A stretch of DNA of 38,681 bases, taken from assembly GCA_905233455.1 (NCBI GenBank), contig CAJOES010000021.1:1-38681 (forward strand). The letters are read 5' to 3'. The number at the start of each line of letters is the position of its first letter. The first letter of the stretch is position 1. Position numbers and translations under genes: made by a program. Below the pieces are notes generated by a model. The model was not told the origin of the DNA, ran no database searches, and saw nothing but the letters and a program-made list of their open reading frames with translations. Of this stretch, positions 1-38,681 are shown in pieces. The stretch is from an uncultured Synergistales bacterium. GTDB taxonomy: Bacteria; Synergistota; Synergistia; Synergistales; Aminobacteriaceae.

Positions 1-1562
1 GCCTCAATCTCCCCTAACTTCTCCTCAAAACCGTAAATAGTAGGGTCAATCGTATCTACGGTTTTATTCAGCTCGTCCATAAGCCTGAAGCGTTTATTTT
101 TCGGCAGCTGATTCGAGAAACGTTTTATCTTCAGCAGGGATTGAAGGTAGTTGCGCTCATACGGCATAACCAGCTTTGCGGCCATCAACGCGCTCGGTGT
201 GGGTTCGTCGAGGAATAATCTAGCCATCTCAAGATTCTCTTCAACCTCCATCTCGTCATACCATATCTCCGACAATATCTCCATGAACTTTTTGCGCTCG
301 CTTCCCCGTGCCAGCCTTCTTGCTGCCCGGTCAATCTTCTTCATTCCCCCCCTGAGATCCTGCAGTACAGCACCCACCTTCAAGGACGGCAGGGAGTATT
401 CCGCGATATATTCAGCCTCATACTCAATCAATACCTGACGGCGCAATAACCTCCCGAATGACGGCCTGAGCTTGATCACAGCAGGTTCAAGCAGTTTCGC
501 CATGAGCTTTCGGAACTCCGGCCCTGTCCTGAACGGCTGACACTCATACGGCGAATCTTTCAGGAACGTAACATAACCGGGATCGAACAGACCTTTACGT
601 CCTGCACGGCCAGACATCTGCAGGAATTCATTTTTCGTGATGGGCTTGTAGTTGAAGTAGTTCACGAGCTGGGCAAATATCACGAACTGTGCAGGAAGAT
701 TCACACCCAGCGCAAGAGCATTAGTCCCGCACACAGTATCGAGCAGCCTCTCACGGAATGCGGACTCAACCAGCAGCTTCTCTTTCGGGAGCATACTGCC
801 GTGATACAGCCCTACGCCTTTAAGCAGGCATGTATTCATGTGTTTCACTTCAAGTATCTCTGCAAGCTCATTCAGGCGTTTGACGTTCTGCGGAGGGATT
901 CTGCGGCGCGTTGATGCAATCTTCTCGGCAATGTCCATTACTCCCTTCTGTGAGAACAGAAACACTAGAGCATCATGAATATTGTATGCCTTCACGGGGT
1001 TATTCGGCTGGAAGATTAATTCAGTTACGCGGGTCTTGGCCGCATGTATCACAAATTCCCGCTCGCATATTTCCGACAGATAACGGCCTATATTCTTTAC
1101 GCTTCCCAGTGTTGCCGACATCACTAAAATCGGCGTGTCAGGGTTGGTGTTCTTTATGCCGTCAATATATGTCCGTGCCCTGTCAGAATCGTTGAAGATA
1201 TAGTGAAACTCATCAACAATCAGTCTCTGTCCCGGAAGCCGGGCATATTTCATCGTGTATATTTCCTGAGTACAGCAGATTATTCCCGCCCCTTCATTGC
1301 GCTTGAAGTCCCCGGTTTCGAGGCCGACATCAAGCCCCATTCTGCGCAGGTCTAAATAGCGTTCGTTGCTGAGTGCCTTAATCGGTGCAGTGAAGATTAT
1401 TCGCGAGGCTTCCGGGTTAGGGTTAATGCTTCCGTCCCGCAATATTATTCCTGCCCATAAATATGCAACTAATGTCTTTCCTGATCCTGTTGGTGCTGTG
1501 AGTACTGCGCTGTGATTCTGGATATGGTTTATTGCGCGGATCTGCCACTCGTAAAATTCCAT
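1..1562 (-). CDS. Ski2-like DExH-box RNA helicase, partial (3' end outside window)
   Basis: I translated this frame by hand from the ATG at 1562 and it stays open for about 520 codons to the window edge, so the C-terminus is missing. Motif I (APTGSGKT) lies near residue 23, the DExH box reads DEFH near residue 117, motif III reads SAT within MSATLG near residue 155, and motif VI reads QMSGRAGR near residue 317. The segment GLYHGSMLPKEK just before the C-terminal RecA domain motifs is typical of the Ski2/Mtr4/Dob10 group (COG4581). Bacterial members are thought to act in RNA processing or decay, but the substrate here is unknown. The ATG is preceded at some distance by GAGGG; an in-frame TTG two codons upstream is an alternative start. 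It begins only 38 bases after the end of the RNase P RNA on the same strand. Confidence 0.9.
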   Translation of the reverse strand, partial: MEFYEWQIRAINHIQNHSAVLTAPTGSGKTLVAYLWAGIILRDGSINPNPEASRIIFTAPIKALSNERYLDLRRMGLDVGLETGDFKRNEGAGIICCTQEIYTMKYARLPGQRLIVDEFHYIFNDSDRARTYIDGIKNTNPDTPILVMSATLGSVKNIGRYLSEICEREFVIHAAKTRVTELIFQPNNPVKAYNIHDALVFLFSQKGVMDIAEKIASTRRRIPPQNVKRLNELAEILEVKHMNTCLLKGVGLYHGSMLPKEKLLVESAFRERLLDTVCGTNALALGVNLPAQFVIFAQLVNYFNYKPITKNEFLQMSGRAGRKGLFDPGYVTFLKDSPYECQPFRTGPEFRKLMAKLLEPAVIKLRPSFGRLLRRQVLIEYEAEYIAEYSLPSLKVGAVLQDLRGGMKKIDRAARRLARGSERKKFMEILSEIWYDEMEVEENLEMARLFLDEPTPSALMAAKLVMPYERNYLQSLLKIKRFSNQLPKNKRFRLMDELNKTVDTIDPTIYGFEEKLGEIE

Positions 1563-1600
1563 GCTCAATGTGTAATTTGTCCCTCGTAAAGATAGTAATT

Positions 1601-1943
1601 AACGGGCAGTTCGTAAGCCGGGTTCTGTCTGGTTAACGGTCATTTATCTTGAGAGTCCCTCGCGGAACACTTCCAGCGATCCATACCCGGAGAAAAGCGG
1701 GCCGCTTTGTATCTCCCTATTAGATCTTGCTTCGGATGGGGCTTGCATAGCTCATAGATTGCTCCATGACTGGTAGGCTCTTACCCGTACCATTTCACCA
1801 TTACCGGCAAATAACCGGCTGTATCTTTTCTGTTGCGCTTTCCCTCAGATTGCTCCGGCTGGACGTTATCCAGCATCCTGCCCTGTGAAGCCCGGACTTT
1901 CCTCACATATTCATCATATGCGCGACCGTCTGAACTGCCCGTG
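1601..1943 (-). ncRNA. rnpB: RNase P RNA component (bacterial class A)
   Basis: The RNA subunit of RNase P cleaves 5' leaders from tRNA precursors. Read on the minus strand, the region contains the conserved 5' block GAGGAAAGTCCGGGC followed by TTCACAGGGCAGG (about 1910-1877), and near the 3' end the conserved ACAGAACCCGGCTTA (about 1614-1628). The ends are set by helix P1: the 11-base arm at 1932-1942 is a perfect complement of the arm at 1602-1612. The length of about 343 nt is normal for class A. A TACAAT -10-like box at 1950-1955 sits seven bases before the inferred 5' end, though its -35 is poor. I see no T-tract terminator between this RNA and the helicase gene. Confidence 0.96.
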
Positions 1944-2110
1944 AAAATTATTGTATCATGACATTATATGAATAACGCGTATAATATAGCAGAAGTAAAC
2001 AGCCAGCAGTAATGCAAGAGAACTGTTTTTCAGCTACATTTTCAACTACAAAAAAGTTAAAATCATTCAGTGCTTACAATCATTCACAAAGATAAATCAC
2101 AAATTAGATT

Positions 2111-3229
2111 CTATATCAGCGAACGCTTGTATATTCCAGTAAACATATCTGCGGCAGTCCCAAGAATATTATCGTTGAAATCATATTCCTTCGTATGAAT
2201 AGCCGGATAGTTTTCGCCGTTCCCGACATAAAATATCGCGCCCGGAATCTCTTTCGTGTAGTGTCCGAAATCTTCAGAGGCTCTTATAGCTTCCGGCATG
2301 TCTATAACGTTCAGCCCCAGAGTCTTTGCGGCCGTCTTCACGCGGTGAACGCAGTCCGAATAGCTGACAGTCTCCGGGAAGTAGTCGCATTCCGAGAAAC
2401 TTACTGCAAGCCCGTGCTCGTGTGCAATCTCCGAAGCCTTAGCGCGTATCATTCCGGCAAAGTCGCGCATATCCTGTTCACGTTCTGTCCTGAGAGTCAA
2501 AGACACTTCAGCATCAGCCGGGGACATGCCAAAATTTTTGTCGCCGAGATTTATATTTATGACGGTGTACCATAAGTTGCGCGCAGTGAACTTCCCGCAC
2601 AGGTTCTCGGCCTCAAAGATAAGCAGTGCTACAGAGTGTGCCGGGTTAATCCCTTTCTCCGGTTCGCTTGCGTGTGATTCCTTGCCGGTAAACTTCACCG
2701 TCAGTCCCGTTGATGCGCACTGGCACAATCCTGCACGTACAACTATGCTGTTCTCCGGAAAGCCGCTCCAGTTGTGGAATGCGTATATCTCCGTGATATT
2801 CCGTTCACGCAGAAGGCTGGCACATTCCCGCGCTCCTGCCCCGGTCTCCTCTGAATGCTGGAAGATGAGATACACGGATCTTCTGCGCTCAAGTTCCGGC
2901 AGCTCCAGCCCGAAGCCGCAAAGTGCCGCACAATGCCCGTCATGCCCGCACTTATGGGAGACTCCGGGATTGCGCGAGGCATACGGCAGGGATATTCCCT
3001 CATCTATCGGCAATGCGTCCATGTCTGCACGGAAGGCTATTGCTCTTGTCCCTTCAACGTAGCGTGAGGCATAAAACCATTTCCCGCAGTCAACAACAGC
3101 AAGATCCGTATTTGCCTCGATGAAGTCCATTAACCGGCGTTTTGTGTGCGTCTCATGCCCGGAAAGCTCCGGATATTCATGCAGTTCATGACGCAGTTCT
3201 ATTATCTTCTGTAAGTTTTCTTCCCTCAA
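2111..3229 (-). CDS. M20-family metallopeptidase / N-acyl-amino-acid amidohydrolase
   Basis: This is probably a cytoplasmic zinc hydrolase that removes acyl groups from amino acids or cleaves small peptides (M20D, IAA-amino acid hydrolase group). ADMDALP lies near residue 68, the metal-binding CGHDGH near residue 94, then a SEETGAG glutamate motif and a C-terminal HTKEYDF motif, all as in the family. I prefer the TTG at 3229: AGAGGTG stands eight bases upstream and the resulting 372 aa begins just before the family's usual RHELHEYPELS segment. An in-frame ATG at 3331 would add 34 unconserved residues and overlap the upstream phosphoesterase by 58 bases. It is last in an apparent operon with the HD, CDF and YfcE-like genes. 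The exact substrate cannot be read from sequence. Confidence 0.88.
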   Translation of the reverse strand: MREENLQKIIELRHELHEYPELSGHETHTKRRLMDFIEANTDLAVVDCGKWFYASRYVEGTRAIAFRADMDALPIDEGISLPYASRNPGVSHKCGHDGHCAALCGFGLELPELERRRSVYLIFQHSEETGAGARECASLLRERNITEIYAFHNWSGFPENSIVVRAGLCQCASTGLTVKFTGKESHASEPEKGINPAHSVALLIFEAENLCGKFTARNLWYTVININLGDKNFGMSPADAEVSLTLRTEREQDMRDFAGMIRAKASEIAHEHGLAVSFSECDYFPETVSYSDCVHRVKTAAKTLGLNVIDMPEAIRASEDFGHYTKEIPGAIFYVGNGENYPAIHTKEYDFNDNILGTAADMFTGIYKRSLI

Positions 3230-3273
3230 AACATAATCACCTCTGATATGCAGTTCTAATTCAGGATTATATA

Positions 3274-3801
3274 TTACTGAAGTCCTGAGAAAGTTTCTGT
3301 ATGATAAGTCCTGCCCTCTAAGTCCTTCCATGAGAAGCCGTCATCATCGAGAATCATATAACTGCGCTGGCTGTTCCGTCTTGGCCTGGAGACTGAGCCG
3401 GGACAGAAATCGAAATATCCTGCCCTGCTCAATTCCCATGAAGCTGCGTGCGTGTGCCCGTGAAGCAGTATACTTCCAGACGCTAGAGCCGGAATAGATC
3501 TGTGCCCGTGAGCCGCAAATATGAGCCTGTCATGCGCAAACAGCAGGCAGTATTCAGCCATAACCGGAAATTCAAGCATGGCCTGATCTTCCGGGTAATC
3601 GCAGTTGCCCCTGACACAGAGTATAGTTTTATCTCTGCTCAGGCTGTTCAGCATTCCGGCGGTCTCTCTGTCCCCGTCTAAAATATCTCCCAGCAGAAGC
3701 ACCGTATTGACTCCTTCCTCATAACATGCCTTAATGAGTTTGGTACAGTAGACTGCGAAGCCGTGAATATCTGAAGCTATCAGAATTTTATTCATGAACA
3801 A
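3274..3801 (-). CDS. YfcE/MJ0936-type metallophosphoesterase
   Basis: A small calcineurin-like phosphodiesterase of 175 aa. The metal-binding motifs appear in order: DIHG near residue 11, GDILDGD near 39, GNCD near 65, and HGHTH near 114. Length and order fit YfcE, which hydrolyses phosphodiester model substrates; its natural substrate is unknown. An AGGAGG box lies five bases before the TTG at 3801 and eleven before the in-frame ATG at 3795 (MNKILIASD), so either could be the start. It follows the CDF transporter by 25 bases on the same strand and reads into the amidohydrolase gene. Confidence 0.9.
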   Translation of the reverse strand: MFMNKILIASDIHGFAVYCTKLIKACYEEGVNTVLLLGDILDGDRETAGMLNSLSRDKTILCVRGNCDYPEDQAMLEFPVMAEYCLLFAHDRLIFAAHGHRSIPALASGSILLHGHTHAASWELSRAGYFDFCPGSVSRPRRNSQRSYMILDDDGFSWKDLEGRTYHTETFSGLQ

Positions 3802-3826
3802 ATAATCCTCCTGCGTTAGGCCGTGT

Positions 3827-4939
3827 TCAGTCAGTTATATCCACGTCAGGAATAATTTGAATCGTATAGTCCGGGTATAAATCCTTCAGTTCATGAAGCA
3901 ATATGCTGACTGCCTCTTTCTGCGCGACATCAAAGCTCAACACGACATCAAACCTTATGTTTTTGCCTTCAAGATAGAAGCCGTGAACCTGTAACGCCCA
4001 TTCATGCGCAAGAACTGTTTTTTGTACCTCATCGCGAATTTTCACAGCAAGTTCATTCTTTGTGTTGTATGAATACACGCTGATTCCGGCTAAAACGACT
4101 CCAGTTTCCTTGTATGTCCGCAGCTGAACCCTCCGTGTCAGCAAGTCAACCTCATCAACTGTCATAACGTCAGGCAGCTCAAGGTGAACAGCACCATAAC
4201 TTTTATTCGGGCCGTAATCGAACAGCACCAGATCATAAGCTCCTATGACTTCAGGCTCCTCAAGAATAATAGATTTGATTCTTGTGCTGGTTTCAGCGTC
4301 AGTCCTGTGTCCTACAAGGTCATTCAGCGTCTCCCTCATCATCTCTATACTTGCCTTAATGATCACAGCGGCAATAACTACTCCGACATATGCCTCTAAG
4401 GATATTCCGGAGAGCAGGAATATGATTGCAGAGACGAGAACGGAAGCGGACAGAACCGCGTCAAATGATGCGTCTGAACCGGAAGCGATCAATGCGCCGG
4501 AATTTGCTTTTTCCCCCTGTGCCTTGACATAGCGGCCTAATACCAGTTTTACCGCAATAGCCACAGCGATAATGAAAAGGTCAATGAGATTGTAATTTGC
4601 TGTTTCAGGAGTGATGATTTTCTTTACGGATTCGACAAGGGATGTTATGCCGGCATAAAAGACGATAGCTGACACCAACATTGAGCTGATATATTCAACC
4701 CTGCCGTGTCCTAACGGGTGTGCTTTGTCTGCACGCCGGGATCCTAATTTTGCACCGATGATCGTAATTATTGATGACATTGCGTCGGATAAATTGTTCA
4801 CTGCGTCAAGAACGATCGCTATAGAGTTCGACAATAACCCGATAACTGCCTTGAACCCTGCAAGAAATACATTAGTTATGATGCCGATTACGCTGGTTCT
4901 GATTATTATTCTGCCTCTAACGTCTTTAGAGTTCTCCAT
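3827..4939 (-). CDS. Cation diffusion facilitator (CDF) metal exporter, possibly manganese type
   Basis: A 370-residue inner-membrane exporter with the usual six hydrophobic segments followed by a cytoplasmic dimerisation domain. The helix-2 metal site reads LDAVNNLSD (residues 44-52), giving an NxxxD pair at 48/52. The helix-5 site reads DASFD, a DxxxD pair. The conserved HPLGHGRVEY lies at 74-83. From what I recall of CDF subgroups, Asp/Asn-rich sites rather than HxxxD point to Mn2+ over Zn2+. The C-terminal part is longer than usual: a second domain-like stretch of about 70 residues follows the normal ZT-dimer region. Its partners are an HD protein 22 bases upstream and the YfcE gene 25 bases downstream. 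Confidence 0.9.
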   Translation of the reverse strand: MENSKDVRGRIIIRTSVIGIITNVFLAGFKAVIGLLSNSIAIVLDAVNNLSDAMSSIITIIGAKLGSRRADKAHPLGHGRVEYISSMLVSAIVFYAGITSLVESVKKIITPETANYNLIDLFIIAVAIAVKLVLGRYVKAQGEKANSGALIASGSDASFDAVLSASVLVSAIIFLLSGISLEAYVGVVIAAVIIKASIEMMRETLNDLVGHRTDAETSTRIKSIILEEPEVIGAYDLVLFDYGPNKSYGAVHLELPDVMTVDEVDLLTRRVQLRTYKETGVVLAGISVYSYNTKNELAVKIRDEVQKTVLAHEWALQVHGFYLEGKNIRFDVVLSFDVAQKEAVSILLHELKDLYPDYTIQIIPDVDITD

Positions 4940-4961
4940 TATTTTTACCCCCGTATATTTT

Positions 4962-5426
4962 CTACTTCAAGCCGAATTCCTCGCAAAGTTTATCGAACCG
5001 TGCCTGTTCTTTTTCTTTTATGGCTTTCGATAAATCGTTCATGCAGTGGTGAATCACATCAGCATCTTTCAGGGCTTCATCTGTCGGGCTGTCGGTTATG
5101 AGTTTGTCGTCATGATGATAGATTGCCGAACAGATTATTTCTGTTTCTGCGTCATTCGTGAGGTTCAGCTCGTGCAGAATCTCACGTGCAAGTTCCGCGC
5201 CTTTGTGTGCGTGGTCATCATAAGAGCCGGTTCTGTATGCGTGAAGATCGTGCAGCATTGCTGCCATAGATAATAGCTCATAATCAAGATTCCTTTTCTT
5301 TGCGATCATCGTTACAGCCAGTGAAACACCGTAAAGATGAACTATTGCGCTTGTGCGTTTGCTTGTGTCGGTGATTTTGTTCAGCTCATCGTCAACATAG
5401 GTCCTTAGTTCCTTTAGCCTGCTCAT
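4962..5426 (-). CDS. HD-domain protein (putative phosphohydrolase)
   Basis: A 154-residue cytoplasmic HD-superfamily protein. The likely metal-binding set is His30, the HD pair at 59-60 (MLHDLH), the histidines at 72 and 74 (DDHAH), and HHDD near 104. The short single-domain form resembles predicted HD phosphohydrolases of unknown substrate. The start ATG has a good GGGAGG box upstream. It sits between the chromate-type transporters (42-base gap) and the CDF gene (22-base gap). A TATAAT box at 5461-5466, overlapping the end of the upstream gene's tail, could give it its own start of transcription, but no clear -35 accompanies it. Confidence 0.82.
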   Translation of the reverse strand: MSRLKELRTYVDDELNKITDTSKRTSAIVHLYGVSLAVTMIAKKRNLDYELLSMAAMLHDLHAYRTGSYDDHAHKGAELAREILHELNLTNDAETEIICSAIYHHDDKLITDSPTDEALKDADVIHHCMNDLSKAIKEKEQARFDKLCEEFGLK

Positions 5427-5468
5427 TAGTTATGTTCCTCCCTCAATAAAATATCATCAATTATAGTA

Positions 5469-6020
5469 TTAACCTAGTTCCATCACGCCGAATAATATTA
5501 TCCCAACTACGGCACTGAACAGCAGCACTTTCGGTATAGACACTTTGAACTTCACCAGCAGCAGCAGATTCACGAGGCCGAGAACCAGCGACGGCACATG
5601 AACATTCCCTGCAAGATCAGCGTAATTCACCATAGCAAGCTCAATCACTACCCCTGCAACCATGCCCACACATGCAGGACGAACGCCGATCATAATCTGC
5701 ATGAGCCTCTTGCTGTTCCTGAAGTGCTCAAAGAACACTGCCGCCACTGCACACAGCGTGAACGTAGGAGCAAGAGCACCCATATTCGCCACAAATGCAC
5801 CTGCAAGACCTGCCGCCCTCATTCCCGCAAATGTCGCACAGTTCAGCCCCAAAGGCCCGGGAGTCATCTCGGCAATAGCTACAATGTCGGATACTTCTGA
5901 TGCCGTCATCCAGCCGTGCGAAATCATCTCGCTTGAGATTAATGGGATCATAGACAGCCCGCCGAAACTCGTGAAACCTATCTTGACGAAGCTCCAGAAT
6001 AATTCAAGCAGCAGCATCAT
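5469..6020 (-). CDS. chrA: Chromate transporter family (CHR) protein, second half-gene
   Basis: A 183-residue membrane protein containing one CHR domain: WSFVKIGFTSFGG near the N-terminus, the GWMT...DIVAIAEMTPGPLGLN block around 35-60, and about five or six hydrophobic helices. Full-length ChrA proteins carry two such domains. Here, as in many bacteria, they are two adjacent genes overlapping by 17 bases, and the products presumably pair in the membrane. The family effluxes chromate in some species, but many members have other or unknown anion substrates, so chromate is only the family name here. Confidence 0.88.
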   Translation of the reverse strand: MMLLLELFWSFVKIGFTSFGGLSMIPLISSEMISHGWMTASEVSDIVAIAEMTPGPLGLNCATFAGMRAAGLAGAFVANMGALAPTFTLCAVAAVFFEHFRNSKRLMQIMIGVRPACVGMVAGVVIELAMVNYADLAGNVHVPSLVLGLVNLLLLVKFKVSIPKVLLFSAVVGIILFGVMELG

Positions 6021-6558
6021 GATGCTTCACCCTTTCGTAGTATTCGCATATGCACAGCCCCAATACCGCGCCGATAACTACAAGCCATACGCAATTTACC
6101 CTGAAGAAGAAATACAGCACGAACATAGCACCTGCAACGATATAGCACGGAGGAACTTTGAACGCACTCTTAATCATTCCCATTAACGCGCTCAATATCA
6201 CCGGAGCAACGGCAGTCCTAACGCCTTTCATTGCTGAGGCTACCCAGATATTAGACTGAAACGCCGTGTAAAAGCTGGTGATTATGATTAACACCAGCAT
6301 GGGAACGGTTATCATTCCGAAGACACATGCAGCACCGCCCCAGAATCCCGACATTCTGTGCCCGTAAAACATTGCTATGTTGCCGATCATTGTGCCGGGA
6401 AGACTCCTGCCTATGCTCGTTAGGTCTAACAGCTCTTCATCCGTCAGTGTATGGTCATGGTTCACATATAATTCTTTCATCTGCGCTACAATGCTCCACC
6501 CTCCGCCGAAAGTGAAACAGCCGAACTTCAGGAACTGAATATATAGTTTTGCCAGCAA
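6004..6558 (-). CDS. chrA: Chromate transporter family (CHR) protein, first half-gene
   Basis: A 184-residue single-domain CHR membrane protein, with FGCFTFGGGWSIVAQM at residues 13-28 and the SLPGTMIGNIAMFYGHRMSG region following. The start is a TTG at 6558 with AAGGAGG seven bases upstream, a strong site that decides the start. It overlaps the second half-gene and is presumably translated with it. A TATAAT box at 6588-6593 lies just downstream of the terminator that closes the pfl operon, so this gene probably begins a new transcript. Confidence 0.88.
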   Translation of the reverse strand: MLAKLYIQFLKFGCFTFGGGWSIVAQMKELYVNHDHTLTDEELLDLTSIGRSLPGTMIGNIAMFYGHRMSGFWGGAACVFGMITVPMLVLIIITSFYTAFQSNIWVASAMKGVRTAVAPVILSALMGMIKSAFKVPPCYIVAGAMFVLYFFFRVNCVWLVVIGAVLGLCICEYYERVKHHDAAA

Positions 6559-6587
6559 ATTAATTCCTCCTTATCATTGTATGAACA

Positions 6588-6593
6588 TTATAG
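6588..6593 (-). promoter_or_regulatory. Possible -10 box for the CHR transporter genes
   Basis: The minus strand carries an exact TATAAT between the pfl-operon terminator and the AAGGAGG site of the first CHR gene. No good -35 is visible at normal spacing, so this rests on the -10 match and its position. Confidence 0.35.
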
Positions 6594-6595
6594 AC

Positions 6596-6645
6596 GCAAA
6601 AAAACACAGCAAAAATCCCTCCTGCAAACTTTCACAGAAGGGATT
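6596..6645 (-). terminator. Rho-independent terminator after the pfl/CbiK-like operon
   Basis: On the minus strand an 11-bp stem with one G-U pair (arms 6635-6645 and 6614-6624, 10-base loop) is followed by TTTTT and a second run of seven T. It lies just after the stop codon of the CbiK-like gene and would separate the pfl operon from the CHR genes. Confidence 0.85.
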
Positions 6646-6667
6646 GCACTCAAAAGGAGAAAGTATT

Positions 6668-7456
6668 TTACGCGTTCACCAAGTCATTGAACCTCTTGAT
6701 GTATATCTTTCTGAATGCCTCGTATTCACCGAGTCCTTTACCCGTGAACACCGTCCTGTAACCTGCCTTGCGCAGCTGCCACATGAAAGAGTTATCTGAA
6801 TTGTAGAGTTCTCCCGCCATGTAGTCTCCCCACGCCACTACAAGCGGAACGATCTCAACCTGTGCATCACGTGATACTGCCTGACGTTCTTTGAGGTGCG
6901 CAACTGCCTGACCTACGCTGTCCCTGTCGCTGAGTTTGATTACCTCCATGTTCTTGAAGCCGCGTTCATGGAGCTTTGAGCCGAGCATGTCATATCCCTT
7001 GTCGTTATACGCGCTGGCCTCATGCCCGACGAGTATATATTCGTTGTCGGGGTCTGGCTTGATGATGTCTATCATGATGTCAGCAGTCTCATCGCAGGAT
7101 TTCGGGCTATACATTACAGCGTTGGTCATGCGTATATCTATCGTTTCACGGTAGAAATCGAGACGGCTACGAAGGCTGTTGTAGAGCTCGCCTTCAGCGA
7201 AGAATACCGGGACTGCAACAGCTTCTTTGTACTTGTTGACGATTGAGTCCTGTATTGCGGCTTCTACGGTGTATATTCTCTTGCCGTTTATGCCGTTCAC
7301 TGCCTTTGCCGTGTCATTGTCGGTGTAGACCTGAAGAACCCTAAGCCCTGTAGCTTTCTCCAAGTCTTCCTGAATCCTGTAGTAGCTCTCTTCGGCGGCA
7401 CGTAAAATGCTCGTCCCGAAGCTCGACAAAAATATTACTGTGTCTTTGCTGTCCAT
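6668..7456 (-). CDS. CbiK-like (anaerobic cobaltochelatase family) protein with altered active site
   Basis: A 262-residue homologue of sirohydrochlorin cobaltochelatase CbiK, which inserts Co2+ into the corrin precursor. The family frame is clear: an SSFGTS start near residue 11, VGHEAS near 143 (CbiK MGHGAS), WGDYMAG near 209 (CbiK AGDHAIN), and KGLGEYEAFR near the end. His145 is kept. The position of the second catalytic histidine is Tyr212, and the glutamate of the NGDEY motif appears as Leu91 within EGELY. So two of the three residues I recall as metal ligands in Salmonella CbiK are gone. The gene follows pflA by four bases, with no other cobalamin genes nearby. It may use another metal or tetrapyrrole, or have a non-chelatase role. 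Confidence 0.75.
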   Translation of the reverse strand: MDSKDTVIFLSSFGTSILRAAEESYYRIQEDLEKATGLRVLQVYTDNDTAKAVNGINGKRIYTVEAAIQDSIVNKYKEAVAVPVFFAEGELYNSLRSRLDFYRETIDIRMTNAVMYSPKSCDETADIMIDIIKPDPDNEYILVGHEASAYNDKGYDMLGSKLHERGFKNMEVIKLSDRDSVGQAVAHLKERQAVSRDAQVEIVPLVVAWGDYMAGELYNSDNSFMWQLRKAGYRTVFTGKGLGEYEAFRKIYIKRFNDLVNA

Positions 7457-7460
7457 TATG

Positions 7461-8192
7461 TTAATCCCCTCCTGTTAGTATTCTGTTTGCGTTCCTGATG
7501 CGCTCGTCTCCCGGCGGTTCTGTATCCTTCAGCGGGCACGTTAAGCCGAGTTTCTCCCACTTGTCCAGCCCCAGTGAATGATACGGAAGCACTTCAACCT
7601 TCTGCACATTCCCTAACGTATCAATGAATGCGCGCAATCTCTTCAGGTCGCCGTCATTGTCCGTGAGTCCCGGCACTAAAACATGCCGTATCCATACAGG
7701 TTTATTGATTTCCGAGAGATATTCAGCGGCATCAAGAATATTTTTGTTGTCATGTCCCGTAAGAGCTTTATGCTTCTCTGAATCTATGTGCTTTATGTCT
7801 AACAGCACTAAATCCGTATAAGCCATAAGCTCCTGAAACTTTGCGAAAAACGGAGCTGTTCTGGTGAAAGGCTGTGCGGAAGTATCAAGCACCGTATTAA
7901 CGCCCCGTGCATGTGCCTTCCTGAACAGCTCAATCACAAAATCAATCTGCAGTAACGGTTCTCCGCCGCTGACCGTGATGCCTCCTGACTTCCTCCAGTA
8001 AGAACGGTATCTTTCTGCCTTGCTGAGCAGCTCATCAGCAGTGAATGTCTCTGCGCCTTCAGATGACCATGTGTCTGCATTGTGGCAGTACTGACAGCGC
8101 ATGTTGCATCCCTTCAGGAACACGAGGAAGCGTATTCCCGGCCCGTCAACTGCACCGAATGATTCTGTTGAGTGAACCAGCCCCGTAATCAT
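7461..8192 (-). CDS. pflA: Pyruvate formate-lyase activating enzyme (radical SAM)
   Basis: PflA uses S-adenosylmethionine and a [4Fe-4S] cluster to abstract a hydrogen from PflB and create its glycyl radical. The cluster motif CxxxCxxC is visible as Cys29, Cys33 and Cys36 (GCNMRCQYC). The GGEPLLQ segment near residue 78 is the radical-SAM SAM-binding motif. The length of 243 aa matches known PflA. It follows pflB with only two bases between, so the two are surely co-transcribed. Confidence 0.96.
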   Translation of the reverse strand: MITGLVHSTESFGAVDGPGIRFLVFLKGCNMRCQYCHNADTWSSEGAETFTADELLSKAERYRSYWRKSGGITVSGGEPLLQIDFVIELFRKAHARGVNTVLDTSAQPFTRTAPFFAKFQELMAYTDLVLLDIKHIDSEKHKALTGHDNKNILDAAEYLSEINKPVWIRHVLVPGLTDNDGDLKRLRAFIDTLGNVQKVEVLPYHSLGLDKWEKLGLTCPLKDTEPPGDERIRNANRILTGGD

Positions 8193-8194
8193 TG

Positions 8195-10441
8195 CTACAT
8201 ATGCTTATGGCAGGTACGTGCGATAACGTCTAACTGCTGTTCTGTCGTGAGGCTGATGAACTTTACCGCATAGCCTGATACCCTGATCGTGAAGTTGGCA
8301 TATTCGGGCTTTTCGGGGTTGTTCATGCAGTCAATCAGCTTATCCGTCCCGAACACATTAACGTTGAGGTGATGCGCTCCCCTGTCAAAATAGCCGTCCA
8401 TAGCACTCACTAAGTTTTCTTTCTGTTCCGCTAAGGTGTGGCCAAGTGCAAGCGGGCTGATAGTCTGTGTGTTGGAGATACCGTCAAGCGCGTATTCATA
8501 CGGCAGCTTTGCGACACTGTTCAATGATGCAAGCAATCCGTTCTGTTCCGCCCCGTATGAAGGGTTGCCGCCGGGTGCAAAAGGCGTATATGCTTTCCTG
8601 CCGTCGGGTGTTGCCCCTGTAGCTTTGCCGTACACAACGTTTGATGTGATAGTGAGTATTGATGTTGTAGCCTCTGAATGCCTGTACGTGTGATGACGCT
8701 TGATTTTGTTCATGAACGTCTTCAGAAGCCATACAGCAATTTCGTCTGCCCTGTCGTCATCATTGCCGTATTTCGGGAATTCGCCTTCAGTCTCGAAACC
8801 GACAGCAAGCCCTAACTCATCACGTATAACCTTAACCTTTGCATACTTGATTGCGCTCAAGGAGTCCACGACATGAGAGAAGCCCGCAATGCCCGTCGCG
8901 AAAGTCCTGCGCACGTCCGTATCAATTAATGCCATCTCTGCGGCCTCATAGTAATACTTGTCGTGCATGTAGTGAATCAGGTTCAGGATATTCACGTAAA
9001 GCCCTGCAAGCCAGTCCATCATCTGATCGAAGCGGTGCAGAACTTCCTTGTAGTCGAGATATTCGCTCGTGATTTTCGGGTATTCCGGCCCGACCTGCTC
9101 ATGAGTCTTAACGTCAACGCCTCCGTTGATTGCGTACAGAAGGCATTTGGCGAGGTTTGCACGTGCACCGAAAAACTGCATTTCCTTTCCGGTCTCCGTA
9201 GCAGACACACAGCAGCATATGGAGTAATCATCACGCCATACCGGGCGCATAACGTCATCATTCTCATACTGCACGGAACTGGTATTAATTGAGACTTTTG
9301 CGGCGTATAATTTAAATGCTTCGGGAAGAGAGGAGCAGTACAGCACTGTTAAATTAGGCTCTGGGGAGGGTCCCATATTTTCCAGTGTGTGAAGGAAGCG
9401 AAAATCATTTTTCGTTACCATGTGCCTGCCGTCCATGCTCTTCCCGGCCATCTCAAGCGTTGCCCAAATAGGATCTCCTGAGAAAAGCTGATTGTATGAC
9501 GGTACACGCGCAAATTTGACCATACGGAATTTCATAACTATGTGGTCAATAAGTTCCTGAGCTTCACTCTCTGTTAGCGTTCCTTCCTCTAAATCCCTCT
9601 CAATATAAATATCAAGGAAAGTAGAAATTCTCCCGACACTCATAGCCGCGCCGTTTTGTGTCTTTATTGCCGCCAAATAGCCGAAATACAGCCACTGCAC
9701 AGCCTCTCTTGCGTCCGTTGCAGGTTTTGAGATGTCGAAACCGTAAATGTTCGCGAGCTGTTTCATTGCGTCAAGTGCCCGTATCTGTTCGGTGATCTCT
9801 TCGCGCTGGCGTATTACCTCATCGAACATAGTGCCGTCTCCGCAGTTCGCAAAGTCCTCTTTCTTCTTCTCTATCAGGAAATCAATACCGTATAGCGCAA
9901 CCCTGCGGTAATCTCCCACGATTCTGCCTCTGCCGTAAGTGTCCGGAAGCCCGGTAACTATATGGGCATGTCTGGCTCTCTTCATTTCGGGGGTGTAAGC
10001 GTCAAACACTGCCTGATTGTGCGTCTTATGGTAGAGCCGGAATATCTCCGAAAACTTCGGATTAATCTTATAGCCGTAAGTCTCTGCAGCCTGTTCTGCC
10101 ATTTTGATTCCCCCGTAAGGCATGAACGCACGCTTTAGCGGTTTGTCCGTCTGAAGCCCTACAACTTTCTCCAAGTTCTTCATTGAGGTATCAATATAGC
10201 CCGGCCCGTATGCAGTGATTCCCGACACTACTTCAGTTTCGCATTCAAGCACGCCGTTATGAGCACGTTCTTCGCGCTGGAGTTCCTGAAGCCTGCCCCA
10301 TAGCTTGTTCGTTGCTTCTGTAGGCCCGGCCAAGAAACTTTCATCGCCGTCATAAGGTGTGTAGTTGTTCTGAATGAAATCACGGACGTTAATATCTTCC
10401 GTCCAGTGAGTCCCCTTGAAGCCTCTCCACGCATCTTTCAT
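8195..10441 (-). CDS. pflB: Formate C-acetyltransferase (pyruvate formate-lyase)
   Basis: This glycyl-radical enzyme converts pyruvate and CoA to acetyl-CoA and formate in anaerobic metabolism. At 748 aa it is close to the 760 aa of the E. coli enzyme. The catalytic cysteines lie in the motif SICCCVSA (Cys409-411), and the radical glycine is Gly723 in RVSGYAVKF near the C-terminus, both exactly as expected. The start ATG has AGGGAG upstream. A good sigma-70 promoter lies at 10492-10520. It heads the operon pflB-pflA-CbiK-like gene and diverges from galT. No Rex-like operator was recognised upstream. Confidence 0.98.
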
Positions 10442-10491
10442 GAATGTATTTTGTCTCCCTTCATTGCGCAGAATTTAGCATGATTTAGGTT

Positions 10492-10520
10492 AGTATATTC
10501 AAACTTTTTCCGAGCGTCAA
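10492..10520 (-). promoter_or_regulatory. pflB: Sigma-70 type promoter of pflB operon
   Basis: On the minus strand, TTGACG (10515-10520) is followed after exactly 17 bases by TATACT (10492-10497). Both hexamers match the consensus at five of six positions. The predicted start is near 10485, about 44 bases before the pflB ATG. Confidence 0.75.
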
Positions 10521-10633
10521 GTTTTTGCGCAATCTCCGTAAAACTCCCTGAGTGTCTTAATTTATGTGCGATTTTTGATTTCGCGTGAATGTTAGTGCAC
10601 TGAAACATAACGGCCTGTGATATATCTGAAGTA

Positions 10634-10662
10634 TATTATGCAGACACTAATTTTGCTACAAT
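10634..10662 (+). promoter_or_regulatory. galT: Possible extended -10 promoter of galT operon
   Basis: TGCTACAAT (10654-10662) is an extended -10 box with a TGn motif. The -35 region at 17-base spacing (TATTAT) is poor, as is often tolerated for extended -10 promoters. It lies about 47 bases before the galT ATG. Confidence 0.45.
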
Positions 10663-10708
10663 ACATTCAACATTTCCCGGTAAAAATTTTTATGAGGAGG
10701 TATCATTC

Positions 10709-12205
10709 ATGGTCAGCCATGAGCTTAACAGACTTATAGCTTTTGCCCTCCACCACAAACTGATCACGCCTGAAGACACAATCTGGGCAGCAAATTCACT
10801 TATAGGCATACTTGGCCTTCATTCATTCGAGGCAGAAGACATAACAGAGACATTCAGCAGTTCTCCCGACAGCATACTCGCTAAAATCCTTGACTGGGCG
10901 GCAGAGAACAGCCTCATCGAGAACACGGAGACAGAGCGCGACCTTCTGGACACTGAACTTATGGGAGCACTGACACCGAGACCTTCAGACGTTATTGCGG
11001 AGTTCGGAGCACTGAAAGCAGAATCACCGGTGAAAGCTACGGATTACTTCTATGGCTTGGGCGTGTCGTCGAACTACATACGTTCAGAGAGGACAGCAAA
11101 AAATATCTGCTGGAAGACATTAACGGATTTCGGAGAGCTTGACATCACAATAAACATGAGCAAGCCCGAAAAAGATCCGCGCGACATAGCAAAGGCCAAG
11201 ACCATAAAGGCAACCGGTTATCCCAAATGCCTGCTGTGCAAGGAGAATGAAGGCTTCTACGGTCATCACGGACACCCGGCACGGCAGAACATCAGGCTTG
11301 TCCCTGTTTATCTTCAGGGCAAACGCTGGTACTTCCAGTACTCACCATACAGCTACTATAATGAACACTGCATAGTTCTCGATGAGGATCACGTCCCCAT
11401 GCTCATATCACGCGAGACATTCGGGAATCTCTTTGCGTTCATATCGGAATTCCCGCATTACTTCGTCGGGTCAAATGCAGACCTTCCCATAGTCGGCGGC
11501 TCTATCCTCTCGCACGATCACTATCAGGGAGGCCGTTACGTATTCGCTATGGACAACGCGCCATACGAGAAGACATACTCGCTTGACGGCGGAAATATCA
11601 CTGCCGGGCGCATCAAGTGGCCTATGTCGGCAATAAGGCTTTCATCACGCGAACCGGAGAAACTCGTTGACCTTGCAGACAGGATATTATCTGCGTGGCG
11701 TGAATGGACTGATGACAGCGCAGGGATTCTTGCGTATTCCGACGGCGAACCGCACAACACGATCACACCTATAGCACGGCGCAAAGGCGAACTGTACGAA
11801 CTGGATTTAGTTCTGCGCAACAACAGGACCAGCGACGAGCACCCGTTAGGCATATTCCATCCTCATGCGGAAGTGCACCACATAAAGAAAGAGAATATCG
11901 GCCTTATTGAGGTTATGGGGCTTGCAGTATTACCGGCAAGACTGAAGACGGCATTAGAGCGTATTGCTGGTGCATGGCTTGAAGGTCAGGAGAGACTGCC
12001 GGAAGACTTATCGGCGCATGAAACGTGGTATGAGGGTCTGCGGAAAAAGCATCAGAGCCTGTCGGGAGAGCAGAACATCAGGAAGATGCTGCGTGATGAA
12101 GTCGGGCATGTGTTCGCGCAGGTTCTTACGGATAGCGGAGTCTACAAGAGAACGCCGGAAGGTATATCGGCATTCGATAAGTTCATAGAGGAGGTAATTA
12201 GGTAA
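10709..12205 (+). CDS. galT: UDP-glucose--hexose-1-phosphate uridylyltransferase, type 2
   Basis: GalT exchanges UMP between UDP-glucose and galactose-1-phosphate in the Leloir pathway. The 498-aa length and overall sequence fit the type 2 (Firmicutes-style, COG4468) family rather than the shorter E. coli type. A histidine motif SHDHYQGG with His269 and His271 follows PIVGGS. A Cys pair CLLCKE lies near residue 171 before GFYGHHGHPARQNIR. TGAGGAGG precedes the ATG. The stop TAA shares one base with the start of the epimerase-like gene. No galK or galE is present in the window. Confidence 0.95.
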   Translation: MVSHELNRLIAFALHHKLITPEDTIWAANSLIGILGLHSFEAEDITETFSSSPDSILAKILDWAAENSLIENTETERDLLDTELMGALTPRPSDVIAEFGALKAESPVKATDYFYGLGVSSNYIRSERTAKNICWKTLTDFGELDITINMSKPEKDPRDIAKAKTIKATGYPKCLLCKENEGFYGHHGHPARQNIRLVPVYLQGKRWYFQYSPYSYYNEHCIVLDEDHVPMLISRETFGNLFAFISEFPHYFVGSNADLPIVGGSILSHDHYQGGRYVFAMDNAPYEKTYSLDGGNITAGRIKWPMSAIRLSSREPEKLVDLADRILSAWREWTDDSAGILAYSDGEPHNTITPIARRKGELYELDLVLRNNRTSDEHPLGIFHPHAEVHHIKKENIGLIEVMGLAVLPARLKTALERIAGAWLEGQERLPEDLSAHETWYEGLRKKHQSLSGEQNIRKMLRDEVGHVFAQVLTDSGVYKRTPEGISAFDKFIEEVIR

Positions 12206-13203
12206 TGGATCAGAAGAAGTTTTACGGTTATGTGGGCAACAGCGGGCAGGTTTACGGTGTGCGCAGGGTAATTCTTGACGAGGGCAACGCAAGAGGCATA
12301 GCAATCTATCAGGTTACGACGGCGGGCGGGCTTGAGCTTGACATACTTCCTGATACGGGGCTTGACATCGGTCATCTGCGCTATAAGGGCGTGAACATCA
12401 GCTACACGACGAAGAACGGCTATGATTCCCCTGCAAGATTCCTTCCGTTAGCGGGGCAGTTCGGGCACTACTTCCCGGGCGGAATGCTCTTCACGTGCGG
12501 TCTGCTTTCAGCCGGGCCGGAGAACACTGACACTGACGGGGACGGAGAGTTTCACCCCCTGCACGGGCACTATCACGGCAATTCTGCGCACAACTTGGCG
12601 GCATATGTTGAGGGCGAAAATATCATCGTTGCCGGAGAGGTCAAAGAGACGGAACAGGGCAGGCATAATTTTTCCCTGAAGCGCAGGTATGTTATTCCTG
12701 CATGGGGGAGCGAACTGCGCATAGAGGACGAGGTAACGAACCTTACGCCTGAACCTGCAGAGTATATGATGCTGTACCATATGAACTTCGGCTGGCCTAT
12801 GCTGAGTGCGTCATCTGTGCTGGAGATGCCGGAGAAGCGCAAGGTTACTCCCAGAACGCCGTATGCGGAGAAGGGGTTAGCGAAACAGTTAGAGTTCTGC
12901 GAACCCATTGACGGTGAGGAGGAGCAGGTGTACTTCAACGAGATGGAGTCAGAACCGTATGTGCGCCTGAAGAATCCGGATTTAGGGCTGTGCGCTGAAG
13001 TGTCATGGTCTCTGGATACCCTGCCGATTTTAGCCCAGTGGAAGAACATGAAGAGCGGTGATTACGTGCTGGGGCTTGAGCCGTCAAGCTGCTACATTAT
13101 GGGGCGTGCGCTTGAACGCAGGGAAGGAAGACTGCAGACGCTTGAGCCTTACGGGAGCGTGAAGAACACTGTATGCCTGAAACTGTCGGAACTGGCAAAG
13201 TGA
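12205..13203 (+). CDS. DUF4432 / aldose 1-epimerase-like sugar-processing protein
   Basis: A 332-aa soluble protein of the galactose-mutarotase-like beta-sandwich superfamily (DUF4432 group). Family signs are LDILPDTGLDIGHLRYKG near residue 47, a PLAGQFGHYFPGGMLFTCGL block near 80, the HPLHGHYHGN histidine cluster near 115, and MLYHMNFGWPML near 190. It overlaps galT by one base, so a role in galactose or related sugar metabolism, such as anomer conversion, is likely. Direct epimerase activity is not proven by sequence. The downstream nuclease-like gene starts within its stop codon. Confidence 0.85.
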   Translation: MDQKKFYGYVGNSGQVYGVRRVILDEGNARGIAIYQVTTAGGLELDILPDTGLDIGHLRYKGVNISYTTKNGYDSPARFLPLAGQFGHYFPGGMLFTCGLLSAGPENTDTDGDGEFHPLHGHYHGNSAHNLAAYVEGENIIVAGEVKETEQGRHNFSLKRRYVIPAWGSELRIEDEVTNLTPEPAEYMMLYHMNFGWPMLSASSVLEMPEKRKVTPRTPYAEKGLAKQLEFCEPIDGEEEQVYFNEMESEPYVRLKNPDLGLCAEVSWSLDTLPILAQWKNMKSGDYVLGLEPSSCYIMGRALERREGRLQTLEPYGSVKNTVCLKLSELAK

Positions 13204-13961
13204 ATATTGCGTCAATAAAGTATTATGACCTGATACAGCAGATGTGCCTCATGGATAATGAACTAATGGAGGCATGTTTTGCGGGTCATAATGACTGCGT
13301 TCAGCTCTTGGTGCGTGTAATCCTGAACCGTGATGATATTACCGTGATACGTTCGGAAGTGCAGAAGACGTTAAAGGGCATTGGGCGTTCCGTAAGGCTG
13401 GATATATATGCTGTAGATGATGCAGGCAAGAAATACAACATAGAGATTCAGCGCGGGGATAAGGGAGCAGTGCCTCAAAGGGCAAGATTCAACGCAAGCA
13501 CTATCGACGTGAACAGCCTGAAACCAGGAGAAGATTTCACGCAGCTTCCGGAAGTGTACGTAATCTTCATCACGGAACATGATGTGCTGGGAGGAAATTT
13601 GCCGCTGTACTCTATTGACCGGCAGATAAAAGAGAACGGAAAGTGTTTCGGGGACGGTTCCCACATAGTATACGTGAATGGTGAAAACAGGGACGCTGAT
13701 ACTGCGCTGGGAAGGTTGCTGCATGATTTGTTCACCAGTAATCCCGATGAGATGAACTACAGCCCATTAGCTGAAAGGGTAAGTTATCTCAAGAGAGAAG
13801 AAGAGGGGGTGATCGAAGTGAGCGGAGTAATGGACAAACTGCTAAAGGAACAGCAGAAAACTATTGCACTCAAGCTGATTGAATGCGGAGAACTAGCACT
13901 TACGAAAATAGCCGAATGTACCGGACTGAATGGCCAAGAACTTACAGACCAATTAGCATAA
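13200..13961 (+). CDS. Rpn / PD-(D/E)XK nuclease family putative transposase
   Basis: A 253-aa protein of the Rpn (recombination-promoting nuclease, PDDEXK) family, often annotated as transposase. The N-terminus YYDLIQQMCLMDNELMEACF is close to the family pattern. The nuclease core is visible as LDIYAVDDAGKKYNIEIQ, giving Asp68 and the ExQ pair Glu82/Gln84. The C-terminus ends in a short predicted helical tail (LTKIAECTGLNGQELTDQL) similar to the helix-turn-helix-like tails of relatives. I choose the GTG at 13200 because it forms a GTGA overlap with the preceding stop; an ATG at 13173 is possible. No inverted repeats flank it. Confidence 0.8.
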   Translation: MNIASIKYYDLIQQMCLMDNELMEACFAGHNDCVQLLVRVILNRDDITVIRSEVQKTLKGIGRSVRLDIYAVDDAGKKYNIEIQRGDKGAVPQRARFNASTIDVNSLKPGEDFTQLPEVYVIFITEHDVLGGNLPLYSIDRQIKENGKCFGDGSHIVYVNGENRDADTALGRLLHDLFTSNPDEMNYSPLAERVSYLKREEEGVIEVSGVMDKLLKEQQKTIALKLIECGELALTKIAECTGLNGQELTDQLA

Positions 13962-13970
13962 CACGCCAGC

Positions 13971-14014
13971 AAAAAATCCCCCCATCTTACATAAAGACAG
14001 GGGGATTATTTTTT
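13971..14014 (+). terminator. Bidirectional rho-independent terminator
   Basis: An 8-bp stem (13975-13982 with 14000-14007) of AATCCCCC and its complement encloses a 17-base loop. It is followed by a T-rich tract on the plus strand (14006-14014) and, read on the minus strand, by TTTTTT. It lies between the convergent Rpn gene and flgE and would end both operons. Confidence 0.88.
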
Positions 14015-14032
14015 ACCGTAATCTGTAAGCTG

Positions 14033-16606
14033 TTACCTCTTCAGGTTCACAACCTCTTCAAGTATCTGATCGCTGGTCGTGATAACCCTCGTATTAGCCT
14101 GAAATCCTCTCTGCGCTATGATCAGGTGCGTAAACTCTTCCGTCAGGTCAACATTCGACATCTCAAGATACTGCGACATTATTGACCCCTTGCCGTTGAC
14201 TTCTGCCCCGTCAATATTCGCATTTCCGGAGTTCACCGAAGCCTGGAACATAGTATTTCCGACTTTTTCGAGTCCCTGCTCATTGGCGAACGTTGCCAGT
14301 GCCACGCGGTAAAGCGGAATATTTATGCCGTTGTCGTATTTACCCGTTATTGTGCCATTGGTTGCTACGGAATAGCTCTTCAGCACTCCCATAGTGTAGC
14401 CGTCCTGATACACGGGCTTCGTCGTCGTCTCTGATGCGAACTGCGTAACACCCTCTAAGGCACTGCCGCCCTGACCTACACCGCCGCCGAAATTCAGTGT
14501 GATTATGCTGTTGGGTGCACCGTCAAGGCTGAAAGGTATCGAGATCTCCACTTCAGCGTTCGGGAATCTGTCGGTAACTCCGCGCCTCTGGTTATCGCTG
14601 GTTACTGCATTGCTGATTCTGCCTGATCCGTCAAACTCAATTTCTCCGGAACTCGGAGTCGGGATAATATTCACTAAGTCATATTCTCCGGTCTGATCGT
14701 TATGCTCAACAAGGAACGCTTCCCATCTCCAGCGGTTTTCAGTAAGTTTCTTGAATGCTACTTCAAGAGTATGCTCTTTCCCGTTATCGTCATATATCGT
14801 GAGTTTTGTTGAGTGATAGCCGCCTTGATATGTCGTTCCCTGAACAGTCCACAATCCTGCATTGTCCAAAGCACCGGGCATATCCAGATTCTGAGCCTGC
14901 TTGAAGTTTAATGTGTCTGCCTTGCTGCTGGAAGCACTTGCAGTCCCTATAGCTATCTGGAAGTTCGGTCCGGCAGTAAATGTCTCAAGCGTACCCTCAA
15001 CAACTCTGTAGGCATTTCCATTAGTTATACGATACCCCAGCGGTGCATTGTCGTTATTGGTATCTGCCCATTCAACAGAGTCAAAAGTTCCGTCCGCATT
15101 GAAGTATACAGTAGCTTCAAGTTTGTGCATGGATTCATGAAACTGATCAAGGTTCGCTGTTCCGTAAGTTGAAGCAGCCCAGTCTGAATTGCTCCAGCCG
15201 TAATACCAGAGCGTTAATTTTGATGAAGTCTTCGACATATCAGAGTTCACACGCATTTCGGGGTCTATGCTTTCATCAAATTCTGCTATGAAGTTATATG
15301 ATACATTTCTGGCTTCTGCTGTGTCATCACCTGTCAAAAATGTAGGTGTCCCGGAAAGCTGGAAGTACGTATAGTTCATGTTGTCCTTTATGTTGTATGA
15401 GAACACAGCTGAGGTAGCCTTAATCACAGCTCCCTGCAGTGCGTTGGGATCCTGAAGGTCTGCTTCAAGTCCTGCATTTGTTGTCCTGCTCGTTACATCT
15501 GATCCGTTTATTGTGAATGACAACTGGCGGAATCTTATTGACCCTGACGCATCATCATACTGCACAGCGAAATATTGAGGAGGTGTCTGGCCGGGGAACT
15601 GGTATACGGGCACATACGCATCAAGGTCTGTCTGCGTAGCTCCGTCAGGGATAGGGAAATCTCCATCAATAGAGCTGACAAAATTCATGCTCTGGTCAAG
15701 CCAGCCGATAAAATTACCCGTTCCAACTTCTTCAGTGAGAACAGAATCACCATCCGTGCCATCTGCATTCCTGCCTACATTGATTTTAGGCAGACTAAGT
15801 ACAGGAAGCTGTGTATCGCTGTCAATGTCTGTAATATCAAATGTAAGGATAGTTGAAGCTCCTCCATTAGACATCTCTATAGAAAGATAATTTGCACCGG
15901 AACCGTCATCGTTTGCAGTGGCATCAAAGTTCGTGGTAAAGCTCATATCATATTCAGTGCCGCCCATGCTGACTCTTGCAGTTCCTGTTGCGTTTTCTCC
16001 CCAGCCCACGTTTGTGTTGAAAGGCAGATCAGCGAACCCGTAAGGCAGGTATGCTCTGCTCTCGCTGTTCAGGTTGCACTGATAGTCCACACGTGATGTT
16101 GCGTGCGCGTCTATCTTCTGGCCCAAAGGAATGTTCACCGTCGAAAGCGATGATGCCTGCTGGTATCCGTCAAGTGGTGTCTCTTCATACTGATAGCCCT
16201 GAAGCTGATAGCCCGTTCCTGACATGACCATGTCGCTGTTTGCGTCAAGTGTCAGTGCTCCGGAACGGCTGTAGAGCTGTGTACTGCCGTCCCTGTACAC
16301 GAAGAAACCCGAATCCTGAATCATCATATCTGCGGCATTCCCGGTGTACTGGCTTGAACCCTGAGTGTGAATCGTTTCTATTGCCGACACGCTCACACCC
16401 AAGCCTACCTGCGCAGGGTTTATGCCTCCCCGCGAATCTCCTGAACCTGAAGCGGATTTGCTTGACTGGTACATTAAGTCAGCAAATATTGTGTTGTCCT
16501 TCTTGAAGCCTGTAGTGTTTACGTTGGATATGTTGTTGCCGGTTACGTCGAGCATGGTCTGGTGAGCGCGAACACCCGTTACGGCTGTGAATAATGCTCT
16601 TAGCAT
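14033..16606 (-). CDS. flgE: Flagellar hook protein FlgE (large form)
   Basis: FlgE builds the flagellar hook, the universal joint between rod and filament. The N-terminal D0 signature TGNNISNVNTTGFKK (residues 22-36) is intact. The C-terminal coiled-coil ends in NVDLTEEFTHLIIAQRGFQANTRVITTSDQILEEVVNLKR-type sequence, shared by all axial proteins. At 857 aa it is about twice the size of the E. coli hook protein (about 400 aa); the extra length lies in the variable exposed middle domains. It is the last gene of the flagellar run and is followed by a terminator. A GCCGATAA box lies upstream at 16653-16660. Confidence 0.96.
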   Translation of the reverse strand: MLRALFTAVTGVRAHQTMLDVTGNNISNVNTTGFKKDNTIFADLMYQSSKSASGSGDSRGGINPAQVGLGVSVSAIETIHTQGSSQYTGNAADMMIQDSGFFVYRDGSTQLYSRSGALTLDANSDMVMSGTGYQLQGYQYEETPLDGYQQASSLSTVNIPLGQKIDAHATSRVDYQCNLNSESRAYLPYGFADLPFNTNVGWGENATGTARVSMGGTEYDMSFTTNFDATANDDGSGANYLSIEMSNGGASTILTFDITDIDSDTQLPVLSLPKINVGRNADGTDGDSVLTEEVGTGNFIGWLDQSMNFVSSIDGDFPIPDGATQTDLDAYVPVYQFPGQTPPQYFAVQYDDASGSIRFRQLSFTINGSDVTSRTTNAGLEADLQDPNALQGAVIKATSAVFSYNIKDNMNYTYFQLSGTPTFLTGDDTAEARNVSYNFIAEFDESIDPEMRVNSDMSKTSSKLTLWYYGWSNSDWAASTYGTANLDQFHESMHKLEATVYFNADGTFDSVEWADTNNDNAPLGYRITNGNAYRVVEGTLETFTAGPNFQIAIGTASASSSKADTLNFKQAQNLDMPGALDNAGLWTVQGTTYQGGYHSTKLTIYDDNGKEHTLEVAFKKLTENRWRWEAFLVEHNDQTGEYDLVNIIPTPSSGEIEFDGSGRISNAVTSDNQRRGVTDRFPNAEVEISIPFSLDGAPNSIITLNFGGGVGQGGSALEGVTQFASETTTKPVYQDGYTMGVLKSYSVATNGTITGKYDNGINIPLYRVALATFANEQGLEKVGNTMFQASVNSGNANIDGAEVNGKGSIMSQYLEMSNVDLTEEFTHLIIAQRGFQANTRVITTSDQILEEVVNLKR

Positions 16607-16652
16607 GTCATCTAGTCCTTTCTATGTCTTAATATCATTAGCTTTAATTATA

Positions 16653-16680
16653 TTATCGGCGGGTGTCCTTCCCTGCTTTC
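16653..16680 (-). promoter_or_regulatory. flgE: Possible sigma-28 (FliA/SigD) promoter of flgE
   Basis: On the minus strand an exact match to the flagellar sigma-28 -10 element, GCCGATAA, lies at 16653-16660. A GAAAG -35-like element (consensus TAAAG) at 16676-16680 stands 16 bases upstream of it; the consensus spacing would be 15. It is between flgD and flgE, about 47 bases before the flgE ATG. Confidence 0.4.
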
Positions 16681-16715
16681 CTGCCATGTCTCATCCGTGA
16701 GAACTGATTCGTATT

Positions 16716-17174
16716 CTAGCTTATTTCACTGACCCCTTCAATGTCATTGAGGGCAACTTCGCCTTCAGTAGTGTCAAGTATAGTAACGCCGTTGGGATCA
16801 AACCATACATGATTCACCACTGCTGCAACCTGCTGTGCTTCCGTTCCTTCTCCCTTAGTGAAAGCTACTGCCTTCCCGATATAATTCGCCGCGTTGAACC
16901 TGTTGACCTGCGCAATGCCTTCAAGGGTATTATTCATGTTCTGCATCTGTTCAAGGCTGGAGAATGTAGCCATCTGCGAAATAAATTCCCTGTCCTCCAT
17001 AGGATTCAGCGGGTCTTGGTTCGAGAGTTCTGCAATAAGCAGTTTCAGGAAAGCGTCCTTGCCTAATGTGTCATTGGTTGCATTGGTTACTGCGGTAGAT
17101 GTATTCGTGTTGTTGGTGGTGATGCTGGCTATATCCGTCGTATTGGTGTAGCTGTTTACATCTGTTACGGGCAT
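16716..17174 (-). CDS. flgD: Flagellar hook-assembly (cap) protein FlgD, short form
   Basis: FlgD caps the growing hook and is needed to polymerise FlgE. The conserved block LGKDAFLKLLIAELSNQDPLNPMEDREFISQMATFSSLEQMQ-type sequence occupies residues 37-78 and is diagnostic. The product is 152 aa, lacking most of the C-terminal FLN/Tudor-like domain found in the 230-aa E. coli protein but similar in size to the short FlgD of Bacillus. It lies 97 bases after fliK, with a hairpin in the gap, and 109 bases before flgE. Confidence 0.93.
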   Translation of the reverse strand: MPVTDVNSYTNTTDIASITTNNTNTSTAVTNATNDTLGKDAFLKLLIAELSNQDPLNPMEDREFISQMATFSSLEQMQNMNNTLEGIAQVNRFNAANYIGKAVAFTKGEGTEAQQVAAVVNHVWFDPNGVTILDTTEGEVALNDIEGVSEIS

Positions 17175-17204
17175 CTTTCTTTCGCTCCTGTCCTTAGTTT
17201 AAGC

Positions 17205-17229
17205 CCCTCCCAGCAGTGCACCGGGAGGG
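17205..17229 (-). promoter_or_regulatory. Intra-operon hairpin between fliK and flgD
   Basis: CCCTCCC and GGGAGGG (17205-17211 and 17223-17229) form a perfect 7-bp GC-rich stem with an 11-base loop. On the operon (minus) strand no T-run follows, so it is not a standard terminator and could be an mRNA stabiliser or processing site. On the plus strand it is followed by TTTCTATTTT. Confidence 0.4.
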
Positions 17230-17271
17230 TTTCTATTTTAATGGGGTTTTTTACTGCAATAATTTCTTTAG

Positions 17272-19062
17272 TTACGCTAACCAGTATAACAATCCTTCTT
17301 CAAGGTCTACGCGGAATTCTTCAGGCTCGTCTTCCTCAATCGCGCCGGTAATGTTCACGCGCCTTTGTTCCTGTTCATGATCCTGCGAACTATGGTTATG
17401 TGAATTATCCTGCTGAACGTCTACCGTAAATTCTGCCACCTGCACGCCCTGTCTGGATAAATTCATACGAAGCTGTGATAACTGGTCTTGCACTAGTTGT
17501 CGGATTTGCTCGCTCGCTACTTTAATTGTGGCTTCAACGCCTGAAGTCCCGGAAGTCAGCTCAACCGAGATTCTGCCCAATGCCGGAGGGTCAACAACAA
17601 CTGTTGCTTTCTGTACGCCGTCAGCACGAATGAATCTCACGACATTCACGAGGCCGTTGCGCAATGTTTGTGCCTGCGTGAAGTTATAGGTTTCCCGAAG
17701 ATTCATCGGTATTGCAGAACTCTGCGGTGTCCTTCTGCTGTTCATGACTCCCTCAAAGAACGACTGAAAGCTGTTCGTCCTGTGAGTTGCAGTAGTGCGG
17801 TCATTCTGTGGGCGTGATGTCTCTGCCCTCTCTGGCCTGTCCGTGCGTTCTGTCCTGCGCGTATCTGTGCGCGGACGTGAGGAATTCCCCCGCGAGTCTC
17901 CTCCGGCCTGCCCGAAATCCTGTCCCTGATTCCTGCTGTCAGTGTCATGCTCCGTATCATGTTCTGACTCCTTATGCTGTGCCGTCCGTGCCTCCAGAGT
18001 CTCCCGGAATGTCCTCTGTGTGTCGGGAGTGTCTAAAGTCTCCTGCTCTGGCTGTGTGTCCGGAGCCTGCGTGTTATCGCGGCGGGCTGTGCGTGTCGGC
18101 TGGGGCTGTGCTGTGAGTGTATCACGGATATTCACCGGGGCTTCACGCGAGGTATCTGCTTCGGGTGATTCCGTTGCGCTGGCAGTGATGGGGGCTTCGG
18201 GGGCAGTCTGCGGAACTATGGCGAGTCCTGCGGTGATGGTGTTGGTGTCAGATATTGCGAGTGTATCGGTGATACCGTAGGGATCTTCCGTGTCGTCATC
18301 ATCGGTTACTGCCGGAGCTTCATGCTGTACGGGCTTGGCCTCTTTCGGTGCTGTCAGATATTCGGTTAGTGCTGTGATTATCTTTTCGCCTTTAGTGCAT
18401 GATTCTCTGCTGTTCTCCGGAGTCTGCACTTCTGAATCATCATAATGATTTTCATTTAGCAGTGTCTTTATGTCTTCTGCGGAAAAATCTTCAGGGAGTG
18501 CTTCTGCAATATCTTCATCACTGAGAATGAATGATATTACTTCATCAATATCTGCATCAGGATTTTCGGACACAAATTTTTTCGCCCTGCTGATTATGTC
18601 ATTAACCGGCAGTTCAGGTTTCGGCTGTGTATCTTCTGGTGATGCCGGGATAATCTCGGCTTCAGGCTCTTCAAGCACTTCAACAACCGGAATATTCTCC
18701 GGCTCTTGCGTGTTCTCAAACCATATGATTTCTTCTTCGGCTTCGGGATTTTCCGGCACAGCTTCAGGAAGTATTGCGGGCATTTCTGGTTCTGTATCTC
18801 CTGCAAGCATGTCAATAATCGTCCGGCTGAATGAATTACTGCCCGTGAACATTACGGTTTGTTCAGGTATCTCCGGCATTAACGGCAGTGCTGATTCTGC
18901 ATTTATGGTCTCTGCGTCCGGTGAAATGTACTGCGTTATGAGGCTGTCGAACAGTCCCGGCAGTGTCTCCGTGCCATCTGTCTGTGCTGTCGGGATTGCT
19001 GCCGGTGAAGGTGTCTGTGCCTGGGGCTGTGCCTGAACGAACGCGAAAATTTCTGACGGCAT
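17272..19062 (-). CDS. fliK: Flagellar hook-length control protein FliK
   Basis: FliK measures hook length and switches the export gate from hook to filament substrates. The 596-aa product has a long acidic, Pro/Glu/Thr-rich low-complexity region (to about residue 440). The conserved FliK C-terminal domain follows: VVVDPPALGRISVEL near residue 492, then VQDQLSQLRMNLSRQGV near 530. A DNSHNHSSQDHEQEQRR hydrophilic stretch follows it. The identification rests on this C-terminal domain and on context. The ATG has GAGGAGG upstream. The low-complexity section creates long open frames on other strands that are not genes. Confidence 0.9.
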   Translation of the reverse strand: MPSEIFAFVQAQPQAQTPSPAAIPTAQTDGTETLPGLFDSLITQYISPDAETINAESALPLMPEIPEQTVMFTGSNSFSRTIIDMLAGDTEPEMPAILPEAVPENPEAEEEIIWFENTQEPENIPVVEVLEEPEAEIIPASPEDTQPKPELPVNDIISRAKKFVSENPDADIDEVISFILSDEDIAEALPEDFSAEDIKTLLNENHYDDSEVQTPENSRESCTKGEKIITALTEYLTAPKEAKPVQHEAPAVTDDDDTEDPYGITDTLAISDTNTITAGLAIVPQTAPEAPITASATESPEADTSREAPVNIRDTLTAQPQPTRTARRDNTQAPDTQPEQETLDTPDTQRTFRETLEARTAQHKESEHDTEHDTDSRNQGQDFGQAGGDSRGNSSRPRTDTRRTERTDRPERAETSRPQNDRTTATHRTNSFQSFFEGVMNSRRTPQSSAIPMNLRETYNFTQAQTLRNGLVNVVRFIRADGVQKATVVVDPPALGRISVELTSGTSGVEATIKVASEQIRQLVQDQLSQLRMNLSRQGVQVAEFTVDVQQDNSHNHSSQDHEQEQRRVNITGAIEEDEPEEFRVDLEEGLLYWLA

Positions 19063-19084
19063 GATTAAAGCCTCCTCAAATATA

Positions 19085-19795
19085 TTATCTTTGCTGGGGA
19101 CGGGACATTAATTCGGTGATCCTTGCGGCTTTAGTCGGCCTCAATTTGCCCATTATCGAAGCTCTTGCGTCGTTGGGAAGTTTCATCATGAGTTCAACTG
19201 CAAGAGAATCCCGGAGCTGTTCAATCACTGCGGCGGCATTACGTGCAGACATGTCCTGATACGTGCGTGCAACCTGATTCATGAGTTCCTGTTCCGTCTC
19301 TGTGGGTGCGTCTGAGTCCTGCGCAGACTGGTTCGCCTCAAGTGCCGCAAGCCTCCTCTGCCGTCTGGATACGTCTCGTGAAAGCTCAACAAGTGCAAGC
19401 TCCCGGTTCTCGTATACCTCCATGCGGGATATGTCGCTGCTCTCTAATGCCCTCTCCCGTGCGTCAAGCCTTCTCTGCCACTGCTCAAGCTCAACAGCCC
19501 TGCGCGCGCCTACACTGAGTGCGTAGAACTCCGGAACGTCAAAGAACTCTGCAAGGTCTTTCCCGAAATAGGGTATGTTGGGTATGATCGTCCAGAAAAG
19601 CGGCCTTCCGTCCCATATGCCGCTGAGATGAAGACCTGTAGCTGTTCCGAGTGCAAGAAGGATAAGCCAGAAGAAGAAAGTTATCTTGCCCATTCCTTTT
19701 TTCTTCTTTTTGCGGCGGACTATTACAGGTTCAGCAGGTGCATCATTCTGAGGATTTTCTTGGTTCGCCTGCGGTGCTGGTCTTTCTTCTGCCAT
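19085..19795 (-). CDS. MotE-like flagellar protein with MgtE-N/FliG-like C-terminal domain
   Basis: A 236-aa single-pass membrane protein. A basic KKKKKGMGK stretch near residue 32 precedes one hydrophobic helix (about 40-58), giving a cytoplasmic N-terminus. A region of strong helical, coiled-coil character (about 100-160, rich in Arg, Glu and Leu) follows. The last 70 residues, with LPNDARASIMGKLRPTKAARITELM, resemble the MgtE N-terminal domain that is related to FliG. Similar genes (MotE, FlaA-locus proteins) sit in flagellar operons next to fliJ and fliK and in some species chaperone the stator MotC. Its role here is inferred from that position. Confidence 0.75.
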   Translation of the reverse strand: MAEERPAPQANQENPQNDAPAEPVIVRRKKKKKGMGKITFFFWLILLALGTATGLHLSGIWDGRPLFWTIIPNIPYFGKDLAEFFDVPEFYALSVGARRAVELEQWQRRLDARERALESSDISRMEVYENRELALVELSRDVSRRQRRLAALEANQSAQDSDAPTETEQELMNQVARTYQDMSARNAAAVIEQLRDSLAVELMMKLPNDARASIMGKLRPTKAARITELMSRPQQR

Positions 19796-19798
19796 GAT

Positions 19799-20362
19799 TT
19801 AGCTCATCTCCCTTAATTTGCGGTATATAGACATGATATTTTTCACGTAACGTTTTGACACGTCCGGAATACTGCCGGAATCCACCCTTGCCGGGCCTGC
19901 GTTGTATGCCGCTAATGCCTTCTCCACATCCCCGCGATATTTATCGGTCAGATCAGAAATGTATCTTACGCCGCCGTCTATGTTCTGCACCGGGTCAAAC
20001 GGGTCATTCACTCCCAGCATTGCGGCAGTCCGGGGCATGAGCTGCATTAGTCCCTGTGCTCCCTTATTCGATACTGCGTCGGTGTTCCAGCCTGACTCAA
20101 CCTGAATCATTGCGCGGATTAACTCATTATCGACGTTGTATTTTTCTGCACACTCGTCAATTATGTCTTTTAGTTCCGTGTAACTGGTTTTGCCTGATAC
20201 ATTGCTCTTTGCTTTGCGTCCTGCCCTGCTTACCTCATTGAGAACGTCAACAAATTTGCTCTTCAACGGTGCTGCGGGCTGGTACATTTCCGGCATTACC
20301 CGGCGGTTGATTTCCTCTATTCTGCTAAGTACACGTGTAACGTTAGATAGGTTAGGCCCCAT
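19799..20362 (-). CDS. Lytic transglycosylase (SLT domain) of the flagellar operon
   Basis: A 187-aa protein whose C-terminal half is a soluble lytic transglycosylase domain: catalytic glutamate in VESGW near residue 90, GAQGLMQLMP near 103, and AAYNAGPARV near 152. It cleaves peptidoglycan glycan strands and is likely to open a local hole for the rod, as FlgJ or SltF does elsewhere. No Sec signal peptide is visible: the N-terminus is hydrophilic and helical. Export through the flagellar type III gate, as for FlgJ, is therefore the simplest idea. It lies between fliJ (6-base gap) and the MotE-like gene (3-base gap). Confidence 0.9.
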   Translation of the reverse strand: MGPNLSNVTRVLSRIEEINRRVMPEMYQPAAPLKSKFVDVLNEVSRAGRKAKSNVSGKTSYTELKDIIDECAEKYNVDNELIRAMIQVESGWNTDAVSNKGAQGLMQLMPRTAAMLGVNDPFDPVQNIDGGVRYISDLTDKYRGDVEKALAAYNAGPARVDSGSIPDVSKRYVKNIMSIYRKLREMS

Positions 20363-20368
20363 GTATAT

Positions 20369-20815
20369 TCAGACTCCCTTCCGTGAAAACTGCATCGTAG
20401 CTACGTCGTCTAATTCATTCTGTTCTGTGTTGAGCTGTTCATGAAAATTGGCTTCTTTGAGATGATCTATATATGTCTCCATGATTTTTACGTCCCTGTG
20501 CCTTTCAACAAGCCTTGCTTCTGTGCCTACAATCCTGCTCCTGACATCAGCAAGTGAAGTTTTGCCTCTGGTTATGTCGGTATCTATTGCGCTGATGAAC
20601 TGACGCTGAAACCATAAATCATTTGCCGACATTGCCTGAGTCCCTGCCCGCCCGAAATCATGAATTGCCTGTGCCTTTTCGCCTTCAAGCTGTGATATGT
20701 GGTTGAGCACTGCACGTTCCTCGCTCCGTTCTGCGGCAAGTATGGCCTGCTCATTTCTGCGGCTGTCCTCACGGATTTTCAGTATACGGTTGAATTTGGC
20801 TATTCTCTGCTGCAT
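20369..20815 (-). CDS. fliJ: Flagellar export protein FliJ
   Basis: A 148-aa, highly charged, almost wholly helical protein consistent with FliJ, the stalk-like coiled coil that couples the FliI ATPase ring to the export gate. Sequence is weakly conserved in this family; the call rests on length, coiled-coil composition (MQQRIAKFNRILKIREDSRRNEQ start) and operon position. The start ATG lies only nine bases after the toxin stop codon and has no visible Shine-Dalgarno sequence, unlike its operon neighbours. It may depend on translational coupling to the toxin gene. Confidence 0.8.
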   Translation of the reverse strand: MQQRIAKFNRILKIREDSRRNEQAILAAERSEERAVLNHISQLEGEKAQAIHDFGRAGTQAMSANDLWFQRQFISAIDTDITRGKTSLADVRSRIVGTEARLVERHRDVKIMETYIDHLKEANFHEQLNTEQNELDDVATMQFSRKGV

Positions 20816-20824
20816 GGGATATAG

Positions 20825-21148
20825 CTATATCAATGCGTCAATGTTTCGCGTTTCGTGCAGAACACGGACGATATTAACAACCTTTTTGCTGTCATCAACA
20901 AAATAAATCAGCATAAATTTACTGCGCTTACCTACAGGCATATAACGTATTTCATGCCCGTTTGAGTCTTTTTTGCGTACACGGTATCTTTTAGGGAACG
21001 CAGCAAGAGAATCCCCCGAAGACGCTATAGCATTTGAAAGCCGGGAAGCAGCAGCAGGATTATTAAGATATTCTGTTATGTATGTCAGTATACCCCTAAC
21101 ATCCTGCTTGGCCTTTATAGTTATCTCAACACTAAAAGTTAATGCCAT
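20825..21148 (-). CDS. RelE/ParE-family toxin
   Basis: A 107-aa small basic protein of the RelE/ParE toxin superfamily: an alpha-helical N-terminal part (AKQDVRGILTYITEYLNNPAAA), RYRVRKKDSNGHEIRYMPVGKRSKFMLIYF-type beta-sheet core, and VNIVRVLHETRN near the end. Members cleave mRNA at the ribosome or inhibit gyrase; which applies cannot be told. It overlaps the antitoxin gene by 10 bases, as usual for such pairs. It is embedded between fliI and fliJ with no room for an independent terminator. Confidence 0.88.
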   Translation of the reverse strand: MALTFSVEITIKAKQDVRGILTYITEYLNNPAAASRLSNAIASSGDSLAAFPKRYRVRKKDSNGHEIRYMPVGKRSKFMLIYFVDDSKKVVNIVRVLHETRNIDALI

Positions 21149-21447
21149 GATTTCTCCATCTCCTCTTTAAACTCACTAAAAGGACTCGTACGTCCGGCTT
21201 CTGCATCGTCAATACCTTCCTGAATGACAGCATCAAGCTCTTCTTCAGTCATGCCCTCAATGCAAAGCGGTTTTTTTACCGGCTCTTCAAGTTTCAGCTC
21301 AACAGGAAATGATTTGCGGATTACAATCTGCCTTGTGAATAAATTTACTGCCTGAGAAAAGGACAGCCCTATTTTGTCTAATACGCTTTCTGCCTGTGCT
21401 CTTAATTCCGGCTCAATTTCTACTACTGTTGATAACGCTGTGTTCAT
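21139..21447 (-). CDS. RelB/DinJ-family antitoxin
   Basis: A 102-aa protein with an N-terminal ribbon-helix-helix-like RelB/DinJ domain: VVEIEPELRAQAESVLDKIG, then LSFSQAVNLFTRQIV, then SFPVEL. It should bind and neutralise the following toxin and repress its own promoter. AAGGAGG stands ten bases before the ATG. It begins 21 bases after the fliI stop, so it could be transcribed with the flagellar genes. I see no obvious palindromic operator in the short gap. Confidence 0.88.
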   Translation of the reverse strand: MNTALSTVVEIEPELRAQAESVLDKIGLSFSQAVNLFTRQIVIRKSFPVELKLEEPVKKPLCIEGMTEEELDAVIQEGIDDAEAGRTSPFSEFKEEMEKSWH

Positions 21448-21468
21448 AACTATATTTCCTCCTTAAAA

Positions 21469-22806
21469 TTATTGCTGGTTAGGATACGGCGCAAGCTCCA
21501 ATAATCTTTTGTCCGTCTCCTCAAAGCTGGTAGGGTCTTCAACTCTCTGCGACAGGAATCCCCTCACAGCCTCCATATTAGCCAGTGCCCAGTCAACACG
21601 CATATTACTTCCCGACTTGTATGCGCCAATATTGATGAGGTCTTCAGACTCCGCATATGTCGCAAGCAGATCCCTAACCCTCCCGGCAGCGTCAAGGTGT
21701 TCACGCGACACAAGCACCGGCATTACACGGCTCACGCTGTCGAGAACGCTGACGGCGGGGTAGAAGTTCCGTGCGGCAATCCTCCTCGACAGCACGATAT
21801 GACCGTCAAGAATTCCCCTCACAGTGTCCGCAACAGGTTCATTCATGTCGTCCCCGTCAACCAGAACCGTATATATTCCCGTAATGCTTCCGACTTCCCC
21901 CGCTCCGGCACGCTCAAGCAGTCTCGGCAGCATCTCAAACACTGAAGGCGTGTACCCTCTCGTTGCAGGAGGCTCACCGATAGCCAGCCCGATCTCACGC
22001 TGTGCACGTGCAACACGCGTAACGGTGTCCATCATGAGCAGGACATCTTTTCCCTGATCCCTGAAGTACTCTGCTATTGCTGTGGCAGTCATGGCGGATG
22101 TCAGGCGGATTAATGCGGGCTGGTCTGAAGTCGCGATAACCAGAACGGAACGCTTTAACCCTTCAGGGCCTAAATCACGCTCGATGAACTCCCGGACTTC
22201 ACGGCCTCTTTCACCTACAAGCGAGATTACATTAACGTCTGCTGTAGTGTACCGTGCCATCATTCCGAGCAATGTACTCTTCCCGACACCAGAACCCGCA
22301 AAGATTCCTATACGCTGTCCCTTGCCGAGCGTCAGCATTCCGTCAACCACACGGACACCTACAGAAAGCGGCGTATCTACCATCTTGCGCCGCAATGGGT
22401 GCGGGGGTGTTGCGTAAAGAGGGTAGAAATCACTTGCTGCTATTGGGCCTTTGTCGTCTATGGGATTGCCGAGACCGTCAAGAACCCGGCCTAGAAGCGC
22501 ATCACCTACAGGAACTTCAAGCGGTCTGTTGGTGGATACTACATCACAGCCCGGCCCGACTTCCTGCAGTGCTCCGAGAGGCATCAATAACACTCTGTCC
22601 TCACGGAAGCCAACAACCTCAGCATCAAGCTCGTGCGAACCGTCCCGAAAGCATATATGGCACAGATCACCGACTCTGACATCAGGCCCTTGCGACTCTG
22701 CCACTAACCCGACAACCTGAACTATTCTTCCGTTAATCTTGATCAGCGGCTTCTGCAGCAAGTCAACCGAGAATAACTGAAATAAATTCGTATCTGTATC
22801 ATTCAT
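21469..22806 (-). CDS. fliI: Flagellum-specific ATPase FliI
   Basis: FliI is the hexameric ATPase at the base of the flagellar type III export apparatus, related to F1 beta subunits. The 445-aa length is normal. Walker A is GSGVGKST at residues 171-178, the Walker B aspartate lies in LLMMDTVTR near 257, and the FliI-typical GYTPSVFEMLPRLLERAG follows near 286. The start overlaps the end of fliH by eight bases. Downstream the expected next gene fliJ is displaced by a toxin-antitoxin pair. Confidence 0.97.
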   Translation of the reverse strand: MNDTDTNLFQLFSVDLLQKPLIKINGRIVQVVGLVAESQGPDVRVGDLCHICFRDGSHELDAEVVGFREDRVLLMPLGALQEVGPGCDVVSTNRPLEVPVGDALLGRVLDGLGNPIDDKGPIAASDFYPLYATPPHPLRRKMVDTPLSVGVRVVDGMLTLGKGQRIGIFAGSGVGKSTLLGMMARYTTADVNVISLVGERGREVREFIERDLGPEGLKRSVLVIATSDQPALIRLTSAMTATAIAEYFRDQGKDVLLMMDTVTRVARAQREIGLAIGEPPATRGYTPSVFEMLPRLLERAGAGEVGSITGIYTVLVDGDDMNEPVADTVRGILDGHIVLSRRIAARNFYPAVSVLDSVSRVMPVLVSREHLDAAGRVRDLLATYAESEDLINIGAYKSGSNMRVDWALANMEAVRGFLSQRVEDPTSFEETDKRLLELAPYPNQQ

Positions 22807-23725
22807 GTTTTGCTACCTGCTGGAATATGTCATCTACTACGGATTCAACCTGCCCCATCTGGGTTTTCCACCGGGCATCATAGACACCGAGTCCCGTTTC
22901 GACTATACAGCTTCCGTTCTCTACGTTGGGATCTGATTTCAGCTCAAGCCGTTTAGTGCCCCTCAATGCCTCCTGAAATTTCGTATCAAGCTCACCTTCA
23001 AGGCGTTTCATGTCGTCAGGAGATACGTAGATCAATATCTGATTCTTGTCGCTAAGGCGTGAAAGCAGTTCCGATAATACAGCGTCTATAGTGTCAGGAT
23101 TCAATTCAACCTGCCGGTAAAGCATTCTCCGCAGCATTTCAGTCCATACGCGAATCATTCTGGGCTGATTGAGTTTCACGAGTTCCGCAAAATCTGACTC
23201 TAATTTCTTCCCGATACCGTCAATTACTCCGCTGAGTTTCGAGAACTTCTGCAGATATTCCTGCTCAACCTCACGCCGTGCCTTCTTCAAGCCTTCCTCA
23301 TAGCCTTTTTTCTGCCCTTCAGTTACAGCCTGTTCACGTGCTTTGTCTGCAACACTCTTAGCGTTTGCCTGTGCTTCAGATTCAAGCTGCTTTTTACGGC
23401 GTTCATAGTCAGATTTAACGCTGCCGATCTCGCCTTCAAGACGCTCTTTAGCCTCTGCAAGCTCCATGTTGCGTACTTCTGCATTGCTGAGGCTGTTTGT
23501 GAGTGCCTTCAGCTGTGCTGTGAGTTCTTCTATCTCCTTAGAGTTAGCAGCTGGCATTTTCACCTGAACTTTAGGTTTCTGCGCTGGTGATTGCGGCTTG
23601 GCCTTCGGTTCTGAGGGTTTCGTGCCTTCCTGCTTTATCTCGCTCTCAAGTATTCCTATCTTAACGGCCTGCGGTAAAAGCCTCACTGTCCGCAGAACTC
23701 TCTGATGTGCAAGACCGTTAGACAA
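22799..23725 (-). CDS. fliH: Flagellar assembly protein FliH
   Basis: FliH binds FliI and regulates export ATPase activity. The 308-aa product has a variable Lys/Pro-rich segment to about residue 60, a long helical coiled coil (about 60-175, rich in Glu, Lys and Ala), and a C-terminal FliH/V-ATPase-E-like domain with RMLYRQVELNPDTIDAVL near 205 and VETGLGVYDARWKTQM near 275. It overlaps fliG by eight bases and fliI by eight bases, so the three are tightly coupled. Conservation is low, as usual for FliH, but the position settles the call. Confidence 0.9.
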   Translation of the reverse strand: MSNGLAHQRVLRTVRLLPQAVKIGILESEIKQEGTKPSEPKAKPQSPAQKPKVQVKMPAANSKEIEELTAQLKALTNSLSNAEVRNMELAEAKERLEGEIGSVKSDYERRKKQLESEAQANAKSVADKAREQAVTEGQKKGYEEGLKKARREVEQEYLQKFSKLSGVIDGIGKKLESDFAELVKLNQPRMIRVWTEMLRRMLYRQVELNPDTIDAVLSELLSRLSDKNQILIYVSPDDMKRLEGELDTKFQEALRGTKRLELKSDPNVENGSCIVETGLGVYDARWKTQMGQVESVVDDIFQQVAKHE

Positions 23726-24746
23726 TCATATCGTCTCCTCCGCCGGAAGCGATAACTATTTCGCCCTTCTCCTCTAAGCTGCGGATAACGTTGACGACCT
23801 TCTGCTGTGCCTCTTCAACGTCCTTAACACGAACAGGACCCATGAAGTCCATATCTTCCTGCAGCATTTCTGCCGCACGTTTGGACATGTTCTTGAAGTA
23901 TTTGGTCTTGAGATCCTCTGTTGCACCCTTGAGCGCAAGTGAAAGCTCCTTAAGGTCAACCTCACGAAGAACGCGCTGTAATGCCCTGTCGTCGAGCTTC
24001 ATGCTGTCCTCAAACACAAACAGGCGTTTCTTGATCTCTTCTGCAAGCTCCGGATCATTCTCTTCAAGATATTCCATGATGTTGCGCTCCGTTGCCCTGT
24101 CTGTGCTGTTCACGATTGCAACAACTGCATCAATTCCTCCTGCAACGGTGAAGTCCTGCCCCATTACGGAACTCAGTTTGCGTTCAAGCACTCTCTCTAC
24201 CTCCCTCAAAACTTCCGGAGTAATCCTGTCCATGTTCGCAATTCGTTTCGTTACGTCTGCCTGCAGTATAGGGTTCAGGCCGCTCAATATCATTGCTGCC
24301 TGCTGAGGCTCTAAATACGACAGGATTAATGCTATAGTCTGCGGGTGCTCGTTCTGTATGAAGCCAAGTATCTGGCCTGCGTCTGTATGTCTCATGAAAT
24401 CGAACGGCTTGACCTGCAAACTTGCCGTAATTCTTGCGAGCAGATTCTGTGCTCTCTCCGGGCCAAGAGCTTTCTCCAAAACATCACGTGCATATTCGAC
24501 ACCTCCGCGCGCCATGAACTCACGAGCCATTAATATTTCCTGTGCTTCCTTCAATACCGTGAGCTTTACGTCAGGCGTTACTTTCCTTAAATTTGCTATC
24601 TCCAGTGTGATCAGCTCAATCGTAGAATCATCGAGCTTCTTATAGACTTCAGGAGCTACATCAGTCCCTAACGAAACCATCAGAACAGCTATTTTCTCGC
24701 GTCCTGAAAGCCCCTTGTTCTGTTTTTTTTCTTCTTTGGGCGGCAT
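23718..24746 (-). CDS. fliG: Flagellar motor switch protein FliG
   Basis: FliG forms the upper ring of the rotor switch and carries the torque-generating charged helix. At 342 aa it has the usual three domains. The middle domain EHPQT motif is at 133-137, and the C-terminal charged helix region is in DDRALQRVLREVDLKELSLALK near 272. The ATG is preceded by GAGGAG. It is separated from fliF by about 510 bases holding a mobile-element remnant, which is unusual because fliF and fliG normally adjoin. A possible extended -10 promoter lies directly upstream. Confidence 0.97.
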   Translation of the reverse strand: MPPKEEKKQNKGLSGREKIAVLMVSLGTDVAPEVYKKLDDSTIELITLEIANLRKVTPDVKLTVLKEAQEILMAREFMARGGVEYARDVLEKALGPERAQNLLARITASLQVKPFDFMRHTDAGQILGFIQNEHPQTIALILSYLEPQQAAMILSGLNPILQADVTKRIANMDRITPEVLREVERVLERKLSSVMGQDFTVAGGIDAVVAIVNSTDRATERNIMEYLEENDPELAEEIKKRLFVFEDSMKLDDRALQRVLREVDLKELSLALKGATEDLKTKYFKNMSKRAAEMLQEDMDFMGPVRVKDVEEAQQKVVNVIRSLEEKGEIVIASGGGDDMIV

Positions 24747-24773
24747 GTTTTCAACTCCTCACTTCAAATGAAA

Positions 24774-24782
24774 ATAATACCA
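24774..24782 (-). promoter_or_regulatory. fliG: Possible extended -10 promoter for fliG and downstream genes
   Basis: The minus strand reads TGGTATTAT here, an extended -10 box, ending 27 bases before the fliG ATG. The -35 region is poor. Such a promoter would be needed if the hairpin of the upstream insertion stops transcription coming from fliF. Confidence 0.4.
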
Positions 24783-24894
24783 GTTGCGACAAAAAAATAC
24801 TCCCCATTTTTTACCTTTTCGCGCAAGAAGGCTTCCAACTTTTTAGGGGAGAGATGAATTGCCCCATTTAGATATAATATTTTTATGACATACG

Positions 24895-25212
24895 ATGAGA
24901 GATTTGCCGAGAATAACAGAATACGAGAACGGAGCAAAAAGACGAAAAGTACACGTACTTAAACAGCACCGAATAACATACAGGGATGAATGTAATACAG
25001 GCATACAAGGCTTCAAACAGCCTCTAAGGATTAAGGGAACAAACCAGTTATGGAATATACCTGATATAGAATTTGCTAATGAAAATATGATACTGCCTGC
25101 AAAGAACAATACCTATGGGACGCAGGGAATTTACGCCTTTGGAGAGAATGACAGAACACCGCGAAGCAGCATCAATGAATTAAAAAGCCCCCGCTTCTAT
25201 AAGCAGGGGTAG
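24895..25212 (+). pseudogene. TnpB-like C-terminal fragment (degenerate)
   Basis: A 105-codon open frame without a convincing ribosome binding site. Only the last 40 or so codons resemble a TnpB tail; the earlier part has no recognised domain, zinc ribbon or RuvC residues. A functional TnpB has about 370-450 residues, so this is a relic if the match is right. It might instead be a random open frame over a non-coding right end. Confidence 0.45.
25180..25210 (-). terminator. Terminator-like hairpin facing the flagellar operon
   Basis: Read on the minus strand, the right-end hairpin (CCCC-TGCTT, loop ATAG, AAGCG-GGGG, one mismatch) is followed by GC and TTTTT. This is the form of a rho-independent terminator, located 46 bases after the fliF stop and upstream of fliG. 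Confidence 0.6.
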
Positions 25213-25255
25213 TTCACAGGGAGCAGTGAAATTTTTGATTCTATGCTGGTTTCAG

Positions 25256-26830
25256 TTAGTCAGAAGAAAGCCATTCATTGACGAGTGTAGCAATTTCGTC
25301 GGGATGACTCTTCGCATAAGCCTTGAGCTGTTCCTCAAGCACTGCCATCTCACCCTGAAACGCCAGAAGATCCGGTGAAGTAAGCATCTCCTGAATTGTA
25401 GGCACTTTCTTACCCTCTGCTTCTATCTCCTGAACTGCAAGCCTTGCCTTCTTCATTCTCATCCACACGAACAGAGCCGCAAGAGCTATGATCAGCACCG
25501 AGAATGCCGCAATAGAGCCGTAAATTATCCTCCACATACGATCCTGCCGGAGCTGGTCAGCCATAGCATCCGCAAATGTTGTAGAGAATCTCATTGCCCG
25601 CACTACAAGGCTGTCCCCTCTCTGCTGGCTGAAGCCTATTGCAGACGCTATAACCTCCTGCAATGCGTCAAGCCTCTCATCCGTAATATCTCCGTTCATG
25701 TCGTTGATGAGCACGGAAGCCGATAACCTGCGGACACCTCCGGGCGTTACGACCTGATCCCCTTTTCGCGTGCTTATCTCATAGTTGGTCGTTGAGTTTG
25801 AGCGGTTGTATTCGCTCTCTACCGTTGAACTGTTTATCGCATAGCCGGGAATGTTCGTTGTTGTCCCGGGATTGCCGTTCACCGGGTTGCCCTGTCCTGT
25901 GTAGCTCTCTTCCTGACGTTCATTGCTTCTGGGGACTCCCGTGCCTGTGTCTGGATTGGGCGTGTACTCAACGAATGAGCTTGTGCGCTTGTCGAGATCC
26001 AAATCAATCCTCACCCGGACTATTGCGCTTCCCGGCCCGAATACCTGCTCAAGCATAATACGTACTTTGTTCTCCAGTTCGCGTTCATGCTGGCGTTCAA
26101 GCTCTCGTTGCACGGAAGTTACGGTGTTAGTTCCGTCGGGATTGTAGAGTATCATGCTGTCCGAAACCATATCGGAGAGTATCCGCCCGTTAGTGTCCAC
26201 TACGGTAACAGCATCAGGCTCGAGTCCGTCAACGCTGTGCGCGACAAGGTGAATGATAGACTTGACCTGCGTAGGCCCTAAAGTTGCACCCTGACGGAGT
26301 CTCAGCAGTACGGACGCGGTTGAAGGCTTCTGCTGTTCTAGGAACAATCTCTGCTCCGGGATCACCACGCTTACCCGTGCGTTCTCTACCTGCGACATCT
26401 GCGCTATAGTCCGTGCAAGCTCCCCTTCTATTGCGCGCATGTAGGCTATTCTCTGCTGAAATTCGCTCATTCCCATATTGGACTCGTCGAATATCTCAAA
26501 GCCTGTAGTGCCTCCTTTAGGCAGTCCCATCTGCGCAAGTGCTAATCTCGTCTCGTATATCGCACCTCCGGGCATAAGTACGGCGTTCGCATTCGGGTCA
26601 AGCCTGTAGGGCATGTTGTTTTCCTTCAGGTAGTCAACTATTGCCGCCTGATCTTCTACTTCAAGCCCGGCATATAACGGCTCATATGTCGTGCTGCCTG
26701 TCATGAAGATCATTGCGCCGAGTCCTGCCAGCACCAAAAAGACGGCAAAAAATATTGACGCTCTCTGCCAGAGTTTTAGAGTTGACCAGAATGCGGAGAA
26801 TGAGGCCGCCCAGCGTCTTAAGTTATCCAT
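25256..26830 (-). CDS. fliF: Flagellar MS-ring protein FliF
   Basis: FliF forms the inner-membrane MS ring on which the flagellum is built. The 524-aa product has an N-terminal membrane helix (about 26-46), the first ring-building motif region with YEPLYAGLEVEDQAAIVDYL, the central secretin-like ring domain, and a second membrane helix (about 437-457, IIYGSIAAFSVLIIALAALFVW). A short cytoplasmic tail for FliG binding ends the protein. It lies eight bases after fliE. Downstream, the fliG gene has been pushed about 510 bases away by an insertion. Confidence 0.97.
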   Translation of the reverse strand: MDNLRRWAASFSAFWSTLKLWQRASIFFAVFLVLAGLGAMIFMTGSTTYEPLYAGLEVEDQAAIVDYLKENNMPYRLDPNANAVLMPGGAIYETRLALAQMGLPKGGTTGFEIFDESNMGMSEFQQRIAYMRAIEGELARTIAQMSQVENARVSVVIPEQRLFLEQQKPSTASVLLRLRQGATLGPTQVKSIIHLVAHSVDGLEPDAVTVVDTNGRILSDMVSDSMILYNPDGTNTVTSVQRELERQHERELENKVRIMLEQVFGPGSAIVRVRIDLDLDKRTSSFVEYTPNPDTGTGVPRSNERQEESYTGQGNPVNGNPGTTTNIPGYAINSSTVESEYNRSNSTTNYEISTRKGDQVVTPGGVRRLSASVLINDMNGDITDERLDALQEVIASAIGFSQQRGDSLVVRAMRFSTTFADAMADQLRQDRMWRIIYGSIAAFSVLIIALAALFVWMRMKKARLAVQEIEAEGKKVPTIQEMLTSPDLLAFQGEMAVLEEQLKAYAKSHPDEIATLVNEWLSSD

Positions 26831-26838
26831 GATTTATG

Positions 26839-27180
26839 CTAGCCGGTTATTCGTGAGAGTGCCTGATACGCATCTATGAATTTGTTGCGTACTTCCATCA
26901 CAAGCCGCAGTGCTGTATCTGCACGGGATGACGCTAATACCACTTCCGATATATCCTCGACATCTCCAATGGCAAGATCCCGTATTTTCTTTTCTGCTTC
27001 TAGCTGGAGTGTGTTTACTTCCTTGATTGAGTCCGAAAGCATATCTTCAAATGATAATCTCGGAGCTTCCTTTATTTCTTTTGCTGTATCTGAATGCTGG
27101 GTACTGTATACACTTCTTGAGGCGGCGATCGTGCCGTTTTGCCCGTATACCTGAGAAAAATCTATCATTAGACGATCCAT
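26839..27180 (-). CDS. fliE: Flagellar hook-basal body complex protein FliE
   Basis: FliE joins the MS ring to the rod. The 113-aa length is typical. The C-terminal half has the family pattern LEAEKKIRDLAIGDVEDISEVVLASSRADTALRLVMEVRNKFIDAYQ-type helices, in residues about 60-107. GGGAGG stands about nine bases before the ATG. It is the first gene of this flagellar run; the usual upstream neighbours flgB and flgC are not here, so they must lie elsewhere in the genome. Confidence 0.93.
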   Translation of the reverse strand: MDRLMIDFSQVYGQNGTIAASRSVYSTQHSDTAKEIKEAPRLSFEDMLSDSIKEVNTLQLEAEKKIRDLAIGDVEDISEVVLASSRADTALRLVMEVRNKFIDAYQALSRITG

Positions 27181-27360
27181 AGCAAGGTCCTCCCGGTCTG
27201 TACAAAAAGATAAAATATTTTTTTCGCTCCGTCGATATGTTTCATTTTCCTATTTATATATGTTTATTCTGATTTATGATGCTTTATTCTGCGAGGGAAG
27301 CCGGACAATTTTCAACACGTGAACCATAATTGCCGGTCATAAAATCGTTCGCCCCTTCTA

Positions 27361-27474
27361 AAAATTTAACACGATAATTTTACACCCATAACCCGCTAAA
27401 TTTTTATGCGGACAAAATTTTTTCACGTCTATATTCAGCACTAGCCGCAAAGAGGGGTGCAAAATTTTTTCACG
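27361..27474 (+). repeat. Three AAAATTT..CACG direct repeats upstream of DUF4139 gene
   Basis: Two exact 15-base copies, CAAAATTTTTTCACG, occupy 27413-27427 and 27460-27474. A diverged copy, AAAATTTAACACG, lies at 27361-27373. Starts are about 53 and 47 bases apart, close to whole helical turns. The exact copies are each followed by a -10-like box: TATATT at 27430-27435 and TATAAT at 27482-27487. They may be operator sites or duplicated promoters. Confidence 0.6.
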
Positions 27475-27481
27475 GTCATTA

Positions 27482-27487
27482 TATAAT
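27482..27487 (+). promoter_or_regulatory. Possible -10 box of the DUF4139-lpx operon
   Basis: An exact TATAAT lies 54 bases before the ATG at 27541. The -35 position falls in the second direct repeat and is poor, which would fit an activator-dependent promoter. Confidence 0.45.
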
Positions 27488-27540
27488 AACTTAGCTTCAA
27501 TAAAACATTACTATTTACTGAAAGGAGATCTGTTTATTTC

Positions 27541-29124
27541 ATGAAGGCATCAACGGTTCTGTTAATGCTATCCGTTTTTCTTTTATTTTCGGCTGTTTCC
27601 GCCATTGCACTTGAGATACCGGAAAGCTACGCGGATGACATAAGGAACATTGAATTTTTCCCAAACGGCGCAAAGTTTGAGTTTCATGTTACACCGCAGG
27701 ACAACGGCAAATTCACTGCAGTCCTGCCCGGAGCATTTGACCCGTCTTCCGTAAGACTCCTGAACCCTAAAGACGTTTACGGGAACATCATGGTAACACG
27801 CCGCACACGCACAAGATGGACTCCCGGTCATCTTGCACAGCTCAAGGCTCAGCAGGAGGAACAAGCCGAAAAAGTCAGCGGGCTTGAAGCAAGAAGGGAA
27901 TCACTTGAGCAGACATTAAAGCTCCTTGCAGAATCAGTTCCCGACAAAGCCAACCCTGCGGCAATAATCACCTACATTCGGGACGCTGAAGAGATGAGAC
28001 ACAATACGGAGAAGGAACTTGCAGCACTGAAAGCCACTATTGCACAGGAACGCGAGAAGCTCAACATGTACGCATCTGAACTGAACGCGAAAAGACCTGC
28101 AGGAGATGACAGCTATATTACCGTTACAGGAGAAGCCGGAGGAACTGTAATGCTTGAGGCTTTCACCAGTGCGGCATCATGGAGACCGAAATACGTGCTG
28201 AACCTGAACACTATCGGGGATCATGTTGAAGTGTATATGTACGTTATAGCCTCACAGAAGACGGGGCTGAATTACGAAGGAGATATGACACTTCACACAA
28301 AGAGGCCGGACGAGGCAGTAACTACACCATCGCTTGACCCGCTGAAAGTTGCAATCAAACCTAAAGAAGAAACTATAGCGTCAACTTCCCTCATCAGCAT
28401 TAAACGCACAAACAGAATGTACAAATCTGCTGTTACGGCAGATGAAGATGCTGTTGAACTTGAAGAGGAAGAAGAATTTGCAGATATTCCTCAGACTGAA
28501 AGCAGGCCTGCAGTGAGGGAGAGTCTTTCGGACAGGACTTTAGACATTGACGGCGAGATACCCGGCGACGGGACTGAAAGAGAATTTGAGGTGAGGATGA
28601 GCGATCTGAATCTGGACTGCAAAACCGTTATCGTTCTCATTCCGGAACTGCGCAACGATGCGTGGATCATTGCGAGCATGGACGAGGGCAACGAACACCT
28701 GATACCCGGCGAGGCAGATCTCAGGGTAGACAATCATTCATCAGGGAAAATATATATTGAGGAGTACGGCACAGGACAGAAAATAATACCTTTCGGCTAT
28801 GCAGAACAGATTACGGCCAAGAAGGAACGGCTTGCAGATAAAACGGGCGTTTCATGGTTCAGCGGGGTATTCACCAGCGGCTACAAGATAGAGATAACCA
28901 ACGGCACAAAAGATGAACAGACTGTAACAGTTCGGGACAGGCTTCCAGTACCTACGGACGACAAAATCAAACTGGACGTTAAGAGCATAGAGCCTAAACA
29001 GAAGGAACGCGATGCAGAAAACAGGCTTACATGGGAGCTTACGATACCGGCAGGAGCAACAGTGCCGATAACTGTAGATTACAGCCTTAGCTATCCGTCA
29101 GGGGAGGAGCTGCAATACAAATAG
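27541..29124 (+). CDS. DUF4139/DUF4140 (MuiA-like) secreted protein
   Basis: A 527-aa protein with an N-terminal signal peptide (hydrophobic residues 6-20, likely cut after about residue 23). A DUF4140-like N-terminal domain is followed by a coiled coil (about 98-185, with LKAQQEEQAEKVSGLEARRESLEQ-type sequence) and a DUF4139 beta-rich domain (about 190-527) with SWRPKYVLNL near 220. A Glu-rich linker lies near 305-315. Family members are called mucoidy inhibitor MuiA homologues; the function is unknown. GAAAGGAG precedes the ATG. It begins an operon continuing into lipid A transport and synthesis genes, suggesting an envelope role. Confidence 0.85.
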   Translation: MKASTVLLMLSVFLLFSAVSAIALEIPESYADDIRNIEFFPNGAKFEFHVTPQDNGKFTAVLPGAFDPSSVRLLNPKDVYGNIMVTRRTRTRWTPGHLAQLKAQQEEQAEKVSGLEARRESLEQTLKLLAESVPDKANPAAIITYIRDAEEMRHNTEKELAALKATIAQEREKLNMYASELNAKRPAGDDSYITVTGEAGGTVMLEAFTSAASWRPKYVLNLNTIGDHVEVYMYVIASQKTGLNYEGDMTLHTKRPDEAVTTPSLDPLKVAIKPKEETIASTSLISIKRTNRMYKSAVTADEDAVELEEEEEFADIPQTESRPAVRESLSDRTLDIDGEIPGDGTEREFEVRMSDLNLDCKTVIVLIPELRNDAWIIASMDEGNEHLIPGEADLRVDNHSSGKIYIEEYGTGQKIIPFGYAEQITAKKERLADKTGVSWFSGVFTSGYKIEITNGTKDEQTVTVRDRLPVPTDDKIKLDVKSIEPKQKERDAENRLTWELTIPAGATVPITVDYSLSYPSGEELQYK

Positions 29125-29125
29125 A

Positions 29126-30286
29126 ATGGGACAGAATAATTTTTTCAAGTGGATAACAGTACCGCCGGTAATCGCAATACTAACGATAATGTTTGCGCGC
29201 ACAATGGGAGGCGGTGAATTTGTCGGAGAAGTTGACCTGTCCATATGGGCAATAGTATGGCTTCTGTTCATCGTATTGAGCGTGCTTTACGGGCTGTTCA
29301 TCATCAACGGTTTCAACGCAGGGCTTATACCGCTTCAGGCAGTGGTACAGGGAATAATACTCTGCCCCATGTCCATAGCATACGGTGCAAGAATGATTCA
29401 GTGGCTCGGTGTTGTGTTTGCTGTAAGCGGTGCAGTTGCTCTTGTTGCCGCATACAATCAGGCAGAGGCGGCCCGGCATAAGGTGGTTGTAGTTGAAGTT
29501 GAGGACGACATGAAGAAACTTCCGGTGAACTTCGCCATCACTGATGATACCGGCGCAATACTGAATCTCAGTGATGACATGCTGAATGTTCTTGGCCTGT
29601 CCCGCGTGGATTCCATCGGCAAGAATATAGGCGACTGGTTCAGCCCGGTGGCAAAAACAGCAGAGATACACGACAAGATATGGGACATAAAGCGCAAGGC
29701 TGTGGAGGAAGGCAGAAGGTATTACTTTGAGCTTAACCCTAAAGGGCTTCCTGCAGGTGATTCAGAGGATGCTTCAGCAGGACAGCACGGCGGAGGAGAG
29801 TCCGCGCAGTTCCTTGATCCTGATACCCAGCTTCACACATATAATTACGGAATGGCCAGAATATCCGATGAACTCTACAGGGCAGAACGCTACAGCCACC
29901 CCGTAAGCGCGGTTATGATCCGTGTAGTTTTCCCGCAATTACTTCCTGATGACGATATGGCGAAATACATACGGCCTTTCAGGGCTTACTGCGCAAGAGT
30001 CATGAAGGACATTCGCCAGACTGATACGGCAATACAGGCCGGAGAATCACAGCTTCTTGTAGTTCTGTCGGAATGCACAGCGCATATGGCAGATGAAGTT
30101 ACAGGAAGGCTTGTAGCCATAGTGAATGCACTGTGCCCTACGTTTGAGGAATTCCTGCATGTTACGGTGCTGAACGTATCAGAGACAGTTGAAGGCGGCG
30201 GAAACATACCTACAGCACAGGAACTTGTTGACCGGATGACCCACGCAATGACGCGTAAATATTCGGCAAATGCACTGTCAGAATGA
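29126..30286 (+). CDS. Membrane protein with PAS-like and degenerate GGDEF domains
   Basis: A 386-aa protein with four predicted membrane helices (about 9-25, 38-62, 66-87, 90-110). A PAS-like cytoplasmic segment (about 132-185, FAITDDTGAILNLSDDMLNVLG) is followed by a domain that aligns with GGDEF diguanylate cyclases. Where an active enzyme has GG(D/E)EF this protein has AGESQ (residues 305-309), followed by the expected hydrophobic LLVVLSE strand. It therefore probably cannot make c-di-GMP and may instead sense a nucleotide or serve as a scaffold. It starts one base after the DUF4139 gene and its stop overlaps the lptF start. The GGDEF assignment is moderate because similarity is weak. Confidence 0.65.
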   Translation: MGQNNFFKWITVPPVIAILTIMFARTMGGGEFVGEVDLSIWAIVWLLFIVLSVLYGLFIINGFNAGLIPLQAVVQGIILCPMSIAYGARMIQWLGVVFAVSGAVALVAAYNQAEAARHKVVVVEVEDDMKKLPVNFAITDDTGAILNLSDDMLNVLGLSRVDSIGKNIGDWFSPVAKTAEIHDKIWDIKRKAVEEGRRYYFELNPKGLPAGDSEDASAGQHGGGESAQFLDPDTQLHTYNYGMARISDELYRAERYSHPVSAVMIRVVFPQLLPDDDMAKYIRPFRAYCARVMKDIRQTDTAIQAGESQLLVVLSECTAHMADEVTGRLVAIVNALCPTFEEFLHVTVLNVSETVEGGGNIPTAQELVDRMTHAMTRKYSANALSE

Positions 30287-31386
30287 GCAGGAGATTACTC
30301 AACAAATTAATATTAGGCTCATGCGCAGGGCCGTTTGTGTTCGGGATATTGATTTTCGTGCTTATCTTCGTTGCAGGAGATCTGTTGTTTCAGGCGGCAA
30401 AACTCATCATAGAACAGGGAGTAGCTTTCGGTGTTGTAGCACGCCTCTTCCTGTACCGCCTGCCTGAAGTAGTAGTCCTCACTATCCCGATGTCCTCGCT
30501 TCTGTCCACTCTTCTCGGAATGTCTACGCTGAATGCCGGGAGCGAGATTATAGCCTTAAAGTCTCTGGGAATCCCCTTCAAGAGGATACTTCGTCCCGTA
30601 ATATTTGCGTCAGTCCTAATATCAATAACTGCACTGGGGCTGAATGAAACTATAGTTCCGTTTGCTTCCATTGCGGCGGACAGGCTGATGAAATACGAGA
30701 TCATGAAGAATCAAGCTGTAGCAGTTCAGGAAAAAGTGTTTTTGCGCGAAGAAGAACGGGGAAGGCTCAAACGTGTATTCTATATTGACGAGCTTGACCC
30801 GAACAAAGGCGTGATGAGCGGGATAATGATGCACGAGTTTGACGACAACGGCGGGCTTTCCACGACACTTAACGCAAAACAGGGAATATGGCAGGACAAC
30901 CAGTGGTGGATAGAGGACGGCAGAATGTACACGATAAACAGCGACGGTGAAGTAAGTCTGCTTCTCCGGTTCGAGCGTCAGAGGCTTGCGCTGAAATTAT
31001 CGCCATCACAGCTCCGCAGCAGCACCAGAAGGCCGCGTGATATGAGTGCGCATGAATTATGGAGCTACATTACGCAGGCACAGGGAATCGGCTCAAACCT
31101 TCAGCAGTTATGGGTAATGTTTCACCTGAAACTTGCAGTGCCTTGGGCTTGCGTGATCATGGCGGTATTAGGCGCAGGGTTCGGCGCGTCAAGGCGGGGG
31201 CGTTCAGGCGGGGGCGTGGGCTTCGGCATAAGCGTTGTGCTTGTGTTCGCGTATTACGTCGTGATGTCTCTGTGCCGTGCACTTGGTGAGTCCGGGAATC
31301 TTCCTCCTGTTCTTGCAGGATGGGGGCCTAACGTCGTATTCATTGCAGTTGCTGCGTATTTCGCTATGAGGGTTGACAGGGTTTGA
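30283..31386 (+). CDS. lptF: LptF/LptG (YjgP/YjgQ) family LPS export permease
   Basis: This inner-membrane permease works with LptB and LptC to move lipopolysaccharide from the inner membrane to the outer membrane. The 367-aa product has three N-terminal helices (about 12-35, 55-75, 100-120), a large periplasmic domain, and three C-terminal helices (about 282-302, 308-328, 340-360), the standard YjgP/YjgQ plan. TIPMSSLLSTLLGMSTLNAGSEI is the typical cytoplasmic loop. Only one member is found here; a second permease gene would be elsewhere. Start overlaps the preceding stop (ATGA), and its own stop overlaps the lpxI start. Confidence 0.92.
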   Translation: MSRRLLNKLILGSCAGPFVFGILIFVLIFVAGDLLFQAAKLIIEQGVAFGVVARLFLYRLPEVVVLTIPMSSLLSTLLGMSTLNAGSEIIALKSLGIPFKRILRPVIFASVLISITALGLNETIVPFASIAADRLMKYEIMKNQAVAVQEKVFLREEERGRLKRVFYIDELDPNKGVMSGIMMHEFDDNGGLSTTLNAKQGIWQDNQWWIEDGRMYTINSDGEVSLLLRFERQRLALKLSPSQLRSSTRRPRDMSAHELWSYITQAQGIGSNLQQLWVMFHLKLAVPWACVIMAVLGAGFGASRRGRSGGGVGFGISVVLVFAYYVVMSLCRALGESGNLPPVLAGWGPNVVFIAVAAYFAMRVDRV

Positions 31387-32180
31387 GCATTGCACTTATT
31401 GCAGGGCGGGGGATTCTGCCCGTAGAGATAGCGAAAAGGCTTCAGGATACGCAAAAGTATACTCTTATCATTGCGCTTCGTGATGACCCTGATACGCTGA
31501 AGCCCTATGCGTCAAAACTGGTACGCATGAAAGCACCCAACATAGGAAAAGGCCTCAAAGAAATTAAGGCTTTCGGTTCTGATGAAGTGATCATGGCAGG
31601 TAGCATACCCAAAAATATAATATACTGCCTGCCGTTATTATTTGACCGTACTGCACGTTCAATCCTCCGCAAAAGTTTGCGTGATGATCATTCGCTGTTA
31701 GGGGCTGTTGTTGATGCCATTGAAGACGAGGGAATAAAAGTAATCCCTTACTGGCAGATACTTCCGGAGTTCATCGCCTCAAAGGGACAGTTGTCATCAC
31801 GTCCGCCGACACAACAAGAACTGAATGATACTGCATATGCTCAGGAGATACTGCGGGTAACTCTTCCGTGTTCTTTCGGACAGGCCGTATGTGTTGCTGA
31901 CGGAGCGGTCGTTGCGATTGAGGCAATGGAGGGGACGGACAGAATGATTATGCGTTCAGGGGAGCTTTCCGGGCACGGCGTTATCGTGAAGATGATGAAG
32001 ACCACGCAGGATATGCGCTATGACCTTCCTACTGTCGGGACGAATACGCTTGAGGCAATGAAGAAAGCAGGTTTGACGTGTCTTGCTGTCGAGGCCGGGA
32101 AGACTCTGGTGCTTGAGCCGGAAAAGTTCTTTGCGCTCGCTGAAAAATACAATATAGCTGTGTGGGGTATAGGGCAATGA
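31383..32180 (+). CDS. lpxI: UDP-2,3-diacylglucosamine pyrophosphatase LpxI
   Basis: LpxI hydrolyses UDP-2,3-diacylglucosamine to lipid X in lipid A synthesis, as an alternative to LpxH. The 265-aa length and the family segments IALIAGRGILPVEIAKRL at the start, KPYASKL, FGSDEVIMAGSIPK near 75, DGAVVAIEAMEGTDRMI near 180 and LPTVGTNTLEAMKKAG near 220 all fit (DUF1009). The start is a TTG overlapping the lptF stop (TTGA). The 3' end overlaps lpxB by four bases. Confidence 0.95.
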   Translation: MSIALIAGRGILPVEIAKRLQDTQKYTLIIALRDDPDTLKPYASKLVRMKAPNIGKGLKEIKAFGSDEVIMAGSIPKNIIYCLPLLFDRTARSILRKSLRDDHSLLGAVVDAIEDEGIKVIPYWQILPEFIASKGQLSSRPPTQQELNDTAYAQEILRVTLPCSFGQAVCVADGAVVAIEAMEGTDRMIMRSGELSGHGVIVKMMKTTQDMRYDLPTVGTNTLEAMKKAGLTCLAVEAGKTLVLEPEKFFALAEKYNIAVWGIGQ

Positions 32181-33307
32181 AGAATATTTTTGTGTCTTGC
32201 GGTGAGGTCAGCGGGGACATTTACGCCGGTGATTTTATCCGTGAGTTATTGCGGATTGATGACAGCCTCAATATATGGGGAATGCTCGGAACTGAGGGTG
32301 TGAGGGCAGGAGGGCGCGCTGTCTGGAGCTATGAGGAGCTAAAGCTGATGGGAATCATTGAGGTGATACCTGCACTGCCGAGACTCCTGCGGCTCATGAG
32401 GAATATCACACGCGAGATCATGAACGTTAAGCCTGATGCTGTCGTGCTGATTGACTGTCCGGACTTTCATCTGTTTCTTGCGCGTTCTCTCCGGAAGTCA
32501 GGATACACCGGCAAAATAATATCTCTCATTCCTCCTACTGTATGGGCATGGAGAGCCGGACGGGTCAAGAACCTGAAGCGTGATTTTGATCTGTGCCTGC
32601 CGTTATTCTCGTTTGAACATAAATTCCTGCTTGACCGTAACGTTAATTCCCTATGGAAGGCTCATCCCTTAGTGCATGACCTTGAAGGCGTTAAAGTTCC
32701 CGAAAGTTTTACGCATAGATTTCCGGGGCAGAAAGTCATTGCGCTTATGCCGGGCAGCAGACGTTACGACATAAATTATCACCTTGATATTCTGCTCGGA
32801 ACTGCGGAAATTCTCCAGGCTAAAGGATATTTGCCGGTATTCTCCGTTGCCCCGGGCTTGAGCGCAGATCTTGCGGCTGAACTTCGCGGTCGTGTCAGTG
32901 CTTCGGGCTTTGAGCTGTGGAATGGTGAAGGCAGGGAGCTTATGCTCGGCTCTCTTGCCGCTGCTGGGGTGTCCGGAACTGTAGCTGTTGAAGCTATGCT
33001 GTTGTGCCGGTATATGGTCGTGATCTACAACATGAAGCGTATGACCTATGCACTGCTGAAACACTTAGTGCGCACAAAGAATATATCTATACCCAACATG
33101 CTTACGGGAAAGCAGGTTTACCCGGAACTGCTTTGCGGTGCGGCAACTCCCGAAAGAATCACGCAGGAGCTTGAAGGCTATCTGAATGATGACCGGAAAC
33201 GCAAAGAGATTGATGCACGCCTGCTTGAAGCGCGGGGATCTATGGGGAATGAGAATGCTGCTAGGTTCTGGGCTAAATGCGTCATGAGATTAACGGGAGG
33301 TGAATAA
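32177..33307 (+). CDS. lpxB: Lipid-A-disaccharide synthase LpxB
   Basis: LpxB condenses lipid X with UDP-2,3-diacylglucosamine to the disaccharide of lipid A (GT19 family). The N-terminus MKNIFVSCGEVSGDIYAGD is diagnostic. INCPDFH-like DCPDFHLFLAR lies near residue 96, IPPTVWAWR near 121, ALMPGSR near 190, and the SGTVAVEAML donor-binding region near 274. The true start is the ATG at 32177, which forms an ATGA overlap with lpxI; a GTG at 32162 is less likely. With lpxI and lptF upstream it marks a lipid A operon. The ATPase gene starts three bases after its stop. Confidence 0.96.
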   Translation: MKNIFVSCGEVSGDIYAGDFIRELLRIDDSLNIWGMLGTEGVRAGGRAVWSYEELKLMGIIEVIPALPRLLRLMRNITREIMNVKPDAVVLIDCPDFHLFLARSLRKSGYTGKIISLIPPTVWAWRAGRVKNLKRDFDLCLPLFSFEHKFLLDRNVNSLWKAHPLVHDLEGVKVPESFTHRFPGQKVIALMPGSRRYDINYHLDILLGTAEILQAKGYLPVFSVAPGLSADLAAELRGRVSASGFELWNGEGRELMLGSLAAAGVSGTVAVEAMLLCRYMVVIYNMKRMTYALLKHLVRTKNISIPNMLTGKQVYPELLCGAATPERITQELEGYLNDDRKRKEIDARLLEARGSMGNENAARFWAKCVMRLTGGE

Positions 33308-33310
33308 ATC

Positions 33311-34312
33311 TTGCTGGAATCACTAACGGTTACGGGCTTCAGGAAGTACAAAACACTGACATTAAAGGGGCTTGGCCGTATAAATTTCATCATGGGTTCA
33401 AATAACATAGGCAAGACATCAATACTTGAAGCAGTCTACACATGGGCTTGCGGACAAAATATTTTGCCGGTAATATCACGGACTCTTTCACGCGGGAGGT
33501 ATTCAGGAAGCCTTCAATCATACTGGCTCATGAAAGAGATCATTGCACTGTTCCGCGACAAGATTTCACGGCCGTTAGTGATGACATTTGACGGCATGAG
33601 CAACAACGCTTCTGCATGTTTCACGCACAAAGTGTATATCTCTCCGTCGTCGGCAAAATGGGAAGTAACCTGCAACGGAGCTGACCCCATGACATATGAT
33701 GTTTCCGTGCCGGTGCAGAATCTTCCAGAAGCAGAGTCATTCTGTCCTGCAAGATATATCGATATTCTGTCGTATGCCGAGCCTTCCGGTAGTGTCGGGC
33801 TGTATGACTCGCTCAAGAAGAATGGGCTTTTAGCACAGGCCGCGCATGAGATGTCTGAAGTGTTCCCGGATATTGCGGGCTTTGACATGACGGAGGACAC
33901 TGAAGGCACAGCAGTGAGCGTCATACGCACTGACGGAGAAACCCTGCCGCTGTACACATACGGCGACGGCGTGCAGAGATGGTTTCATATTATGGGAAGC
34001 ATGATGCTCTACAGGGACTCGGTTATCTGCATTGATGAGGCGGATACGGGATTTCACCCTGCCGTACAGCATGAGTTCAGCAGGAGTCTTATACGTTCGG
34101 CGGAGAAGAATAACATACAGCTGTTCATCACAACACATAACCTTGAATTTATTGATACGTTCCTTGAAGCATCGGAAAATTTCAGCAAAAACATATCAGA
34201 CAGCATAAAAATAATCACTCTCCGTGAAAGGGAAGACACTCCGGCATTGAGGGTATTGAATGCTTCAGAGGCAATAGAAGCACGGGACAAATTTTCGCTG
34301 GAGCTGAGGTAA
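33311..34312 (+). CDS. AAA ATPase of the RecF/OLD-like type (AAA_15/AAA_21)
   Basis: A 333-aa single-domain ABC-type ATPase. The N-terminal strand MLESLTVTGFRKYKTL leads to Walker A GSNNIGKTS (29-37). An ABC-signature-like YGDGVQRW lies near 217, Walker B is ICIDEAD (240-245, Asp242 and Glu243), and the switch histidine is His276 in TTHNLEF. All catalytic residues are present. Proteins of this layout occur alone or with a TOPRIM nuclease in OLD, Gabija and PARIS defence systems. The next gene, two bases on, encodes a TOPRIM-like protein, so the pair resembles a split OLD. A TTG start with GGGAGG ten bases upstream is used. A housekeeping role in the envelope operon cannot be excluded. Confidence 0.85.
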   Translation: MLESLTVTGFRKYKTLTLKGLGRINFIMGSNNIGKTSILEAVYTWACGQNILPVISRTLSRGRYSGSLQSYWLMKEIIALFRDKISRPLVMTFDGMSNNASACFTHKVYISPSSAKWEVTCNGADPMTYDVSVPVQNLPEAESFCPARYIDILSYAEPSGSVGLYDSLKKNGLLAQAAHEMSEVFPDIAGFDMTEDTEGTAVSVIRTDGETLPLYTYGDGVQRWFHIMGSMMLYRDSVICIDEADTGFHPAVQHEFSRSLIRSAEKNNIQLFITTHNLEFIDTFLEASENFSKNISDSIKIITLREREDTPALRVLNASEAIEARDKFSLELR

Positions 34313-34314
34313 TC

Positions 34315-35040
34315 ATGATGAATCTGATTTTATGCGAGGGCGGGACGGATCAAAGGCTTCTGGGGTCATACCTTGAGCGTTCTATGGGCTGGAAACGCAG
34401 GAACATGAAAACTGCACCCTTCAATCATTATCCGGTGATATGGTACGCAAAGGACGGAAATAAAACGCTGGGAATAATGGCTGTGAACGGGACGAATTTT
34501 TCCGCGCCGCTTGCGGACATTATGAGAAGCGAAATGTTTGAACACACCGTAGAGAGGCTCGCAATAGTTACAGATCATGATGATGCTTCAGCAGAGACAG
34601 AAAGGCTCATGAAGATTCATGATGTCATGTGCAGGGGACTGGGGATAATGCCTTTCTTTGATGATATTGTGCCGTCGCAGTGGGCTGACGTAATATTCTT
34701 TGACGGCTTTGCTTCAAGGTGCGTGATCAAGTTCTGCTACCTTCTTGTGCCTTTGCGTGAAACCGGGGCACTTGAGACATTCATGCTTGAGGCCATATCG
34801 GAGAACCCCGAAATGTGCAATGTAGTTGAGCGGGCAATGTATTTCACCGACGGCGTGAGGGCGACATCACACCGCTATCTGAAGCGGCGCAGGGAAATCA
34901 TAAAGTCCCGGCTTGGCGCGTGCATGGCGGTCTTCAATCCAGACAGGATATTCAACACAACAAACTGGATGATACGTGCTGTAGCTTGGGAGAACTTTGA
35001 AGCTGCGCATAAACAGTTTGAACCGCTCAAACATATATGA
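34315..35040 (+). CDS. TOPRIM-like, DUF3226-type protein paired with AAA ATPase
   Basis: A 241-aa protein with TOPRIM-fold signs: a glutamate motif LILCEGGTDQRLL (Glu8, Asp12) and a DxD-type motif IVTDHDD (Asp87, Asp89). The C-terminal half with GALETFMLEAI near 160 and a basic stretch KRRREIIKSRL near 193 is consistent with DUF3226. TOPRIM nucleases with an AAA partner cut nucleic acid in OLD-like systems, where the ATPase gates the nuclease. It follows the ATPase gene by two bases, so the two are presumably co-translated and work together. The DUF3226 match is from memory of the family pattern. No gene downstream belongs to the pair. Confidence 0.7.
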   Translation: MMNLILCEGGTDQRLLGSYLERSMGWKRRNMKTAPFNHYPVIWYAKDGNKTLGIMAVNGTNFSAPLADIMRSEMFEHTVERLAIVTDHDDASAETERLMKIHDVMCRGLGIMPFFDDIVPSQWADVIFFDGFASRCVIKFCYLLVPLRETGALETFMLEAISENPEMCNVVERAMYFTDGVRATSHRYLKRRREIIKSRLGACMAVFNPDRIFNTTNWMIRAVAWENFEAAHKQFEPLKHI

Positions 35041-35094
35041 TGTTAGAATACTGCACAAATTTATTCATATTCCAATATTTATGGAGGCTGAGAA

Positions 35095-35829
35095 ATGAAA
35101 GTAGTTCATATTCTGGCAGGTTCTTTTTCTGACGGCTGGACTTATCAGGAAAATCTTCTCACAAAATGGCAGCACAAGAACGGCCATGAAGTTACAATGA
35201 TAACTTCCAGATGGTCATGGAATGCAGAAGGATTCATGACCATTCTTCCAGAATACAAGCATGATTATGTTAATGAGGACGGCGTTAGGATAATAAGACT
35301 CCCATGCAGGGGAACGGACAGATATTCAATGGGCTTTGATGATCTTTACCTGTCGATAGAAAGATGTAATCCTGATATTATATTTATGCACGAAGTTACT
35401 CACAATACAAATGCAATAATAGAGTACCTGAGAAATCACCGCAATGTAACTGCATATGCGGACAGCCATTCAGACTTTTCGAACAGCGGAAACAAGAGAA
35501 GCATAAAATTTCAAATAAAACGCATTCTAGGCAGAACGTCAAGAGAATCACGGGCACTGATCCCGTATGTAAAAAAATTTTTCGGCGTGCTTCCGGCGCG
35601 GGTAGATTATCTGAATTACGTATACAAAATCCCTAAAGACAAATGTGAACTGCTCTTAATGGGTGCAGATGATGACCTTGCAGCAGAGGCTGCAAAACCC
35701 GAAGTGCGGAAGAAACTGCGTGAACAATATAACATTTCTCCGGAAGATTTTCTCATAATGACCGGAGGAAAAATAGACTTGGCCAAGTCTCAGACTCTTT
35801 TGCTGATGCTACCGGCAAGGATAACGTGA
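35095..35829 (+). pseudogene. Glycosyltransferase (GT-B, family 1/4 type), N-terminal part, frameshifted
   Basis: A 244-aa open frame encoding the N-terminal half of a GT-B glycosyltransferase: HILAGSFSDGWTYQENLLTK at the start, then a DIIFMHEVTHNTNAIIEYL segment and the start of the C-terminal domain (TGGKIDLAKSQTLLLM). The reading frame then breaks near 35800-35805; the continuation DATGKDNVKLLVFGP is found in the -1 frame, in the next entry. One base appears to be missing. TGGAGG lies before the ATG. Likely acts on LPS or surface polysaccharide, given the neighbouring lipid A genes, but substrate is unknown. Confidence 0.8.
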
Positions 35830-36242
35830 AGCTGCTCGTATTCGGCCCCGTAGCAGATGAACTTAAGGAAAGGTTCAATGCACTTGTTGACGGCAGAAAG
35901 ATTCAGTATGTCCCGTATGTTGAAGGCAAAGACACGTATTCATATTTTGCGTCGGCTGATCTTCTGGTGTTTCCCGGCCGTCATTCTGTATTCTGGGAGC
36001 AGGCTGCAGGTCAGGGAATACCTATGCTCTGCAAGGAATGGGCAGGAACTAAGCATGTTGATTTAGGCGGCAATGTTCGTTTCCTGAAGCATGACAGTAC
36101 TGAAGAAATACAGGGAGAAATTAAGCGGCTATTAGATAACCCTGAAGAGTATAGATTCATGAAGTCGGTTGCAGAACGCGAGGGAATGAAAACATTTTCA
36201 TACAGGAACATAGCAAGGCAAAGCATAGAAGATTATGAGTAA
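35826..36242 (+). pseudogene. Glycosyltransferase, C-terminal part, frameshifted
   Basis: A 138-aa open frame that completes the gene above. It carries the nucleotide-sugar binding half: KLLVFGPVADELKERF, YVPYVEGKDTYSYFASADLLVFPG, and the EQAAGQGIPMLCKEWAGT motif that usually holds the donor-binding glutamate. It overlaps the upstream frame by four bases, but has no ribosome binding site of its own. The intact gene would encode about 382 residues, a normal GT-B length. Either a recent mutation, phase variation or an assembly error explains the break. Confidence 0.8.
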
Positions 36243-36281
36243 TTAGCCGGTAATATTTTTTCAGGTTATCGTGTTATTATT

Positions 36282-36327
36282 CCTCCCGTAATTTAACAGG
36301 CTGAACTGTTAAAACTTTTACGGGAGG
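36282..36327 (+). promoter_or_regulatory. Hairpin sequestering the ribosome binding site of the NikK-like gene
   Basis: Outer arms CCTCCCGTAA (36282-36291) and TTACGGGAGG (36318-36327) are perfect complements. Inside them TTTAACAG (36292-36299) pairs with CTGTTAAA (36306-36313) around a six-base loop, with one four-base bulge ACTT on the 3' side. The 3' arm contains GGGAGG (36322-36327), the Shine-Dalgarno of the gene starting at 36339. It could therefore block translation until opened. Alternatively it is an operator palindrome, or a weak terminator of the glycosyltransferase, since TTTT follows. Confidence 0.65.
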
Positions 36328-36338
36328 TTTTCATTAGC

Positions 36339-37118
36339 ATGAAACGTATTATATCAGTTATACTTCTCCTGACTATTGCGGCAGTTCCCGCATTTCCCCA
36401 CGAACTAACCATCAAGGCTAAAAGCAGTGAGATGAAAGCAGGCGAACCCTTCAATGCGACGGTGCAGTCAGCTCACAGGTTCATTGTTCCGGAAGAGGTT
36501 GAAGTGCTTGAACGCGTCAAGGCGGGAATCATTGAGGACGGAAAGCTCACAGAGTCCAAACTCACGGGAAATGATTCGGAGCTTTGCATTGATTTCACCG
36601 TTACCCCAAAAGACACATCGGGTTCGGTCATGCTTGCGGCCATAAAGGACGGCGAAACATGGTGCGTAACGAACGAGGGCGGGAAGTCAGGAGCGCGCAA
36701 GGATCTTGAGGCAAATGGCTTGAAGGTTCTCACAGCCACGAAGAACGACAAATACGCTAAGGCACTCTACAACACATCACATGACGACAAGAAATATTCT
36801 CAGGTTATCGGGCATCCTCTGGAGATTATCCCCATAACCAACCCTGCGGACGCTAAGACGGGTGAATATTTCCATGTGCGCATACTCCTGAACGGACAAC
36901 CATACACCGGGCCGGTATGGGCAACTTATGACGGTTTCGTTACGGAATATGAGAACACATACGCCTATTACACGGAAGCGGAGAACGGTGAAGCACACAT
37001 CAAAATCACTTCTCCGGGCTGGTGGGGAATAAGGGCATTTCAGGGAGGACTGCCGGGTATTGAAGGAGATTATGACGCTCTGACACTCCGTGCATTCCTG
37101 CTGTTTGAAGTGAAGTAA
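36339..37118 (+). CDS. nikK: DUF4198 periplasmic protein (NikK-like) of a nickel/cobalt ECF transporter
   Basis: A 259-aa secreted protein: signal peptide at residues 1-20 (ISVILLLTIAAVPAFPH) and a mature N-terminus HELTIK beginning with a histidine, as in NikK proteins, where His ligands bind Ni2+. The DUF4198 domain shows YFHVRILLNGQPYTGPVWATYDGF-type sequence near 180 and GWWGIRAF near 228. DUF4198 proteins accompany Ni/Co ECF transporters, presumably passing metal to the membrane core. It is followed with no gap by a NikL-like gene and NikM. The ribosome binding site is inside a strong hairpin. Confidence 0.85.
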   Translation: MKRIISVILLLTIAAVPAFPHELTIKAKSSEMKAGEPFNATVQSAHRFIVPEEVEVLERVKAGIIEDGKLTESKLTGNDSELCIDFTVTPKDTSGSVMLAAIKDGETWCVTNEGGKSGARKDLEANGLKVLTATKNDKYAKALYNTSHDDKKYSQVIGHPLEIIPITNPADAKTGEYFHVRILLNGQPYTGPVWATYDGFVTEYENTYAYYTEAENGEAHIKITSPGWWGIRAFQGGLPGIEGDYDALTLRAFLLFEVK

Positions 37119-37573
37119 TGCGAATCAGAATCTTTCTGCTTGGGCTGGCTATTGCTGGCCTGAGCATTTTACCCGCATATTCTCACGGTGTTGGCTACAG
37201 GGATGCGGGCTTGAAGGCAATAGCGTTAGAGTTCTTCTACTCTACAGGCGAGAAGATGAGCTACAGAGAGGCGCGGGTATTCTCTCCGAATGACAACAAA
37301 TTTGCGGTGCAGTCAGGCAGGACGGACGAACAGGGCAGGTTTGCGTTTGTTCCTGATTGCGTAGGTGAATGGCGCGTGATTGTCCGTGATGAAGAGGGGC
37401 ATCAATGCGAGGCGAAAATAGATATTGCGCAGGAGTTTCTTGACGGCACGGAGAAACACGAAAATATTACGGAGCATGAGACTCTGCCGCAGGGAATGGA
37501 TTTAGTGATACGGGCATTGCTTGGAGTCAGCATAATATTCAACATTGCAATGATATTCAGGAGGAAGGGATAA
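37118..37573 (+). CDS. nikL: NikL-like small membrane component
   Basis: A 151-aa protein with an N-terminal signal/anchor (3-20), a mature start HGVGYRD with histidine, a periplasmic beta-rich domain containing GRTDEQGRFAFVPDCVGEWRVIV, and a C-terminal membrane helix (about 128-147). This matches the NikL/CbiN-like subunit of NikKLMQO nickel transporters. Start overlaps the NikK stop by one base; the NikM start follows its stop directly. The metal (Ni or Co) cannot be told from this gene. Confidence 0.78.
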   Translation: MRIRIFLLGLAIAGLSILPAYSHGVGYRDAGLKAIALEFFYSTGEKMSYREARVFSPNDNKFAVQSGRTDEQGRFAFVPDCVGEWRVIVRDEEGHQCEAKIDIAQEFLDGTEKHENITEHETLPQGMDLVIRALLGVSIIFNIAMIFRRKG

Positions 37574-38170
37574 ATGCACATAAGCGAGGGCATTCTGTCG
37601 GGAACTGTTTTAGCTGTAGGCTGGGCAGGAACATGCGCGGGAATCTCTGTCGGGCTGAAAAAGACTGACACATCAAAAATTGTGCGCACGGCGTTATTGT
37701 CGTCCGCGTTCTTTCTGGCATCTCTCGTGAACGTAAGGATCGGGCCAAGCTCAACGCATCTGTCGCTGATTGCACCTATAGGCTTGGTGCTGGGCTGGTC
37801 ATCATTCCCGGCAATATTCACGGCACTGCTGCTTCAGGCGTTATTGTTCCATTTCGGCGGCTTGCTGGTGCTGGGAGTCAACACATTCTGCATGGCATTC
37901 CCGGCATTGATGGTGTATCTGCTGTTCGGACGTTCGGTGCGTGAACGTACAGGTGTAATATCTGCATTGTTGTCGTTCGTGTCCGGAGCATTGGCGGTCA
38001 TGACCGGAGCGGGACTAGTAGGGCTGAGTCTTGGCCTGACTGACGGGAATTTTGCTGCGGCCTCAAAGATTATCATCATGGCACATGTACCCCTTGCAGT
38101 GATTGAGGGAATCATTACGGCATTCATGATTCTGTGGCTGAAGAAGTCTGCACCGGAGTTCCTGCAATGA
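37574..38170 (+). CDS. nikM: CbiM/NikM substrate-binding S component of ECF metal transporter
   Basis: A 198-aa membrane protein. It begins with MHISEGIL, the hallmark of CbiM/NikM: the N-terminal amine and His2 bind Ni2+ or Co2+ directly. GPSSTHLSLIAPIGL near 55-70, with His61, is a further conserved segment. About six or seven hydrophobic helices are visible. It captures metal and works with the T component (next gene) and an ATPase not in the window. A Shine-Dalgarno AGGAGG precedes the start. Confidence 0.92.
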   Translation: MHISEGILSGTVLAVGWAGTCAGISVGLKKTDTSKIVRTALLSSAFFLASLVNVRIGPSSTHLSLIAPIGLVLGWSSFPAIFTALLLQALLFHFGGLLVLGVNTFCMAFPALMVYLLFGRSVRERTGVISALLSFVSGALAVMTGAGLVGLSLGLTDGNFAAASKIIIMAHVPLAVIEGIITAFMILWLKKSAPEFLQ

Positions 38171-38681
38171 GAGACGCATACACGCTTGAATTTCCCATCA
38201 CCAGCACAGCACACGCAGTAACTGATACTGCGCCTGAAGTGTCAGTGTCATGTTCCGTGCTTTATGCCTTTGCTGTATCTGTGGCAGTGATGCCGGGAGC
38301 TTTGCTGTTTGCGTCAGTTCTGCCAGTCCTCTGCATGTTCAGGCACAATACCAGCATAAAAGCACTAGTGAAGCTCAACATCATTAATGCCGTCATGATA
38401 ATTACTATGGCTTTAACATGGCCTGTGTTCAGTGAGGGGATCACGGCGGGAATGATAATTGCATTGCGCGTGAACATGATATACATAGTCTTTGCGTCTG
38501 TGGTATTTCCTCTGGGAACGGCAAAAATATATTCCGCCCTGTGTTCTATGGGAATACCCGAAAAGCTCCGTGTGCTTATGCTCCTGACATTCAGGGGAAT
38601 ATTCATACTCCATGACAGGCTCAATACTGCATTAGTGTCCGTGAAGCTCCGTGCTCCTGCATTGAGGGGGACAATGAAGCT
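38167..38681 (+). CDS. nikQ: CbiQ/NikQ T component of ECF transporter, partial (3' end outside window)
   Basis: Hand translation from the ATG at 38167 (ATGA overlap with the NikM stop) gives 171 codons, open to the window end. It has about four hydrophobic helices and the CbiQ-family coupling region with LRVLMLLTFRGIFIL and KLRAPALRG, the segment that contacts the ATPase. Full members have about 230-260 residues. The expected ATPase (cbiO/nikO) should follow outside the window. Confidence 0.85.
   Translation, partial: MRDAYTLEFPITSTAHAVTDTAPEVSVSCSVLYAFAVSVAVMPGALLFASVLPVLCMFRHNTSIKALVKLNIINAVMIITMALTWPVFSEGITAGMIIALRVNMIYIVFASVVFPLGTAKIYSALCSMGIPEKLRVLMLLTFRGIFILHDRLNTALVSVKLRAPALRGTMK

Follow-up and report, generated by a model that had tools for sequence, protein, structure and literature searches.

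Directly behind the lipid A gene lpxB of an uncultured member of the Synergistales lie two small genes, which the first-pass annotation had read as an ATPase and a TOPRIM-like protein and had proposed as a split OLD/PARIS-like defence system in an unusual place. What is this pair, and what brought it to the tail of an essential operon? We examined the question in the window, by which we mean the whole stretch of 38,681 nucleotides that was analysed. In our judgement the pair is probably (roughly 0.78) a PDC-M38 cassette, that is, a split ATPase plus TOPRIM candidate anti-phage system, which was inserted behind lpxB and is expressed by read-through.

All of the genes concerned are encoded on the forward strand. 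The host operon (30283..33307, context only) consists of lptF (30283-31386; Pfam LptF_LptG, 5e-93), lpxI (31383-32180; LpxI_C, 2.9e-43) and lpxB (32162-33307; LpxB, 3.6e-69), with lptF and lpxI overlapping by four bases and lpxI and lpxB overlapping as well. As first described, the pair continues this overlapping run. The ATPase gene (33311..34312; 333 aa, TTG start) begins three bases after the stop codon of lpxB, and the open reading frame of the TOPRIM-like nuclease partner (34315..35040; 241 aa, ATG start) follows after a gap of two bases. The ribosome-binding site of the ATPase gene, GGGAGG, falls in the last codons of lpxB, so that 33294..33310 (ACGGGAGGTGAATAAATCTTG) covers the 3' end of lpxB with this site, its stop codon and the bases leading up to the TTG; with such an arrangement, translational coupling of the ATPase gene to lpxB is possible. 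No promoter-like site was found on the plus strand between 32900 and 34151, but consensus scans there perform no better than chance; the pair would probably be expressed by read-through. The layout of the open reading frames, the motifs, the profile matches and the operon run of the pair are real far beyond chance. The GC content of the pair is 0.47-0.49, and both GC and codon usage are the same as in the host genes; composition therefore gives no mark of recent foreign origin. Profile searches recognised flagellar, metabolic and envelope genes among the neighbours in the window but no defence or mobile-element genes beside the pair, a point against a defence cassette.

The first protein is an intact RecF/OLD-like ATPase of the ABC type, as had been noted. 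It carries a Walker A motif (GSNNIGKT; G29...G34-K35-T36), a Walker B motif (D242-E243) and a switch-type histidine (H276), all of which are invariant across an alignment of 10 homologous sequences, and it exceeds the Pfam gathering scores of both AAA_15 (73.0 bits) and AAA_21 (70.8 bits). Among the PADLOC defence profiles it matches PDC-M38A (E=2e-112, 374 bits), AbiLi (3e-36, 124 bits) and AriA (2e-21, 75 bits). The fold matches of its structural model are Rad50, PtuA, retron ATPases and the Eco8 OLD protein, and the model is of low confidence over its middle part (residues 49-159).

The second protein shows the acidic residues on which its initial TOPRIM assignment had been based, E8 and the pair Asp87-x-Asp89 (D87, D89), and these are invariant in 10/10 homologues. 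It matches Pfam DUF3226 (33.9 bits, cut-off 27) and the PADLOC profile PDC-M38B (E=8.7e-56, residues 1-241 aligned to profile positions 1-240), and its PADLOC matches at E<=1 are limited to PDC-M38B models. In an AlphaFold2 model computed from five sequences (pLDDT 78, pTM 0.80), E8 is placed just after a strand formed by residues 2-7, and D87 and D89 at and just after the end of a strand formed by residues 79-88. A glutamate and a DxD motif at such strand ends are the arrangement expected for a TOPRIM domain. No direct match of the window protein to a TOPRIM profile was found; its homologues gave weak matches to OLD-like_TOPRIM (2.8e-4) and Toprim (4.1e-3), both below the cut-off, and to a retron RT-Toprim profile (9e-7). 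The only significant PDB match of the model by fold is 2P62 (4.5e-6). This structure, protein PH0156 of Pyrococcus horikoshii, is also the closest solved structure by sequence profile (6.3e-8), and shares with the partner 14% identity in the fold alignment at a TM-score of about 0.5; it is a hypothetical archaeal protein, which we take to be a DUF3226 member. A fold search of the partner model against viral structures returned nothing informative. Taken from the motifs, the predicted topology and the weak profile matches, a TOPRIM fold is likely but not proven.

Judged by profile, the pair is a member of PDC-M38: the ATPase scores against PDC-M38A above any other defence model, and the adjacent partner matches PDC-M38B. 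PDC-M38 is already catalogued in PADLOC as a candidate system, so the gene combination is not an undescribed one. Our literature search found no paper naming PDC-M38, no experiment on it and nothing on DUF3226; a study of Streptococcus thermophilus regards such PDC genes as a possible but unvalidated source of resistance systems (PMC11514479).

The pair might instead be a bona fide PARIS system (class 4 OLD), composed of AriA and AriB. PARIS has the same layout, with an OLD-type ATPase gene followed by an adjacent TOPRIM-type gene, and in its architecture an AriA hexamer holds three AriB, which are released by Ocr-like triggers. The published detection rule combines a threshold for the ATPase, either AAA_15 (32) or AAA_21 (27), with a DUF4435 partner (PMC9122126). 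The window ATPase passes both thresholds and also matches AriA, as given above; however, the AriB partner is a DUF4435 protein whereas the window partner belongs to DUF3226, with neither a DUF4435 match in Pfam nor an AriB match in PADLOC found at E<=1. Moreover, PDC-M38A exceeds AriA by about 300 bits, both window proteins are closer to the PDC-M38 profiles, and no DUF4435 protein was found in the genome of the window (G000), compared with one in the congener G019. Bona fide PARIS is thus a decidedly unlikely reading, and by the published rule the pair is PARIS-like in layout and not PARIS. Searching with both proteins against OLD, DUF3226, DUF4435 and PARIS profiles, as had been suggested at the outset, upheld an OLD/PARIS-like ATPase and layout while assigning the partner to DUF3226 and PDC-M38.

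In the congener G019, the DUF4435 (AriB-type) domain lies inside a 544-aa open frame (L089, G019:C12:24771-25367) that could possibly encode a fused PARIS protein.

Other systems with related parts were considered and rejected. The ATPase is AbiLi-like, but its PDC-M38A score is three times higher than that against AbiLi, and the matches of the partner solely to PDC-M38B models set the pair apart from AbiL (AbiLi plus AbiLii). OLD enzymes of classes 1-3, the Gabija protein GajA and the retron-Eco8 OLD protein combine the same two expected activities, an ABC ATPase and a TOPRIM domain, in one polypeptide, whereas the window encodes them in two separate open reading frames, which excludes classes 1-3 as these are defined (PMC10568477). 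Gabija adds a UvrD-like helicase, and retrons add a reverse transcriptase and a non-coding RNA, none of which was found beside the pair. Gabija was rejected on the missing helicase gene (GajB), the neighbours being lpxB and glycosyltransferase fragments, and a retron on the missing reverse transcriptase gene. The pair does fit a recent survey in which TOPRIM-linked OLD-ABC dyads emerge as a broad recurring theme (PMC12839542).

If the two proteins form one system, their genes should travel together, and the neighbourhood survey that had been proposed for the homologues found that they do. The ATPase gene stands directly upstream of the TOPRIM gene at all ten intact loci (the window, L054/L061, L058, L059, L060, L074, L075, L076, L077 and L078), mostly with a four-base overlap; gene order and adjacency in the window are the same as at the nine other loci. 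The homologues are only 21-34% identical to the window proteins, yet the catalytic residues are invariant. Besides the window, a whole-genome search located the pair in a second genome of the order (G161, corresponding to L061); the count for the phylum is 2/188 genomes. Pairs were also recovered from Bacillota by means of an alignment of two distant members (L058, L059 and L060), and further ones (L074-L078) from genomes sampled around those. The Bacillota samples, each of which includes its own seed genome, gave 3/394 genomes and 3 strong matches in 391, and the weaker further matches are fragments or very weak. PDC-M38 copies are therefore rare, in about 1% of the species sampled, and patchily spread. 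When the window TOPRIM protein alone was scanned against the genome and viral collections it gave no match, nor did tblastn of plasmids and phages; in those collections family members are either too distant in sequence or too scarce. With matches to both PDC-M38 profiles, consistent co-occurrence and a sparse distribution, the proposal of a split ATPase plus TOPRIM defence-type pair stands, although for a candidate that had been catalogued before.

The mobile context of several homologous loci also speaks for a cassette. At L076 (1702-11727), the pair lies in a stretch of roughly 9 kb that contains a serine recombinase and interrupts a manC-like gene; this stretch is apparently an integrative element with the cassette as cargo. 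At L074 the pair is near a serine recombinase, and at L078 it is beside IS66-like genes. A viral contig (L083, 6783-9861) encodes a PDC-M38 variant, again an ATPase followed by a PDC-M38B protein, whose ATPase has an N-terminal extension of roughly 400 residues (ParB-like by eye) and spans the whole 715-position PDC-M38A model; the window copy has no such extension. It differs from other members too in following the last gene of a lipid A operon. Separately, L079 (2330-5848) contains a C-terminal remnant of a PDC-M38B gene adjoining a PDC-M68B-like gene, which suggests that a copy is decaying there within a defence locus.

At four of the ten intact loci an XRE-type HTH (HTH_3) gene precedes the pair. 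This, together with a HipA_C-like fragment near the L076 pair, would be consistent with a toxin-antitoxin or stress module that is not anti-phage, in which a TOPRIM toxin is kept in check by the ATPase or, at loci that have one, by the XRE protein. The window copy, however, has an intact TOPRIM gene and no adjacent HTH gene, and in PARIS the deletion of either gene is non-toxic, which excludes a toxin-antitoxin mode there (PMC9122126). We consider a toxin-antitoxin module unlikely and retain the reading of a candidate anti-phage cassette.

That the pair follows lpxB in the operon and has its ribosome-binding site within the 3' end of that gene is what speaks for housekeeping host genes that act in lipid A or envelope synthesis or in DNA repair (RecF/RecR-like). 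Against this, neither the TOPRIM protein (at family level) nor a full-length relative of the ATPase was found in any of the 42 congeneric species searched, 39 of which have lpxB, and homologues elsewhere occur at unrelated places; a housekeeping role is highly improbable. We read the genes behind lpxB in 19 relatives. In 14 of them a DUF4198 gene follows lpxB at a distance of 73-244 bp, forming an empty site, and in the window the same DUF4198 gene sits 3 kb downstream. One further relative (G004) has a glycosyltransferase between lpxB and the DUF4198 gene, and in the remaining four the genes behind lpxB are different or outside the stretch. Since the pair is missing from all 42 congeners and lpxB leads to the DUF4198 gene in 14/19 relatives, its location in the lipid A operon is best explained as a lineage-specific insertion. 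On these gene orders, the 3' end of the operon is a slot of variable content, and the location is not a conserved functional link. The setting is indeed unusual, as had been remarked, but a functional coupling to the envelope pathway finds no support. A functional wiring of the cassette into the lipid A operon, in which lpxB translation would set its level and a candidate defence nuclease would be tuned by envelope stress or by phages interfering with LPS synthesis, is very unlikely.

By the same comparison, a glycosyltransferase also entered this slot at some point. In the window, the glycosyltransferase gene (35095-36242) is broken into overlapping frames (35095-35829 and 35826-36242), whereas its homologue in G004 is a single frame of 395 aa in the same place (L042 5071-6258); the break is either a frameshift mutation or a sequencing error. 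The homologue is 61-73% identical and lies between the same two flanking genes, which counts against the location being an assembly artefact. A chimeric contig might be suspected, since the assembly is a draft of 166 contigs; the pair, however, has the composition of the host genes, and its ribosome-binding site and the end of lpxB join seamlessly, so we regard an artefact as barely credible and continue with a genuine insertion.

The right edge of the slot is a promoter-like region before the DUF4198 and cbiM genes (36225..36345, forward strand), in which the window and its relatives share a block, TAA(C/T)ATTTTT...GTGTTATTATTCCTCC. This conserved block (TAACATTTTT...GTGTTATTATTCCTCC) precedes the DUF4198-cbiM genes, is found directly behind lpxB in relatives, and looks like a promoter or operator, perhaps a metal-responsive one. 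A second variable slot was observed between lpxI and lpxB, where other congeneric species have one or two copies of an uncharacterised gene of 535-572 aa (L040 2153-3760; L036 809-4121; L049 813-4123) that is absent here.

How might such a cassette work? In PARIS, AriB is kept inactive by AriA; once a phage protein has bound, AriB is released and cuts tRNA (PMC12409363). OLD enzymes use two-metal TOPRIM sites that act on DNA (PMC10568477). By analogy with these systems we infer a defence function, with control of the nuclease by the ATPase, and the pair plausibly works like PARIS without being PARIS. An oligomer of the ATPase would bind the TOPRIM protein and keep it inactive. Upon sensing a trigger made by the phage, or nucleic acid altered by it, the ATPase would release or activate the TOPRIM protein, which would then cut DNA or tRNA through a two-metal site formed by E8, D87 and D89, and the infected cell would be stopped by abortive infection. 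In this lineage the cassette would have entered the site that separates lpxB from the DUF4198-cbiM genes, and transcripts reading through from the lipid A operon, together with translational coupling, would probably provide its expression.

The locus is a clean example of a candidate family of split ATPase-TOPRIM defence systems, one that differs from PARIS, and close relatives supply the matching empty sites. PDC-M38 bears on the question whether partners of the DUF3226 type also follow the sense-and-release logic known from PARIS. Its occurrence here indicates that a defence-type cassette need not belong to a defence island and can stand by itself behind the last gene of an essential operon.
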